From Planctomycetaceae bacterium (GTDB taxonomy: Bacteria; Planctomycetota; Phycisphaerae; UBA1845; UTPLA1), in assembly GCA_006969385.1 (NCBI GenBank), contig CP030884.1:124001-188000 (forward strand): a stretch of DNA of 64,000 nt. Direction: 5' to 3'. The number at the start of each line of letters is the position of its first letter. Positions within the stretch are counted from its first letter, which is position 1. The notes beneath the pieces were generated by a model. That model worked only from the letters and a program-made list of their open reading frames with translations, made no database searches and had not been told where the DNA came from. Both the position numbers and the translations under genes were made by a program. Below are positions 1 through 64,000 of this stretch, one piece after another.

Positions 1-659
1 ATATCCTCGGCGTGGTAATGACGCGTGTGCGCCGCCATCGTCGGCACCCACTCCTGCGGTTCTTCGCTCACGCAAAACGCATGACCGATGTCGAAATTCA
101 ACCCCATGTAGGGCGAATCGATGCGTTCGCGCAGTTCGAGGTATTGGTCGAACTTCTCTATGAGCAAGTCCGGCTCGGGCTCGATCAGCAGCGGCACGCC
201 CACATCTTCCGCGTGCGCGACGACGGGCTTCAACATCTCAACGAACAGGTCCATCCCCGCCGCATATGTCATTCCGTTTTCTAACGGCCCGCCCGGCTCG
301 GTAGTGATGCACGGCGCGCCGAGCTGTTTCGCCATGCTCAGCGCCGCAATCGTGTGATCGATGCGAATGCGACGATAGTCGCTGTCGGCTTCGATCCAAC
401 TCGGATGCCAATAGGGCTGACGCGGATCGCCGACCTTGTTCATCATGAAGGCGTTGATGTTAGAAATTTCGAGCCCGAGTTCGTCGATGACGGCCCGCAC
501 CGATTCGATCTGCGCCGGACCGACATCCCCCGGCCACAGATGCGGTGTGTCGGCCATCAGCTCAACACCACGATACCCCAACGCCGCCACGCGCCGCAGC
601 GCGTCTTCGACGCCGGTCCGCATGTAAGCATTGCAACTGTAAGCGAGTTTGAGATTCAC
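1..659 (-). CDS. Sugar-phosphate isomerase/epimerase, 3' part cut by window edge
   Basis: About 219 residues are present, beginning at a GTG (MNLKLAYSCNAYMRTG); the C-terminus lies beyond the left edge. The protein is an AP-endonuclease-2-like TIM barrel of the xylose-isomerase-like superfamily. Motifs seen: LGYRGVEL near residue 30, TTEPGGP near 140, LLIEPEPD with a metal-ligand Glu near 180, NFDIGHAF near 205 and HYHAED at the edge, all at positions typical of divalent-metal ligands in this fold. The gene starts 9 bases after the stop of the inositol-3-phosphate synthase gene, so the two are very probably co-transcribed. This pair resembles the EboE-type isomerase associated with ebo clusters, but that is inference. 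The substrate cannot be read from sequence. Confidence 0.85.
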   Translation of the reverse strand, partial: MNLKLAYSCNAYMRTGVEDALRRVAALGYRGVELMADTPHLWPGDVGPAQIESVRAVIDELGLEISNINAFMMNKVGDPRQPYWHPSWIEADSDYRRIRIDHTIAALSMAKQLGAPCITTEPGGPLENGMTYAAGMDLFVEMLKPVVAHAEDVGVPLLIEPEPDLLIEKFDQYLELRERIDSPYMGLNFDIGHAFCVSEEPQEWVPTMAAHTRHYHAED

Positions 660-668
660 GAGCGCAGT

Positions 669-1883
669 CTAATCTTGCGGGGCATATCGACAAACGTAGT
701 CATGCAGCATGGCGATCTGGGCGGGAAACGCGTGTTCGGTTACGTCCATCGGCGATTTGAAAAAACTCGCCAGATGCGTCATCACGCCGCCGCCAACATG
801 GGCGGCATGGTAATCGGCCAACCGCGCGAGGTCGATCACCAACGGCGCCGCCAAAATCGAATCGCAACCTTGCCACGTGAACTGCAACGTCATCGGCGTG
901 TTGAGAAAGCCGCGGAAGCGCACCATGTCCCAGGCGGTCTTCCAGTCGTGCAGTGACTCGACGTATTCGATGGACGTACGCGAATCGGGTGCCCCGCCGA
1001 CGATCGATGCGACCACGTTATTCTTGGTTCCTATCTTCGACGCTTTGTTTTCGGCGTCGTTCAGAATCAGACCGTCGCCGTTGCCGAGCACGTTGTGCCC
1101 CACCCAGCTATCGATTTGCAGTGCGCGCTCGCGGAACATCGGCGCCAACACCGTTTTCAACAGCGTTTCACCCGTCTTGCCATCCGACCCCATGATCGGC
1201 ACGCCGTTGGTGGCGGCCAGTTCGCGAATGGCGGGCAAATCGGCACCGAGCGACGGCGTGAAGTTGACGTAGGGCATGCCCGCCTGAATCGCGGCGATGG
1301 CATAAAGACTGCTCGACGGCAGCGGCGATGATTTTTGCGCGAGTTTCTTCTGCAGCGCGGCCCACGTTTTCGGAGTGCCCGCCGTCGCAAAAACCGGCTC
1401 GGTCGACGCGACATTGATCACCACCACGCGGTCGAGTCGATGCGTATGCTGGAACGCGCGTAGGTCGTCGATCACCAGCTTAATAAAACGCTCGGCGGTG
1501 ACCGCCCGGCGCGACGAACCGCGCGACGCGAGTTGCTCGATGGCCATACCGCAACGCAAGGCTTTACCGGGACGGATATTTTCTTCGAACCGTTTGAGAT
1601 CACCGGTGGATTTCTTGAGAATCGTCGGGCCAAACAACCCGCTGCGGTCGGCCAGTTGAGCAGCGGTTTCCATCACCGAGCGCGACGAAATCTCATGGCC
1701 ACCTAAGACGATTTTGTTCAACGGGCGCAACGGTAGGGAAGATCCGGGCGCGCGTTCCGTGACAAGGCCTTCGGTCGTTGCAAGCCGCTGCCGTATAGCC
1801 GACAAGCCAACGGCCACCGTCGTCGCCACGTTGCCTGCAGCGCCGATCATCCAGAGGCCGAGTTTCCCATGAGGCGATTTCAA
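669..1883 (-). CDS. Inositol-3-phosphate synthase (myo-inositol-1-phosphate synthase family)
   Basis: A 404-residue protein. The family makes myo-inositol-3-phosphate from glucose-6-phosphate using NAD. Seen: an N-terminal Rossmann nucleotide-binding segment (WMIGAAGNVATTVAVGL, residues 11-27), a VVINVASTEP segment near residue 150, and the family hallmark GSDGKTGETLLKT near residue 230, followed by SWVGHNVLGNGDG. The length matches the shorter archaeal/bacterial form of the family. The next gene downstream is the sugar-phosphate isomerase, 9 bases away. In bacteria such pairs can belong to inositol-lipid or ebo-type pathways; which one applies here depends on genes left of the window. The family call is secure, the pathway is not. 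Confidence 0.93.
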   Translation of the reverse strand: MKSPHGKLGLWMIGAAGNVATTVAVGLSAIRQRLATTEGLVTERAPGSSLPLRPLNKIVLGGHEISSRSVMETAAQLADRSGLFGPTILKKSTGDLKRFEENIRPGKALRCGMAIEQLASRGSSRRAVTAERFIKLVIDDLRAFQHTHRLDRVVVINVASTEPVFATAGTPKTWAALQKKLAQKSSPLPSSSLYAIAAIQAGMPYVNFTPSLGADLPAIRELAATNGVPIMGSDGKTGETLLKTVLAPMFRERALQIDSWVGHNVLGNGDGLILNDAENKASKIGTKNNVVASIVGGAPDSRTSIEYVESLHDWKTAWDMVRFRGFLNTPMTLQFTWQGCDSILAAPLVIDLARLADYHAAHVGGGVMTHLASFFKSPMDVTEHAFPAQIAMLHDYVCRYAPQD

Positions 1884-2120
1884 AACGACTCCACGCTGAA
1901 TTCAATCAATGTTGCGAGGCATGCGCAACTGTCACTCCCAAACGCGCTCAAATTGCAACCACTTGGATGCCGGCCGCAACAGCTCCTATTCAAATCTTGA
2001 CCGCGCGGTGCAATGAGGCGTATGTCGGGCGCGGCATAGCAGTCTAGTCGGTTTGAACGAGGTTGAAACATGTGCTAGGAATGTTGGCTGGCTTTTCGGC
2101 AAAGCCTGCCGTCCGAAAAT

Positions 2121-2142
2121 AAAAAAAGACCGCGAGGCGGCC
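2121..2142 (-). terminator. Rho-independent terminator after tRNA-Lys
   Basis: Read on the minus strand: a GGCCGC stem, CTC loop, GCGGTC stem (one G-U pair), then a run of seven T. It lies about 20 bases downstream of the tRNA-Lys 3' end. Confidence 0.8.
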
Positions 2143-2163
2143 TCACCGAAAACTCGGATTTAA

Positions 2164-2236
2164 TGCGCGACCAGGGAATCGAACCCCGAACCCGCTGGTT
2201 AAGAGCCAGCTGCTCTGCCAATTGAGCTAGTCGCGC
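2164..2236 (-). tRNA. tRNA-Lys (anticodon CUU)
   Basis: A 73-base cloverleaf can be folded by eye. The acceptor stem is GCGCGAC/GTCGCGC with discriminator A. The D-arm is GCTC/GAGC. The anticodon stem is GCTGG/CCAGC with loop CTCTTAA giving CUU. The T-arm contains TTCGATT. CCA is not encoded. Confidence 0.96.
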
Positions 2237-2254
2237 TCAGCGAACGAACGCAGT

Positions 2255-2283
2255 ATTTAACGACCTGCGGCGATTTCCGTCAA
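2255..2283 (-). promoter_or_regulatory. Sigma-70-type promoter for tRNA-Lys
   Basis: On the minus strand TTGACG (-35) is followed after 17 bases by TTAAAT (-10), about 20 bases before the tRNA 5' end. Confidence 0.6.
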
Positions 2284-2312
2284 GCAATAATCGCTCGTGA
2301 CACACCGTTGAA

Positions 2313-2341
2313 TTGACAAAGCCCCCCGCCCGCGACAGAAT
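2313..2341 (+). promoter_or_regulatory. Sigma-70-type promoter for tRNA-Val
   Basis: TTGACA (-35, consensus) is followed after 17 bases by CAGAAT (-10, four of six matches), about 14 bases before the tRNA. It faces away from the tRNA-Lys promoter. Confidence 0.65.
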
Positions 2342-2354
2342 CCGGGATTCCTGC

Positions 2355-2431
<77 letters not shown>

Positions 2432-2634
2432 CTCCCCTTTTCGACTGATTCTGCACCTACCCGAATAACAAGCGCGACTCGGCATCAGGCGCAGGCTTTT
2501 ATGACGCGCTCGGCATCCGCCGTCGAAACGAAGTGATACCACGTATTATTCGATACCGCAGCCAAGGCTAGGTGATCGAACGGATTCGACCGGACCAGCC
2601 CCAAAGTCTATGCTGAAGCTGTTGACTTCTTTCT

Positions 2635-4188
2635 TCACTCGTACACTGAACTAATGGTCCTATGAAACTCGAGCGCCAGCGTTCGTAGGTCATCCATCTC
2701 ATTTGCTGACACCTTAGATCGAATCTCTTGCGATAGGTCAAACAGCGAATGCGCGGGTATATCGTCGTCGAGCCCGCGAATCGTGCTTGCAACACGAATA
2801 CGCGAACTTGCTAATTCGATTCGATCCAGAGCATTCAATGCGCGAGCTTGTCCGTTCTCAAAGCGCTCACCACCTTCGGCGCTACTTGTCATTACAGAGA
2901 TCGCGTCCGCTAGATTTCCACTCTCCAAGCGCATGCGGGTGGCAAGTTCCTCGGGGTGCGGATAAAAGCTATAGATGTTTATTGCCAATAGCAGCATAGT
3001 GACGATTGACAGCGCTGTTCGAAGTGACTTTCTCTGAATCGTGGATGATGCCTCTGGATACGGCTGCGCGTTCTCTGCTTTCGTGATCTTCTCGCGCGGC
3101 TTACTTCTATCTAATACGCCAAACATCGTTAACCCAATCAGCGCAACCAGTGCGGGGAGATTTTGACTTGCTAATTCGAGCGTTCGCTCACCAACCAATG
3201 ACCATGTGTATTTGAGTTCGACATTCGCGGGCATGGTCAACATATCGAAGCCATGCGAATCCGCTTCTCCCGGTCTAACCGGTGAGAGCGTGCCGTGCAT
3301 AATCGCGCCTAGGCCAAGTACACACGCCAGCCAAACGAGATTTCCGAAGACGCCGCGCAGCCGTAGCCGATGGACACTCCAAGCCAGTGTACCAATGCAC
3401 CAGCCCGCGCCGATCATGATCGCTACGAGCATGCCGCCTGAGAGCAAGCCAATGCGCCAAAACTCGCTTGCAAAGGTGATGCCATAATCACTGTCGATAT
3501 TGGCCAATGCCAACGGTACCGACAATTCCAGCATCGTGGTCCGAGCCGACTCGTTAAGGTGCGATTCAATCGAACCCGCCTCTAAGATCGCGGCAAACGT
3601 CGAAGATGCCGCTAGCGACATGAATACGTAAACCCACACCGAGCTGGCAACATGACGCGCGGCGGCTCGCAGCGCAAAAATCAGTTGAGAAGATCCCTGC
3701 TCGGTGTTGTCAAGGTTTTTTACTTGGCTGCTTGGCGCGCCTATCCCAGTTAACGCGCCGACTAACATCGCCGTTATGATCGCCGCAAAAAGAATCACCA
3801 AAGCGTTGACAACGCCCACGCTATCAGCCAAGTGGCCGAACGACCATGGCATAAACAAGGCCGAGCCCACGAGGAATGCCATCACATGGCCGTGGCGAAC
3901 CTTTGCTTTCAGCATTTCGCTGGCAATCGGTAACGCACCCAGCGCGCCTACCGGCGCGATTAACCCCATTAGCGTCGCGCGGATCAAACCGGCCATCGGC
4001 GTCGCAAAACACTCGGACAAAAAAGCGCGTCCGCGCGTAGTACGCAAGGTTCCGGCAATCAAAAAGCCTGCAATCAACGTTGGAAGGATAAGAAAAAACG
4101 TCTGAGCGAAGCGCAGCACGAACGTGATGGTCGAAAACGGGCCAAAGACCTGGCCGTCGCCATGAGCCAACATCGACAACATCATCAC
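2635..4188 (-). CDS. Multi-pass membrane protein, permease-like (possibly ArsP/YraQ-related)
   Basis: A 517-residue integral membrane protein with about eight hydrophobic segments spread over residues 15-360, one more near 385-400, then a soluble acidic C-terminal tail of about 115 residues. The segment LIAPVGALGALPIA followed by AFLVGSALFMP near residues 75-110 resembles the conserved core of the DUF318/ArsP permeases, but the cysteine motif of that family is absent, so the assignment is weak. The start overlaps the stop of the MoxR gene by four bases (ATGA), implying translational coupling. It is the last gene of the Fur-DUF58-transglutaminase-MoxR run. Its role in that run is unknown. Confidence 0.7.
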   Translation of the reverse strand: MMMLSMLAHGDGQVFGPFSTITFVLRFAQTFFLILPTLIAGFLIAGTLRTTRGRAFLSECFATPMAGLIRATLMGLIAPVGALGALPIASEMLKAKVRHGHVMAFLVGSALFMPWSFGHLADSVGVVNALVILFAAIITAMLVGALTGIGAPSSQVKNLDNTEQGSSQLIFALRAAARHVASSVWVYVFMSLAASSTFAAILEAGSIESHLNESARTTMLELSVPLALANIDSDYGITFASEFWRIGLLSGGMLVAIMIGAGWCIGTLAWSVHRLRLRGVFGNLVWLACVLGLGAIMHGTLSPVRPGEADSHGFDMLTMPANVELKYTWSLVGERTLELASQNLPALVALIGLTMFGVLDRSKPREKITKAENAQPYPEASSTIQRKSLRTALSIVTMLLLAINIYSFYPHPEELATRMRLESGNLADAISVMTSSAEGGERFENGQARALNALDRIELASSRIRVASTIRGLDDDIPAHSLFDLSQEIRSKVSANEMDDLRTLALEFHRTISSVYE

Positions 4189-5156
4189 GCCCCCTTTCCG
4201 ACGACCGTGCGCGCGCGTTCGATGCCTGTCGGAACTGCCACCTTCGCCAAAACGTCCTCAACCGTCCTTATGGAACCCTGCTGCGCTGCGGAAATATGAA
4301 TGTTAAACAACGGCGGCGCCACAACCTGAATATCATCCGGCGTCACAAACGACCGACCATCAAGAAAGGCGCGTGCCTGCGACAGCCGTTGCCACATCAA
4401 AACGGCGCGCGGGCTAAGGCCGTGATGAAATGCCGCATCATCGCGCGTAACGTTTGCTAGTTGCACCAAGTACTCTTGCAACTTCGGTACGATCGTTAAA
4501 CCGGCGACTGTCGCCTGCATCCGCGCAAGATCACCGGGCTGCAAGACCGGCGCGCACGCGTCCTCGCTATCCGTATCCGTAACGACCGCGTCCTGTAGCA
4601 TCTGCACCTCGTTCTCAAACGCCGGGTAGCCAATGCAAAGCTTCATCGCGAAGCGATCTAACTGTGCTTCCGGCAACGGGTAGGTGCCATGATGCTCGAT
4701 CGGATTCTGCGTCGCGATCACAAAAAACTCATTACAAAGATGGTGCCGTTCGTTATCCACCGTCACTTGCCGTTCGGCCATCGCTTCCAGCAAGGCACTC
4801 TGTGCTCTCGGCGTTGCCCGGTTGATTTCGTCGGCAAGCAGCACATCGGAGAAGATGGGGCCGGGTACAAACTCGAATTCGCGCGACTTTTGATTAAACA
4901 AATTGAAACCAGTGATGTCATTGGGCAGTAAATCGGGCGTGCATTGCAAGCGCGCGAAGCGTCCACCCACGGCCTCCGTCAGCCCGCGCGCTAACGTCGT
5001 TTTGCCGAGGCCGGGTAGATCCTCAAGCAGGATGTGACCGCGCGCGAGCAAGCAGGTCAACACGTGCTCCACGACTTCGCGCTTGCCATGAAGAATGTTG
5101 TTGAGTCGATCTCGTAGCTCTGCTACGGCAGCTTGGAATTGTGCGGGTTCGTTCAT
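4185..5156 (-). CDS. MoxR-family AAA+ ATPase
   Basis: 323 residues, the usual length for MoxR proteins. Seen: Walker A in LLEDLPGLGKTTLARGL (near residue 40), Walker B as LLADEINRATPRAQSALLEAM (near 110), sensor 1 in FFVIATQNPIEHHGTYPLPEAQLDRF (near 150), and the C-terminal lid with HGLSPRAVLMW (near 245). MoxR proteins act as chaperone-like ATPases and are commonly encoded beside DUF58 and transglutaminase-like membrane proteins, exactly as here. It sits between the transglutaminase-like gene (gap 48 bases) and the permease-like gene (overlap 4 bases). Confidence 0.95.
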   Translation of the reverse strand: MNEPAQFQAAVAELRDRLNNILHGKREVVEHVLTCLLARGHILLEDLPGLGKTTLARGLTEAVGGRFARLQCTPDLLPNDITGFNLFNQKSREFEFVPGPIFSDVLLADEINRATPRAQSALLEAMAERQVTVDNERHHLCNEFFVIATQNPIEHHGTYPLPEAQLDRFAMKLCIGYPAFENEVQMLQDAVVTDTDSEDACAPVLQPGDLARMQATVAGLTIVPKLQEYLVQLANVTRDDAAFHHGLSPRAVLMWQRLSQARAFLDGRSFVTPDDIQVVAPPLFNIHISAAQQGSIRTVEDVLAKVAVPTGIERARTVVGKGA

Positions 5157-5204
5157 TGTTGTCGTGATAATCTCGCAACGCGCTTTAGTCGAACGAGTTG
5201 CTCC

Positions 5205-7127
5205 TTATTCGTCTGCAGATGTTCGTTGTAATTGCCGCCGCGATAACCGCCGTACGACCTTTCGACAAAGGTGGGTAATAGTTTTTTTGTGGTCTTCGGT
5301 TGCACAAGTCGTATTACCGTAGGAAGCAGCGTATAGCTGCGTCAAAAATGCGTCGCTGATCGCATCATGCCGACGACCATACCAATCGCGCGGCGTCACA
5401 TGGGGCTGGCGCGCGGCCCCCGCCAGCCGACTGCGCAAATCGAGCAATCGTAAGGTCATCGCAAGGCGCGCCTGATCATCACGGAACGGCGCGAGCAAAC
5501 ACCGCACCGTCAGACAGCGCTCGACGATCCACCAGCGCCGCCACCAACACGCAACCAAGACCGCCAGCAGGAAGCACGATCTCACCGGCCGGGCCGCGGC
5601 AAACGCCCACACTTGCCCGACCGAATCGAGAACACTACCCAGCAATGTCGGACGATAACGATGCAGCTCAAATCCGGGCGTGGGATCGAACTTGACCCAG
5701 CCGCCGTCGGCCGATTTCACTTCCACCCAAAAGTGCGCGTCATCTTTGGTGACCGGCGTATAGCCGGCGGCCGCCACATATTTCTTGGGGTCAACATAAA
5801 AGCCGGATACCACCCGCGTTGGATAACCGAGACTACGCAACGCGAGTGCCGCCGCCGTCGCAAATTGATAGTCGGGCCCGCCCCGCGCCTGATGCAACAG
5901 ATAGTGAATCGGATCATCGCATGTGGGCGGCAAACTCGCATCGCGATCGTGGGCATAGTGTTGCCGCAGATGTGCCGTGAGGCCCTGTATTTGAGGCCAA
6001 CCTGCAGGCATATCTTCGAATTGACGCGCTAAGTTCGCCGCGCTCGCCTCCAGGTGTTTCGGTATCTCAAGGTTGTCACCCTTGGTATCGCGCGACAAGA
6101 TCGCAGGCTTCGCCAGCGCCAACTTCGATTCATCGATCGACTGGGACGCCACCTCGAAAAAAGCGCCCGACGGCAGACAGTGCCGCGCTCGAATGACACC
6201 GTCATACACCCAAGCAAACGTCTCCATCGCCCATTGTTGCGCGTTCGCGCCCCCGGCCTTGCCCAAACGAAATCGCTCCATATAACTGGGCAACGGCACG
6301 CGATCCGTCGACAGCGTTCCAAAACGCAGCGTATGTAGACGACAGCCGTTTAAACAATCGAGTGCCGGTCGATCCGTCAGCCAAAGCCATGAGTGATCGG
6401 GATCGCGCGACTCCAAATGACAACGGTGGTCGATCACTGGCGGTTCGTGCCAAGAGATGCCGTCGAACGAATCGTAAATCGTGGTGCAAAGATGAAGCGG
6501 GCCGCCACCTTCCACGTAAAGCAGCGCCTTCGCGTCTTCGGACGCCTGTTGCTGACGATTTTGTAGCGTCTCGCGATACAGCGAGAACTGTCGTCCGGCT
6601 TCGCCAAAGTCCGGCGCCTTGCGACCATCTCTGTCGAGAAATTGCTCCTCATCGACAAAGATTGCTCTGAATAATTGATCCGGCGGGATCGGCTCGCCGT
6701 AGGCGTCTGTCATGACGTCATACATCGATGACAATTCCGATTCGAGGAAGTACTCCGAATCGACTGCACCGGTACCCCGTGCGTTGGGGCCGCTTACCGC
6801 CCAGTCGCCATCCCCGGCTCCCAGCAATGCGGACGAATTCGCACGTCGGCTACCACCCGATGATGGCAGCCATTCGCCCCAATTTTTCGCAACGCCATTA
6901 GCCGATCTCGAAACAATAAAGGATGTGCCCGTCATCACCAGGACGATGAAACCATAAGCCCAAATTGGTGCCGCCGGTCGCACGCCGTTGGCTGATACTG
7001 CCGACACGTGGCACCAGTAACGAGAGGCGAGCCAAACCGCGATCAGGCCACCGTGCAAAACGATCAGCCAAACATGTGTTGCCTGCGCATTCAACATTAG
7101 GCCGGCCAGCGTTAGGAAAAGGAGATA
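5205..7127 (-). CDS. Transglutaminase-like membrane protein, main fragment (C-terminal part of a frame-broken gene)
   Basis: About 640 residues continuing the membrane protein begun at 7537. Order: remaining transmembrane segments, a long periplasmic region, a transglutaminase-like core near 5690-5960, another transmembrane segment near 5560-5620, and a C-terminal soluble segment of DUF4129-like position. The core contains GYPTRVVSGFY, AHFWVEV and WVKFDPT, so the His and Asp of the triad are present. The position of the nucleophilic Cys is Asp (GPDYQFATA, codon 5871-5873). The protein is therefore expected to be catalytically dead or altered. The reading frame is joined to the upstream fragment by adding one G to the GGG run at 7128-7130. 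Neighbours are DUF58 and MoxR. Confidence 0.85.
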   Translation of the reverse strand, partial: YLLFLTLAGLMLNAQATHVWLIVLHGGLIAVWLASRYWCHVSAVSANGVRPAAPIWAYGFIVLVMTGTSFIVSRSANGVAKNWGEWLPSSGGSRRANSSALLGAGDGDWAVSGPNARGTGAVDSEYFLESELSSMYDVMTDAYGEPIPPDQLFRAIFVDEEQFLDRDGRKAPDFGEAGRQFSLYRETLQNRQQQASEDAKALLYVEGGGPLHLCTTIYDSFDGISWHEPPVIDHRCHLESRDPDHSWLWLTDRPALDCLNGCRLHTLRFGTLSTDRVPLPSYMERFRLGKAGGANAQQWAMETFAWVYDGVIRARHCLPSGAFFEVASQSIDESKLALAKPAILSRDTKGDNLEIPKHLEASAANLARQFEDMPAGWPQIQGLTAHLRQHYAHDRDASLPPTCDDPIHYLLHQARGGPDYQFATAAALALRSLGYPTRVVSGFYVDPKKYVAAAGYTPVTKDDAHFWVEVKSADGGWVKFDPTPGFELHRYRPTLLGSVLDSVGQVWAFAAARPVRSCFLLAVLVACWWRRWWIVERCLTVRCLLAPFRDDQARLAMTLRLLDLRSRLAGAARQPHVTPRDWYGRRHDAISDAFLTQLYAASYGNTTCATEDHKKTITHLCRKVVRRLSRRQLQRTSADE

Positions 7128-7537
7128 CCCAACGCCGCAAATTCGTTGCGTGCAATCGCTGGGAACGCCGCGAGAAAAAACGCCACATTGATCAGCGTTG
7201 CAATAACGGCTTGCTCCAGAGGAACAATCTGCGTTGCCCCGAAAAATCCGGCTAGACTCGGCACCAGTGGCGCGACGAACAGCACTACACCCAACATCTT
7301 GCCGCGTATGGAATAACCAATTGGTTTGCCAATCTCGTTCCGAGAAAACCACCCAAACTTGTCGTCGAGAAGCGCCAGCCCCAACGACACCAGCGCGTAA
7401 GCCAACACAAAAAGCACTGGCCAAATGACGCGGACGCCCGGTTCGGTCACGGCAAACCGCGCCGCCAATGCGCCAGCGCTAACCGTGCCGATCAATAACA
7501 ATCGGCTGACCCAATTCACGGATGGGTTACGCAACAT
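7112..7537 (-). CDS. Transglutaminase-like membrane protein, N-terminal fragment (frame-broken)
   Basis: Encodes the first about 136 residues (MLRNPSVNWVSRLLLIG...) with four to five hydrophobic helices, typical of the DUF3488/TgpA N-terminal membrane block. It runs into a stop at 7112. Adding one G to the GGG at 7128-7130 gives FAALGYLLFLTLAGL and joins it cleanly to the large fragment. The alternative upstream extension of the large fragment in its own frame (to 7424) is rich in Arg, Cys and Ser with no helices, so it is a shadow frame. The ATG at 7537 overlaps the stop of the DUF58 gene by 11 bases. Confidence 0.8.
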   Translation of the reverse strand: MLRNPSVNWVSRLLLIGTVSAGALAARFAVTEPGVRVIWPVLFVLAYALVSLGLALLDDKFGWFSRNEIGKPIGYSIRGKMLGVVLFVAPLVPSLAGFFGATQIVPLEQAVIATLINVAFFLAAFPAIARNEFAALGISFS

Positions 7538-8705
7538 CGGCGAGCCCCCGCCCGTGCCCGAGCAAATTCGCTGGAATGCTGGCCGGACCATACAGCGATA
7601 CCACATGATCCAACGGCGCGGTCGCTACCGTGCGATCACCACCAAACGCGGTGTTGACCAATGCAAACCCGCGCCAAGCCCGTGATTGTTGCCGATCGAG
7701 CCTTGCCCAACCGATGTCGGTGCTGATAAACACCACGGGAATGTTGTGCCCGATCGCAACGCGATGCATGCGGTCCTGTGATAATGCCACCGTCGCCAAG
7801 CCATCGAGAATGGCGCGCGACTGACGCTGCCCGCCAGTCGCGGGAATATGCAACGCCCCCGCCCGCAATTCGACCTCTGCCCCCGCCGCCAGCCAGCCGC
7901 TGGCTAGGCTCGCCGCGATTCGGATCGACCACTCAAACGAACTATCCGTTCCCTCGCCCACATGACTTTGTGGATCGCAGTCGAGCACGATAAGCGTCTT
8001 GGGCGTACCCGTCGCCTGAAACTCGCGCACCATCATGTGGCCGTGCCGCGCCGTCTGCGTCCAATGAATCCACCGCATCGGGTCGCCACGCCGATAGGCC
8101 CGCACGCCACACGTTTCCCCATCGGTACCGGCCCGTCGCGTTTCGATGTGTCCTATCGCCGCATCGGTACTGAGCCAATCGGGCGCCGCGGCAACCGGAA
8201 AGGTGCGCGGCCAAACGATCAACTTTTGGTCGACCGCGATAGACTTTCTCGCGTAGCACAAGCCGAATGGAAACCCGGAACGAAAGCGCGGCACGGCCAA
8301 TGGATAAGCGCCACGATGCGGCGTCACCAAGCTCAACTTCAACTCTTCCGCACGATAAGGCAGCGATGCGGGTAACCAACGAGGATCTCCCAGCCCGAAT
8401 TCGGCAATAACGCCCCAAGGCGGCAGTGGTAGTTTCTGGGAATACCGCAACGTCGCGCTGACTTCTTCTTGCTCGTGAACGCGTTCCTTATCAAAACGCA
8501 GTTCGCTGCACAAACCCAAAACCGTTAACCACGGACCTGCAACTCCGATGACAAACAGCAGCAGCAGCAACGGCAACAGCATCAAAACGCGCGGATGAAA
8601 CGCATAGCCCACCACTGCAACGACGATCGTGCAAAGCAATAAAGCCAGCACACCCTTGTTGACGCGCTGCAGCAGCCCATCGAATGTCTTCAAAACACGC
8701 CTCAT
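7527..8705 (-). CDS. DUF58 domain-containing membrane-anchored protein
   Basis: 392 residues from the ATG at 8705, which overlaps the Fur stop as ATGA; a start at 8723 is possible but would overlap more. Two N-terminal transmembrane segments (residues about 14-60) precede a soluble region with the DUF58 core GVRAYRRGDPMRWIHWTQTARHG near residue 200, followed by a vWA-like fold (LIVLDCDP near 240). DUF58 proteins accompany MoxR ATPases and transglutaminase-like proteins in many bacteria; their biochemical role is not settled. It lies between the Fur-family gene and the frame-broken transglutaminase gene, both overlapping. Confidence 0.93.
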   Translation of the reverse strand: MRRVLKTFDGLLQRVNKGVLALLLCTIVVAVVGYAFHPRVLMLLPLLLLLFVIGVAGPWLTVLGLCSELRFDKERVHEQEEVSATLRYSQKLPLPPWGVIAEFGLGDPRWLPASLPYRAEELKLSLVTPHRGAYPLAVPRFRSGFPFGLCYARKSIAVDQKLIVWPRTFPVAAAPDWLSTDAAIGHIETRRAGTDGETCGVRAYRRGDPMRWIHWTQTARHGHMMVREFQATGTPKTLIVLDCDPQSHVGEGTDSSFEWSIRIAASLASGWLAAGAEVELRAGALHIPATGGQRQSRAILDGLATVALSQDRMHRVAIGHNIPVVFISTDIGWARLDRQQSRAWRGFALVNTAFGGDRTVATAPLDHVVSLYGPASIPANLLGHGRGLADVA

Positions 8706-9112
8706 GCGTTGCACGCCCGGCAATCACCATAAATGACAATATCGTGGCCGCTCATTTGAAAGCCGGCAGGTAAGAGTTTGCTGAGACCGTTGACGCAACC
8801 ATTCAAATCGAAAACCGCGTCACACTTGCGGCATCGAAAGTGGTGATGGTGCTTGTCAGCCGCCTCCTGCAATTCGTAGCGCGGCGATTCGCCCGGCAAC
8901 TCAACCGGATGCAAAATCCGATCGTCGACCATGCGTTTCAGTGTGCGATAGACCGTGGCGAGATTGAGACTCGGCACCTCGTCGCGCGCCGCCTCCAAAA
9001 TCTCCTGCGGCCCCAGCGGTCGGCCCGCGGCAGTGAAAGCATTTTCGATTGCAACTCGTTGTGTTGTCTGACGTTGCATAAGTCGGGTCTCATATCTGAC
9101 GGGTGAATCCAC
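8702..9112 (-). CDS. Fur-family metal-responsive repressor (Zur-like)
   Basis: 136 residues from a GTG. The N-terminal winged helix covers residues 15-75 (QEILEAARDEVPSLNLATVYRTLKRM). The dimerisation domain carries the metal ligands KHHHHFRC near residues 87-94, the CxxC pair RCRKCD (93-98) and a second CxxC pair GDCRAC at the C-terminus. The four-Cys structural zinc site and the His cluster fit Fur/Zur/PerR proteins. The subtype is inferred as Zur-like from the divergent COG0523 fragment and MerC gene. Two palindromes lie 44-95 bases upstream and could serve both directions. The last gene bases overlap the DUF58 start, so this regulator leads the minus-strand run. Confidence 0.93.
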   Translation of the reverse strand: MDSPVRYETRLMQRQTTQRVAIENAFTAAGRPLGPQEILEAARDEVPSLNLATVYRTLKRMVDDRILHPVELPGESPRYELQEAADKHHHHFRCRKCDAVFDLNGCVNGLSKLLPAGFQMSGHDIVIYGDCRACNA

Positions 9113-9155
9113 CTCAGCTCATTTCCGTCATATTTTATGGACGCCCAAACGCTAT

Positions 9156-9171
9156 TGCAAATGCATTCGCG
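9156..9171. promoter_or_regulatory. Fur/Zur-type operator palindrome 1
   Basis: TGCAAATGCATTCGCG matches its own reverse complement at nearly every position. It lies about 45 bases upstream of the Fur-family start and 205 bases upstream of the COG0523 fragment. Confidence 0.55.
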
Positions 9172-9191
9172 TTTTGCTATCCTCCGCTTAT

Positions 9192-9207
9192 TGCAAATGC
9201 GATTGCA
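9192..9207. promoter_or_regulatory. Fur/Zur-type operator palindrome 2
   Basis: TGCAAATGCGATTGCA has TGCAA/TTGCA arms and repeats the first nine bases of palindrome 1. Two sites 36 bases apart (start to start) suggest cooperative binding by the divergent Fur-family regulator. Confidence 0.55.
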
Positions 9208-9375
9208 TAAGCATTACCGGCTGCTAGGTCTCCGGGACGCGTCATTTCCGCCAAATATGGGAAGACGTCGGTCGGGTTGGGCAGCCCATCACCGGCCGTC
9301 TTTTCGGCACAGTATCACGGTGATCGCGGCACCGGCACCTGAGATTCCATACGTCATCCTTGCGGAGACAAATAA

Positions 9376-9621
9376 TTGACATCATCTCAAAACAAATCTG
9401 CACGATCGCCCGTAACCGTCCTCTCCGGCTTTCTCGGAGCGGGCAAGACCACGCTACTCAATCACTTGTTGAGCAATCGTGCAGGCCTGCGCGTCGCCGT
9501 GATCGTCAATGACATGAGCGAGATCAACATCGACAGCCAATTGGTGCGCGATGGCGGTTCCGAGCTCAGCCGCACCGAAGAAACGCTCGTCGAAATGACC
9601 AACGGAGCAGTTAAGCCCTGA
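9376..9621 (+). pseudogene. Truncated COG0523 (CobW/ZNG-type) metallochaperone GTPase
   Basis: 81 residues from a TTG start with GGAG eight bases upstream. The sequence [22 protein letters not shown] contains Walker A, and [16 protein letters not shown] is the next conserved block of COG0523. It continues to LVEMTNG and then changes to AVKP and a stop, exactly where intact relatives have the metal-binding CxCC motif. The rest of the GTPase (Walker B, NKxD, C-terminal domain) is absent, and no one-base indel restores it. COG0523 genes are often repressed by Zur, which fits the palindromes upstream. It is most likely a deletion remnant; a short functional leader is less likely. Confidence 0.8.
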
Positions 9622-9707
9622 TGCCGCAGCGCAATCGTTTTCATTTACCCGCACAACTCACAGCGGACGGCCCATCGCCACGATTCACCAAAGCGGGAGC
9701 GAAGCTA

Positions 9708-10241
9708 ATGAACCAGCAATGCTGGTGCTGGGGATGCGATGTGCGCCGCGCGGAAGGAAACTTGCTGCTCGCCTTCGGGTTTGAACGAATCCGTCCGCCG
9801 GCAGATGTCGACGGTGCCAGCCGTTATCGCATCGCGCTGAGTTCCAAACACGAATTAACGTTGTGGGGTTTCGGCGCGCTTATTTCAAACGATGTCAACG
9901 GCGTATTCCTCGGTCGATATCAGTTCGAGCCCAAACTTTGCAAACCCCAATTCGATACATACACGTGTTGGACACCGACCGATCTACCCCCACGGGTTCG
10001 ACCGACCATGGCAGGCGATTTGACGCTCGCCGGCGCACTTTGCGCGGAATTGTTTGAGTTCATCAGCGCATACGAATCATGGGTCGCCGAGCAGGTCGGC
10101 ATCGGCTATCGGCAACAGACGATCAACGAATTCAAAGATTCCACGCTCGCCGCGCGCGAAGCGAAACTGCAGTGGCAACGCTTGGCAAAACAGGCGAAGC
10201 GCTACTACGGGCGGCAAGCCGCCCGCCGTCGAATCAATTGA
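9708..10241 (+). CDS. Uncharacterised protein with CWCWGCD N-terminus
   Basis: 177 residues from the ATG at 9708, chosen because GGGAG lies 8 bases upstream; an ATG at 9621 overlaps the COG0523 stop but adds a low-complexity leader. I do not recognise a named family. Seen: MNQQCWCWGCDVRRAEGNLLLAFGFERIRPP at the start with three Cys, a central SRYRIALSSKHELTLWGFG segment, Trp/Pro-rich CWTPTDLPPRVRP, and a C-terminal helical basic part ending ARRRIN. No signal peptide and no membrane segment are seen. It lies between a Zur-type control region and merC, so a metal-related role is possible but unproven. Confidence 0.72.
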   Translation: MNQQCWCWGCDVRRAEGNLLLAFGFERIRPPADVDGASRYRIALSSKHELTLWGFGALISNDVNGVFLGRYQFEPKLCKPQFDTYTCWTPTDLPPRVRPTMAGDLTLAGALCAELFEFISAYESWVAEQVGIGYRQQTINEFKDSTLAAREAKLQWQRLAKQAKRYYGRQAARRRIN

Positions 10242-10544
10242 GACAAGGACTGGTGTAGTGATTGACTCGTCTAGAAACAACTCGTACGCGATTAGGCCGG
10301 CATTGTCTCAACTGAATGACTCACCTTCGTGCAGAGGCAAGAACATCGCCTTACTCAGTAACCCACTACCGCTTCCCCCTCACTTCGCCTTGGGGGAAGC
10401 AATGAGCCCGGTCACTCTTGCTCGGGGTGACTGGGCTCCCCCACTTTTGGTGCGGCAGCAAATTTCGATCGACACTCTCGTCTTCCCACGCAGCAGCCCA
10501 ACAGGTTACCGCTCTTCGCATAATCACCGCATGGAATACGGAAC
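10242..10544. other. Intergenic stretch with two tandem hairpins
   Basis: No gene is seen. It contains the two hairpins listed at 10371-10438. No additional Fur/Zur-type palindrome was found in front of merC. Confidence 0.6.
10371..10438. repeat. Two adjacent inverted repeats
   Basis: Hairpin A: GCTTCCCCC (10371-10379) pairs perfectly with GGGGGAAGC (10392-10400). Hairpin B: GAGCCCGGTCAC (10404-10415) pairs with GTGACTGGGCTC (10427-10438) with one mismatch or wobble, followed by CCCCACTTTT. They are separated by three bases. They could terminate transcription before merC or be a small palindromic intergenic repeat. Confidence 0.7.
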
Positions 10545-11192
10545 ATGAAAACGCAAACGCCTGATATTGGTTCGTTCACGACATTGACTACAGTCAATCG
10601 CCAAGATTTTAACCTCAACAAGTTAGACGCGTGGCGCGACTGGCTTGGCGTTACGGCATCAATTGCCTGCGCCATTCATTGTGCCGCTATGCCCTTTGTC
10701 ATTGGTGCCCTGCCACTGTTGGGCTTGCAGTTCTTGGCGGATGCGACCTTCCATCGCGTCATGGTGGCAGTGTGTCTCGGCCTTGCACTTTTGGCGTTTG
10801 TTCCCGGTTGGCGACGTCATCGCAAGCTCACGCCAGCGCTGGTCGCAACAGCTGGATTAGCGCTGATTTCAGTCGCGGCATTTGTAGGTGAACACGATTG
10901 TTGCCCAACCAGCACAACGGACATCGCCGCTGCCGATGCCAAATCAACCGCTCCATTACTGAGCCCAGCGGACACCGACAATGCGTCCAGCTGCGCTGCG
11001 ACGGGTTGCACCGGATGCGCGGATGCCTCCCAAGACTCTGTGAGCGCAAATCAAAATCACGCCACCGCAATGGCCGCCGTTTGGCCATGGGTGACGCCGA
11101 TGGGTGGTGTCTTACTCATTGTTGCGCATCTGCGCAATCGTTATTGGAGTTGCCGTTGTGGCTGCGCCGCTGCGTGCCAGCAAACACGGTAA
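10545..11192 (+). CDS. MerC-domain membrane protein
   Basis: 215 residues. The core WLGVTASIACAIHCAAMPFVIG (residues 29-50) carries the Cys and His typical of the first MerC helix, followed by two hydrophobic helices near 55-85 and 95-115. A loop of about 60 residues with several Cys follows (HDCCPTS and SCAATGCTGCAD). The protein ends with the GGVLLIVAHLRNRYWSCRC segment seen in MerC proteins. MerC was described as a mercury-transport protein; homologues outside mer operons often lie near Zur-type genes. The extended Cys-rich loop is longer than in classical MerC. The next gene begins 38 bases downstream. Confidence 0.85.
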   Translation: MKTQTPDIGSFTTLTTVNRQDFNLNKLDAWRDWLGVTASIACAIHCAAMPFVIGALPLLGLQFLADATFHRVMVAVCLGLALLAFVPGWRRHRKLTPALVATAGLALISVAAFVGEHDCCPTSTTDIAAADAKSTAPLLSPADTDNASSCAATGCTGCADASQDSVSANQNHATAMAAVWPWVTPMGGVLLIVAHLRNRYWSCRCGCAAACQQTR

Positions 11193-11230
11193 GTCGCGCG
11201 ATCAGCCACATTCAAATTGGATGTCTTGTT

Positions 11231-12499
11231 ATGAATGCGAAGTCAAAACGAATTCCGATACTCGCAATGCTATTTCTTGTGCAGGTGGAATCGCTCCACG
11301 CATACGCTCAAGACGCGGCTGATCTGGACCCTGAAAAACAAGGGCACTCACGCCTCCACAAAGCATATGACGAAGGACCGCGGCAACGGCCGCATAAGAT
11401 GGACGGCGTCGGGCAGGTGAACTTTCCGATCACCACCAGCGATCCGGAAGTTCAGGAGTGGTTCAATCAAGGCATCGCGCTGATGCATAACTACTGGCAC
11501 TATGAGGCCGAGCGCAGTTTCCGTTGGTGCCTCAAGCTCGACCCCGAATGTGCAATGGCCTACTGGGCCCTGGATCAGTGTACGGGTGATCCGCGCAACG
11601 ATCACTTTCTCGCGGAAGCAATCAAACGCAAAGGCAATGTCACCGAACGCGAACGCATGTACATTGAGGTGCTAGAGGAGGCGCACGCCTACGACCCGAT
11701 TAAGAACAGCGAGCCGGACTATAAGACCAAGCGACGACGTATACTAAAGAAACTGCAAGAGATCATTCTTAAATATCCCGACGACGTTGAGGCCAAGGCG
11801 TTTTACGTGGATCAAGCTCTGAATAGTCAATACAGCTATCCGCTCGACTTGATGATCAATGAAATTCTCGCAGTCGCGCCCGACCATCCCGGCGCACACC
11901 ATTATCGAATTCACAATTGGGACGGCGAACATCCCGAGCAGGCTTTGGACAGTTGCGAGCGCTTCGGGCGCATTGCCAATGATTCCGGGCACGCCAATCA
12001 CATGCCGGGTCACGTCTATTCAGATCTGGGCATGTGGCACGAGGCGGCGATCTGGCTCGATCGCGCCACGCGCCGCGAGCGCTTGTACTTCGCATCGCAG
12101 TGTGTACAGCCGTTTGAGAGTTGGAACTACGCGCACAACCAGACCTATTTGGCTTGGGTTCAAGAGCAGCTTGGTTTGGCGAATCGGGCCGAGGCATCGG
12201 CGCGCGAGTTGCTGCGCTCCCCAGCCGACCCTGAGAAGAACGATGTCAAAGGCTACGACACGTATAGCACCGGATTGATCGCACTTGTTCGCGCGCTGGT
12301 TCGATTCGAACGCTGGGACGACATAATCGCGAGCAAGGAAGCAATCACAAAGCCGGACACCATCGTTTCAAAAGTATTTTCCGCGTACGCGGTTGCGCTG
12401 GCACATCTGAATCAATCGAACATCGAACTCGCACGCGGCGAGATCAAAAGCTCTACGATATTGAGAAGGAAGTCAGCCAGCCTGAGCACGGCTGGCTGA
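11231..12499 (+). CDS. TPR-redoxin protein, N-terminal fragment (frame-broken)
   Basis: The ATG at 11231 is followed by a signal peptide (MNAKSKRIPILAMLFLVQ...AYAQDA). The longer upstream frame to 10898 is a shadow of merC. Residues about 60-420 are TPR-like (EVQEWFNQGIALMHNYWHYEAERSFRWCL, DHPGAHHYRIHNWDG, NHMPGHVYSDLGMWHEAA). The frame ends at 12499 after an unrelated tail. Adding one A to the AAAA run at 12446-12449 gives EIKKLYDIEKE and joins it to the fragment at 12448. The gene lies 38 bases after merC and is probably co-transcribed. The TPR portion resembles exported planctomycete proteins that carry a redoxin domain. Confidence 0.8.
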   Translation: MNAKSKRIPILAMLFLVQVESLHAYAQDAADLDPEKQGHSRLHKAYDEGPRQRPHKMDGVGQVNFPITTSDPEVQEWFNQGIALMHNYWHYEAERSFRWCLKLDPECAMAYWALDQCTGDPRNDHFLAEAIKRKGNVTERERMYIEVLEEAHAYDPIKNSEPDYKTKRRRILKKLQEIILKYPDDVEAKAFYVDQALNSQYSYPLDLMINEILAVAPDHPGAHHYRIHNWDGEHPEQALDSCERFGRIANDSGHANHMPGHVYSDLGMWHEAAIWLDRATRRERLYFASQCVQPFESWNYAHNQTYLAWVQEQLGLANRAEASARELLRSPADPEKNDVKGYDTYSTGLIALVRALVRFERWDDIIASKEAITKPDTIVSKVFSAYAVALAHLNQSNIELARGEIKSSTILRRKSASLSTAG

Positions 12500-13458
12500 A
12501 GCCTTACTTTGACTGCATGCTTCTCGATGCCCGCGCGATGTTCGCGTTTGTCGAAGGGAAAGAGCTGGACGGATTCGCGCTGCTTGCCGACGCAGCGCGA
12601 CAAGAGCACACCCTGCGTCGATCGCGAAAGGATCCACCAATTTACCCGCGCGGACTCTATGTACTGCTTGGCGAGAAACACTTGGAGCATAACAGTCCGG
12701 AGCTTGCCCGCGAATGCTTTCTCACCACCCTAGAAGTCAGCCGTAACGACGGGTTCGCCCTTTCCGGCTTGGCCCGGGCTGAAGCCGCGCTCGCAAACAA
12801 CGATGCAGCCAGCGACGCCATGTCGCGCTTACTACATGTGTGGTCGGGCGCGAACCCCGAGCTTCGATGGATGGCCGACGCGGTGGCCCTCGACCTGGAA
12901 GCATCCCCGCGCGACGACGCGCCGCGCCCACAGCGTTTGTATGAAGCGCAAGACTTGGCGGCGATTGGTCCTGACGCGTGGCAACCGTACCCGATGCCCA
13001 CCCTCGACCCACTCGATTCGACCGGCGCGATATTGAATAGCGAAGAACTCAAGGGCCGCAACCTCATCATCATCTTCTATCTCGGCGAGGAATGTCCGCA
13101 TTGCATGGAGCAACTGCAAAAGGCAACAACGCGTCACGCCGATTTCCAGGCCGTCGACACCGACATTCTAGCGATCAGTGGCGACACCGTAGAACAGATC
13201 GCTGAGACACTGAAGAAGGGCGAATTGCCGTATCGGATTCTTTCCGATCCGGATCACCGCAATGCGCGACGATTCCGCTCCTATGACGATTTCGAGGAGA
13301 TCGAACTGCACTCGACGTTCCTAATCGACCGCAAGGGCCGCGTGCATTGGTCCCGCATCGGTGGCGAGCCCTTTGACGATTTCGACTTTCTCCTCGATGA
13401 GATTAAACGAATAAACGCGACAACCACATCGGCACAAGAGGCAATTGCTACCCAGTGA
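12448..13458 (+). CDS. TPR-redoxin protein, C-terminal fragment (frame-broken)
   Basis: 337 codons in the second frame; the first ATG in this frame is at 12517. Residues from the frame switch continue the TPR region (ELARECFLTTLEVS). The last 140 residues form an AhpC/TSA-type thioredoxin fold: NLIIIFYLGEECPHCMEQL with a CPHC site near 13090, DILAISGDT, YRILSDPDH and HSTFLIDRKGRVHW. The CxxC site suggests thiol-disulfide exchange or peroxidase activity outside the cytoplasm. Combined with the N-terminal fragment, the full product would be about 740 residues. Confidence 0.8.
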   Translation, partial: KLYDIEKEVSQPEHGWLKPYFDCMLLDARAMFAFVEGKELDGFALLADAARQEHTLRRSRKDPPIYPRGLYVLLGEKHLEHNSPELARECFLTTLEVSRNDGFALSGLARAEAALANNDAASDAMSRLLHVWSGANPELRWMADAVALDLEASPRDDAPRPQRLYEAQDLAAIGPDAWQPYPMPTLDPLDSTGAILNSEELKGRNLIIIFYLGEECPHCMEQLQKATTRHADFQAVDTDILAISGDTVEQIAETLKKGELPYRILSDPDHRNARRFRSYDDFEEIELHSTFLIDRKGRVHWSRIGGEPFDDFDFLLDEIKRINATTTSAQEAIATQ

Positions 13459-13820
13459 TCGCGGAATCACTTGCACATTGCCGCATATCCCTGCACCGCG
13501 ATTGTCTGGGTGCAGCTGGAAATAAGGCTGTCGTCGAGTTTAGTATCATTGAACCTAACGCGCGGCTAGATACGGTTTTCCTCAGCGTATCAAAACCACC
13601 AGGGCCGCAAAACTCACTTAAACGCATAAATTCAGCTTAAATCAGGAGTTCCGACGCGCCGAAACGTTGGGCTCGTCATTTGGGTTCTGATATAATCGAG
13701 GCGATTTGCTGAATCGCGAGTGGGCCGTGCGCCTGCTCCTGTCCACCACCCATTTTGATTGCGGTTGACGTACGCCAGAAGCGGGCGTCGCCCACCGGGC
13801 TACCCTGGAGGCCCCCACCC
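13459..13820 (+). other. Intergenic stretch with a candidate promoter
   Basis: No supported gene. It holds the promoter at 13667-13696 and the leader of the first protease-like gene, with GGAG about 10 bases before its ATG. Confidence 0.55.
13667..13696 (+). promoter_or_regulatory. Candidate sigma-70-type promoter
   Basis: TTGGGC (-35), an 18-base spacer and a perfect TATAAT (-10), about 125 bases upstream of the protease-like ATG at 13821. Confidence 0.5.
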
Positions 13821-16040
13821 ATGCTGAATTTCGCCACCCCTTTATTTCAACAACGTCGCACCATATCGGTCGGCTGCCTCGCCTTGCTGCTCGCGCTTAC
13901 CAGTGCCCATGCCGAACAAACTGCCCCGACGTTACGAGTCAACCATCGTGCCCCGATCAGCGCTACCCTACCGTCCGATGGCTACGCCTTGGTTCATTCG
14001 GAAATCATCGACGTACCCGACGCCCATTGGATTCGCCTGCAATTCAACGACGTGCGCTTTGACGGCTTCGAGCCAAACGGCCCCGGCTATCTTCGGTTGA
14101 CCAGCCTGATGGACGGCGGCGTGCAGGTTCTCGATTTCGATTCCTACCTGCAATGGCATCAACGCAGCGCTTACTTCAACGGCGACGCCGTACTGCTTGA
14201 GGCATGGTCGAATCGTGCCAATGCGGATGCGGTGGTTGACGTGCTTACTGTAAAGTCCGATCTCGACGGTCGCGGGGGCGACAGCGCGCCGCGCTCGATT
14301 TGCGGCAACGATGACAACCGCATGCTGACGGATGACGACCGCGTCGCGCGCATCGTGCTGTCGGATTTTGAGCCGACGATCGTGTGCACCGCCAGTTTGA
14401 TCAACGACGCCAATGGCTGCTTCCTTACCAGCGGTGGCTGTGCCGCCAGCATGGATAACGATACCGTCATCGAATTCAACCCACCGTTGACGCTGCCGAA
14501 CGGTACCGTGCTGATGCACCCGGCCCCGGCCGATCAATACGTCCCCGACCTGAGTTCGGTCCAAAGCCAAACCGCCGGCGACGGTGAGGACTGGGGTTAC
14601 TTCGGTTGCTTTACGAATAGCACCACCGGCTTATCGCCGCGCGTATCCCAAGGCGACAGCTTCACGTTGGCAAGTCAGATCGATTTGTCCGAAGACGATG
14701 CCGTACGCGGATACGGTTGTGGAGCCACGGTTCCGCCGTTATTCCGCACGTGGAGCTTCGTCCCCAAGGAAACGGACGGCACCTTTGAAGGCTTGGTGGA
14801 TTCCGAATTGAGCGTCCGCGTCGATGCCACGGCCGGCGATTCCGGCATGGCCATTACCGACGGTGCGACCGACGAACTGATCGGCATTCTCACGAATGAC
14901 GGCTGCGATGTTTTCGTCGGCGCCAACATTGCAACGGCGGTAACCAACGAAGAATTGCGCAAAGCGTTGACGACGCCGCTCGGTATTTGCGTACCGATCA
15001 TCACCACCATTCTGGGCGGGGCGCCCGATTTGGTGAATCCCGATGGTACCACGACCGTGATGGTCGAGTTCCTCGGTGTTAACGGTACGAATCCCGTCAC
15101 CGATACGGGCGTGTTTCATTACTCAACCGGCGGACCGTACGAATCGGTTCCAATGAATGCAATCGGATTCAACTTGTACGAAGCGACGTTTCCTGCAGAC
15201 ATTTGCGGCACGTTGGTCGATTATTACTTTAGCGTGATGACCGATACCGGCGTGCGCTTCCCCGATCAGTTGCCGAACCCGGTCACCACGCTCCGCGCGG
15301 CATACGCCACCGGCACGACGACGGTGCTTGCCAATAACTTCGAAGCCCTCAACGGTTGGGATATTTCCAATACGAACGTCACGGCCGGCGCCTTCGCCAT
15401 CGGCACGCCGGGCGGCAACGGCAACGACGGCGCACCGACGGCGGACTTCGATGGTTCCGGTCGCTGCGTGTTGACCGGTCCGATGACGAACGAGGATTTG
15501 GACGGCGGCCCGACGCGTTTGCGATCGCCGTCGGTGGACCTTGGCAGTTCGACCGAGCCGTTCATTACCTTTGCCGTGTGGATGAACAACGACGATGGCG
15601 ATGACACGGTCGTGCTGCAAGCATCGACCAACGGCGGGCTCTTCTGGGACAACATTGCCATCATCGGCGACAACGGCCCGCAATGGCTGCAACAGCGGAT
15701 TCGGTTGAACGATTTCATCACGCCGAACGCCTTCACGCGTTTCCGCTTTCAGGTAAGTGACTCGCCGAATAACTCCCGCACCGAGGCCGCCATCGACGCA
15801 TTCGAATTGATCGACTACGAATGCGCTGGTGCCGTCGTTACGTGCAGCAAGGGCGACATCAATCTGGACGGTCAAGTCAACGGTGGCGACGTATCCGGCT
15901 TTGTGGGCGCACTGCTCGGCAATAACGGACTCGGCACGCCGGAATTCTGTGCTACCGATTTCGACAACGATAACGCCCTCGAAATCGGCGACGATCTCAA
16001 CGCATTTGTCGATTGCCTTGTAAGCGGCACGTGCCCGTAG
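13821..16040 (+). CDS. Exported trypsin-like protein lacking the catalytic His (pseudoprotease), with dockerin-like C-terminus
   Basis: 739 residues from the ATG at 13821 (signal peptide LNFATPLFQQRRTISVGCLALLLALTSAHA). Residues about 150-380 form a trypsin-like domain that aligns with the next gene. The acid (EDWGYFG, Asp257) and the nucleophile (GDSG, Ser341) are kept, but the TAGHC site of active enzymes reads TSGGC, with Gly at 206 in place of His. Further domains: an Ig-like segment (about 400-490), a jelly-roll-like segment (about 500-670) and paired EF-hand motifs (GDINLDGQVNGGDVSGF and TDFDNDNALEIGDDLNAF) ending in SGTCP. It is probably exported and non-proteolytic, and is a tandem paralogue of the gene at 16127. 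Confidence 0.85.
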   Translation: MLNFATPLFQQRRTISVGCLALLLALTSAHAEQTAPTLRVNHRAPISATLPSDGYALVHSEIIDVPDAHWIRLQFNDVRFDGFEPNGPGYLRLTSLMDGGVQVLDFDSYLQWHQRSAYFNGDAVLLEAWSNRANADAVVDVLTVKSDLDGRGGDSAPRSICGNDDNRMLTDDDRVARIVLSDFEPTIVCTASLINDANGCFLTSGGCAASMDNDTVIEFNPPLTLPNGTVLMHPAPADQYVPDLSSVQSQTAGDGEDWGYFGCFTNSTTGLSPRVSQGDSFTLASQIDLSEDDAVRGYGCGATVPPLFRTWSFVPKETDGTFEGLVDSELSVRVDATAGDSGMAITDGATDELIGILTNDGCDVFVGANIATAVTNEELRKALTTPLGICVPIITTILGGAPDLVNPDGTTTVMVEFLGVNGTNPVTDTGVFHYSTGGPYESVPMNAIGFNLYEATFPADICGTLVDYYFSVMTDTGVRFPDQLPNPVTTLRAAYATGTTTVLANNFEALNGWDISNTNVTAGAFAIGTPGGNGNDGAPTADFDGSGRCVLTGPMTNEDLDGGPTRLRSPSVDLGSSTEPFITFAVWMNNDDGDDTVVLQASTNGGLFWDNIAIIGDNGPQWLQQRIRLNDFITPNAFTRFRFQVSDSPNNSRTEAAIDAFELIDYECAGAVVTCSKGDINLDGQVNGGDVSGFVGALLGNNGLGTPEFCATDFDNDNALEIGDDLNAFVDCLVSGTCP

Positions 16041-16087
16041 TTAGCGCGCGGCGATATCGCCTATAATACTCGCAACTGGTTTACAAT

Positions 16088-16112
16088 CGGGCTGGGCGCT
16101 GCGCCCGGCCCG
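16088..16112 (+). terminator. Hairpin between the protease paralogues
   Basis: CGGGCTGGGCG and CGCCCGGCCCG pair around a CTG loop with one wobble, followed by only three T. It may terminate the upstream gene. A TATAAT at 16062-16067 just before it might be the promoter of the next gene, in which case the hairpin would sit in the leader. Confidence 0.5.
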
Positions 16113-16126
16113 TTTCATTCGTTCTG

Positions 16127-18322
16127 ATGGGCATCATGCAATTCCGGAGCATGCGCGTGAAACATCAAATATTCCTTTGCACCATTCTCTTAACCGCAGT
16201 CACACTGCGGGCGGAAACGATTACGGCTCCGCTGCAACAAACGACGGTAAACACGCCATTCGACAGCGGCTGGCTGTCGAACGCGACGGACGAAGCACAG
16301 GTGCTCGTCGATCATGTGGTGGAGGTGGATCGCGCGCGTTGGTTGCGACTATCGTTTTCGGAGTTAAAGCTGGGCGCGGTTCCGCACTCGGATGTCACGG
16401 CATACTTGCGGCTTACTTCCGAACTCGATGGCGCGCAGCAAATCCTCACGCCTGCGGGTGCGCGGCAGTGGCACATGACATCCGCGTACTTCAACGGCGA
16501 TGCGGTTCGCGTCGAGCTGATCGCGCCGCCGAATTGCGGTCCGTCGCGTGTTGCGTTGGAAACGTCAACGGCTTCGGCTCAACTGCTTAGCGGTTTGCGC
16601 AACCTTTGCGATAATACCGACGATAGGATACTTGCCACCGATGCACGCGTCGCGCGCTTGCTGCCGGTGGGCTGCACGGGCTGGCTCATCGACGACGCCA
16701 ATACCTGCATGCTGACGGCCGGCCACTGTACGTCTTCCAACGATTTGGATGTGGTGCAGTTCAACGTTCCGCCGTCGGAACCGAGCGGCTCACTCAACCA
16801 CCCGCCGCCGTCGGATCAGTACGTCATGGACCCCGACTCGCTTCAAATCAACGTCGGGCCGATCGAACTCGGTAATGACTGGGCGTATTACGGCGTGTTC
16901 CCCAATTCGACGACTGGGTTGTTTCCCTACGAAGCGCAAAACGATCGCTTTCGGTTACAACTGCCGCAACCCGCCAACGGTGAGATTCTGCGGAAAACTG
17001 GTTGCGGCACGACCGGCGGGCAGGTGCCCGGCACGCACAATCAAGCCACCAAGACCACGACCGGCGCTTACGTCAGTTTGATCGGTACGATTCTGCGGTT
17101 CGAGTTGGATAGCTCCGGCGGCGATTCGGGTTCGCCGGTCTTTTACGACGGAACGGACATCGCGTTTTGCATTCACACCAATGGCGGATGCGCTTCGACT
17201 GGTACGAACTCCGCGTGCGGTTTGAACAATGTTGACCTGCAAAACGCGCTGGCTAACCCCACGGGGATTTGCGTACCCAACTATTACGAGTTGACGTTTA
17301 TCGACGAGCGTCCCGTGACCGTCACGCCCGCCGGTGGCATGCGCGTGCAGGTTGCCGCCAACGGTCGCAACGGCCACGTGCTTGCATCCGAAGGCGCGCT
17401 GCTGCACTACGACTGGGGCAATGGGTATCAAACCACACCACTCGAAGCGCTGGGCGCGGGCAACTGGGATATCGTTTTTCCGCCGCTGCCGTGCGACACG
17501 TTGGTATCGTATTACGTCAGCTTCGCCACGACCGAAGGGTTTCGATCGAGTACGCCGCTCGCCGGGCCGTCGGCGGCCTTTGAAGCGATCGTTGCCGACG
17601 AGTTAACGACGATCGCCGCCTACGACGGTGAATCGGATGCGGGTTGGTTTATCACCAACTCCAACGTCGCCGACGGCGGCTGGGAACGCGGCATTCCCGT
17701 TGGCACCGGCACCTTTAACGAGCCTGCTACCGATTACGACGGCTCCGGTTCGTGCTGGCTTACCGGCAATAGCGCTCCGATTCAGGATTTGGACGGCGGC
17801 CCGACGCAATTGCAAACGCCGTTTCTGAACCTGTCCGGCATGGAAAACCCCGTGGTTACGTTTGCCGCATGGATGTTCTGTTCCGTACCGGAAAGCGATG
17901 CGTTGGTCATAGAAATCACCAACAACAGCCCCAACAATTTCGTCCCAGTGGCAACGCTGACCGGCACCGACGGTTGGGAAGAAATGACCTTTTATGTAAA
18001 GGACTACATTCCGGTGCCGGGCATCGTGCGTGTGCGATTTACCGTTTCGGACAACCCCAACGATTCTCGTACGGAAGCCGGGATCGACGCAGTGGCCTTT
18101 TATGACGCCGCTTGCACGAATGCTTGCGTACCGGGCGATACGGATGGCAACTTCCTGCGCGACGGTCGCGATCTGGCCGGCTTTGCGGCGGCACTCGTGT
18201 CGCCGCCCGCTATCGACTCGCCGGAATTTTGCGCCGCCGACATGGATGCGAACGGCACGCTAACCGTTGCAAATGACTTGCCGTTGTTGGTCGATTGCTT
18301 GGTTGCAGGGATCTGTCCGTAG
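16127..18322 (+). CDS. Exported trypsin-like serine protease with dockerin-like C-terminus
   Basis: 731 residues if started at 16127; ATGs at 16136 and 16151 are alternatives, the last giving the most compact signal peptide (MRVKHQIFLCTILLTAVTLRA). The trypsin-like domain has a complete triad: TAGHC (His200), NDWAYYG (Asp251) and SGGDSGSPV (Ser334). Downstream come an Ig-like segment (about 385-470), a jelly-roll-like segment (about 475-660) and the EF-hand pair (GDTDGNFLRDGRDLAGF and ADMDANGTLTVANDLPLL) ending in AGICP. Domain order matches the preceding gene throughout, so the two arose by tandem duplication. It is expected to act outside the cytoplasm on proteins. Confidence 0.88.
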   Translation: MGIMQFRSMRVKHQIFLCTILLTAVTLRAETITAPLQQTTVNTPFDSGWLSNATDEAQVLVDHVVEVDRARWLRLSFSELKLGAVPHSDVTAYLRLTSELDGAQQILTPAGARQWHMTSAYFNGDAVRVELIAPPNCGPSRVALETSTASAQLLSGLRNLCDNTDDRILATDARVARLLPVGCTGWLIDDANTCMLTAGHCTSSNDLDVVQFNVPPSEPSGSLNHPPPSDQYVMDPDSLQINVGPIELGNDWAYYGVFPNSTTGLFPYEAQNDRFRLQLPQPANGEILRKTGCGTTGGQVPGTHNQATKTTTGAYVSLIGTILRFELDSSGGDSGSPVFYDGTDIAFCIHTNGGCASTGTNSACGLNNVDLQNALANPTGICVPNYYELTFIDERPVTVTPAGGMRVQVAANGRNGHVLASEGALLHYDWGNGYQTTPLEALGAGNWDIVFPPLPCDTLVSYYVSFATTEGFRSSTPLAGPSAAFEAIVADELTTIAAYDGESDAGWFITNSNVADGGWERGIPVGTGTFNEPATDYDGSGSCWLTGNSAPIQDLDGGPTQLQTPFLNLSGMENPVVTFAAWMFCSVPESDALVIEITNNSPNNFVPVATLTGTDGWEEMTFYVKDYIPVPGIVRVRFTVSDNPNDSRTEAGIDAVAFYDAACTNACVPGDTDGNFLRDGRDLAGFAAALVSPPAIDSPEFCAADMDANGTLTVANDLPLLVDCLVAGICP

Positions 18323-18418
18323 GATTAACCGAGGAGATAATCGTCGCAATGTCCTTCGACAAGAAAATCTCCTTGTGGCACCGTCATAGGTGAAGTGATC
18401 CAATCGATACATATCATT

Positions 18419-18637
18419 ACGCCGCAGGCGTTCCGCCAATTAGCCCAGGGTTGACGCGAAGCGGCTACCCTGGGTCATCGCGTTTCGTTTCCACGTTCAA
18501 CTCTGAAAGAGTTGCGGCACTGATCGGGTGGAGAATGCCACAACCCCGTGGGGGTTGAATGTCGTGACATATACGAATACCCCCGGGTTGCCGCAATGGC
18601 GGCAACCCGGGGCTAGTTGATGTAACGCCTTTGGCGT
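18419..18637. repeat. Array of six short inverted repeats
   Basis: In order: ACGCC-GCA-GGCGT (18419-18431); CCCAGGGT/ACCCTGGG (18444-18474); CAACTCT/AGAGTTG (18498-18514); CAACCCC/GGGGTTG (18541-18557); CCCCGGGTTGCCGC pairing perfectly over 14 bases (18581-18612); ACGCC-TTT-GGCGT (18625-18637), which repeats the arms of the first. The array resembles hairpin-rich intergenic repeats known from planctomycete genomes. Its function is unknown. Confidence 0.75.
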
Positions 18638-19001
18638 ATTTGCTTTAGACCATTTCACGAATGACTGCGCTCTGGAATGATCTAGCTGCAACCATCGGCT
18701 GTTAGCCGGTGCCACAGCGCACCTGTCGCTCTCAAACGTGAACTGGTCTAGCCACCGCCCGCTTCTCGACTTTATTGCGCCTAAACTTCTATTTATACCG
18801 TCGCACAAGTCGGCACTTCTCAGTCAATCATACCGAGCCACAGCCAACCCTTAGAGCCGTTCGTGTCCAAGCGCCACGGTTGCGTGGTACCGGCGAATAA
18901 CCGATATGTACTTCAGGTCGTTCACAGCCGCAGTCATTGGTGACATGATCTCATTGACATAGATGGCTGACGTAGAACGAACCGCAACAACGCAAACCGC
19001 A

Positions 19002-19046
19002 AAACAAAAAAGCTCGCCGATCCTATAGCAGCAGGACCGGCGAGCT
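19002..19046 (-). terminator. Rho-independent terminator of the propeller gene
   Basis: On the minus strand AGCTCGCCG pairs with CGGCGAGCT over nine bases, followed by TTTTTTG. It lies just after the stop at 19074. Confidence 0.9.
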
Positions 19047-19073
19047 CTCATTATTCAAACCAATCGATTCGAC

Positions 19074-20828
19074 CTACGGACAGTCGATCACGTCCCACGT
19101 CTCGGTCGATTCGACAAACTGACCGTCGGGATTGGTCACCCGTACGCGGAAGGTATCGGGTTGCAGGCCGCCCAAGTCGAAGCTCAGCGTGATGAAGTTG
19201 GGCGGGAAGATAACTTCGTTGAAGCCCGATAGGCTCGGCTGATTGTCAAATTCAAGCGTCACGACGCTACTCTCGAGGAAGTTGTTGCCGTCGATGAATA
19301 CGTCGACGATGAACGGTTCGCTATTGCAGAACGGCGGCCCCGGTAAACCGAAGACAGAAACATTGATCAATTCCGGCGGCGGCGGCAGCGGGCAATCGTC
19401 GCAGGTGGTGTTATCACCTTGGTATTGACCATCGAAATCGGTGCATTCCGCCTCGGTCACTTCCACGCATTGGAAGTTATCCAAACAGCAGCCACCCAAG
19501 GTCGGTACGAACAGCACCGCTTGCGTAAACAAATCGATATCGAGCCCGTCGGCGTTGCCGTCCATGTTCATGTCGGCGCGTTGCGGATGGTCGGGCTCGG
19601 CGGGCTGGCCCAACAGCGTCGCCACAAAAAACGGAATATCGAGAAGATTGACCAATTGGTCGCTGTTGAAATCACCCAGCAAGATCGGCAATGGAATCCA
19701 CGCTTCCATGAAATACGGGCGCGTACCGAACGCCACCGGAGCGCCGAGCGGCGTAAAGGTTCCAAAGTCCGTATCGAGGTCGTAGGTTAGAATCGCAGCA
19801 TCGAAATTGGTGCTGTTGTTTTTCGTCACGTAGAGCGTCTTACCGACGATCTCGATGGCTTCGAAAATACCATTTCCGCCAATGTTTTCGGTGTTAAACG
19901 TATCCTGCAAAAATCCATCGTCGTTGCTGATTTGGAATGCTGTCAGCGTTTCGGTGGCGCCGGAAAACGCGATCAGCAGCTTGCCATCGTCGGTGATATC
20001 GAGCGCACTCGGAGCGCCGGCAATGACCGGATACGGACTGAATGGTTGCTGCGTGATCGTTCCGTTAAACGGATTGATACTGAAGCCGACGATCGACGTA
20101 TCGCCGGCACCGGTCACCATGTAGAGAAAGCGGCCGTTGGGCGTAACCTTGAGGTCCAACGCAAACGGCACGGTCACTAGCGTCTGATTGAGTGACAGCG
20201 TGCCGTCGGTGGCGACTTCAAACAAGCGAATGGAACTCGTGCCAAACAGCGGTGAATCCGGAACGTAAAGCCAGCGACGATTCGGGTGCAGTTCCATGTG
20301 TGCGGAGAAGAAGCCCGAACCGCGCGCGTCAATCTGCTCCAAGCGCTCAATGATCGGCGCATCGGGGAAGAACCGGTAAGTGGCGACGCCACTGCTGCCG
20401 TCCTGCGTTTCGAGCACGATTAACGTTTCGTTGTCGCGCCAAAGGATTTCAAAAGGCGAACTGCGCACCGTCTCAACCGCCCACATCTCTAACGTGGCAT
20501 CCGCGTTGACGCGGTAGATGATCAAATCTTCATCGATTAAAGCGCTTGCGTGCCCCACAGCGAGCCACCGACCATTGGGCGACAGCGCCAACTCGTAGGG
20601 CAAGTCGTTGGTAAATGCCGAGCTTTGAATAGTGAGCGTGCCATCGGGATTAATCCCCAACGCCGTGACGGTACCGAAGTTTCCGAACTGTGGGTTGGAG
20701 GGAATGTGGTCGGTGGCAAACAATGTTGGGTTGGCGGCCTGACCGAATGTCTGGACCGTTATGGCAAATATGGCTAGAAACGCCAGGGCTATGAGTTTGG
20801 AGGAAAAACGATGGGTGGGTGGATTCAT
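19074..20828 (-). CDS. Exported lactonase-like beta-propeller protein with dockerin-like, Cys-rich and IPT-like domains
   Basis: 584 residues from the ATG at 20828, chosen for GGAG six bases upstream and a good signal peptide (KLIALAFLAIFAITVQTFGQA). Residues about 40-370 are blades of a seven-bladed YVTN/lactonase-type propeller (ELALSPNGRWLAVGH, DLKVTPNGRFLYMVT, ALDITDDGKLLIAF). An EF-hand pair follows (GDFNSDQLVNLLDIPFF and ADMNMDGNADGLDIDLF, about 380-445). Next is a small Cys-rich unit (GGCCLDNFQC...CDDCP) common in planctomycete surface proteins, and a final IPT/TIG-like beta-sandwich. Here the EF-hand pair is internal rather than terminal. No enzyme activity can be claimed. Confidence 0.85.
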   Translation of the reverse strand: MNPPTHRFSSKLIALAFLAIFAITVQTFGQAANPTLFATDHIPSNPQFGNFGTVTALGINPDGTLTIQSSAFTNDLPYELALSPNGRWLAVGHASALIDEDLIIYRVNADATLEMWAVETVRSSPFEILWRDNETLIVLETQDGSSGVATYRFFPDAPIIERLEQIDARGSGFFSAHMELHPNRRWLYVPDSPLFGTSSIRLFEVATDGTLSLNQTLVTVPFALDLKVTPNGRFLYMVTGAGDTSIVGFSINPFNGTITQQPFSPYPVIAGAPSALDITDDGKLLIAFSGATETLTAFQISNDDGFLQDTFNTENIGGNGIFEAIEIVGKTLYVTKNNSTNFDAAILTYDLDTDFGTFTPLGAPVAFGTRPYFMEAWIPLPILLGDFNSDQLVNLLDIPFFVATLLGQPAEPDHPQRADMNMDGNADGLDIDLFTQAVLFVPTLGGCCLDNFQCVEVTEAECTDFDGQYQGDNTTCDDCPLPPPPELINVSVFGLPGPPFCNSEPFIVDVFIDGNNFLESSVVTLEFDNQPSLSGFNEVIFPPNFITLSFDLGGLQPDTFRVRVTNPDGQFVESTETWDVIDCP

Positions 20829-21406
20829 GGTTAACTCCGCAACACGGCTTGACCGGGTCGGCAAGTCGTTCGACGCCTGCAAAGGCGTCTCGATAATGGG
20901 TGGAATCGATCCTAAACGCATTCAATCACGACGTTTCAGTTGAGTCGTCGCGTGCTAAAGCGCGCAATTTGGGCTGGATCGAGGTCGGTTGGTAGCGACC
21001 AATACATCGCGATTATACGTCCGCCCAGTTGTCTGACCAAAACATTGGGCGCGATCTGCTCAAAACCTTGACACTGGATTCCCCGAAAGCTAGCTTGACA
21101 GGCTTACCGGCGGCATTTTCTGGGGAGTTTGCGCTGAGAGAGATTGCGCCCGCTGGGCAGACCTCGGGCGGAATCATCGCGAGGGCAGATACCGTCGCTG
21201 AGCCATGCCCCAACTGCCGGAGCCATCGAGATTTGGCCTGTATCAGGCAAGGCCATTAGGTAAAGAAGCCTTTAACTAATTGTTTCGGTCGTGTATTCGC
21301 CCATCCACTGTCGTGTCATCAGCGCGCCGCAATTGTGCGTCGTGGTTGAATGCGCGCGTAACGCGTGTTGGCGCGGCGGATCCACCCATTGCTTAGGAGG
21401 CATGAG
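20829..21406. other. Divergent intergenic region
   Basis: No gene supported. It must hold promoters for the genes at 20828 (minus) and 21407 (plus). An AGGAGG ribosome-binding site lies at 21395-21400. A TTGACA at 21068 is too far from 21407 to assign. Confidence 0.5.
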
Positions 21407-24400
21407 ATGTTTCGAAGAGTTTCAAGCTACGCATGTGCGATGAGCGTCGCGCTGCTGGCGCTGCAATCGACGGCCCGCGGGCAGTTGATTGTAGGTCAGG
21501 AGAACGAGTTCGAGCCGGTCTATCACATCGATATCGGCACGCTCATTGCTACGCCATTGTTTGTTCCGGCAGACAACGGTGTTGATTTTGCTGGGATCGA
21601 AGGCCTTACCGTCGATGACACGGGCCGCACGATTTATTTCACAACCGGTCTCGGTTCACCAGCGCGACAAGAATTGTACAGCGCTCACTACGACGATCCG
21701 GATCCCGACTTTCCGGGGCGGTTGCGCGTGCGGAAAGTGGCCGACATGACATTCGCCGGCGAATTGCCACGCGTTACGGGGCTGGCTTGGGATTCGATTG
21801 GCAACCGTCTTTTGACGAGTTACCAATTCGGCTTGTCGGCGGTGCCGGAAGGTATCTACGAAGTCGACTTGAACACCGGCGCGATGACGCTGCTGCTCGA
21901 CCTCGACTTCGATCAAAACGATATCGAACTCTCCGGTCTCGATTTTAACCCGCTGGATGGCTTCCTTTATGCGAATAACTTGGACTTCAGCTTCCGCTTC
22001 CTAGATCGTATCGATCTTACCCAACCTGCCGCGACGGCTCGTACCGACATTCTCACGTTGGCGTTGAACTCGAACGAAGAAGGTTTGGCGATTTCGAACG
22101 GCGATTGCGGCCCCGGCAATCCGGGTCCGTGCGATAATCTTGCATACCTCGTGCCTGACGATTCCGGCGGCACCATTCGCGTCGCGGATTTAGCGACGGA
22201 TACCTTCCTCCCCGACCTCGGCTTAACGCCCTTTACCAACTCGACATCGTCGTCGGGTGCCGGTTGGGGCCCGAATGCGACCTCGCCGACGCCGGGGCCG
22301 AACTTCTGTTTGGTTACGTCGTCCACGCCCATTAACGGTAGCGATGTCGGTGCCGGCGATAGCATCACTTACATGATTCGCAATCAGAACTGTGGTAATG
22401 AAACGGCCATCACGGGCGGTACCTACACGATTACCCTTTCCGGTTCTGCGGCGGCAGGCGCGACCATCGACAGCGTCTTCTCGGATAGCGGCCAAGCGAT
22501 GGAAACCGTACCGGACACCGAAGTGTCGGGTACTGTGGCCAACGTGTTTGCCGGCTTCACGGACAACGTCACCGTTAACGTCACAGCCAACATGGAAGGC
22601 GAACTCATCGTCACGGCCACGTTCAACCCGGTGGACGACGTCGATGCGTACGACCCCAATAACACCGAAACGTTCTTGCACAACGTGCGCGTTTTCCCGG
22701 CTGCCAGCGCGCTGGCCTCGACGGTAAGCGGCACCGCTTCGGCTGCCGTTCCGAGTACGGTCGAACAGTTTGATACGCTCGGCCCTCCAAACCGCAGCCC
22801 CGATGGTACGCAGATCGCATTTGATGCGGGTACCGACGGCAGCACGACCAGCGACGACGTGCTTATGCGCTATTCAAATGGTGTCGGTACGATCATTTCC
22901 CGCGAAAACACCACGCCGGTTGGCACGCAAATCGACGACCTGTTTAACGATCGCATCAGCGTCAACAACGCCGGCTTTGTCGCTTACTCGGCGGACACCA
23001 CGGCAACCTCAGACGACGAGTGGATCGTTATCACCGATGGTGTCAGTCGCGTTGCTTTCGCTCAGGAAGATACGGTTGTCCCGTTCCCGCCGTTTAACGA
23101 TCCCGGCAATGGTTGGGATTTCGGCTCGACGAATCACTCGCCCAACATCGGCGGCAATAACGACGTGATCTTCGCCAACGACTTCCTCGGTGGCGGGATT
23201 CCTTCAACCCAAAACAATGCGGTGTTCCGCGCCGACTCGGCCGGCAACATCACCGGTATCGTCGCTTGGGAAGGCGTGACGATTCCGACGAATCAAGCCG
23301 GCGGCGCGATGGAACCCTGGGAGTCGTTTGACTCGGGTACCTCCAGCGAACCTACGAATCAAACGGCCGACGGCGCATTGTGTCAGACGTTGTTATTCGG
23401 TGACCTCACCGGCAGCGACGACCACGTATTGGTCGTAAACAACGAAGTGGTCATTCAACAGGGCCAGACGCTAACCGGTACCGGCCTGGCTGGTACGATC
23501 GGCTCGCCCGGCAGCACGGGTGGCGTCATTTCCGCCAAGATGTTGTCGAACGGCGACTGGCTCGCTCACGGAACGACTTCGGATGCGGATGAAGACTGGG
23601 TCGTACAGGGCAATGGCTCGACGTTCTCGCTGCAGGCACGCCAAGGGGATGAAATCTTCCCCGGTGCCGGTGAGTTCTGGAATGACGATTCCGGCCTTTC
23701 GTACACGTTCCGCGCTGTTGCCGGAAACAATCAAGGCGACGTCGCGATCCTCGGTACGACGGACAATGCGGACGCGTCTAAGAACTATGTCTGTGTGATT
23801 AACGGAACGACCGAAGTGATTCGCGAAGGCGACCCGGTCGCGCTCGATGGTGACGGCCTCTTCAACGACAACGCCTTCGTCGGTCTGCCCGAAGCCGACG
23901 CTATGGTTCTGACCGACGGCGGCTTGCTGTATTTCACGACGCAACTCGTGGACAACACAGGCTCCGACATCGGCGACGCCATCGTAACGGTCGATGTTTC
24001 GGCAGCGATCTCGCCGATGGCGACCGGTGCCGACCTCGTCGCACTCAAGACCGCCAGTACGGACGTCGTCGAATCGCTTGGCGATCCGATCACTTACACG
24101 ATCACGGTGTGTAACGTCGGCCCCGAAGACGCCACCAATGTCGTCATCAACGACACGCTTCCTGCCGAAACGACCTTCTCCGAAGGTAGCAACGGCGCCA
24201 TGGAATCGATGGGCGTCGTGACCATCAACCTTGGAACCGTGGAAGCCTTCACCAGCATCTCGGCCACGATCACGGTCACGGCCGACGCCAATGGCACGGC
24301 GGTTAACACCGTCTCGGTCAGTGCGAACGAAGCCGATCCGAATCCGGGTAACAACTCGGCGTCGGCAAGCACCTTGATCGAAGCCCGCGCCGACGTCGGC

Positions 24401-26584
24401 GTTAGCAAGATCGACAACGGTGGTGCTCCTGTCGGCCAGAATTACAACTACACCGTGACGGTTACCAACGACGGTCCGTCGGTGGCGACCAACGTGTTAG
24501 TTCGTGATTCGCTGCCCGCACAGGTATCGTTCGTGACGGCCTCGCTGCCGTTCGTACAGAACGGACAGGATATCGATGTGACGATCCCGACGATTCCTTC
24601 CGGCGGTTCGGTGATGTACGACATCACGGTCACGGCCGATCTGCAGTTCCTGGTGACCAACAACATCTCGATTCTCTCGCTCGATCAGGTCGACCTGAAT
24701 CCGGCCAACGATTCGTTCCTGTTGGAAACCATCAACGGCGATGTCGCCGACATGGAAATCCGCAAGCTGGATGACGGCTTGAAGAACCTTGGCGACGACA
24801 TCAACTACACCATCGAGATCGAAAACCTCGGACCGGGCATTGCCAACAACGTCGTCGTGACGGAAACGCTGCCTGCCGGCGTTAACCTGGTCTCGGTATC
24901 GGTGCCCTTCAACGAAGTCGTACCAGGCGTGCTCGAACTGAGCTTCAGCTCGATTGCGGCAACGACGACCGAAACAGTCACCGTCGTGGTCACACCGACC
25001 ATGGCTGGTTCCTTCACTAACATGGTGGACGTAACCGCCGATGAAGTCGATCCGGATCCCGCCAACAACAGCGCCTCGGTAACGACGCGCGTGGGCGAGT
25101 TCCGCGACATCGACGTCATTTACTCCGAGATCACCGGCGATCCGACTGCATTGGTCCCCACCGGCGTGGTCGACCTCGTTGGAAATCCCGCCGTAACCGA
25201 ATGGGATAGTATCTCGACGTTCTCGGTTAGCCCGGACGGCACCACATGGTTGGTCGACGGTTCGAGCGATCTGGATAGCACCATCGATGATGTGCTCGTC
25301 ATCAATAGTGGTATGTCCGCGATGACGTTTGCCCAGCAGGGTCAGCAGGTACCGGGCGAACTTGCCGGCACCGCATACAGCTTCTTCGGCAACAACTTTA
25401 CGTTCAACAACAATAACGACTTTGCGTACGGTGCCAGCGTTACGGCACCAGTCGACGAAGACCTGATCTTCAGCGTCATCGGCGGCGTTCAATCCACGAC
25501 AGTGCGCGAGTCGGATCCGGCATTGGGCCTGGAAGACGGCAATGGCCCGTTCTTCAGCGCTCAACTGGGTAACTCGATGAACTCCGAGCACCTTCTCGAC
25601 GACGGCACGGTGGGCTTCTACGCGAGCAACATCACCGACATCGGCAGCGATTTCGATGAGGCATTGATGTACAGCTCGTTCGGCAGCTCCACCGCGTTCG
25701 TGCAGGCCGGTATCGATACGGTCGCGGGCGAGAATGTGGAAGGATTCACCTTCGATTCCTTCCGCACCACGCCGGATGGTCTCAACTGGTTGGCACGTAT
25801 CGATGTGGGCCCCGATTTCCTCAACAACGAGCAAACGCTCGTCGTTAACGATGTTCTCATTCTGCGTGAGAACACCAACTTCATGGGAATCGATGTGGTC
25901 AACATCTCCAACGCGCGGCTGTTGCCGAATGGCGATTGGTTCGCACGCGGCACCGATACGCTCAGCGATGATTGGGCCATCTCCAACGGCACGATTCTCG
26001 CACGCACCGGCGATTCGGTGGCGGGCGGTGCCGAGACCTGGGGTGATACGATCCTCGGCGTGGCGGGTAACACGGCGGGCGACTATGTCATTTCCGGTAA
26101 CACCAGCGACCCGGATACGGCGTTCGATAACGTGATCGCGCTCAACGGCACGACCATCGTGGTACGCGAAGGCGATCCGGTCGACCTCGACGGCAACGGC
26201 ATGTTTGACGACAACGTCTTCATCGGTCGCGGCAACACCACGACCTCTGCGTTCGGGGCCGACGATCTCCACCTCACCGACGACGGTATGCTTTACTTCA
26301 TCGCGTTGCTGCGCGATTCGGAAGGCAACGATCTCGGTTCGGGCGGCTCGATCGGCGATGCCTTCCTCGTCGTGGATATCTCGAACCTGATCGGCGGCTG
26401 TTCGACCATCGACGGCGATGTCGATGGCGACGGCGATGCAGACGGTGCCGATGTCCAGGGTGCGGTCGATTGCATCCTGTCGGCCGGTGCCATGGGCGGC
26501 CAGTGCGATTGTCTAGATTACGACATGAGCGGCGTGTCCGACCTCGGCGATATCAATGACTTCGTCGCCGATCTGTTGAACTAA
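21407..26584 (+). CDS. Giant exported repeat protein: beta-propeller modules, DUF11 repeats, dockerin-like C-terminus
   Basis: 1725 residues from the ATG at 21407, six bases after AGGAGG. A signal peptide (FRRVSSYACAMSVALLALQSTARGQ) leads into a propeller-like region (about 30-270). A DUF11-like sandwich follows (about 300-440), then a module with the pattern VIREGDPVALDGDGLFNDNAFVG (about 450-860). Three DUF11 repeats occupy about 876-1230 (GDPITYTITVCNVGPEDATNVV is the first). A second copy of the REGDP module (VVREGDPVDLDGNGMFDDNVFIG) covers about 1240-1660, and an EF-hand pair ends the protein (DGDVDGDGDADGADVQGAV, YDMSGVSDLGDINDFV). The layout suggests an extended surface or adhesin-like protein. 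A 591-codon frame on the opposite strand is a shadow. Confidence 0.88.
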   Translation: MFRRVSSYACAMSVALLALQSTARGQLIVGQENEFEPVYHIDIGTLIATPLFVPADNGVDFAGIEGLTVDDTGRTIYFTTGLGSPARQELYSAHYDDPDPDFPGRLRVRKVADMTFAGELPRVTGLAWDSIGNRLLTSYQFGLSAVPEGIYEVDLNTGAMTLLLDLDFDQNDIELSGLDFNPLDGFLYANNLDFSFRFLDRIDLTQPAATARTDILTLALNSNEEGLAISNGDCGPGNPGPCDNLAYLVPDDSGGTIRVADLATDTFLPDLGLTPFTNSTSSSGAGWGPNATSPTPGPNFCLVTSSTPINGSDVGAGDSITYMIRNQNCGNETAITGGTYTITLSGSAAAGATIDSVFSDSGQAMETVPDTEVSGTVANVFAGFTDNVTVNVTANMEGELIVTATFNPVDDVDAYDPNNTETFLHNVRVFPAASALASTVSGTASAAVPSTVEQFDTLGPPNRSPDGTQIAFDAGTDGSTTSDDVLMRYSNGVGTIISRENTTPVGTQIDDLFNDRISVNNAGFVAYSADTTATSDDEWIVITDGVSRVAFAQEDTVVPFPPFNDPGNGWDFGSTNHSPNIGGNNDVIFANDFLGGGIPSTQNNAVFRADSAGNITGIVAWEGVTIPTNQAGGAMEPWESFDSGTSSEPTNQTADGALCQTLLFGDLTGSDDHVLVVNNEVVIQQGQTLTGTGLAGTIGSPGSTGGVISAKMLSNGDWLAHGTTSDADEDWVVQGNGSTFSLQARQGDEIFPGAGEFWNDDSGLSYTFRAVAGNNQGDVAILGTTDNADASKNYVCVINGTTEVIREGDPVALDGDGLFNDNAFVGLPEADAMVLTDGGLLYFTTQLVDNTGSDIGDAIVTVDVSAAISPMATGADLVALKTASTDVVESLGDPITYTITVCNVGPEDATNVVINDTLPAETTFSEGSNGAMESMGVVTINLGTVEAFTSISATITVTADANGTAVNTVSVSANEADPNPGNNSASASTLIEARADVGVSKIDNGGAPVGQNYNYTVTVTNDGPSVATNVLVRDSLPAQVSFVTASLPFVQNGQDIDVTIPTIPSGGSVMYDITVTADLQFLVTNNISILSLDQVDLNPANDSFLLETINGDVADMEIRKLDDGLKNLGDDINYTIEIENLGPGIANNVVVTETLPAGVNLVSVSVPFNEVVPGVLELSFSSIAATTTETVTVVVTPTMAGSFTNMVDVTADEVDPDPANNSASVTTRVGEFRDIDVIYSEITGDPTALVPTGVVDLVGNPAVTEWDSISTFSVSPDGTTWLVDGSSDLDSTIDDVLVINSGMSAMTFAQQGQQVPGELAGTAYSFFGNNFTFNNNNDFAYGASVTAPVDEDLIFSVIGGVQSTTVRESDPALGLEDGNGPFFSAQLGNSMNSEHLLDDGTVGFYASNITDIGSDFDEALMYSSFGSSTAFVQAGIDTVAGENVEGFTFDSFRTTPDGLNWLARIDVGPDFLNNEQTLVVNDVLILRENTNFMGIDVVNISNARLLPNGDWFARGTDTLSDDWAISNGTILARTGDSVAGGAETWGDTILGVAGNTAGDYVISGNTSDPDTAFDNVIALNGTTIVVREGDPVDLDGNGMFDDNVFIGRGNTTTSAFGADDLHLTDDGMLYFIALLRDSEGNDLGSGGSIGDAFLVVDISNLIGGCSTIDGDVDGDGDADGADVQGAVDCILSAGAMGGQCDCLDYDMSGVSDLGDINDFVADLLN

Positions 26585-26640
26585 GCCAATTTGGTTGGCT
26601 GCTGAAATCAGCGGCCCGTCAACTCGATATGACTTCATCT

Positions 26641-26677
26641 GGCCCGCGACGCATTGCTCGTCGCGGGCCTCTTTTTT
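26641..26677 (+). terminator. Strong rho-independent terminator
   Basis: GGCCCGCGACG pairs with CGTCGCGGGCC over 11 bases around a 7-base loop, followed by TCTTTTTTG. Confidence 0.9.
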
Positions 26678-27022
26678 GTCCGATTCGATCCCTGCTTTGA
26701 TAAGTAAGGCATTGAGCGGACACCCTACCCTTCACGGTGACCCGTTCTGACGGTTGCTGAATTGTTAATCTTTGGTGAACCGGCCCAGTCCAACTGACAC
26801 GAATATTGACCCGACGAAACGGATTCGATTAACTTCAAAGGAAATAAAATTTCGTAAGACTATGCAACGACAGGCCCTCAATTCGGTCGTTGAAATGTAA
26901 CTGCATAGGTAGTTTCGCTTCCGCCGCACCAATACCGATTAAACGCCCCCCTAAGAGGCACGGACTGTCAAGAAATTTTGATTGAAACCACCCTTTCCAT
27001 ACACGCTCAGGAGTATCGTCCC
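26678..27022. other. Intergenic leader region
   Basis: No gene seen. The last bases hold a CAGGAGT ribosome-binding site (27008-27014) for the ATG at 27023. No confident promoter was found. Confidence 0.5.
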
Positions 27023-28750
27023 ATGCGTATGCGACTTGCCTGCTTGTTGGCCGTGATTGTTGCCGCATCGGTTTGTAGCAAGAATGCGATGGCCGGCAAC
27101 GTGACGGTCGAAGCCATCTTCACCGCGCCCGCCACCGTACCGATCAACGAACTCGTGCCGCCGCCGAGCCCGACGCAGGTCTCGCTGTTCGCCGGTCAGC
27201 CGCGCATCGCCAACGACGGCACATGGTATGCGTTGTATCGATTTCCGGTTTCCAATCCGAATGATCCCTTCGAGTTCACGCGCAACTTTTCAATGTTGCG
27301 CGACGGCGTCCCCTATATTCGCGAAGGGCTGCAAATCACCAACTCACCGACTTTTGTGCCGGTGGCGGATCTAACGTCCAGCCAGCAGCCATTTTTCGAT
27401 GTCTCGATTGCTTCCGATGGCACCGTCGCACAAATTGTGCGCGGCACCGATCAATTCACGGTTTTGCCCGACGGGACGGCCAACCCATTCGATTTCGATT
27501 TTGAAGATAACAAGTTTGACTTGGTGGTCATCGATCGATCGGTCGTACTGACGCAAGGCACGCCACTCGACATCATTCCCGGGCTGCTGCCGCCGGATAA
27601 CGCCCTGCAGGAGTTCTCCACGGTTAAGGCGGCTAGCGCCAATCGCATATTGGTGAAGAGCGACCTTAGCGCGGGCGGCACCTTCGATCCCGAAACGTTG
27701 ATCATTTTTGAAATTACCGATCCCGGCTTGCCGAGCCAGACGGAGACGCTGCGCTTTACCGACGACGACAGCATCAACATCCCCGATTTGGGATTTAACA
27801 TTTCGACAACCAACTCGAACGAGGAGGACATCGACTACAACGCCGACGGATCGATTCTGCTCGGTATCGATATCCAGGGAGCGCCGACCAGTAGTGATGG
27901 TGCTATCGTGCTCTACAACGCCCCGCTCGATACGTATCAACTGTTAGCGCGCGAAGGAGCGATATCACCGTTGGCGGGCCGCGTCTATGACGATCTCTTC
28001 AACAACCCGCTCGCGCTCAACGACGCCGGCGATTATGCCTTTCTCGCATCGGTTAACGGCAGCACAAGCGACGACGGAATCATCGTCGTCAATGACCAAG
28101 TCGTGATTCAGGAGGCCGCGACCGTCGGTACGGCGGTGCCGGGCGCGCTGCAACTTGGGTTTGCCAACGCCAACATCGAGATGGATGCGGCGGGCAACGT
28201 CATTTGGTACGGCGCGTGGAACGCGATGAAAGCGGATGTTTGTCCTGACAATACCGACATTACGTCATCTTTCGCGATATTCGAAGGCTTGTTTTTTAAC
28301 GATGAATTGCTCATCGAAGGTGGCGTCACGGAAGTGCACAACGTCACGGTCGGCGGCACGTTCTTCCCCACGATGGTGGTTGCCGACTTACCCAATACCG
28401 GTTTTGCCGGGTTTCACGTCTCGCCCGACGGTCGCTGGTTGATCGTTCACGCGTTGCTGGCCGAGCCCGATCCCGATATCTGCGCGTTCTCGATTAACAA
28501 CAACGCGACGCCGGTGGCTCAGGTGCTGCTACGCGTTGACCTGGCTTCTTTGGCGACGGTCGCCGGCGATATGAATTGTGACGGTGTCTTATCGTTTGCC
28601 GATCTGGGGCCGCTGGCGCTGGCGCTGGTCGATCCAACGGAATATGCAATCCAATTCCCCGATTGTGCCATCCTCAATGGTGACTTTAACGATGACGGTG
28701 TTATCGACGGAAGGGATATCGACGGATTCATCGGAGCGTTGGCAGGCTAA
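27023..28750 (+). CDS. Exported REGDP-module protein with dockerin-like C-terminus
   Basis: 575 residues from the ATG at 27023, eight bases after CAGGAGT. Signal peptide: MRMRLACLLAVIVAASVCSKNAMA. The body (about 30-510) is a beta-rich repeat region related in style to the module of the 1725-residue protein: DGVPYIREGLQITNS, LAREGAISPLAGRVYDDLF, LNDAGDYAFLASVNGS and VSPDGRWLIVH. The C-terminus is an EF-hand pair (GDMNCDGVLSFADLGPLALAL and GDFNDDGVIDGRDIDGFIGAL). Function unknown; a non-catalytic surface protein is likely. It is convergent with the kinase gene, 86 bases away. Confidence 0.85.
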   Translation: MRMRLACLLAVIVAASVCSKNAMAGNVTVEAIFTAPATVPINELVPPPSPTQVSLFAGQPRIANDGTWYALYRFPVSNPNDPFEFTRNFSMLRDGVPYIREGLQITNSPTFVPVADLTSSQQPFFDVSIASDGTVAQIVRGTDQFTVLPDGTANPFDFDFEDNKFDLVVIDRSVVLTQGTPLDIIPGLLPPDNALQEFSTVKAASANRILVKSDLSAGGTFDPETLIIFEITDPGLPSQTETLRFTDDDSINIPDLGFNISTTNSNEEDIDYNADGSILLGIDIQGAPTSSDGAIVLYNAPLDTYQLLAREGAISPLAGRVYDDLFNNPLALNDAGDYAFLASVNGSTSDDGIIVVNDQVVIQEAATVGTAVPGALQLGFANANIEMDAAGNVIWYGAWNAMKADVCPDNTDITSSFAIFEGLFFNDELLIEGGVTEVHNVTVGGTFFPTMVVADLPNTGFAGFHVSPDGRWLIVHALLAEPDPDICAFSINNNATPVAQVLLRVDLASLATVAGDMNCDGVLSFADLGPLALALVDPTEYAIQFPDCAILNGDFNDDGVIDGRDIDGFIGALAG

Positions 28751-28835
28751 CGCCGACGACGTTGCAGGCGCACCCGTATACGCCCACGCCCCAGTGGTGT
28801 CGTCGAACTGAAATAGCCGATCGCAGGCTGGAGCA

Positions 28836-29933
28836 TCATGGAGGCGAGGTGTCCGCCTTCGTCGCCCGCCACAGGCGCACCGTTCGGTCACCCGAGCCGC
28901 TGACCAATAATTCACCGGTTGAATTGAAGGCGAGACTCCAAACGTATTCGGTGTGACCGCTCAGCGCGATCAGATGTGAAAGCGTTTGTGCGTCCCAGAT
29001 GCGAATCTTCTCGTCTCGACCGGCAGTGAAGATGCGCGTACCGTCCCGAGAAAAGCGCGCGTCGAAAACATCGCCGACGTGTGCCGTCAAATGGCCGCGA
29101 TACTCGCCGGTAGCGGCATTCCAAACCGAAATCCGATCGCCGGATGATTCATCGCGATTGCTGCGATGAATCACCACGGCTTGCTTCCCGTCCGGGCTCC
29201 AGCGCGCGGCCATCGCATAGTCGATCAACTCGTGTACGACGTCACCGGTCGCGAGATCGACGACAAAGGCAGTTTGCGCCTCGTTGGCGATAAGTAAAAC
29301 GCGACCGGTCTCCTGATGGATCAAAGGCGATCTAACCTGGGCAAGCTCGGAAAACGACACATCGTCGATCGTGTTTGCTTCAAACGACCAGAATCTAGCC
29401 GTTCCCCCCGGACCGCGCGGCAACCAAACCCTTCGATCGTCGCGGTGAAAGGCCGGTGCCATGCCGGGGCGTTGCCGCTCGCCGGTGAGACGAAACTGTT
29501 CGCCCGTTTCCAAATCTTCGACGATCACTTCATTTTTGCTTCTACTCAGATGTCCGTACGACACGAGTTTGTTACCCGCGTTGTTATACGCGAGAAAATA
29601 TGGTGGCATATCGTGGCCATCGATCGCACGCTCATTCTTGCCACTGGCGATGTTCCATATTTGAACCGTGCCGTCCCAACTTGCGGAAGCCACGCGTTTG
29701 TCATCGGGGCTTACGATTACCGGGTAGATGTAGCTTTCATGCCCGCGAAGTACGTCCGACTGCAAAGCCGCGTCGACCGACCAAAATCGAATGGCGCCGT
29801 CGGCGGCCCCGGCGGCAATCTGCTTCTCATCGGGCGAAAACGCGGTCGATAACACGGGCGACTCGTGACCGGCCAAGGTCGTAATCATCCGACCGGTCTT
29901 CGTATCGAACAACCGAACGGCACCTGCCGAGTC
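28836..29933 (-). CDS. Ser/Thr kinase-WD40 protein, C-terminal WD40 fragment (frame-broken)
   Basis: About 365 residues of WD40 repeats: AVRLFDTKTGRMITTLAGHESPVLSTAF, GAIRFWSVD, GTVQIWNIASGK, KIRIWDAQTLSHLIALSGHTEYVWSLAF and a final RTVRLWRATK. The in-frame extension up to 30035 is a shadow. Adding one G to the GGGG at 29933-29936 joins this fragment to the middle fragment as VAMGDSAGAVRLFD, reconstructing a continuous propeller. Confidence 0.85.
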   Translation of the reverse strand, partial: DSAGAVRLFDTKTGRMITTLAGHESPVLSTAFSPDEKQIAAGAADGAIRFWSVDAALQSDVLRGHESYIYPVIVSPDDKRVASASWDGTVQIWNIASGKNERAIDGHDMPPYFLAYNNAGNKLVSYGHLSRSKNEVIVEDLETGEQFRLTGERQRPGMAPAFHRDDRRVWLPRGPGGTARFWSFEANTIDDVSFSELAQVRSPLIHQETGRVLLIANEAQTAFVVDLATGDVVHELIDYAMAARWSPDGKQAVVIHRSNRDESSGDRISVWNAATGEYRGHLTAHVGDVFDARFSRDGTRIFTAGRDEKIRIWDAQTLSHLIALSGHTEYVWSLAFNSTGELLVSGSGDRTVRLWRATKADTSPP

Positions 29934-31375
29934 CCCATCGCCACCAACGCGCCGTCGCGACTGACCGTCGCGGAGAATGCTGAACCGATTGCCACGCGAA
30001 AGGTTTGCAGTAACGTGCCCGAATCCGCATGCCACAACCGCGCCGTGCCGTCGCGCGACGAACTAATGACCCCTTCGCCATCATTGTAGAATTTGATCGA
30101 ATCCGGTCGAATCGTATGGCCGACCAACGGAGGAAGGGCATGCCTTCCCTTCACGTCGTATCGAAACACTTCGCCTTCGCGCTCGTCGTCGCGCGTGTCG
30201 GATAGGTACACGACTGACCCGCGCGGGTCCCACTCGATAACGCTCGCTTGCACAATCGCCGGCCTCTGCAATCGCGTCATCGAGGCGGCGTTATCGACAT
30301 CGAGAATGATAAACTCGGTCCGCGTGCGCGCCGCCAGAATATTGTGCGAGGGCGACCATGAAAGCGTTTCGACGGGATCAAGGGCGGTTGAATGAACCAA
30401 ATCGTATTGCGGCAGCCGACGAATTTGCAGCTGGCCGGAATCGGTCGCCAATGCGACAAACTGATGATCGGCACTGATCGCGAACCGATGTATATCTATG
30501 GGTGCATCGGCAATCACTTCAGTGCGCCCGGTCTTCATATCGCGAAGGACCGCCCGGCCGCGTTGATCAACAAATGCAAACCAGGTCAAATCCGGGCTGA
30601 CCGCCGCGTGAATATCCACCGAGCCTGGAATCTCGTCGACGATCTCACCGCGTTGCAAATTCCATAAGACGTAAGACTGTCGCGACCGAGCCAAGAGTGT
30701 TTGGCCGTCCTCATAAAAGGCAAGGTTGTTAATCGACTGGTATTTCGAAGTCAGCAAGCGCGAACTCGCATCCAACTTGCTCTGTAGGTAATACCATTCC
30801 CAACCGCGATGGGCTTCGGGCGCTTCCTTCAATAATCGCCTTGCTGCCAGTACGTTTTGATTGTCCAGTGCGTGCGAGGCGGCCGCGACGCTTACACGAT
30901 ACGTTTGCGCCTGAGCGAGCGCTTGGGCTTGCTCGGCGCGATTGCGCTGTTGATATTCGCGATAGGCGTAACGCGCGATGCCGACGATTCCCAACACCAA
31001 TGCCAACAGCGTCGCGGCTACACCACCGACAACCGCCTTATTGCGCCGAGCAAAGCGCTGCACTTGATATGCCGTACTCGGCGGTCTCACACTTACCGGC
31101 TCGTGTAAGAGAATATGGCGCAGGTCGGCGGCAAGATCGCTTGCGGCTTGATAACGGCGCTCGGGTTGCTTCTCGAGCGCTTTCATCACCACGGTTTCGA
31201 TTTCACCGCGGTAAGCCACGTTAATACTGCTCAGTCGCGGCGGATCTTCGTCCTTGATGATCAACGCCGCTTGCGGAATCGAACAAGTGGACAGGTCGAA
31301 AGGCAACTGGTCGGCAAGCATCTCGTATAGCAACACGCCGAGCGAATAGATATCCGACCGATGATCGACAGCCGT
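29885..31375 (-). CDS. Ser/Thr kinase-WD40 protein, middle fragment (frame-broken)
   Basis: 497 codons from the frame switch; the first ATG in frame is at 31336. It continues the kinase C-lobe (HRSDIYSLGVLLYEMLADQLPF, ETVVMKALEKQPERRYQAASDLAADL). A juxtamembrane stretch, one transmembrane helix (VVGGVAATLLALVLGIVGIA, near 30970-31030), a coiled-coil-like AEQAQALAQAQ segment and the first WD40 blades (SYVLWNLQRGEIV, GTARLWHADSGT) follow. The blades are on the opposite side of the membrane helix from the kinase, so they may act as a periplasmic sensor. The frame breaks off at 29885 after an unrelated tail. Confidence 0.85.
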   Translation of the reverse strand, partial: TAVDHRSDIYSLGVLLYEMLADQLPFDLSTCSIPQAALIIKDEDPPRLSSINVAYRGEIETVVMKALEKQPERRYQAASDLAADLRHILLHEPVSVRPPSTAYQVQRFARRNKAVVGGVAATLLALVLGIVGIARYAYREYQQRNRAEQAQALAQAQTYRVSVAAASHALDNQNVLAARRLLKEAPEAHRGWEWYYLQSKLDASSRLLTSKYQSINNLAFYEDGQTLLARSRQSYVLWNLQRGEIVDEIPGSVDIHAAVSPDLTWFAFVDQRGRAVLRDMKTGRTEVIADAPIDIHRFAISADHQFVALATDSGQLQIRRLPQYDLVHSTALDPVETLSWSPSHNILAARTRTEFIILDVDNAASMTRLQRPAIVQASVIEWDPRGSVVYLSDTRDDEREGEVFRYDVKGRHALPPLVGHTIRPDSIKFYNDGEGVISSSRDGTARLWHADSGTLLQTFRVAIGSAFSATVSRDGALVAMGTRQVPFGCSIRRPVG

Positions 31376-32187
31376 CCCTGCCCAGAAATCTGCTCGGGGC
31401 TCATATACGGAATCGTGCCTAACAACTGACCGGCGGCTGTTTGAATCGTCGAGAAGTATGTATCGCCGTTGGTTACACGCGCGATACCGAAGTCGAGCAC
31501 CTTCGGCTTACCGTTATCCTGTACGACGATATTCCCCGGCTTTAGATCGCGATGAACGATCCCATGATCGTGCGCATGCTGCACGGCATCGGCGACATCG
31601 ATCATTAACGACAGACGGTCGTTAACATCCAAATTCTCCTCGCGCACGTAACGCGTGATCGAGCGACCGCTGACCAATTCCATTGAGAAGTACGGTTGTT
31701 GACCGTGCGCGTAGGTCTCAACGCCGGCTTCGTAAACGTGGCCGATACCCGGGTGATTGAGGCGCGCTTGAATCTCTACTTCGTGCTGAAACCGTCGCAA
31801 CATTGGCCCGGATGCGAAGCGCGCACGTAACACTTTCAAGGCAACGTGTCGCTTGGGGTTGGTCTGGCTGGCTTCGTAGACGACCCCCATCCCTCCCTCG
31901 CCCAGCTTCTTAATTATTTTGAAGGGCCCGATGGTTTCTGGCAGCGTCGCTGCCATCGGTGCGGCCCCGACATCGACATCATCGATCAACTGTCGACCGA
32001 AGCCTACCGCCAGCCCACCGACGGCGTCGTCTTCACCGTCATCTTGCGCCAGCATCGTTTCAACTTGGCCGCGCAGATCATCATCACCGTTCACGCGCGC
32101 ATCTAGAAACGCCGCGCGCTCAGAAACCGGCAACTCGCAAGCCGCGTGAAATAATTCGCAAACTTGTTGATAGCGTTCCGGGCTCAT
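31261..32187 (-). CDS. Ser/Thr kinase-WD40 protein, N-terminal kinase fragment (frame-broken)
   Basis: About 270 true residues before the break at 31376, then a shadow tail to 31261. An N-terminal helical leader (MSPERYQQVCELFHAACEL) is typical of planctomycete kinases with this architecture. The catalytic domain has GEGGMGVVYEA (P-loop), HVALKVLR (Lys), HDHGIVHRDLKPGNIVV (catalytic loop), KVLDFGIARV (DFG) and GTIPYMSPEQ, so it should be active. Adding one G to the GGG at 31376-31378 gives SGQGTAVDHRSDIYSLG and restores the fold. The gene follows the ECF sigma factor by 4 bases, an arrangement common in planctomycetes. The reconstructed product is about 1130 residues. Confidence 0.9.
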   Translation of the reverse strand: MSPERYQQVCELFHAACELPVSERAAFLDARVNGDDDLRGQVETMLAQDDGEDDAVGGLAVGFGRQLIDDVDVGAAPMAATLPETIGPFKIIKKLGEGGMGVVYEASQTNPKRHVALKVLRARFASGPMLRRFQHEVEIQARLNHPGIGHVYEAGVETYAHGQQPYFSMELVSGRSITRYVREENLDVNDRLSLMIDVADAVQHAHDHGIVHRDLKPGNIVVQDNGKPKVLDFGIARVTNGDTYFSTIQTAAGQLLGTIPYMSPEQISGQGRLSIIGRISIRSACCYTRCLPTSCLSTCPLVRFRKRR

Positions 32188-32191
32188 GGGC

Positions 32192-32755
32192 TTAAGCCCC
32201 GTCGAGTTGCGCCTGTAGCCACGCCCGCGCGGCGCGCCAGTCGCGCTTCACTGTGCGCGGTGACAAATCCAACACATCGGCGGTTTCTTCCACCGACAAG
32301 CCGGCTAGGAAGCGCAATTCGACGATGCGCGCTTGCCGTTGATCGAGCAGCGCCAGCCGACGCATGGCATCGTCCAGCGCGACCACGTCAATAACAGAAT
32401 GGGAGCTGTCAATCTCCGCCAACGTCACGCGCTCGGCCCCACCGCCGCGTTTTTGCCGCCCCTTACGACGGGCATAATCGGTGAGCAACTGACGCATCGC
32501 CATTGCTGCAATGTCGTAAAAATGTTTGCGGCTGTTCCAACTCGAATCGCTGCGCACAAGTTTGAGATAGGCCTCGTGTACGAGGGCCGTCGGCTGTAGC
32601 GTGTGGTCGCTATTCTGCGATTGAAAGAAACTGCCGGCTAGCGCTCGCAATTCTTGATAAACATGCGGCAACAGACGGTCGGCGGCATCACTTTTGCCTG
32701 CCGACAGCTCGCTCAGAAGCTGCGTGACATCGTTATTTGCCTGTTCACCCACCAT
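32192..32755 (-). CDS. ECF-subfamily RNA polymerase sigma factor
   Basis: 187 residues from the ATG at 32755; GTG at 32761 is an alternative. Region 2 is seen in LLPHVYQELRALAGSFFQSQ...LQPTALVHEAYLKLV, with HFYDIAAMAMRQLLTDYARRKGRQKRGG following. Region 4 is LALLDQRQARIVELRFLAGLSVEETADVLDLSPRTVKRDWRAARAWL with a helix-turn-helix. This matches the planctomycete/acidobacterial ECF group usually partnered with a Ser/Thr kinase, here the next gene downstream. The likely role is a phosphorylation-controlled transcription switch; the target promoters are unknown. Confidence 0.93.
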   Translation of the reverse strand: MVGEQANNDVTQLLSELSAGKSDAADRLLPHVYQELRALAGSFFQSQNSDHTLQPTALVHEAYLKLVRSDSSWNSRKHFYDIAAMAMRQLLTDYARRKGRQKRGGGAERVTLAEIDSSHSVIDVVALDDAMRRLALLDQRQARIVELRFLAGLSVEETADVLDLSPRTVKRDWRAARAWLQAQLDGA

Positions 32756-32991
32756 CAACACTACCTATTCGCGACTCCCTAAATCACACATCTTACGCGA
32801 GCGGCGGGATTTCCCACAAACTGTTTTCAAATAAAGGGTTACCGCACCAACCAGCCGACCTACGGCATCGGAATCCCGGCCATTTTCGGAATCTTCGACA
32901 GCTAGGTGTCCCCTTTGTCCGCCGATGTCGTGATCCGATTGGAAGGGTCCGTCTCGGTCGGCGCAAAAAACACTCTTTGGGGAGCGCTCCC

Positions 32992-35900
32992 ATGTTGAAT
33001 CCGAATCGCTTGAATCGAATCCTAAGCGGCCTGCTGTTGGCAACCTTTGCTGCAATCCCATGGACAGCACCAGTCATCGCACAGGATTGCAACGGCAACG
33101 GCGTACCGGACAACATCGATGAGTCCGGCGCACTCTACATCGCCGAGTCCAACAATTCGGACATCTATCGGGTTCCGCTGACCGGCGGTTCCCCCACGCT
33201 GGTTCACGACACTTCGGTTGGCGGCCTTTATTCGGGTATGGCCATCGACAAGGTCAACGGAAAGATCTACGTGGTCAACGGTTCAAGTAATTGGATATAC
33301 AGCCTCAATGTCGACGGAACGGGCTTTGATGGCAACTTCCTTGCCTCCACCGGCGATGTACGCAACGACATCTCTTTGCGCGTGCCGGGTCAATTCCTTT
33401 ATACCAATGGGAATTGTGTCTTCAACCGGTCGGTCAATGGCGAGCCGGGCATTCCCGGCGGATGCGGGCTGCAGTTCCCGCTGTACCTCGATACGGTGAC
33501 GCCAAATAGTTACCTGATCTATGGCATCACCAGCGAGAAGATTCAACTTATCACCAACAACGGCGGGCCCAGCAACCAGATTCAGACCGTCGTCAATAAC
33601 GTCAACATTCCCGGCGGCATGGTCTATCACAACAATCAAGTTTTCTGGACAGATCCGTCTACCGGGTCGGTGATGCGGGCCGACATTTCATGCAATTCCG
33701 GTGGATGCACCGAAGACCTGAACGTCACGACGATTTACACGAACAATGGAACTTGGGACACCTTGGGGATCGCGATCGATCGCAACAAAAACGCGGTCTA
33801 TTTCTTCGTCGACACGTTGCGAGTCATCTATCGATGTAATCTCGATGGATCGCTACTTACGCCGTTTGTCGCTCTGCCACCCGGTCAACGCGGCAACGCG
33901 CTGGCCATTCTGCCCGCCTCGCAGGACTGCAACGGCAACAACACCATCGACGAATGCGATCCCGACTGTAACGGCGATGGTATTCCCGACGAATGCGAAA
34001 TCGATGCCGGCGCCACCGACTGTAACAACAACGGCATTCCCGACGATTGCGAGGCAACGGCGATCTACTCCGATTTGATACAAGTGAACGACCAGCCGAC
34101 CATGGACCCGACCAGCGTGATCGCAGTCGATATCGACGGCAACGGCATCGTGGACGCCGTCTCCGCTTCGGCATTCGACAACAAAATTGCGTGGTACACA
34201 GGCCCGGTCGGCAACTCGCCTTTCGGACCGCAGACCGTTATCAACTCGGTGGGAGACAATCCAATCGATCTCGAAGCGGCGGATATCGATGGTGATGGCG
34301 ACCCCGATTTGGTGGCATTCTTCACCACCAACTCCACCATCTATTGGTTTGGCAACACGACGGGCGAAGCCGGCAGCGACGCGGACGGGTTCGATAGCGG
34401 ACACCTTGTCGCCACCGGTACCACCGATGTGCGCGATGTAGCAGTCGCCGATTTAGACGGTGACGGCGATGCCGACATCTTGGCAACCGATGGGTTTTCA
34501 AGTCGCGTCTATTGGTACGAGAACACCGACGGGCTCGGAACATTCGGCGCGTTGCAACTGATCGAATCGGGCCATAAGGGTGCCAACGTCATCGCGGCAG
34601 ACTTGGACGGCGATGGCGATCGGGACGTCATCGTAGGGGGATTCATTGATACACCAATCGTATGGTACGAGAACATTGACGGCGAAGGCAATTTCGGGTC
34701 ACGTCAAATTATCTACAGCGTCGGTGCCACTTCGAGCCTATCGGCCGCCGATGTGGATGGCGACGGAGATCTGGACCTTGTCACGTCAAATTGTTTCGGC
34801 GACCGACTGAATTGGTATCGCAATGGCGGTTCGGGAGATTTCGGCCCCTTTCCACAAACGATCGCCACGGGTGTCGATTGCCCCGGCGTCGTTGCCATGG
34901 CCGATGTCGATAACGACGGCGACTTGGACGCAGTCGCGGGCGTGGAGTCGACATTTCGAATTTACTTTAACACGGATGGACTGGGTTCCTTCTCCGGTCC
35001 GACGATCATCGCGAATTCGGATACATTTTTGCCCGATGCTATTGATTTCGCCGACTTCAATGCTGACGGATCCATCGATTTCCTGGTGGACGGGTCCAAT
35101 GTGTATTGGATCGAATCACTCGGGTTCGACTGCGATGGCAACGGAACGCCCGACGATTGCGACCTAGCCGGTGGATTGTTCGACTGTAACGGTAACGGTG
35201 TAATCGATACTTGCGATATCGGTACCGGTGCTGCGGCTGACTGCAATGCGAACGGCATCCCCGACGACTGCGACTTTTTCGGCGGCGCACCAGATTGCAA
35301 CGGCGATGGGATTCTCGATGCATGCCAACTCGAAAGCAACGATTGCAACGGCAACGGTATCCCCGATGATTGTGAATTGGCGACCGGCGACTGCAACAGC
35401 AACGGCATCCCCGATGATTGCGACCCGGATTGTAATGGCGATGGCACGCCCGACGCGTGCCAACTGGCGGGTAACGACTGTAACAGCAACGGTGTAATCG
35501 ACGATTGCGATTTGCTGCCGACGCTCGATCAGATCAACCTCGACATTGGCTCGACAGCAGCGACGAATATTCAGACCCCGCGCGAGCAAACCTTTACACC
35601 ATCCACCAGCGTGCTGAACGGTGTACAAATCGGGCTCGCCGACGGCAGCTTTGACTTCCCGAACGACTTCATCACGGTCAGCGTGTTTCGCGGTGCGACG
35701 TTGCTGGGCAGCGCGACACAGGAAGTGTTCCGCCCGATCACGGGATTGACGACATTCCTCTTCGATGCGCCGATCGTCACAACGCCGGGAGAGCAACTGT
35801 CGCTTACCGTGGAAAGCGACTTTCAAATACTGGTGTTCTTCTGGGAATACACGTCGACCGACACATATCCCGGTGGCGAGCGCATCTTCGCCGGTACCCC

Positions 35901-38900
35901 CTCGGGTGATTGGCGTTTCGCGACAATCGAACTGCGCCCCTTCTCGGAAGACTGCAATAGCAACGGCACGCTCGATGACTGCGAGCCGGGCTTTGTCGAT
36001 TGCAATTTGAACGGCAGCTACGATATCTGCGAACTCATCGACAACGACTGCAACGCCAACGGCGTTCCCGATGATTGCGATGCGGCGGTGTTGGACTGTA
36101 ACAACGACGGTGTCCCGGATGATTGCCAACTGGCCGCCAACGACTGCAACGAAGACGGTATTCCGGATGAATGCAACCTTGTCGACAGCGACTGCAACAA
36201 CAACGGGCTCGTCGATCAATGTGAATTCGAGCCGCAGATCGATCAATCGCACCTTCGATACGATTCCGGCGGCAACTTCCAACTAGGGAACAACGCCGGG
36301 CAGACCTTTACGCCGACTTTTGAGCTATTGGAAGCCATCGAAGTTCCTTTTCTTGATAATACCGCCCCCGGAAACAGCGAGGTGGTCACGTTGCGTCTGC
36401 TGCGCGGCACTGACGTACTCGCCACCGTCGCTAAGATCGTTACCGCACCGGTCGAGCCGCTCACGCGCTTCACGTTTGACGAACCCATCGAGGTAACGCC
36501 GGGCGAACTCCTCGAATTCCAACTCAACGACACGGGCTTTATTAACTTCTTCTGGTATCAGGGACTGATCGGCTCAACGTACGACGGTGGTCAAGGCACG
36601 TTCTTCGGCGGCCCTTATAACTCGGATCGCTCGTTCCAATCGCTAGGGCGACCGCAGATTTTTGAAGACTGTAACATGAACGAAGTGCCGGACGATTGCG
36701 AAATCGTTGCCGGTGATTGCAACAACAACGGCATATTAGACGACTGTGAAAGTTTGCCCGATTGCGATGGCGACGGCATACCGGATGAGTGCGAAATCGC
36801 CGCCGGCGACTGTAACGGTGACAACATTCCCGACGATTGCCAACTCATCACCGACGATTGCAACAGCAACGGCATATTAGATGAATGCGAAATCGCCGGC
36901 GGCATCTTCAATTACGGTGCCGCACCGAACATCGCGATTCCGGACAACAACCCCACCGGCATCACATCGGTGATTAATGTGCCTTTCCCCGGCAACATTA
37001 ACGATGTGAATGTCAACTTACACATCAACCACACTTGGCAAGGTGATATCATCGCCACGCTGGAACACAACGGCACCGCCGTCACGCTCATCAACAACAG
37101 CGGCGGTGTCAGCGTGAATTGCGCACCGACTGCCTTTGGTTACAGCGCGAATAACTTTGGTACTGCCGGCAATCCGCTGGTACTCGATGATTCCGCAACC
37201 GTCAGCATCGATTGTTACGATGGTCCGACGACCAACATCGGGATCGGCAATTACGCCGGTCCGGCAATGCCGAATCAACCGCTGGCGGCCTTCAACGGCA
37301 TGAACGCCGGCGGCGAATGGACGCTGACCGTGTCGGACCCGTTGGTGCAGGAACTTGGCACACTGATCTCCTGGTCACTCGATATCAACATCGAACCAGT
37401 CGCCGACTGTAACGGCAATACGATCCCCGATGATTGCGAGTTGAACGACGTTACGTTCTACGCCCTTAGCGATGCGACCGATCAGATTCTGTTCTTGGAC
37501 GAGTTCGGTAACACCGTACGACCGGCGATCGACTTGCCTAGCGCGAACTATCGCGCGGTGGGTTATCACGCCGTCGCGCAAGTCATGCTCTACTCCAATT
37601 TGTCCACCAATGAAATTGTGCGGGTCAACCTCGATGGCTCCGACGCGTCGACCATCATCAGTGGTTCCCCGCAGGGACAAGCGCTGGATTTTGAATTCCC
37701 ATCGACGGGCACCGACTTTTATTACTGTACGGGCAATAGTGGTAGCCTTTACCGCGCGACGCTGAGCGGTACGACCACGACGCTTATTGAGAATGTCCCG
37801 CTTATTAATAACATCTCCGGCCTTGCACTCGATGAAGCGAGCAACTCGATATACTTCACCGATCAAGCTACTGGACGGATTTGGCGTAGAAACCTCATCA
37901 CCTCCGCCAACGTCCAAATCGCCAGCGGCTTACCCGGCCCACTCGAAATCGAACTTGATCGCATCGGCGGTAAGCTCTACTTCACCGAATTTTCGGGTCG
38001 CAGCGTGCGCCGCATGAACCTCGATGGCAGCGGTCTCGAGACGATCTACGACAGCAGCGGCTTCGCCGGCGGATTGGAACTCGACATCGCCAACGGCAAG
38101 GTTTACTTCACCGACATCAACACCGATCAACTATTGCGCTGCGATTTCGATGGTTCCAATCTGCAAGAAATCGCGTCGGTCGCCGACGTTTACCGAATGG
38201 ATGCGTCGATCATCAACACCGATTGCAACGGCAATGGCGTGCCCGATGGCTGCGATATTCCGTCGAGTGGGGATTGCTGTGTGACTGACAACACGCCCGG
38301 TTGTAACGTGCAGTCGATTCAGGATTGCGTCTGTGCCTTCGATTCGTTCTGTTGCAACGTTGAATGGGATCAGTTGTGCGTCAACCAAGTCGAATCACTT
38401 GGATGCGGCAGTTGCTCGACCGCAACGTTCAGCAACGATTGCAATGCCAACCTTATCCCCGATGAATGCGAAACCGAGAACGACTGCAACGGCAACTTCA
38501 TTCCCGATGAGTGCGAGAACCCGCTGCAAGGCTGCGGACCCGGCGAAGAATGCCCCGATGCCATTGCCATCGACGCCGGTACATTCGCCGGGGACCTAGG
38601 TGATAACTTCGGCACGACCGGCGATGACGATACCTGTGGGAACGGCGGTAACGGTAACAACATCGACGAGTGGTATCGCATCAGCGTGCCGTTCGACACG
38701 GTCGTCACCATCACCACGTGCAACGGTGGCACCCAATTCGACAGCGTGCTATCGGTCTTCGACGGTTGCCCGATCGACGGTGGTGTGCAGATCGCGTGTA
38801 ATGACGACACGTTCTACGCTCCGCCCGAGTGCCGCCTCGGCGGCGGAAACCTAAACCGCAAGTCAACCATCAGCGTCAACGCGTTTGCGGGTGAAGAGAT

Positions 38901-39168
38901 TCTGATTCGCGTCTCGCCGTATAACAATCTGTTCAACGTGCAAGGTGGTTTCGGTACGCAAGTTGAGTTGACAGTCGATTACTGCTTCAAGGGTGATCTT
39001 AACGAAGACTACCTCGTCGATGCGACCGACGTACCGCTCTTCGTCGAGCGCTTGATTGACGACACACTCGTTACCGTGGCCAACCGTTGTGATGCGGACA
39101 TGAACGACGATGGCTTCGTAAACGGTGCCGACCTGGCGGGCTTCATCGCCGCATTGCTCGGCAGCTAA
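32992..39168 (+). CDS. Giant exported protein with DCNxNGxPDDC repeats, VCBS/FG-GAP repeats, P-domain and dockerin-like C-terminus
   Basis: 2058 residues from the ATG at 32992; the frame extends 85 residues upstream but that part lacks a signal peptide and overlaps the sigma gene. Signal peptide: LSGLLLATFAAIPWTAPVIAQ. Order: YWTD-like propeller (about 30-300); DCN repeats; seven VCBS/FG-GAP units such as DLEAADIDGDGDPDLVAF (about 360-705); further DCN repeats; two copies of a beta-sandwich ending in FFWxY (about 845-980 and 1080-1220); P/Homo B domain (about 1305-1465, HINHTWQGDIIATLEHNG); second YWTD-like propeller (about 1485-1740); Cys-rich unit FCCNVEWDQLC; pre-peptidase-like domain; EF-hand pair. 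About 27 DCN repeats were counted by eye. They should bind calcium and act as stiff linkers. Confidence 0.88.
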   Translation: MLNPNRLNRILSGLLLATFAAIPWTAPVIAQDCNGNGVPDNIDESGALYIAESNNSDIYRVPLTGGSPTLVHDTSVGGLYSGMAIDKVNGKIYVVNGSSNWIYSLNVDGTGFDGNFLASTGDVRNDISLRVPGQFLYTNGNCVFNRSVNGEPGIPGGCGLQFPLYLDTVTPNSYLIYGITSEKIQLITNNGGPSNQIQTVVNNVNIPGGMVYHNNQVFWTDPSTGSVMRADISCNSGGCTEDLNVTTIYTNNGTWDTLGIAIDRNKNAVYFFVDTLRVIYRCNLDGSLLTPFVALPPGQRGNALAILPASQDCNGNNTIDECDPDCNGDGIPDECEIDAGATDCNNNGIPDDCEATAIYSDLIQVNDQPTMDPTSVIAVDIDGNGIVDAVSASAFDNKIAWYTGPVGNSPFGPQTVINSVGDNPIDLEAADIDGDGDPDLVAFFTTNSTIYWFGNTTGEAGSDADGFDSGHLVATGTTDVRDVAVADLDGDGDADILATDGFSSRVYWYENTDGLGTFGALQLIESGHKGANVIAADLDGDGDRDVIVGGFIDTPIVWYENIDGEGNFGSRQIIYSVGATSSLSAADVDGDGDLDLVTSNCFGDRLNWYRNGGSGDFGPFPQTIATGVDCPGVVAMADVDNDGDLDAVAGVESTFRIYFNTDGLGSFSGPTIIANSDTFLPDAIDFADFNADGSIDFLVDGSNVYWIESLGFDCDGNGTPDDCDLAGGLFDCNGNGVIDTCDIGTGAAADCNANGIPDDCDFFGGAPDCNGDGILDACQLESNDCNGNGIPDDCELATGDCNSNGIPDDCDPDCNGDGTPDACQLAGNDCNSNGVIDDCDLLPTLDQINLDIGSTAATNIQTPREQTFTPSTSVLNGVQIGLADGSFDFPNDFITVSVFRGATLLGSATQEVFRPITGLTTFLFDAPIVTTPGEQLSLTVESDFQILVFFWEYTSTDTYPGGERIFAGTPSGDWRFATIELRPFSEDCNSNGTLDDCEPGFVDCNLNGSYDICELIDNDCNANGVPDDCDAAVLDCNNDGVPDDCQLAANDCNEDGIPDECNLVDSDCNNNGLVDQCEFEPQIDQSHLRYDSGGNFQLGNNAGQTFTPTFELLEAIEVPFLDNTAPGNSEVVTLRLLRGTDVLATVAKIVTAPVEPLTRFTFDEPIEVTPGELLEFQLNDTGFINFFWYQGLIGSTYDGGQGTFFGGPYNSDRSFQSLGRPQIFEDCNMNEVPDDCEIVAGDCNNNGILDDCESLPDCDGDGIPDECEIAAGDCNGDNIPDDCQLITDDCNSNGILDECEIAGGIFNYGAAPNIAIPDNNPTGITSVINVPFPGNINDVNVNLHINHTWQGDIIATLEHNGTAVTLINNSGGVSVNCAPTAFGYSANNFGTAGNPLVLDDSATVSIDCYDGPTTNIGIGNYAGPAMPNQPLAAFNGMNAGGEWTLTVSDPLVQELGTLISWSLDINIEPVADCNGNTIPDDCELNDVTFYALSDATDQILFLDEFGNTVRPAIDLPSANYRAVGYHAVAQVMLYSNLSTNEIVRVNLDGSDASTIISGSPQGQALDFEFPSTGTDFYYCTGNSGSLYRATLSGTTTTLIENVPLINNISGLALDEASNSIYFTDQATGRIWRRNLITSANVQIASGLPGPLEIELDRIGGKLYFTEFSGRSVRRMNLDGSGLETIYDSSGFAGGLELDIANGKVYFTDINTDQLLRCDFDGSNLQEIASVADVYRMDASIINTDCNGNGVPDGCDIPSSGDCCVTDNTPGCNVQSIQDCVCAFDSFCCNVEWDQLCVNQVESLGCGSCSTATFSNDCNANLIPDECETENDCNGNFIPDECENPLQGCGPGEECPDAIAIDAGTFAGDLGDNFGTTGDDDTCGNGGNGNNIDEWYRISVPFDTVVTITTCNGGTQFDSVLSVFDGCPIDGGVQIACNDDTFYAPPECRLGGGNLNRKSTISVNAFAGEEILIRVSPYNNLFNVQGGFGTQVELTVDYCFKGDLNEDYLVDATDVPLFVERLIDDTLVTVANRCDADMNDDGFVNGADLAGFIAALLGS

Positions 39169-39191
39169 GTTCAGAACTTCTACAATTGATC

Positions 39192-39238
39192 CGGAGTGGC
39201 GAACGCAAACCCATTGCGTCGCGCCGCTCCGTTTTTTT
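39192..39238 (+). terminator. Rho-independent terminator
   Basis: CGGAGTGGCGAACGCAA pairs imperfectly with TTGCGTCGCGCCGCTCCG, followed by seven T. Confidence 0.85.
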
Positions 39239-39624
39239 GGCACACACCAGTTCCGTCAGTGATGCTCCGGCTCGACCGCGAGCAGATGGGGCTCCAAAAG
39301 ATCGACGCCCGTGCCGTTGCCATTTGAAATCAGGCCTGCGAATAACGTTTTGGTCAGTTAGTCCGAGCCACAACCCCGAGACGCCGTATTCGAGATAGCG
39401 CTACTCCATAAATAGCGCTTTTATCGAGGCTTATATGCGTCCGCTGCTGAAAGATATCTCGAATATTATCGCCTATAAATCTGGAGTTAGTGCAACAAAT
39501 AAGCTTTTCTGCTTCACTCGACGACTGAAACAGTTTCAGAAAATATTCCAATTACGCCCCCATTTGGGGCTGATTTCGATGCTCGACTTCATTAGATTAG
39601 AGCTACTCAGGAGGACACCGTCCC
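39239..39624 (+). other. GH16 upstream region
   Basis: No gene seen. It holds the operator at 39525-39539 and a CAGGAGG ribosome-binding site shortly before the GH16 ATG. Confidence 0.6.
39525..39539. promoter_or_regulatory. LacI-type operator upstream of GH16
   Basis: CTGAAACAGTTTCAG is a perfect odd-length palindrome (central A/T aside), 86 bases upstream of the GH16 start. The same GAAACnGTTTC core occurs at 43645 and 44447. Confidence 0.8.
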
Positions 39625-41127
39625 ATGCGACTGAAATCTAAATCGTTACTTTGCGCGTTTATCCTCATCACGGCCCCCACGCTAGTTAGTGCTGCGGAAG
39701 TCTTGGTCTGGAGCGACGAATTTAACGGCACCTCCGTCGATACCAACAATTGGGAATTCATGATCGGTACCGGTGCCGAGTTTGGCTTAAACGGTTGGGG
39801 CAACAACGAGCTTCAATACTACACATCCCGTTCCGACAACGTCTTCGTCGCAAACGGCATGCTAAATATCGTGGCGCGCCAAGAAAACTTTGGTGGCCGC
39901 AACTACACCTCGGCTCGCCTTCGAACGCTGAACAAAGCCGAGTTCCTTTACGGTCGCATCGAAGCGCGCATCAAGCTTCCATCGACCCCCGGCATATGGC
40001 CGGCATTTTGGATGCTGCCCACCAACTCTCCGTATGGTGGTTGGGCCGCCAGCGGCGAGATGGACATCATGGAATCCGTCAATTACGCCGACCGTATTTA
40101 CGGCACGATTCACTACGGTGGTAACTGGCCCAATAATGTGTTCACCGGCGGCGAGCGTGAAAACGGCATTGATTACTCTGCCGACTTCCACGTGTACACG
40201 CTCGAATGGACGCCGCAATTCCTACGCTGGTATATCGACGGTACTCCTTTTTACACGCGCGTGCCGATGAATTGGTTCTCCACCGCCGCCCCCGGCGACC
40301 CGGATGCGCCGTTCGATGTGCCGTTTCACCTGCTGCTAAATGTCGCCGTCGGCGGCAACTTCCCCGGCAACCCCAATGGCGACAGCGTTTTCCCGCAAAC
40401 CATGCAAGTCGATTGGGTTCGCTGGTACCAGCAAGATGAAACGGACCCCGAACCGGTATTGCAAACCCCGTTCCCGAACTCGAGCACGCCCCACGCGATC
40501 CCCGGCATCGTCGAAGCCGAAAATTTCGATAACGGTGGTCCCGGCATTGCTTACTTCGATTGCGATGCCTCCAATAACGGGGGCGACTTCCGCACCGATG
40601 AGTCTGTCGACATCGAAACGAGCAGCGAGAACGGATTTAACATCGGTTGGATGTGCGAAAACGAATGGCTTGAGTACACCGTCGACGTCGCGGCGACCGG
40701 TAGTTACCAATTCTCCGCCCGCGTTGCCTCCGACGCCAACGGCGGGACGTTCCGCATCGAAATGGATGGCACCGATGTATCCGGTGACGTTACATTTCCG
40801 GGCACGGGCGGCTGGCAAAACTGGATTACCGTCACCACCGATGTCGACCTCGAAGCCGGCGAGCAGGTGATGCGTTTCGCGAACCGATCGTTCGGCGAAT
40901 ACAACCTGAACTGGTTTGAATTTGTGCAGAATACCGTCGCTTGCACCAAGGGCGATATGAATGAAGACGGCTCGCTCAACGGTGCCGATATCGAGGCCTT
41001 CGCCGCGACGGTCATCGACCCGGGCAGCGCATCTGCCATCGCAGCGTGTGCCGCCGATGTCGACGATAGCGGCGATGTTGACGCAACTGCCGACTTGGCC
41101 GGCTTTGTCGCTTTGCTACTGAACTAG
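39625..41127 (+). CDS. Exported GH16 beta-glucanase (laminarinase-type) with CBM6 and dockerin-like C-terminus
   Basis: 500 residues. Signal peptide: MRLKSKSLLCAFILITAPTLVSA. The GH16 domain (about 25-275) has WSDEFNGTSVDTNNW at the start and the catalytic GEMDIMES near residues 144-151, which fits the ExDxxE form with an extra residue typical of laminarinases, plus FHVYTLEW and VDWVRWYQ. A CBM6 (about 290-432) follows (IPGIVEAENFD...GWMCENEWLEYTVDV). The protein ends in an EF-hand pair (GDMNEDGSLNGADIEAF, ADVDDSGDVDATADLAGF). It should cut beta-1,3-glucan outside the cell. A LacI-type operator lies 86 bases upstream. Confidence 0.94.
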   Translation: MRLKSKSLLCAFILITAPTLVSAAEVLVWSDEFNGTSVDTNNWEFMIGTGAEFGLNGWGNNELQYYTSRSDNVFVANGMLNIVARQENFGGRNYTSARLRTLNKAEFLYGRIEARIKLPSTPGIWPAFWMLPTNSPYGGWAASGEMDIMESVNYADRIYGTIHYGGNWPNNVFTGGERENGIDYSADFHVYTLEWTPQFLRWYIDGTPFYTRVPMNWFSTAAPGDPDAPFDVPFHLLLNVAVGGNFPGNPNGDSVFPQTMQVDWVRWYQQDETDPEPVLQTPFPNSSTPHAIPGIVEAENFDNGGPGIAYFDCDASNNGGDFRTDESVDIETSSENGFNIGWMCENEWLEYTVDVAATGSYQFSARVASDANGGTFRIEMDGTDVSGDVTFPGTGGWQNWITVTTDVDLEAGEQVMRFANRSFGEYNLNWFEFVQNTVACTKGDMNEDGSLNGADIEAFAATVIDPGSASAIAACAADVDDSGDVDATADLAGFVALLLN

Positions 41128-41257
41128 GTCAGTTCACGTTTGGAAGTAACGGCTGCACTGTGGCATCGGCGAACAGCCGGTGGATGCTGAAAAATCATCC
41201 AAAGTTGCCGCCATTCGTGCAGTCACCGAGGCGTTTCGCTATTGTTTAAACAAACCT

Positions 41258-41297
41258 CCGCCGTTCGGTTTCGATCACCGAACGGCGGCGGTTTTTT
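41258..41297. terminator. Bidirectional-type terminator between GH16 and GH3
   Basis: CCGCCGTTCGGT pairs perfectly with ACCGAACGGCGG around a 7-base loop. On the plus strand a T6 run follows and overlaps the GH3 stop codon. Confidence 0.85.
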
Positions 41298-43560
41298 ATT
41301 CGGCGCTTCCGATTTCGAAATCCGCTTCCAAGCCTTCGGCCGCATTCGGCCCAACAAACACCTTAAATGCACCGGGCTCAACCACGTATTTCGATTCGGC
41401 GTTGTGAAACCCCAACTGGTTACAAGGCACTTCAAACGTCACGGTCTTAGTAGCCCCCGCACCAATCGATACGCGTTCAAATGCTTTAAGCTCTTTGACG
41501 GGTCGCGTCACGCTGCCAATCAGATCGCGCACGTAAAGTTGGATTACTTCATCGCCATCGCGGCTTCCGGTGTTGGTGACTTTCACCGTTACGGTCAGTG
41601 TGTCGGCGACCGTTGCCGATGTCGGCTCGACTTCTAAATCCGAGTACTCGAAGGTCGTGTAGCTCAGTCCGTAGCCGAAAGGAAACTGCGGCGTCCAAGG
41701 CTGATCGATGTACTTCGACGTATAGCGCGTGTCATTCGGCGGCCGGCCGGTTTTCTTATGGTTGTAGTAGATCGGGATTTGGCCGACGTGTCGCGGCCAA
41801 GTCACCGGCAAGCGAGCGGCTGGGTTTTCGTCACCGAAGAGCACATCCGCAACCGCGTTACCGCATTCCACGCCCGGGTGCCACGCGGCCAAAATCGCCG
41901 GCGCGTTCTCGACCAAAAACGGAATCGTCAACGGTCGCCCCGTCATCAAAACGACAGCTGTCTTTTTATTCGCAGCCATCACGGCTTTGATTAGCGCTAG
42001 CTGCGGCGCGGGGAGGTCGAGGTCGGCCTTGCTATGCGCCTCGCCCGTCGACATCTCATATTCACCCACGAACGCCAACACGACATCCGCCTGCTTGGCG
42101 ATCTGCACGGCCTGCTTCAATGCCTCGGCATCTTCTTTGGCGAAGTCGCACCCCTTGGCGTGCAGCACCTTCATCCCTGCGGCTTGCGCACGTTTCTTCA
42201 TGCCAGCCAATACCGTGACGACATCTTCGTCCTTACCGTTCAGCGACCACGTACCGAGCGGGTCGTGATTATTGTCCACCATCGGCCCGACCAGCGCGAT
42301 CGTTTTGACACCGTCTGCCAATGGCAATAATCCGTTCTCATTCTTGAGCAGCACCATCGACTTGGCCGCCACGCGCCGCGCCGCCGTACGGTGTTCATCC
42401 GCCAACGTGACTTTGGTCTCCAATGCCGGATCGGCATATGGGTTATCGAACAACCCCAGATCGAATTTGGCTCGTAGCACACGACGCACGGCCCGATCGA
42501 CGATTTCCTTTGACAATGAGCCGTTTTTCACCATGTCGTCGAGATGGTCGCGATATGAGAACGAACACATATCCATGTCAACGCCAGCGCGAATCGCCTG
42601 CTGCGCCGCGTCGGCCGCGTCGCGCGCCAAACCGTGGTTGATCATTTCGGTAATGCTGGTCCAGTCGCTAACAATAAACCCGTTAAAGCCTAACTCGCCG
42701 CGCAGAATCTTATCGATCGTATAGCGATTGGCGGTAGCGGGCGTTCCGTTGATTTCATTGAATGCGCTCATGATCGAAGCAACGCCGGCATCGACGGCGG
42801 CAGCAAACGGCGGCATATGAATATCGCGCAACGTCTGATCGGAGATATCCACCGTGTTGTAATCGCGGCCGCCTTCACCCGCACCGTAAGCGACGAAGTG
42901 TTTTGCGCAAGCGGCAACGGCATCCTTGTCTTTTAACGATTTGCCTTGAAAGCCGCGGACGCGTGCCGCCGCCATCACGCTCGAAAAGTACGGATCTTCA
43001 CCGGCCGTCTCGACGATTCGACCCCAGCGCGCGTCGCGCGACACATCGATCATGGGTGCAAACGTCCAATGGGTACCGCCCGCCCGCGCCTCGGTCGCCG
43101 CCACGCGTGCCGACAGTTCGACCAGTTCCGGATCCCACGTGGCACTTTCCGCCAACGGCACCGGAAAGACGGTGCGGTAACCGTGAATCACATCATTGCC
43201 GATGATCAGCGGGATCTTGAGCCGCGATTCTTCCACCGCTGCCCGCTGCAGTTTGTTGGTGTATTCGGCACCGTACGCGCCGAGAAACGAACCCACGGCG
43301 CCAACGCGCGCGACGCCCAGCAAGTCGTCGAGCTGACGCTTCTGCGCGCCCGGATTGATATCCTGCGACTCACCGCCCCACTGTTGCGTTAGTTGCCCGA
43401 GCTTCTCTTCGAGCGTCATCTGCTCGATCAGCGAATTTATACGCTGATCGATATCCGAGTCTGTGGCCGACGCAGTACGGGTATTCACGGCTCCGAGCAC
43501 GAGGAGAATCAAGATCGTTAAGGTGAAGGTCGCGGAACAAATCGGACTACGCGTGCGCAT
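41296..43560 (-). CDS. Exported GH3 beta-glucosidase (BglX-type)
   Basis: 754 residues with an N-terminal signal or anchor segment (FTLTILILLVLGAVNTRTASA). The GH3 N-domain includes IPLIIGNDVIHGYRTVFPVPLAESATWD, KHFVAYGAGEGGRDYN and the nucleophile motif GFIVSDW with Asp near residue 298. The C-domain includes VLAFVGEYEMSTGEAHSKADLDLP and AAWHPGVECGNAVADVLFG. A fibronectin-III-like domain closes the protein (YTTFEYSDLEVEPTSATVADTLTVTV). The architecture and length match periplasmic BglX. It should release glucose from the oligosaccharides made by GH16. An operator palindrome lies 85 bases upstream, shared with the divergent membrane protein. Confidence 0.95.
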   Translation of the reverse strand: MRTRSPICSATFTLTILILLVLGAVNTRTASATDSDIDQRINSLIEQMTLEEKLGQLTQQWGGESQDINPGAQKRQLDDLLGVARVGAVGSFLGAYGAEYTNKLQRAAVEESRLKIPLIIGNDVIHGYRTVFPVPLAESATWDPELVELSARVAATEARAGGTHWTFAPMIDVSRDARWGRIVETAGEDPYFSSVMAAARVRGFQGKSLKDKDAVAACAKHFVAYGAGEGGRDYNTVDISDQTLRDIHMPPFAAAVDAGVASIMSAFNEINGTPATANRYTIDKILRGELGFNGFIVSDWTSITEMINHGLARDAADAAQQAIRAGVDMDMCSFSYRDHLDDMVKNGSLSKEIVDRAVRRVLRAKFDLGLFDNPYADPALETKVTLADEHRTAARRVAAKSMVLLKNENGLLPLADGVKTIALVGPMVDNNHDPLGTWSLNGKDEDVVTVLAGMKKRAQAAGMKVLHAKGCDFAKEDAEALKQAVQIAKQADVVLAFVGEYEMSTGEAHSKADLDLPAPQLALIKAVMAANKKTAVVLMTGRPLTIPFLVENAPAILAAWHPGVECGNAVADVLFGDENPAARLPVTWPRHVGQIPIYYNHKKTGRPPNDTRYTSKYIDQPWTPQFPFGYGLSYTTFEYSDLEVEPTSATVADTLTVTVKVTNTGSRDGDEVIQLYVRDLIGSVTRPVKELKAFERVSIGAGATKTVTFEVPCNQLGFHNAESKYVVEPGAFKVFVGPNAAEGLEADFEIGSAE

Positions 43561-43644
43561 AACTGCCTCTTTTCGACGTTTATCGATTTACTTGCAAATT
43601 TGTGACTTCGCAGTCTAGCCACGCCAACGTTCCTATCCAACCGT

Positions 43645-43657
43645 TGAAACTGTTTCA
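43645..43657. promoter_or_regulatory. LacI-type operator between GH3 and the membrane protein
   Basis: TGAAACTGTTTCA is a palindrome with the same core as the sites at 39525 and 44447. It is 85 bases from the GH3 start and 100 bases from the start at 43758. Confidence 0.8.
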
Positions 43658-43757
43658 GCAATAATCGCGATCTCGGATGCTTGCAGTATTTGGATGACAG
43701 TCGTACTTTGGGTGCATCAATTCACGGGTTTTCGCCAATCAATCGGAGGATGCAAGT

Positions 43758-44294
43758 ATGTCAGCCCCGGAATATGTCATCGAGCAGTATCAAGCGTTGC
43801 GGCGCGAAATCGATAACCGCCAAGCGCGCGGATTTTGGACCATCGTCATCGGGCTCATCGGTGGCCCACTGCTGATGTACTTTGGCCTTGATGGCGGCGG
43901 ACTGCTCCTTACGATCCTGCCCTTCTTCGTCGTCGTCGTCATGGTCACGTTTCTGACCGAACAGAACGCTATGATGCGGGCCGGAAGGTACATTCGCGAA
44001 GAGTTGGAACCCAAAATGGGTGCCGATGGTGGTTGGGAAAAATGGCTCGAATCCAAAGTCGAATACCGCCTCGTCGAACGACATTCTTTTGCATGCTTTT
44101 TACTTATTTATTTACTGTTCTACTTTGTTTCCATCGGCGTCGCGATGAACAAAACCTTGGAATACAACGCTTTGAACGCCGGTAATGCTTACGTGCAGTA
44201 CGGCTTGATGGGCTCGTACCTGATCTCGACCATTTGGATTGCGTACGTCATCGTCCACTTCTGGAAATCATCCGTGAGCACCGCCAACGGGTAG
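43758..44294 (+). CDS. Uncharacterised four-helix membrane protein
   Basis: 178 residues from an ATG eight bases after GGAGG. I do not recognise the family. Hydrophobic segments: about 25-45 (GFWTIVIGLIGGPLLMYFG), 48-68 (LLLTILPFFVVVVMVTFL), 112-130 (CFLLIYLLFYFVSIGVAM) and 150-168 (LMGSYLISTIWIAYVIVHF). A charged cytoplasmic-type loop (RYIREELEPKMGADGGWEKWLE) lies in the middle. It is divergent from GH3 across the shared operator and upstream of the LacI gene, so it may belong to the beta-glucan response. Confidence 0.8.
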   Translation: MSAPEYVIEQYQALRREIDNRQARGFWTIVIGLIGGPLLMYFGLDGGGLLLTILPFFVVVVMVTFLTEQNAMMRAGRYIREELEPKMGADGGWEKWLESKVEYRLVERHSFACFLLIYLLFYFVSIGVAMNKTLEYNALNAGNAYVQYGLMGSYLISTIWIAYVIVHFWKSSVSTANG

Positions 44295-44444
44295 GCGAGG
44301 ACCGCAGATTGCCACCCGGCCAATCTCTGGGCCGGGTGGTAAACCCAGCTAGCATTTAAGTTTACCAAAAAAGCCCCGCAGTACTCAATTTCTAGCTCCA
44401 AAATCATTGCAACACCGACCCGAGCCGTGTATAGTCGATCCCTG

Positions 44445-44458
44445 TAGAAACAGTTTCA
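44445..44458. promoter_or_regulatory. LacI-type operator upstream of the lacI-family gene
   Basis: TAGAAACAGTTTCA carries the GAAACAGTTTC core, 37 bases upstream of the start. A half-site CCGTTTCA follows within ten bases. Autoregulation is likely. Confidence 0.75.
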
Positions 44459-44494
44459 TAAACCGTTTCAAAGCGTAATGCGGAAGGCAAGCCA

Positions 44495-45643
44495 ATGGCA
44501 TCCGTTCGACAAATCGCAAGAGAAGCTGGCGTGTCGATCAGCACCGTCTCGCGCGTCTTAAACAACGACAGCAGTGTTCACCCTGACACCCGCACCAAGG
44601 TGCTGTCGGTCGCCAACGAAAAGGGCTACACCCCCTCCGTCGGTCGCCGCGTCACGACGCATGTCGCATTGGCGTACACGCAAGAGATGACGTTATCGCA
44701 TCCATACGATGCCACCGTCATCGAAGGCCTCGCCAAAGGCCTCGACGAGCGTGGATTCGACCTCGTCATACTGAATCTGCATCGCGATAAACGCCCCAAC
44801 GAAACCTACACGCAGTTCTTTATTCGCAAAGGCGTGCGCGGCGTTATCCTCCGAACCATGAAAGAAACGCGGTCGGTCTGTAACACCATCGCCGATGAAG
44901 GCTTTCCGCACGTCGTTATCAGCGAACGGTTTGACGAACCCAACGTGTGTTCAATCGATTGCGACTCCAAGCCGGACAGCATTCGCGCCGTCGAATACCT
45001 GATCGGCCTCGGCCACGAGCGCATCGCCTTTGGCGTACACAACGTGTCCGACTTGGATCACCTCGATCGTTATTACGGTTACGTCGAAGCGCTCGAGCGC
45101 AACGGCATCGAAGTCGATGAAGGCTTGATCTTCCGACAGCCGTTTACCATTGCCGGCGGCGCCGCCATCATGAACATGGCGATGGGATTAAAAAAACCGC
45201 CAACGGCCTTTTACTTTGCCGACCCGTTGCTCGGTATCGGCGCTATTAAACGCGCCCACGAACTCGGCATTCGCGTTCCGGACGACATTTCCATCATCGG
45301 CTTCGACGATACGGACATTCGCTACAGCGTGTGGCCGACGATGACGGCCGTCTGTCAGAAGGCGTCAACGCTGGGGCTTGAGGCGGCACTTTGGCTCACG
45401 CGCATGTTAACCGACGGTCAGCAAGGCGTTTTAAGCAAATCGATCCCGACGTTTTTTGAAGTCTACGACACGACGGGTCCTGTTTCGAAACCCAAAGGAA
45501 CCAATGGTCGCCTTAAAGGTAAGCCCCGGCGCAATGGAAGACCCCGGACATCCGGAAACGACCGATCCCACCTGGTCGCTGCAACGGGACGACTAGAATA
45601 CGACCAAACCCCTCAGAGCACTAAGAGAAAGGCGAAGAAATGA
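44495..45643 (+). CDS. LacI-family transcriptional regulator
   Basis: 382 residues with GGAAGG eight bases before the ATG. The N-terminal helix-turn-helix is VRQIAREAGVSISTVSRVLNNDSSV (residues 3-27). The hinge follows, then a periplasmic-binding-like effector domain (IEGLAKGLDERGFDLVILN, HVVISERFDEPNVCSIDCDS, GHERIAFGV, DDISIIGFDDTDIRYSVWP). A basic C-terminal tail of about 50 residues (KGKPRRNGRPRTSGND...KRKAKK) is unusual for the family. The effector is presumably a beta-glucan oligosaccharide, inferred from the operators on GH16 and GH3. The stop overlaps the prepilin start as ATGA. Confidence 0.95.
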   Translation: MASVRQIAREAGVSISTVSRVLNNDSSVHPDTRTKVLSVANEKGYTPSVGRRVTTHVALAYTQEMTLSHPYDATVIEGLAKGLDERGFDLVILNLHRDKRPNETYTQFFIRKGVRGVILRTMKETRSVCNTIADEGFPHVVISERFDEPNVCSIDCDSKPDSIRAVEYLIGLGHERIAFGVHNVSDLDHLDRYYGYVEALERNGIEVDEGLIFRQPFTIAGGAAIMNMAMGLKKPPTAFYFADPLLGIGAIKRAHELGIRVPDDISIIGFDDTDIRYSVWPTMTAVCQKASTLGLEAALWLTRMLTDGQQGVLSKSIPTFFEVYDTTGPVSKPKGTNGRLKGKPRRNGRPRTSGNDRSHLVAATGRLEYDQTPQSTKRKAKK

Positions 45644-46692
45644 ATCAATCGACGGCGCGATTCTCGCATCGATGGCAAAACGGATTCACGTTGCTGGAAC
45701 TACTGGTGGTCATATCGATCATCGCGTTGTTAATTTCCGTCTTGTTGCCGGCCCTGTCGTTGGCGCGCGAGAAAGGCAAACAAACGAAGTGTCTCGCCAA
45801 CATGCGCGCCGCCGCCCAAGCTTCGACCAATCAAATCAACGATATCGGTCGCATGCAGTTGGTAACAGACGAAGTCGGTCGGCGCGCCGCAGATCCCAAC
45901 CGCACCATTTACAACTACGACGGCGTCGGAGAACTCATCTCGTGGCCGGTGGCGCTCGGCAAAGCCAGCAACATTCAACTCAATACCAACTGGGATTGGG
46001 GCGTTCGCGCCAGCTCGTTCGCCATTGCCGAAGGCAAGAGCGATATTCTCAAAACCAAGACTGAACTCGAGTTTCTGCTGTGCCCGTCCGACCCGATCAA
46101 ACTCGCCACGTCCTTCTACCCGCGCAACAAAGGCGGCTCGAACAACGGCCTGATCGGCACCGGCGACCCGCAAGATTCCGGCGGAGCCGGCGGCAGCGCT
46201 TCATACTGGGGCCCGCTGAGCTACGCCATTAACGAAGACATCACGGGTGCCGAGGTTGCGGAAAGCAACAATAACCCAGCCTGTTGGCGACGCGTCGGTG
46301 GCAATCCCGGTATCGGTTGCCGCGGCGAGTTTATCTACCCACCCGGAACGCCTTGCGGTTCTGAAGGCCGCCGCCTGCGCGGTGTGTTGAGCGACGTGAT
46401 CCAGCCCGCCGATGTCGGCCTGATCTTTGAAGCCGGTCGCGACGACCTGAATCAGGACATCTCCGGTTTCGCAAACCTCGTGACCAGCGCTCAAGCCAAC
46501 GGTGGTTTCCTGGGCGATTCCCAACAGTTTTTTGAAACGCGTTTGCCGACGTCGCGACACCCGCAGGGTCTGCTAAACGTCTTGTACGCAGACATGCACG
46601 GCGGCTCGGTCAAGCCCGCTGAAATTAATCCGAACAACGACCTGCCGCTGCGCTATGCACCGCCGGTCCGCGTTTCGCCGTATCGTCCGTAA
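45640..46692 (+). CDS. Type IV pilin/type II secretion-like prepilin (planctomycete H-X-DG class)
   Basis: 350 residues. The N-terminus has the prepilin peptidase site: NGFTLLELLVVISIIALLISVLLPALSLAREKGK, with Gly before FTLLE at residue 15-16, then the hydrophobic helix. The C-terminal region contains SRHPQGLLNVLYADMHGGSV, close to the H-X9-DG signature of planctomycete pseudopilins. The middle is a large globular part with several Cys. It overlaps the lacI-family stop by four bases, so it should be translated with the repressor. The role is unknown; such pseudopilins are numerous in planctomycetes and have been proposed to help take up polysaccharides. Confidence 0.9.
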   Translation: MNQSTARFSHRWQNGFTLLELLVVISIIALLISVLLPALSLAREKGKQTKCLANMRAAAQASTNQINDIGRMQLVTDEVGRRAADPNRTIYNYDGVGELISWPVALGKASNIQLNTNWDWGVRASSFAIAEGKSDILKTKTELEFLLCPSDPIKLATSFYPRNKGGSNNGLIGTGDPQDSGGAGGSASYWGPLSYAINEDITGAEVAESNNNPACWRRVGGNPGIGCRGEFIYPPGTPCGSEGRRLRGVLSDVIQPADVGLIFEAGRDDLNQDISGFANLVTSAQANGGFLGDSQQFFETRLPTSRHPQGLLNVLYADMHGGSVKPAEINPNNDLPLRYAPPVRVSPYRP

Positions 46693-46712
46693 TAACCAAG
46701 TTCTTCGCCCTA

Positions 46713-46745
46713 CCGGGCATTCGCTTGCGGATGCTCGGTTTTTTT
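46713..46745 (+). terminator. Rho-independent terminator after the prepilin gene
   Basis: CCGGGCAT pairs with ATGCTCGG (one mismatch), followed by seven T. Confidence 0.85.
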
Positions 46746-46873
46746 GCGGGGTCTAAGCGACAACGAAAATGAACAGCACTCGCAGTGGCGTAACCTTGCG
46801 AGAATTTCTCTAAAGAAGCCTCGATTTCCGATTCGGCATTCGAGCAAAAAACTTGCCTTTAGGAGGGTATTCG

Positions 46874-49800
46874 ATGAAGTGGCGACACCTGTCGTGCGCG
46901 ATGGCGATGGCCATTGCGGTTTGCACTGCTCAGCTCAGTGCGCAAGGTATTCAGGAAAACTTCGACACCGTGGCCGGCGATCCGCCCACGACCGTACTCA
47001 ACGGTGCGGGTTTCAATCAGGTCAACGACTGGGACAGCGGCATTACCGGTGAATCCGCGTTTGCCGGAACGAGCGGCAACCTCACCGGCCTCGTCGAAGC
47101 CTTCGGTCTGCCCGCCGGCGGCGTTGCCGCTTCGGGCGCGGGTGCGATTGATTTCATGATCGACTCGTTCAACGTCTTAGACCTCGACTTCGATAACGTG
47201 GCTGCCACCGGCACGACGGAAATTCTCGCCGGTGGTGCCGGCCCGGGTACGTTTAACTTCGTCGATGGTTGGGATGCCAATGTCGATGGCGAATTCGCCT
47301 TCGGCGGCACATCCGCCGGTGCCACGCTCAACGGCAGCATGTCGGTCACGCCCTCGCTGATGGGCGGTAATCCGAACGGCCGCGTCGCACTCGACGTCAA
47401 CGACGTCACGGTTCCGATGGGTGAAAGCTGGTTCGCCGGCCTGCAGTTCGATATCGATGCCTTCCCCGGCGCGACCGCGTTGGCCAACGGCGGCTTTGAA
47501 GACAGCCCCATTGGCCCCGTGCCTTCAAGTTGGGGTTCCTTCGGTTTCGGCGTGAACACGACCGACGTGACGCCGCGCAGCGGTGCACAATGCCTTGCAT
47601 TATTTGAATCCGTACAATTTGCCGGTGCTGGCATCTTTCAGCGTTTACCAGCGCTTGCCGGCCAAACCTGGGAATTCGATGGCTTCGTTCGCACAAACAC
47701 TGGCGACTCGATCGTCGGTACGGATAACTTTGTCCTATTCGCGATGGAATACTTCGACGCCAATGGTGCCAGCCTTGACGTTCTCGAAGTTCAACAGATT
47801 AACGGCAACTCAATGCCTGCACCGGCCGAAGACGCTTGGATCGACGGCCCCGGTATTCAGTTGCTTGCCCCCGCCAATACCGCCGAGATCGAAGTCCGCG
47901 TTATCTACGTGAACATCAGCGGCGATGTCATTGGCCCGGGTGCCGTCTTGGTCGACGACTTGTCGTTGAGTCTGGTTTCCGGCCCGCAACCCGTTCAACC
48001 GAGCAACTTCGAATTGCTCGCCGATATCAGCGGTTTGGCCGATGTGGGCGGCGAAATGCTCGGTAACGTGCAACTGCGTATCGAAGACGCTGATGGCGAT
48101 CGCATCCAATTCGACGCCACCGCAACCGGCGCATTCCAGACGATCGGTGGCCCGCTCGATACCGGCACCGAAGCGGACGGCATGGGCGTCCCCACACCCG
48201 GCGCGTTCAACATTCTGTCGCCGTTCTTCCGCGTCGTCGTCGCCTTCGGTGACGACGGTAGCTGGGGCAGCGGCGGAACGATCAACGTCGATAACCTCAC
48301 GTTGACCAATGCCAACCCCGCCGGCAGCAATCTCAATGCGGGCTTGCTCTTCCAGAATCTCGCACTGACGTCCTTACTGCCCGAGGAAATCACGCTGACG
48401 GCCGATGTCTTTGGCGATGTGCTCGGCGGTGAATACCGGCTCGTCTTGCGAGCCTTCGACAACTTCCTCGTCGGTCTCGATGAGGACTTTGAAACGGTCG
48501 TCGACACGACCGAGGTCGTGTTCCTCGACACCGCAACCATCGCAGCCTTAGAGCCCAACGCCGTTAGCTCAACGCTCGGTTGGTCGCCCGATATCGACGG
48601 CGAACAAGCATTCGGTGGCGTCGTGGGTCTCGTTGAAACGATGGCCTTTTCGCCGCGCATCTATGCCAACGCCGTTGACGGTCTTACGCCCGGTGGCTGT
48701 CAGACCAGTACCCGCGCCGGTCAGATCGGTGTTGAGTCGGTCTCCACCAGCGGCGCTTGGTTTGCCGGCTTGAGCTGGCCCGGTCAGCGCTTGGCCTCGG
48801 CCGATCTGTCGCAAGTCGAACTTTCGGCATGCGTTCGCGGTCTCGAAGACCCGAGCGATCCGTTCGGCCTCGGCGCGGGTAACGGATTCCTCGGTGCCTA
48901 CGAACTTCGTATCGAAGACCCCGATGGCGATCGCTTGTTCTTCCTGGGCGATGCCTCCGCCGCTCCCGGCGTATGGCAATCCATCGGCGGCACGCTCGAT
49001 ACGGCTACCTTCGGTGCCGCATTCGATGGCGGCTCCAACGGTGTGTTCGATATCAACCTCGCCGATCCCGATAGCCTGAACTACACCGTGGTGCTTGCCT
49101 TCGAAGATGGTGCCCAGACCACTTGGTTCTCCGGCGGTATTCTTCAGATCGATGATCTCTTCCTTACTGCGGTCAACGCGTCGCTGGAAGTTGCCGAGTT
49201 CGCTTTCGACGGCGTTGCCGATGGCACATCCTTCCAGTCGATCGGCGGCACGCTCGATACGGCCGCCGGCCCCGCCTTTGGTGATTTCGACGAAGACATG
49301 GAAAACGGCACCGGCACCCCGGGTCGTGTCAGCCTCGGCGGCAACGATGGCGATTTCGATGACGGCCTCGAAGGCGAGTCTATGTTCTTCGGTAGCTTCG
49401 GTGCCGCGATTATCGGCGGTGCGGAAGCCGGCGTCTGTGCTTCCTGCGGCATCGATGGCAATCAAGCCATCGAACTGACCGTCACCAACAACCCTCCGAA
49501 TGGCTGGTTCGCGGGCGTGTTCTTCGAAGCGGTACCGCTCGACCTGAGCGGCGATCTCTCGCAAGTCTCGATGACGGCGGACATCAAGGGTGAAGTTGTT
49601 GGCGACATTCTTGGCACCTACACGCTGCGCATCGAAGACGCCAATACCGACACCATCGAATTCACCGTCACGGCCGATGGCACGTGGCAGCAAGTCGGCG
49701 GCCCACTCAACACCGCGTTGATCCCGGGTGTGGGCGATCCGGGTCGTGTCGATGGCTCGTTTGACTTCTTCCAGAGCACCTACAACGTCACGCTGGCGTT

Positions 49801-50191
49801 TGTCGGCTTGGCCGGCAACTGGGGCTCGGGTGGCAAGCTCACCATCGACAACTGGTTCATCAATGGACGCGACCTGTCGACCGTCGATAGCTACGAAGTC
49901 GCACTCGAGTTTGTCGATCCCGTCGGCACCTTCCCCGGCGGCGGCATGCTCGTGCTCGATAACCTTAACCTTGCAGACGGTGTCGTCGTTCCGGTCACGC
50001 CGGGCGACGTTAACTGCGACGGTTCGATCGACGGTCGCGACGTGGCGGCCTTCGTCACGGCTACTGTCGATCCGGCCGGTTACGCTTCGGCGTTCCCGAG
50101 CTGCAACATCCTCAATGCGGATACCGACAACAGCGGTACCGCCGACGCGGCGGACATCGCCAGCTTTGCGGCATTGCTGTTGAGTCAGTAA
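46874..50191 (+). CDS. Exported repeat protein with dockerin-like C-terminus
   Basis: 1105 residues from the ATG at 46874, seven bases after AGGAGG. Signal peptide: MKWRHLSCAMAMAIAVCTAQLSAQ. The body consists of several degenerate copies of a beta-rich unit, each with an (E/D)(N/D)FDxV opening, a GE(S/F/Q)AFGG turn, a GxWFAGL strand and a YxLRIED(P/A)DGDR-xxWQxIGGxLDT closing block. Examples start near residues 26, 100, 535 and 810. One carbohydrate-binding-like insert (GGFEDSPIGPVPSSWGSFGFG) lies near residue 207. The C-terminus is an EF-hand pair (GDVNCDGSIDGRDVAAF, ADTDNSGTADAADIASF). The function is unknown. It lies directly downstream of the glucan locus but behind a terminator. Confidence 0.86.
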   Translation: MKWRHLSCAMAMAIAVCTAQLSAQGIQENFDTVAGDPPTTVLNGAGFNQVNDWDSGITGESAFAGTSGNLTGLVEAFGLPAGGVAASGAGAIDFMIDSFNVLDLDFDNVAATGTTEILAGGAGPGTFNFVDGWDANVDGEFAFGGTSAGATLNGSMSVTPSLMGGNPNGRVALDVNDVTVPMGESWFAGLQFDIDAFPGATALANGGFEDSPIGPVPSSWGSFGFGVNTTDVTPRSGAQCLALFESVQFAGAGIFQRLPALAGQTWEFDGFVRTNTGDSIVGTDNFVLFAMEYFDANGASLDVLEVQQINGNSMPAPAEDAWIDGPGIQLLAPANTAEIEVRVIYVNISGDVIGPGAVLVDDLSLSLVSGPQPVQPSNFELLADISGLADVGGEMLGNVQLRIEDADGDRIQFDATATGAFQTIGGPLDTGTEADGMGVPTPGAFNILSPFFRVVVAFGDDGSWGSGGTINVDNLTLTNANPAGSNLNAGLLFQNLALTSLLPEEITLTADVFGDVLGGEYRLVLRAFDNFLVGLDEDFETVVDTTEVVFLDTATIAALEPNAVSSTLGWSPDIDGEQAFGGVVGLVETMAFSPRIYANAVDGLTPGGCQTSTRAGQIGVESVSTSGAWFAGLSWPGQRLASADLSQVELSACVRGLEDPSDPFGLGAGNGFLGAYELRIEDPDGDRLFFLGDASAAPGVWQSIGGTLDTATFGAAFDGGSNGVFDINLADPDSLNYTVVLAFEDGAQTTWFSGGILQIDDLFLTAVNASLEVAEFAFDGVADGTSFQSIGGTLDTAAGPAFGDFDEDMENGTGTPGRVSLGGNDGDFDDGLEGESMFFGSFGAAIIGGAEAGVCASCGIDGNQAIELTVTNNPPNGWFAGVFFEAVPLDLSGDLSQVSMTADIKGEVVGDILGTYTLRIEDANTDTIEFTVTADGTWQQVGGPLNTALIPGVGDPGRVDGSFDFFQSTYNVTLAFVGLAGNWGSGGKLTIDNWFINGRDLSTVDSYEVALEFVDPVGTFPGGGMLVLDNLNLADGVVVPVTPGDVNCDGSIDGRDVAAFVTATVDPAGYASAFPSCNILNADTDNSGTADAADIASFAALLLSQ

Positions 50192-50267
50192 AGGATTGAG
50201 TTGAGGTTTACTTCAAGTTTTGGTCGTTATTAACGCGACGATCAGAACGCCAAGTTGAAAACACGTA

Positions 50268-50305
50268 AGGCCGTCATCTTCGATGCGAAGGTGACGGCCT
50301 TTTTC
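50268..50305 (+). terminator. Rho-independent terminator
   Basis: AGGCCGTCATCTTC pairs with GAAGGTGACGGCCT (one mismatch) and is followed by TTTTT. Confidence 0.9.
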
Positions 50306-50358
50306 ATTTGGCTTATGACAATACAAGTGAGCTTTAAACAACTGATTGCATGGCCTAT

Positions 50359-50697
50359 TTATCTCCCCGTGTCCGCTAACCAATCGACGTAAAGCCGTCG
50401 CCACTCAGACAATGATACGTAACGGGTTCCCTGAATGGAGTCATCCCAATAAGTCCACCCGTCAATTTTCCGGCTCAATTGTAAAAGTTGATCGGCCTCG
50501 CCTTCAGAAACGTAAGCATCACCAAGTGACTTATCCTCGTGCATTTCATTACCAAGGCTGCGATCTCCGTGTATCGCATGCCAAACGATAAACTCGATGT
50601 CGACATACCACGCTGCTACGAAACAATTCTCGCTGATTTGGTGTATCAAATTCTCGAGCGCATTAAATGCTTCTTGCTTATTTGAGTTAGCCTGCAA
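50359..50697 (-). CDS. Small uncharacterised soluble protein
   Basis: 112 residues, acidic, with no signal or membrane segment. The family was not recognised. Seen: AFNALENLIHQISENCFVAAWYVDIEFIVWHAI, ALGDAYVSEGEADQ-like acidic centre, and a Trp/Tyr-rich C-terminus (DGWTYWDDSIQGTRYVSLSEWRRLYVDWL). The even amino-acid composition and conserved-looking Trp positions support a real gene. It stands alone, convergent with the repeat-protein gene. Confidence 0.65.
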   Translation of the reverse strand: MQANSNKQEAFNALENLIHQISENCFVAAWYVDIEFIVWHAIHGDRSLGNEMHEDKSLGDAYVSEGEADQLLQLSRKIDGWTYWDDSIQGTRYVSLSEWRRLYVDWLADTGR

Positions 50698-50938
50698 CGC
50701 TGACTACCTCGACCAGTGAAAATAGATTTCGTTTCCTGCGCAAAAAGACCAAATTCTACTTGGAACTCTAGAACAACATCCAGCTTAAGCAGATGGGTGC
50801 GTCTTCTCACTCTCCCTCGCAGAGTGAAGGCGACCAAGGCAGGAGCCTAAACGGGCCGGCGTGAGGGTTCAAGCCAGTGCGTAAACACGACAGCCCCGCA
50901 AGTGAAGCTTGGACGAAGCTCTGGAAATCCCGAACTGC

Positions 50939-51394
50939 TTACTTTGCAATAGCCGCTTGAGAATTGCATTCCGAACACTTACCACTTCCATTTCCCGTCA
51001 GATCGTACCCACACGACTGACAATGACCGATCGGGTATCGACGCCGACATAGCCAAAAAATCAGAAACAATGACCAAACTATAAGATTGGGAAGCCAATG
51101 TGGAATTTGAAGGACGCGCGAACTCCAAACCATAAATGTACGGGGCCACTGCCAATAGCCGTCGGTATCAACGACAAAATCATTCCCAACCGTGTCGGTT
51201 TCAATCTTAGGATCGTTAAAGATGCTCCCTGTCAGCGGCGGTTTGCTCAGGAAACATACCGAGAACCCCTGCCGACAGGTGCCCACCACCAACCCACGCG
51301 AGGCGAAACAAATACCAAACGTCGCAAGCGATACCATCCAAACTACAAGTAGCACAATCGCGACCAGCCCGACGAATCTTCGAATCCATTTCAT
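50939..51394 (-). CDS. Membrane protein with C-terminal zinc ribbon (CGYDLTGN type)
   Basis: 151 residues from the ATG at 51394, which overlaps the upstream stop as ATGA; an ATG at 51430 is less likely. A transmembrane helix lies near residues 8-32 (GLVAIVLLVVWMVSLATFGICFA) and another near 100-118 (LPNLIVWSLFLIFWLC). The C-terminus is HCQSCGYDLTGNGSGKCSECNS, a four-Cys zinc ribbon. This ribbon motif is abundant in Phycisphaerae-type planctomycetes; its role is unknown. It forms a two-gene unit with the smaller ribbon protein. Confidence 0.85.
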   Translation of the reverse strand: MKWIRRFVGLVAIVLLVVWMVSLATFGICFASRGLVVGTCRQGFSVCFLSKPPLTGSIFNDPKIETDTVGNDFVVDTDGYWQWPRTFMVWSSRVLQIPHWLPNLIVWSLFLIFWLCRRRYPIGHCQSCGYDLTGNGSGKCSECNSQAAIAK

Positions 51395-51594
51395 GCGATC
51401 GCCTCGATCGTCGCGCCGCATTCCGGACAAATGCCCGATGCATTACCCGTTAAATCGTAACCGCAGCCGCGACAGCGACCGTCGACGGCGTCACGTTCAT
51501 CGCCGTCGTCTTTCCACGCCGTATAAAACGGCAAGCCGGACAGCACGACAAAGAAGACCGCGAGTCCGGCGATGATGATGAATTTGGTAGCCAT
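51391..51594 (-). CDS. Small membrane protein with C-terminal zinc ribbon
   Basis: 67 residues: one N-terminal transmembrane helix (FIIIAGLAVFFVVLSGLPFYTAW), an acidic linker (DDGDERDAVDG) and the ribbon RCRGCGYDLTGNASGICPECGATIE with four Cys. It is the first gene of a coupled pair with the 151-residue ribbon protein. Confidence 0.88.
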   Translation of the reverse strand: MATKFIIIAGLAVFFVVLSGLPFYTAWKDDGDERDAVDGRCRGCGYDLTGNASGICPECGATIEAIA

Positions 51595-51910
51595 GCGTTC
51601 ATCATAACGTCCATCATTGGCCTGATGGCACGTGGTTCGATTTACAACTCGGCTCTGGTGTGCTCACTACCAACCCGCATTACGGGCAGATGCACTTTTT
51701 TTGTTTCCGGTCAGGTCGTTACAACAATTTATGCAAGACTGGATCGCCTTAAGCCTCTAACCCCCAGACCAACGGATCTCAAATCTCAAATTCTGAATTT
51801 CAAATCCTAATACACAGACCTTTGCATAAGAATTGCAGGCTTCGCGAATTGAGGACGGGCTTGATTTAACCGCGGATTCTTTTCGGTAAGTTCTAGGCTA
51901 TCTTTGTCCG
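51595..51910. other. Intergenic region with a zinc-ribbon remnant
   Basis: No intact gene. It contains the decayed ribbon at 51674-51726. Confidence 0.6.
51674..51726 (-). pseudogene. Decayed third copy of the CGYDLTGN zinc ribbon
   Basis: On the minus strand the bases read CCNDLTGN, then, after a frame shift at an A7 run, KCICP, a TAA in place of the Glu codon, and CG. This matches the order CGYDLTGN...CPECG of the two intact ribbons just upstream on the same strand. Confidence 0.6.
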
Positions 51911-52654
51911 CTACTCCGGCACCACCGTCACCACCCGCTGCGCATCGAATGTCCGCCCCGATAGCAAATCGCTAAAACTCACCAAGACGGTAATCGGCTG
52001 CGATAGCGGCGGGTTGCTCGCGTCTTTCCACGGCACCGAAATCGTGTAATGCTCGCTGGTCAAGAGCGCGCCGTACCAACAGTCACTTAACTGATCTTTA
52101 TCGAGCGTGATCTGCCCCACCACCTGCCGTTCGGCCGGTTGCGACAAATCGAGCAGCCGCACTTCCGCCGTGCCCGTGGCGCGCATGCGACCATTAAATT
52201 GATCGTAAAGCCGCAGATACACGCGGATGCCATCGGGCCGACCGTCGCGATTGTCGTCGTAGCCACCGCTGAGTGAATCGATATCGATTCTTTCGACGTG
52301 CACAAGATCGTCTATCGGTATCTGCGTCGGGCGGGCACGCAACTGTCGAATTTCCTCCGCCTGCCGCTGCAACTGCGCGTCTTTCATCAGGAGCTGTTGC
52401 TGCTGCGCTTGCACCTTATCCTGCAATTCCTGAATCGTGCTGAGCCGCTCTGCACTTTCCACCACCTCCGGCGGTGTATCACCACCACAGCCGCCGAGCG
52501 TAAAAACAAAACACGCCGCGAACAGGGAGATGCCCTGCGCGCGGCGTGTGAATGTGCGATTCGAAACCGAGGTTAGCCGGGCTTCGGTTCGGGCTGCCGA
52601 TCGAGGATCGAATCGATCAGGCCGTATTCCATTGCTTCGTGTGGGTCGAGCCAT
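51911..52654 (-). CDS. Lipoprotein with N-terminal coiled coil; start unclear
   Basis: Up to 247 residues. A lipobox signal ([23 protein letters not shown]) places the lipidated Cys near residue 56 of the longest frame. A coiled coil follows ([39 protein letters not shown]), then a beta-rich domain with a [16 protein letters not shown] calcium-loop-like segment. The only ATG in frame is at 52654, which overlaps clpP by 82 bases and leaves an overlong leader. No ATG, GTG or TTG lies between the clpP stop and the signal peptide, so the true start may be a rare codon such as CTG or ATC. The product is likely membrane-anchored; its function is unknown. Confidence 0.75.
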
Positions 52655-53190
52655 TTGTTACGATCGCAGTCTTTCTTGATCTTTTCGGTCGACGTTCCGG
52701 AACGCGACGACAGGATACCATAAAGTATCTCGCGCAGTCTCAAAATTTCCTGGGCCTCGATGCTTAGATCGGTCGCGGCCCCTTGCATCACACCGCCGAT
52801 GAGCGGCTGATGTAACAATACTCTACTGTTCTTCAACGCGTAGCGTTTGCCCTTCTCACCACCGCAAAGCAGAATCGAGCCCATGCTGGCGGCCATCCCG
52901 ACGCAATACGTGGCCACGTCGCAGCGCAAAAACTGCATCGTGTCGTAAATCGCCAGCCCCGCCGAAACGCTACCGCCCGGGGAGTTGATGTAGAAGTGAA
53001 TATCCGCCGTCGGATCCTCATTGGAGAGATACAGCATTTGGGCGATGCAGACGTTGGCCGAATCGTCGGTCACGCCGCCGCCCAAGAACACGATGCGATC
53101 CTTCAACAGACGCGAGTAAATATCGAACGACCGCTCACCGCGGCCGGTGGTTTCGATCACGAATGGAATCAAGGTCGATGCGTCAGCCAT
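52573..53190 (-). CDS. clpP: ATP-dependent Clp protease proteolytic subunit (second copy)
   Basis: 205 residues from the ATG at 53190 with AAGGAG upstream; the longer frame to 53595 is a shadow of the other clpP. Seen: [28 protein letters not shown], the substrate-loop [20 protein letters not shown], the nucleophile in [11 protein letters not shown], the His in [11 protein letters not shown], and [12 protein letters not shown] at the end. All triad elements are present. It is the canonical ClpP of the pair. It follows the first copy by 50 bases and belongs to a tig-clpP-clpP operon. Confidence 0.96.
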
Positions 53191-53240
53191 CTGGCGCTCC
53201 TTCGCTAAAAAAACCGAGGCCGCGCCCCGGAATGCGTGCG

Positions 53241-53888
53241 TTATCGATTGCTCTTCTTTTCCGCGGTTTCGGCGTTTTCGAGAATTTCGTCGACGAGGCC
53301 CCACTCGACAGCTTCCTTCGGATCGAGGAAACGATCGCGCTCGGTCTGCTCTTCGATCTTCTCGATATCCATGCCGGTTTGCTTGGAGAGAATCTCGTTG
53401 ATGCGGCGTTTGTCGCGCAGAATTTCTTCCGCCTGAATGCGGATGTCTTCGGCCTGGCCGGTGATACCGCCCCAGGGCTGGTGCAACATGATCTTGCTGC
53501 TCGGCAGGGCAAAGCGCTTGCCCTTGGTGCCCGCCGTGAGAATGACGGCCCCACCGCTGGCCGCTTGGCCGATGGAGTAGGTCGCAATATCGCACGTGAG
53601 GAACTGCATCGTGTCGTAAATGGCCAGCGTCTGATCCACCATGCCGCCGGGGCAGTTGATGTAAAGGTGGATATCCTGATCTTTCTTGACGCTTTGCAAG
53701 TAGAGCAGCCGCATGATCACGAGGCTGGCACTGCGTTCGTTGATGCCGCCCGCCAAAAAGATGATGCGGTTTTCCAGCAGCATGTCCTCGATGGACATTT
53801 CGCGATAGCGCTGCGGGGCGGACTGCACGTATGAGCGCGTATCGTCGCCGCGCATCATGCTATGTAACGGGTGATAGCTTCCATCCAT
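53241..53888 (-). CDS. clpP: ATP-dependent Clp protease proteolytic subunit (first copy, divergent)
   Basis: 215 residues. It carries a longer N-terminus ([31 protein letters not shown]) before the core [24 protein letters not shown], so a start nearer 53798 is possible. The core has [20 protein letters not shown], the nucleophile region [12 protein letters not shown] (Gly where most ClpPs have Met after the Ser), [10 protein letters not shown] and [15 protein letters not shown]. It is catalytically plausible but divergent from the second copy. The two may assemble into a mixed ring, as in other bacteria with paired clpP genes. Confidence 0.93.
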
Positions 53889-54070
53889 GATTGAGTTCCG
53901 ATCTCCCGATGCCGACGCCGAGGCAACCTTGCGCCGGCCAGACTGCTGGGAAAATGCATCGCCGCGGGTGCCGCCGAGGGCCGCACGGCGCGACGATAAA
54001 GCCTCACGATTCTGTTAGTTTCTCGGCAGCCTGCAGGGCGAACCTAAGTTATCAGTCACGCCCGCCGCCG

Positions 54071-55684
54071 CTAGCTCGATTTCTTTTTGCTTGTTTTCTT
54101 GGTCGCCTTCTTGGTGGTCTTCTTCTTGGTGGCAGGCTTATCACCGTCGTCCTTCTCGGACTTTGCGGCAGCCTTCTTCGTTTTCTTGGCCTTCTTCTGA
54201 CCGCCCGACTGGCCTCCGTCGTCCTTAGGCTCGACGATCTTGCCGTCGGCGATGATCTTGTCGATGCACTTTTCGTCACGCAGGTCGAGGTACATCTGCA
54301 TCAGGCCGTTGTCTTTGCTCAGCTCATCCCGCATACGGTCAAAGCGCTTGCCGTACATGGCCGCCATTTGGGCGATCTGCGAGTTGAGTTCTTCCTCCGA
54401 GATGTCCACGTCAAATTCTTCGGCGATCGCCTCGAGTATAAAGTATAGTTTCAATTCCGCGCCGGCCTGCTCTTTGGCCGAAGTTCGCAGTTCATCGATG
54501 TGTTTTTCGATCTCCGCGATCGGCACACCCTGTCGCTGCATCTCTACGATACGGCGCGACGCCACGCGGGCGGCTTGTCGCGAGGAGAGGCCCTCGGGCA
54601 GGTCGATCTTGGTCTCGTCGAGCAGGTACTTGCGCACCTGATTCCGCATTCCCTTGCGAATCTCCCAGTCGAGTTCGCTTTCCATGCGCTCGCGGACGAA
54701 ATTCTTGAATTCCTTCTCGCTCTCGAAGCCTTGCGCTTCGAGGAAGTCCTTATCCATCGGCGGCAGCTTCAAACGCTTCAGATCGTTGACCGTCACCGAC
54801 AATTCGGCCTTCTTGCCGCGCAAATCTTCGGTGGCGTGGTCGTCCGGCATCTCGACGTCGATCTTGACCGAATCGCCGACCTTGGTGCCTTCGACCTTCT
54901 TGCCGAAATCGCCCACGGCGACGCCTTCGATAAACTGCGGTCGCGCCGCGAGTTGTTCGTTTTCCTTCTTGGCGTATTCCTTGCCGTCAGCCGTTAAGAC
55001 GATGTCGCAAATCAGCAGGTCGTCGGTCTCGACCTTGGCATTTTCGTCGGTGACGGGTGCCCAAGTGCCGCGGCGGGCGCGAATGCGGTCGATTTGCTCA
55101 TCGACATCGCTATCTTCAATCGTGATTTCGGGCTTTTCGATCTCAACGCCTTCGAGCTTCGGCAATTTGAACTCGGGCTTGATCTCAACCTCGCAGCGGA
55201 AGGAGAAATCGCCTTCTTCCGGCAAATCGATGTTGGTCAGGGCCGACGTCATCTCCATCAGCTCTTCACCCGTGTCTTTCCCGGCGGGCTTGGCCCAGAC
55301 TTCAGGGTCCCCGAGCACCTTCAGGTCTTCTTTTTCGACGGCGGCAAGGTAGGCGTTGGAAAGCATGCGCGTTTGCACCTGCTCGCCGACTTCGCGACCG
55401 TAGCGCTTTTCCACGAGACGGCGCGGAGCGCGGCCCTTGCGGAAACCCGGCACGACAGCCTCGGTGATCAAATCACCGTACTCGCGGTCGAATTCCTTGG
55501 TGAGATGTTCGCGCGGTACGGAGATCGTGAGGCTCTTACGCAGCGTGCCAGCGTCTTCGACCTTCACTCCGATCACACCTTTGAGCTGCTCCTTGATTTG
55601 TTCTTGCGTCAGCGGCCCATCGCCGTCCATGTCGGCCTGCATCGTCTCTTCGTTCTGCTGGTCTGCCACATCTTCTTTTGCCAT
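54071..55684 (-). CDS. tig: Trigger factor (ribosome-associated chaperone) with Lys-rich C-terminal tail
   Basis: 537 residues from the ATG at 55684 with AGGAG upstream; the longer frame to 55813 has no support. The N-terminal ribosome-binding domain contains the signature GFRKGRAPRRLVEKRYG near residue 75. A PPIase-type domain and the helical substrate arms follow (QVRKYLLDETKIDLPEGL, RASRRIVEMQRQGV-type segments). The protein is about 100 residues longer than typical because of a leader rich in acidic residues and a C-terminal tail of about 45 residues made of Lys, Ala and Thr repeats. It is encoded ahead of the two clpP genes, the usual linkage of tig with clpP. Confidence 0.94.
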   Translation of the reverse strand: MAKEDVADQQNEETMQADMDGDGPLTQEQIKEQLKGVIGVKVEDAGTLRKSLTISVPREHLTKEFDREYGDLITEAVVPGFRKGRAPRRLVEKRYGREVGEQVQTRMLSNAYLAAVEKEDLKVLGDPEVWAKPAGKDTGEELMEMTSALTNIDLPEEGDFSFRCEVEIKPEFKLPKLEGVEIEKPEITIEDSDVDEQIDRIRARRGTWAPVTDENAKVETDDLLICDIVLTADGKEYAKKENEQLAARPQFIEGVAVGDFGKKVEGTKVGDSVKIDVEMPDDHATEDLRGKKAELSVTVNDLKRLKLPPMDKDFLEAQGFESEKEFKNFVRERMESELDWEIRKGMRNQVRKYLLDETKIDLPEGLSSRQAARVASRRIVEMQRQGVPIAEIEKHIDELRTSAKEQAGAELKLYFILEAIAEEFDVDISEEELNSQIAQMAAMYGKRFDRMRDELSKDNGLMQMYLDLRDEKCIDKIIADGKIVEPKDDGGQSGGQKKAKKTKKAAAKSEKDDGDKPATKKKTTKKATKKTSKKKSS

Positions 55685-55892
55685 CTGGCGTCTCCTGAGT
55701 GCAACTGAGGTCCGATATTGCCGACTTTCGGCGCAAAAAACAAGGCCGACAGGCTGGTAAATACCGCCGATCGACCTTGGGTCATGGTTCGGAAGTTCGC
55801 TCGCACGCCCCACGCCCGAGCCTGTACGGGCGGAATCCAGCCTGCGATATGGATTTACTCGACGCTAGCCAATTTATCGGCCAACGGAGAAA

Positions 55893-55964
55893 AGCGGGTG
55901 ATGAGATTCGAACTCACGACATTCACGTTGGCAACGTGACGCTCTACCACTGAGCTACACCCGC
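55893..55964 (-). tRNA. tRNA-Gly (anticodon GCC)
   Basis: A 72-base cloverleaf: acceptor GCGGGTG/CACCCGC, D-arm GCTC/GAGC, anticodon stem TCACG/CGTGA with loop TTGCCAA giving GCC, T-arm GTGAG/CTCAT with TTCGAAT. The discriminator is T, as in bacterial tRNA-Gly. CCA is not encoded. Confidence 0.96.
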
Positions 55965-56285
55965 AAGTCGTTCAGGATCGTCGCCTGAACCCCTGATATT
56001 TAGCCGCCTCGCCGGGAACTGTCAAGCAATGTTCCGCATAATTCGGGCCCCCGCACGCACCGTCCGCATTGCCAGTGGACTTGACGCGGTTTCCGGCCCT
56101 ACCGTTTTACATCTTTCGGATTCGTGAGGTATTGTTTACCGATGGGATCACGTGGCAGCGGGCAGCAGCCTCGGTAATTGCCGAGACGCCCAATGCCGGG
56201 CCGACGTGGGATCGCGGTACCGCACGGGACGATTGTCCACCTCGCATCGGAACCGCGCTCCGCGTTAAGGGGGAGAACATTCATT
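55965..56285. other. Intergenic region before the peroxidase gene
   Basis: No gene or clear repeat seen. It ends with a GGGGGAG ribosome-binding site (56269-56275). Confidence 0.5.
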
Positions 56286-57980
56286 ATGCAGAATCGTCTC
56301 GTGACATTGGCCGCTGTGGCTGCGCTCGCAGTTTCGCTCGCGGACGCTCAAGCCCAAACACCTACGAACTCGGAACTGCGCGAACTGATCGTTGAACGCG
56401 TGGGCAGTCTCGATGCCCTACAAGTGCCGGCCACCGACGCCGAGATGCCGCAACCCGACGATCCGCGCTTCGCCATCACCGACGCCAAAAAGCGCTTGGG
56501 CAAGCTCATGTTCTTCGACCCAGTACGCGCCAACAACGTGCGTCCGGAATTTGGCGGCAATCGGTCGCTGGCGCAATCGGCATCCTGCGGCTCCTGCCAC
56601 ATGGGCGAAATGGCCAGTAAGGCCGGCTTGGTAACGTCCATCGGTATGGGCGGCGAAGGCCGTGGACGAATCAATCCCGATACCGGTCGCTTCAAAGCGC
56701 GCCGCACCATGATTGAAGGCATGACCGATGCCCTGCCGACGCAGGTCGACATCTTCGATGCCTTGCGCGCCTTTACCATGACCGGTCGCTTCGATGAGGT
56801 GGACGCCCCTTTTCGCGTATCGCCCAGCATCATCGGCTTCGCATTCAACCAGCGCCTGTTCTGGAGCGGCCCCGCCGGTGAAACCTACGACCCCGACGAT
56901 CCGACCAAAGCCAACAACAACCCCAACGGCTTACCCACCGGTGAAAACTGTGTGGAAGTCACGTTCAAAGCACACCGCATGTTTGAAACCCAGCGCTTCG
57001 CGCTGCAAGGCATTCCGGCGTACGTGCAATTGTTCCGCCGGGCATTTCCCGAAGAGGCCGCACGAGCCGATCAATCCAACAATCTCGACGACCTGATCAA
57101 TGACGACACGGTCGGACGGGCCATTGCTGCGTTCCTTCGCTCCGTGATCACGCGTGATACACCCTTCGATCGCTTCCTTGCTGGGGATGACGCGGCCTTG
57201 ACCGATACGCAGCGCCGCGGAGCGCAGTTGTTCTTTACGTCCGCCACCGAAGGCGGTGCCAATTGCGTCGCCTGCCACAGTGGACCGGCGCTGAACAAGG
57301 TACTCGGTGACGAAGCCGGCACGCTGATCGACGAGAACTTTCATAACCTCGGTCTGAATGACCATCCGAAAGTCGAACTTGCGCAAGAAGCGCTCGACAT
57401 GCCCGACTTCCACGATCCGGGTCGCGCCGAAGCCACCGGCAACGACGATCATCGCTTCCAGTTCAAGACGCCCACGCTGCGTCAACTGCGCGACGCCGCG
57501 CCCTTTATGCACAGCGGTGAATTCAGCACGTTGCGCGAGGTGGTGGCGTACTTCAACGGGGGCGTACCGGCAGCCGCCTTCTCGGGCGGTCACGGCAATC
57601 TATCCGAATTGTTCTCGAATCCGCGCGGCAACGATCAGGTCGGTCTCGGCCTTAGCGATGACGACATCGACGCGCTGGTCGAGTTCCTCGAAAACGGCCT
57701 TTACGACCCGGCGTTCGTCACATTCGATCCCAACTCACCGACGGAAACGTTTAACCCGAACGCGCGCGATCTCAGCTACGACTTTGAACTCGCGTTCCTC
57801 GGCGCACAGAACGGTCGCGTGCCTAGCCTGATGCAGCATCCACAAACCGATGCCGAAACCACCGCCGATCTCGCCGCCGACACCACGTTATCCGATGTTT
57901 GTGGCAACTTCGGCTTGTTTGGTCTGATGGCGACGGTGACACCGATGCTGATCGTGCGCAATCGGCGACGGCGACGATAA
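56286..57980 (+). CDS. Exported di-haem cytochrome c peroxidase/MauG-like protein
   Basis: 564 residues from the ATG at 56286. Signal peptide: MQNRLVTLAAVAALAVSLADAQA. Two haem c sites are seen: SCGSCHMG near residue 102 and NCVACHSG near 328. Between them lie FKAHRMFETQRFALQGIPAYVQLFRRAFP and the DDLINDDTVGRAIAAFLRSVIT helix of this family, and after the second site TPTLRQLRDAAPFMHSGEFSTLREVV. The C-terminus is a short hydrophobic helix with an Arg cluster (GLFGLMATVTPMLIVRNRRRRR), which looks like a sorting or anchor signal and is unusual for the family. It reduces peroxide or oxidises a protein partner; the partner is unknown. Confidence 0.92.
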   Translation: MQNRLVTLAAVAALAVSLADAQAQTPTNSELRELIVERVGSLDALQVPATDAEMPQPDDPRFAITDAKKRLGKLMFFDPVRANNVRPEFGGNRSLAQSASCGSCHMGEMASKAGLVTSIGMGGEGRGRINPDTGRFKARRTMIEGMTDALPTQVDIFDALRAFTMTGRFDEVDAPFRVSPSIIGFAFNQRLFWSGPAGETYDPDDPTKANNNPNGLPTGENCVEVTFKAHRMFETQRFALQGIPAYVQLFRRAFPEEAARADQSNNLDDLINDDTVGRAIAAFLRSVITRDTPFDRFLAGDDAALTDTQRRGAQLFFTSATEGGANCVACHSGPALNKVLGDEAGTLIDENFHNLGLNDHPKVELAQEALDMPDFHDPGRAEATGNDDHRFQFKTPTLRQLRDAAPFMHSGEFSTLREVVAYFNGGVPAAAFSGGHGNLSELFSNPRGNDQVGLGLSDDDIDALVEFLENGLYDPAFVTFDPNSPTETFNPNARDLSYDFELAFLGAQNGRVPSLMQHPQTDAETTADLAADTTLSDVCGNFGLFGLMATVTPMLIVRNRRRRR

Positions 57981-58014
57981 ATCGCTTCGATTGCGCTTCC
58001 AGTAAAACTAAGAA

Positions 58015-58048
58015 CCCGCCCGAATACAACGGGCGGGGTTTCTTCTTT
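58015..58048 (+). terminator. Probable terminator after the peroxidase gene
   Basis: CCCGCCCG pairs with CGGGCGGG around a 7-base loop, followed by the T-rich GTTTCTTCTTT. Confidence 0.65.
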
Positions 58049-58215
58049 ACATTCTGTAGCGCACGATATGGTAAGCCAATTCTCTCCCCACCGCACGGAC
58101 ACCCCCCGTCCGTTATCATCAGATAGACGCCTATGCCCGATTTTCCATGCAATCGCAATTTAACCGAAATCGCCGCGCGCGAATTTCGATAACCGAAATA
58201 AAGGACGAGTCAATC

Positions 58216-59571
58216 ATGCGAAATATGAAGCGAATAGGCTTGAGACTGACGTTAATTACTTTCTTAGTACCCACGCTGTTGGTCGCGGATGAGCCCGCCG
58301 ACGATCCCGCCATTGCCATTGCGAGAAAGCACCTAAACCAATTGGCCAACGCCGAATTCAATGCGTTTTACCAAGCCTCATCGCGACAGGTGCAGAACGC
58401 CATGACAGCCAAGCAATTGGGGGAGATATGGCAAAGCCTTATTAAAACGCACGGTGATTACCAAGGGGAAAGCGCCGCCGCCCTTACGCGACGCGAAACG
58501 TATGCGATCGTTGCGTTCTCTTGCGCGTTCAAAAAATCCAACGTCAATATCACGATTACGATCGACAAGAATGAAAAGATCGCAGGGCTTTTCTTTAGCC
58601 CGGCCGAATCGACGATACCCTACGAAACCCCTGCCTATGTGGACGTGTCGCGCTTCACCGAGCGACCGATTACGTTGGCCGCCGACCGCAAGTTTCCCTT
58701 GCCCGGCACGCTTACGATGCCCAACGGTGACGGGCCATTTCCCGGCGTGGTGCTCGTGCATGGCAGCGGCCCCAACGACCGTGACGAATCGATCGGACCA
58801 AGCAAGCCATTCAAAGACATCGCCCACGGCCTCGCCTCGCGTGGAATCGCCGTCTTGCGCTACGACAAGCGAACGTATAAATATGCTGACGGCATGGAAA
58901 CCGAATCGATAACGATCGATACCGAAGTCGTGGATGACGCTATCGCGGCCGCACAGCTGTTGATGGCTCAGCACGGCATCGATCGAAATGCTGTCTTCGT
59001 ATTGGGGCACAGTCTGGGTGCGACGGCGGCGCCGCGCATCGCGCAGCGCGGACGCAATATCACCGGCATGATTATGCTGGCACCCGCAGCACGACCGCTT
59101 CACGAGATCGTCGGGGAGCAGCTCGAATACATCGCTCGAGTGGACGGCACCGTCACGACGGCGGAAGAACGACAACTCCAATCCGCCCAACAAACCATTA
59201 AGCGTCTACAAAACGGCACATGGAAGCAAAAGGATGTATTGCTCGGTACACCCGCATCCTATTGGGCAGGGCTTTCTGTCATGAAGCCTGTTGAGACCGC
59301 CCAAGGGCTTTCACAATCCATGCTGATATTGCACGGCGGTCGGGACTATCAGGTAAATGAAAAAGACTACGCGATCTGGCAGCGCGATACGGCAAATCTT
59401 ACCAACGTAACGCTCAAACACTTCGCCGCGATGGACCACCTGTTTCGGCGAGGTTCGGGTAAAACGCGACCCGAAACGTATATGGAACCCGGCCACGTCG
59501 ATGGTGGCGTCGTCGAATACATAGCGAATTGGATCGAAGCGCATGCAACGAAGATAGATGCGCGCGACTGA
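58216..59571 (+). CDS. Exported alpha/beta hydrolase with N-terminal DUF3887-like domain
   Basis: 451 residues from the ATG at 58216 (58147 is an in-frame alternative without a better signal). Signal peptide: KRIGLRLTLITFLVPTLLVADEP. Residues about 30-130 resemble DUF3887 (HLNQLANAEFNAFYQASSRQVQNAMTAKQLGEIWQSL). The hydrolase domain has VVLVHGSGPNDRDESIG (oxyanion region), the nucleophile elbow VLGHSLGAT, ILHGGRDYQV with the acid Asp, and AMDHLF with the His. It is an esterase/peptidase-like enzyme with unknown substrate. It overlaps the DUF429 gene by 14 bases. Confidence 0.9.
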   Translation: MRNMKRIGLRLTLITFLVPTLLVADEPADDPAIAIARKHLNQLANAEFNAFYQASSRQVQNAMTAKQLGEIWQSLIKTHGDYQGESAAALTRRETYAIVAFSCAFKKSNVNITITIDKNEKIAGLFFSPAESTIPYETPAYVDVSRFTERPITLAADRKFPLPGTLTMPNGDGPFPGVVLVHGSGPNDRDESIGPSKPFKDIAHGLASRGIAVLRYDKRTYKYADGMETESITIDTEVVDDAIAAAQLLMAQHGIDRNAVFVLGHSLGATAAPRIAQRGRNITGMIMLAPAARPLHEIVGEQLEYIARVDGTVTTAEERQLQSAQQTIKRLQNGTWKQKDVLLGTPASYWAGLSVMKPVETAQGLSQSMLILHGGRDYQVNEKDYAIWQRDTANLTNVTLKHFAAMDHLFRRGSGKTRPETYMEPGHVDGGVVEYIANWIEAHATKIDARD

Positions 59572-60403
59572 TCGTGTAAGCGCCCTCATATACGGCGTCG
59601 ACTTCACCAGCGCCCCATCAAAGCGCAAGCCGATCACCTGCGCCCAAGCCCGGTTGCAAACCGGCTGCTTAACCATTCAAACGCTGGATATTTGGTCGCA
59701 ATGGGAAGAATTCGACGCGTTTCTACATCGCTCCGGCAAGTGGATCGCCGGATTCGATTTTCCGTTCGGCCTGCCCGACAGGTTCATTCGCAATATCGGT
59801 TGGCCGACGGCCTGGGCGGATTACATCGATCATATTCAAACCTTAGGCAAGCGCGGCTTTGAATATGCGCTCAACGAATACCGTCTGGGGCGCGCGGCGG
59901 GCGACCGCGAACACTTGCGCGCCACGGATCGATTGGTCGGTGCCATCAGCCCGCAAAAGCTTTACGGCGTGCCGGTGGCAAAAATGTTGTTTGCCGGTAC
60001 CGCGCGATTGTTGGGTGCCCCCGTAGACGTTTGGCCGTTGCGCATGAAGCGGTACGACGCCACGGCGATCGAGGTTTATCCCGGCTACCTTGTCCGTCGG
60101 CTCTGCGGTCGCATCCCTTACAAACACGATCAACCCGTGAACAATGCCGACGAAAGAGGTAGCAATCGACGACGCATCTTGCATGAGGTTACGCAGTCGA
60201 AACTCATATCGGGAAATGGCTTGAAGGTTTGCATAGATGACGCCATCGCCCAACAGTGCATCGACGATCATCGCGGTGATTGCCTCGACGCCGTGCTGGC
60301 GGCCATTCATGCGGCAACCTTCGCGCTGAACCCGATCGATACGGCCGCGCTACCGCAAGAAGCAGTCATCACCGAAGGCTGGATCCCGACGATTGACGAC
60401 TAA
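59558..60403 (+). CDS. DUF429 protein (predicted RNase H-like fold)
   Basis: 281 residues. The family was predicted to have an RNase H-like fold. Seen: YGVDFTSAPSKRKPI near residue 12, WIAGFDFPFGLPDRF near 63, AIEVYPGYLVRRL near 170 and GDCLDAVLAAIHAATFA near 247. The acidic residues at these points are the candidate active site. It overlaps the hydrolase gene by 14 bases and its stop overlaps the convergent SDR stop by four. The cellular role is unknown. Confidence 0.88.
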   Translation: MRATDRVSALIYGVDFTSAPSKRKPITCAQARLQTGCLTIQTLDIWSQWEEFDAFLHRSGKWIAGFDFPFGLPDRFIRNIGWPTAWADYIDHIQTLGKRGFEYALNEYRLGRAAGDREHLRATDRLVGAISPQKLYGVPVAKMLFAGTARLLGAPVDVWPLRMKRYDATAIEVYPGYLVRRLCGRIPYKHDQPVNNADERGSNRRRILHEVTQSKLISGNGLKVCIDDAIAQQCIDDHRGDCLDAVLAAIHAATFALNPIDTAALPQEAVITEGWIPTIDD

Positions 60404-61155
60404 CGGGCGCGCGTCTTGAGTTGTGCCAAGCCACCATCGACCCCGATCACCTGTCCGGTTACCCAACTGCTATGCGCGCCCAAGAGCCAGCAGATCGCAT
60501 CGGCCAGATCTTCGGGCTTACCCACGCGCCCCAGAGGATGCATGGCCGTCGATGCCTTCAGCGCTGTTTCATTACCGGTAATCTTCTGCGCCATCGGTGT
60601 GTCGACCAATCCCGGGGCGATGGCGTTCACGCGTAAATCCTGAGCGGCATATGTCGCGGCGGCCGAGCGCGTTAGCCCTTCCACGCCGGCTTTCGCGGCG
60701 GCAATGGCTTCGTGATTGGCCAGACCGATCTGCGCCGCGGCGGAACTCATCAACACCACGCTGCCGCCGTTCTTTTTCATGTGCTTGGCCGCCGCCCGCA
60801 CCACCGAAAACGCCGTGACGATATTTTGCGCGATCACCGACTGTAACTCGTCCATGGTGGTCAAATGTGCCGGCTTCAACAAAATGGACCCCGCCCCATT
60901 CAGCACACCGTCGATTTTGCCATGAACATCGACGCAGCGTTTCATCGCGCTTTCGACATCGTCGAACTGGGCCGCGTTACCCGTTACCACTTCGCCGCCG
61001 ATCTCACCGCTTAATTGCGTGAGCGAATCCCGAGTACGACCCATCAAGACGAGTTGCGCATCGGCCGCGGCCAGTTGGCGTGCCACGGCTCCACCGATAC
61101 CGCCACCGGCCCCGATGATGAGATACGACCTGCCTGCATGTGCTTGTTTACTCAA
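60400..61155 (-). CDS. Short-chain dehydrogenase/reductase family protein lacking the catalytic Tyr
   Basis: 251 residues from a TTG at 61155 preceded by a GAGG element; the frame runs to 61317 but that extension is Arg-rich and not SDR-like. The cofactor motif is LIIGAGGGIGGAVARQL, followed by LVLMGRT, GVLNGAGS, VVLMSSAAAQIGL, NHEAIAAAKAGVEGL and the C-terminal LGRVGKPEDLADAICWLLG...WVTGQVIGVDGG. In classical SDRs the segment before the Lys reads YxxxK; here the Tyr position is Ile (IAAAK). The Ser is kept. The enzyme may use another mechanism or be non-catalytic; similar NHEAIAAAK sequences occur in a subgroup of SDRs. Confidence 0.9.
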   Translation of the reverse strand: MSKQAHAGRSYLIIGAGGGIGGAVARQLAAADAQLVLMGRTRDSLTQLSGEIGGEVVTGNAAQFDDVESAMKRCVDVHGKIDGVLNGAGSILLKPAHLTTMDELQSVIAQNIVTAFSVVRAAAKHMKKNGGSVVLMSSAAAQIGLANHEAIAAAKAGVEGLTRSAAATYAAQDLRVNAIAPGLVDTPMAQKITGNETALKASTAMHPLGRVGKPEDLADAICWLLGAHSSWVTGQVIGVDGGLAQLKTRAR

Positions 61156-61558
61156 CGTTAGCCTCGCGTTCGTTCGCGTGTTACGTGCGTGTGACCATTC
61201 TTTACGACTGCTACGGAAGCCTAGCGGGGTCGCGCCGTTTCGTGGCAAAACGCTTTGGTTACCGCTCGTTAGGCTGCTAAATCGTGCGATTTTTCGATTG
61301 AAACGGCAAGCCAACACTGATCAGCGGGGACACGGGGACCGCAATTCTCACCGCAGCACAAAACCCGGATTTTTTCAGCGACTTTCCACCGATAAACGGT
61401 TACAAAATGGTGCGGAACCAAATCGCCGGCTCGCTCGTTACATTTGATGTTCGGTTCGATCTGATTTGAAGATCGTTCGCCACCTGTCGACGTGTCAATT
61501 TTGTACGCCCGGCGCGCCGTGCTGTGCGCCGGGACTGACATGCGTAACGGAGACCCTC
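61156..61558 (+). other. Intergenic region upstream of the macroglobulin-like gene
   Basis: No gene seen. A GC-rich hairpin (CCCGGCGC 61508-61515 with GCGCCGGG 61526-61533) lies about 25 bases before the ATG and a CGGAG site follows it. Confidence 0.5.
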
Positions 61559-64000
61559 ATGCGCCTGCCCACCCTTCTCATCGCCATTCTGATCAATGCC
61601 AACCTGTTGCTGAATCCGACCACGGCCGCGTTTGCGGCACCGAACGATGCGAATGCATCCGCCGCCTTGCAGTCGATCGACCGCAGCCTGCGCATTCGCG
61701 ACTACGACCGGGCGATCGACACGATTGCCAAGGCGTTGCTCGATTCCGGCTTGAGCGACGCCGAGCGCAGCGCGTTGGAATACCGGCGCGGGCTGGCACA
61801 CTTCTATGCGGAGCGCTATGACGACGCGATCGGCTGCTTCGACGCGTTGCTATCCGCCGATGCCGACGGCCCTTGGAGCGAGAAGGCGCGGATGCGCAAA
61901 GCCGATGCGTACGTCGCCCAACGCCAATTCGACCAAGCCGCAAGCATATACGCCGACAAGATCGAAGCGCTGATCGGCACGGCGCGCAAAGACGAGTTGG
62001 CCAAGCGATACGTCGACTTTGCCGACGACTACTTCAAACCCACGCGCACGCTGGAAGAACCCGACTTTCGCAAAGCCGCCAAGTTCTACGAGTTGGCGTT
62101 GCAACTCGAACCATCGGCGCAACTGGCCGAATCGCTCCGGCACACCATCGGTTCGTGCAAACTTGCCGCCAACGATAACGACGGTGCCATCGCCGCGTTT
62201 GACGATTACCTGCGCCGCTACGATACGACCTATCGGCGCTACCTGTTACATACCAACGCCGCGACCGCCCTGCCGGCGCTCGGCACGGCACCAGGCGAGC
62301 ACGTTCTCGAAGCGCGCCTCGGTTTGGGCGAGGCGTATCTCAAACGCGCGCGGCAGCAAGATGCCCGCCGCGTGTTGCAAGACCTGATCGAACTCGCCGA
62401 TGGCAACGAGCGACCGACCGCCGCCAGCATTCTGCCGAAGGCGATGCAACTGTTGGCCCGCACGTATGGATACCCCGCGCCCGAAAACGCCAACGATCTG
62501 ACGGCGGGGCGCAAGATTCTCGAACAACTCATCGAACGCTTCCCGCTCACCCAACCGGCCATCGAAGCCGGCTTCGACCTTGCCGCCGCCAGCGAACATC
62601 GTGGGCGCGGCGACGAAGCCATCGCCGCGTATCGCACACTCATCGCTTTCGATTCGAGCCGCTTGCCAACCGACGAAACGCGCGAACGCTACGCAGAGTT
62701 GTCGCAACAGGCGCTGTACAACATCGGCGGCATCCTCGCCGGTCAAAACAAATTCGCCGACGCCATCGGCACGTGGAATGAATACGTCGCCAAGTTCCCC
62801 AATGGTGCGAATTGGTCGGCCGCTCAGCGCTCGATCATCGACGCCGAATATCGCATCGGCACCGTCGCGCAGAAGGAAGATCGCTACGACGACGCTCGCA
62901 CGGCGTGGCGCACGTTTATGCAGAAGTATCCGCTCGATGAGCGCGTGCGGCTTATCTTATTTCAGTTTGGGCAGATGGCGTTTAACGAAGAGAGCAGACG
63001 CGCCGAAAACGGCAAGGAACCCAACTGGCAAGCGCCGATCGATGAATGGCAAAAGCTGGTCAATAAGTTCCCAAATACGACCGAAGCAGGCCACGCCCAA
63101 TACCGCATCGCGCTCACGTTAGAAGAAAAAGTGGGCGACCTCGAAGCTGCGGTAAAGGCCTATCAAAAGCTCGACTGGTCGGAATTTCAGGCCCGCGCCC
63201 AAGTACGGCTGAACGAAATGAAAAGTGTACGCCTCAGTGTGCACACCGAACGTGTGTTCCGCACCAATGAAGAGGTGCAGCTTAAGACCGACATCCGCAA
63301 CATCGATAAGCTGACCGTCAAGATCTATCGCATCGACATGGAAGATTACTTCCGCAAGCGCCACATGCTCGGCGGCGTCGAAGACCTCGATCTGTTGCTG
63401 ATCGATCCGGACGAACAATTCGTGCACAACGTCAAGGACTACGCCCGCTTCAAGCCGATCGCGCTCGACTTACCCATTCCCGTCGATGGCCCCGGAGTAT
63501 TTGCCGTCAACATCAGCAACGAAGCCAGCGAACTCAAGGATGACGACGATCAGCCGCAGACCAAGCTCGAAGCGACCACGCTGGTGGTGCGCAGCGATAT
63601 CGATATTCTGGTGCGCGCCACGCGCGAGCAGTTACTCGTCTTCGCTCAAAACATGCGCACCCGCGAACCGGCGGCCAACGTCAACCTGATAATCTCCAAC
63701 GGCAGCAAGGCGATCCTCGAAGCGCAAACCGGCGACGACGGTATTTGGCAATCGAATGACGATGCGATTGAAGATGCCAATAACGCGTTGGTGCTGGCCG
63801 TCGCTGACGGTCATGTCGCCGGTGATGGCCTCAAGCTAAACGGCCTATCGTTCAGCGGCGGCCTTAAGCCGCGCGGTTACATCACCACCGACCGCCCCGC
63901 CTATCAGCCCGGCGATTTGGTCAACATTCGCGGCGTGCTGCGCGAAACCGCCGACGGTCAATACTCCCTGCCCGAGCAACCCGAAGACCCGCGCTTGCGT
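61559..64000 (+). CDS. Alpha-2-macroglobulin-like protein with N-terminal TPR region, cut by the window edge
   Basis: 814 codons are open to the right edge. The ATG at 61559 follows CGGAG and starts a signal peptide (MRLPTLLIAILINANLLLNPTTAAFA). Residues about 30-520 are TPR-like (DYDRAIDTIAKALLD, RYDDAIGCFDALL, QDARRVLQDLIELADG, FADAIGTWNEYVAKFPNG, YDDARTAWRTFMQKYP). Macroglobulin domains begin near 540 (EVQLKTDIRNIDKLTVKIYRID), and the MG2 hallmark TTDRPAYQPGDLVNIRGVLRE lies near 775. Bacterial alpha-2-macroglobulins trap proteases in the periplasm. Whether this one keeps a thioester site lies beyond the window. The TPR leader is a planctomycete-style addition. Confidence 0.88.
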   Translation, partial: MRLPTLLIAILINANLLLNPTTAAFAAPNDANASAALQSIDRSLRIRDYDRAIDTIAKALLDSGLSDAERSALEYRRGLAHFYAERYDDAIGCFDALLSADADGPWSEKARMRKADAYVAQRQFDQAASIYADKIEALIGTARKDELAKRYVDFADDYFKPTRTLEEPDFRKAAKFYELALQLEPSAQLAESLRHTIGSCKLAANDNDGAIAAFDDYLRRYDTTYRRYLLHTNAATALPALGTAPGEHVLEARLGLGEAYLKRARQQDARRVLQDLIELADGNERPTAASILPKAMQLLARTYGYPAPENANDLTAGRKILEQLIERFPLTQPAIEAGFDLAAASEHRGRGDEAIAAYRTLIAFDSSRLPTDETRERYAELSQQALYNIGGILAGQNKFADAIGTWNEYVAKFPNGANWSAAQRSIIDAEYRIGTVAQKEDRYDDARTAWRTFMQKYPLDERVRLILFQFGQMAFNEESRRAENGKEPNWQAPIDEWQKLVNKFPNTTEAGHAQYRIALTLEEKVGDLEAAVKAYQKLDWSEFQARAQVRLNEMKSVRLSVHTERVFRTNEEVQLKTDIRNIDKLTVKIYRIDMEDYFRKRHMLGGVEDLDLLLIDPDEQFVHNVKDYARFKPIALDLPIPVDGPGVFAVNISNEASELKDDDDQPQTKLEATTLVVRSDIDILVRATREQLLVFAQNMRTREPAANVNLIISNGSKAILEAQTGDDGIWQSNDDAIEDANNALVLAVADGHVAGDGLKLNGLSFSGGLKPRGYITTDRPAYQPGDLVNIRGVLRETADGQYSLPEQPEDPRLR

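Follow-up and report, generated by a model that had tools for sequence, protein, structure and literature searches.

Two adjacent genes, A and B, in the window (the whole 64,000-nucleotide stretch of DNA that was analysed) code for proteins with one common architecture, and the question raised by this locus is whether gene A, in which glycine occupies the place of the catalytic histidine, is a protease in decay, a base error or a pseudoprotease that is maintained for another function. The sequence-only reading of this DNA had favoured maintenance over decay, and re-reading of the two genes reproduced its coordinates exactly, together with the change of His to Gly at residue 206 and the pairing of TSGGC in A with TAGHC/Asp251/GDSG in B (Asp251 being counted in 731-aa numbering). 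The features of the locus are:

13821..16040, + strand: gene A, predicted secreted V8-like pseudoprotease (TSGGC / D257 / GDSG), 739 aa, ATG 13821 to stop 16040
13821..13913, + strand: putative signal peptide of gene A, ending in ...LALLLALTSAHA before EQ, judged by eye
13914..14285, + strand: N-terminal beta-rich domain of gene A, family-wide and the fastest-evolving part of A (AF2; dN/dS 0.16-0.24)
14286..14996, + strand: V8/S1-fold protease-like domain of gene A, residues ~156-392 (Foldseek TMt 0.76-0.78 to 1qy6/1wcz; dN/dS 0.037)
14436..14438, + strand: Gly206 codon GGC at the catalytic His57 position of gene A (alignment, codon comparison)
14589..14591, + strand: Asp257 of gene A, Asp102 position, kept (alignment)
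14826..14828, + strand: Ala336 of gene A at S1-pocket position 190, where most family members have Thr (family alignment)
14841..14843, + strand: Ser341 of gene A, Ser195 position, kept (alignment)
14889..14891, + strand: Leu357 of gene A at S1-pocket position 213, His in 133/168 family members (family alignment)
14997..16037, + strand: C-terminus of gene A, with an Ig-like domain, a jelly roll of MAM/reelin type and a dockerin-like repeat of weak score
16088..16112, + strand: GC-rich hairpin between A and B, then TTTCATTCGT, a possible terminator; stem kept and loop changed in G001
16127..18322, + strand: gene B, V8-like protease in which the triad (TAGHC / D251 / GDSG) is intact and Ser190 and His213 are present

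The two proteins align end to end with 37% identity (E=9e-132), which bears out the earlier observation that they share all domains in order, and both N-termini look by eye like signal peptides; the open reading frame of B (731 aa from the first ATG) has its likely signal-peptide start at ATG 16151. The AF2 model of A has a pLDDT of 86.7 overall, with most of the protease region exceeding 90, and Foldseek ranked the V8 protease 1qy6 first for the models of both A (TMt 0.76; 0.78 for 1wcz) and B (TMt 0.71), so that both are predicted to have a chymotrypsin fold most like that of V8/Esp. A profile of the family matched V8, Esp and other glutamyl endopeptidases with E values of 2e-6 to 5e-6. Neither A nor B matched a Pfam model above cut-off, an NCBIfam search with A, B and the family returned no match, and Pfam Trypsin_2 gave a weak or moderate match in 33 of 40 family members. 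Compared with V8, Esp and the Bacillus glutamyl endopeptidases, the family described here adds the N-terminal domain and the Ig/MAM-like/dockerin-like C-terminus; B keeps the triad together with Ser190 and His213, whereas A lacks His57 and the pocket residues at 190 and 213. By sequence and predicted fold, B would be classed as V8/glutamyl-endopeptidase-like, with a putative specificity for Glu. The family is present in 52/114 genomes of the order, 87/397 sampled in the class and 37/294 sampled in the phylum. The C-terminal module (window 14997-16037 in A, and 17280-18319) recurs in many other proteins of the window genome and its relatives, many of them secreted, and most matches to a full-length A query fell on this module and not on the protease.

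Gene A retains the cysteine pair and the motifs T203-S-G-G206-C207, Asp257 and G339-D-S341-G. In three genomes sampled from the genus, namely that of the window (G000), G001 and G002, we found an orthologue of A that is 92% identical and located beside B in G001, and another that is about 50% identical and truncated at a contig end in G002. According to the sequence-only reading, histidine at this position in the orthologues would have pointed to a recent loss or a base error, but Gly206 is present in 3/3, a set that consists of three sequences of one genus, one of them cut off at a contig end. TSGGC is absent from the other full-length relatives (0/165), 163 of which have His at this position. 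Among the 168 full-length family members sampled across the phylum Planctomycetota, the triad is His-Asp-Ser in 161, the three Gly-Asp-Ser rows are all A orthologues, and the remaining four read Pro-Asn-Ala, Ser-Asp-Ile, His-Asp-Thr and His-Glu-Ser. Gene B has the His-Asp-Ser triad of V8-like peptidases, while A, with Gly206, is a derived homologue in which the loss of an essential residue is conserved.

The change in A extends beyond the triad. Positions otherwise about 80-100% conserved differ in the A clade (A204S, H206G, S224T, T336A/G and H357L, among others) when compared with 86 close relatives chosen for an intact triad and His213, His357 itself thus being a criterion of their selection. 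Residues 190 and 213 make up the S1 site of glutamyl endopeptidases, and replacement of His213 by Thr in BIGEP lowered kcat more than 600-fold (PMC5508998). By sequence alignment to V8, and not by measured geometry, these positions correspond to residues 336 and 357 of A, where Ala (Gly in the G002 orthologue) and Leu are found, whereas B has the expected Ser190 and His213. His213 is also missing in 32/165 other relatives, nearly all with an intact triad, so that a protein lacking only this residue need not be inactive. Gly206 combined with the loss of pocket residues 190 and 213 indicates that A lost its general base and its specificity pocket, and not a single letter.

These losses have been followed by constraint. 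Between G000 and G001, dN/dS is 0.089 for the whole of gene A and 0.072 for the whole of gene B; in the protease domain it is 0.037 for A and 0.044 for B. The frames of the A orthologues are open, with no internal stops. The A clade forms a single branch with 100/100 support and a long stem, whereas the branches that follow the divergence from G002 have similar lengths in A and B; rapid change that later gave way to constraint would fit an altered function. Holding A and B as sisters gave p 0.64 in the AU test with a 48-sequence quick tree and p 0.053 with a 30-sequence careful tree. A local sister duplication is therefore favoured in the first and nearly rejected in the second.

The block formed by A, B and the downstream region is syntenic between G000 and G001 from 13614 on, while the genomes differ upstream. 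The sharp break at window 13614 lies about 80 bases before the TATAAT of gene A, and no counterpart of the AhpC/TSA-type gene upstream of A was seen on the G001 contig. In the window, two consecutive open reading frames of 533 and 313 aa occupy 10898-13458 with 17 bases between them; an AhpC/TSA domain lies in the second, and the two may be a single gene interrupted by a stop or frameshift. As for the promoter mentioned in the sequence-only reading, no sigma-70 two-hexamer match was found, but the TATAAT that precedes each gene is kept in the sister species. The intergenic hairpin is conserved in G001, which suggests that A and B may be transcribed separately, although the number of hairpins in the scan is within chance. 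While A and B are adjacent in G000 and G001, they lie on different contigs in G002, where A is at a contig end with a gene for a long repeat-rich secreted-type protein upstream, and B stands behind a minus-strand RHS-like gene. In these assemblies, adjacency therefore does not appear to be a fixed feature, and the separate contigs and unrelated neighbours speak against a tandem pair conserved as a unit as a general claim.

The conservation of Gly206, the very low dN/dS and the fold predicted to be intact make it very probable that gene A codes for a non-catalytic pseudoprotease kept by selection, as had been proposed, whose function is probably something other than proteolysis. On the residues it carries, we regard A as a real, conserved, presumably inactive member of the V8/glutamyl-endopeptidase-like family of Planctomycetota. 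The catalytic His was replaced by Gly on the stem branch of this genus, along with the loss of S1 residues 190 and 213. The Asp, the Ser and the Cys pair remained, as did the predicted fold and the open frame, and purifying selection now acts on the protease domain of A as strongly as on the active B. Deprived of its general base and of a working P1 pocket, A would be unable to cut by the normal mechanism, and we infer that the conserved domain acts as an extracellular non-catalytic binding module, which the Ig/MAM-like/dockerin-like C-terminus may display or anchor. Between G000 and G002, the cleft motifs of A are 60% identical vs 54% elsewhere in the domain (p=0.55), compared with 70% vs 52% (p=0.016) in B. 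The binding surface of A is thus probably not the old catalytic cleft but elsewhere, and a substrate-trap cleft, which we also considered, is unsupported by the same comparison.

Recent loss of function, decay or base error would be another account of gene A, as just one of three triad residues is changed and a neighbouring paralogue could make A redundant. We consider it extremely improbable, however. Orthologues about 50% diverged have Gly206 in common, the change from His to Gly (CAY to GGC) needs at least two base changes, TSGGC is seen in three independent assemblies, and the surrounding codons differ synonymously between species (AGC GGT GGC vs AGT GGC GGC). A base error or recent loss is put out of consideration by the occurrence of TSGGC in two more species and by the need for two base changes, and decay by the domain dN/dS in frames free of internal stops. 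There is also a small chance that A is still a serine hydrolase, but one of another type (substrate-assisted, an esterase, or with a base supplied from elsewhere), using Ser341, Asp257 and the oxyanion turn. The Asp, the Ser and the glycines around the Ser are kept in 3/3 A orthologues, the retained Ser195, Asp102 and oxyanion Gly would be compatible with residual or substrate-assisted activity, and pseudoenzymes with relocated catalytic residues are known (PMC10211241). Against this, the A-clade diverged positions include no conserved replacement His, S1 residues 190 and 213 are gone, and the Ser loop is 7/15 identical between G000 and G002 in A vs 11/15 in B.

A more specific possibility, which we hold tentatively and whose likelihood overlaps with that of the non-catalytic pseudoprotease in general, being a special case of it, is that A serves B as a regulatory partner, decoy or scaffold; by extracellular binding to B or its substrates, it would increase, decrease or direct B proteolysis. 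The two genes are adjacent with their full architecture in common in G000 and G001, B is present in all three genomes having A, and in G000 and G002 it is the only other family member found; MamO with MamE (PMC4794232) and CspC and CspA next to active CspB (PMC12880746) offer precedents. However, co-occurrence in three genomes may reflect mere shared ancestry, adjacency does not hold in G002 as assembled, a hairpin separates the two genes, their sister relation is not clearly recovered by the AU tests, and the cleft motifs of A are not specially conserved. The fullest version of this idea, in which a V8-type secreted pseudoprotease evolved along the stem of a single Phycisphaerae genus and serves B outside the cell as a regulator or as a partner that binds substrate, an arrangement similar to MamO/MamE yet independent, in a family with at least three apparent triad losses, seems to us rather doubtful.

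MamO is the well-studied example of an inactive bacterial protease of the S1 fold. Like gene A, it is a chymotrypsin-fold pseudoprotease kept with an active paralogue after catalysis was lost, and it activates MamE without catalysis of its own (PMC4794232). However, MamO is HtrA-like, has Thr for the Ser nucleophile with the His kept, carries a TauE domain and binds metal, whereas A is predicted to be secreted, is V8-like and lost the His instead. CspC and CspA of Clostridioides difficile resemble A in being pseudoproteases coded beside an active homologue, CspB, in one pathway (PMC12880746, PMC6636752), but they are subtilisin-like spore proteins of unrelated lineage. In the portion available to us, a survey of 91 prokaryote genomes reports 2 inactive homologues with a trypsin-like set of about 247 proteins, which are of the same kind as A but are sequence calls without orthologue or selection evidence (PMC2605481). 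Given these 2 inactive homologues, bacterial proteases of the S1 fold that are inactive yet show evidence of long-term selection seem to be rare. Our literature searches on V8 His184 and on planctomycete pseudoproteases found nothing relevant. In the maintained pseudoprotease described here, the base and the specificity pocket are lost, the nucleophile and the Asp are kept, and an active relative lies alongside; since A is also predicted to be secreted, ideas of a partner, decoy or scaffold are directly testable with two soluble proteins.

This large unnamed protease family of Planctomycetota appears to have yielded dead members several times. A second and independent one was observed in genome G069 (L053 1501-2553 / L212 2884-5067, minus strand), with TASPC, NNW and GTAG replacing all three triad residues in an open 727-aa frame that keeps the S1 His. 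A third degenerate member (L203, G503:C13:3200-4800, minus strand) has Ser-Asp-Ile at the triad positions (TSRSV, GSIGSP), and the members L139 (G403:C28) and L142 (G397:C7) show, between them, Thr instead of the Ser nucleophile (GDTGSP) and Glu instead of the Asp; genome G403 has five family members. Elsewhere in the window, tandem repeats of 45-48 bases at 36094-36206 and 38434-38521 would encode DCN..GIPDEC-type repeats.
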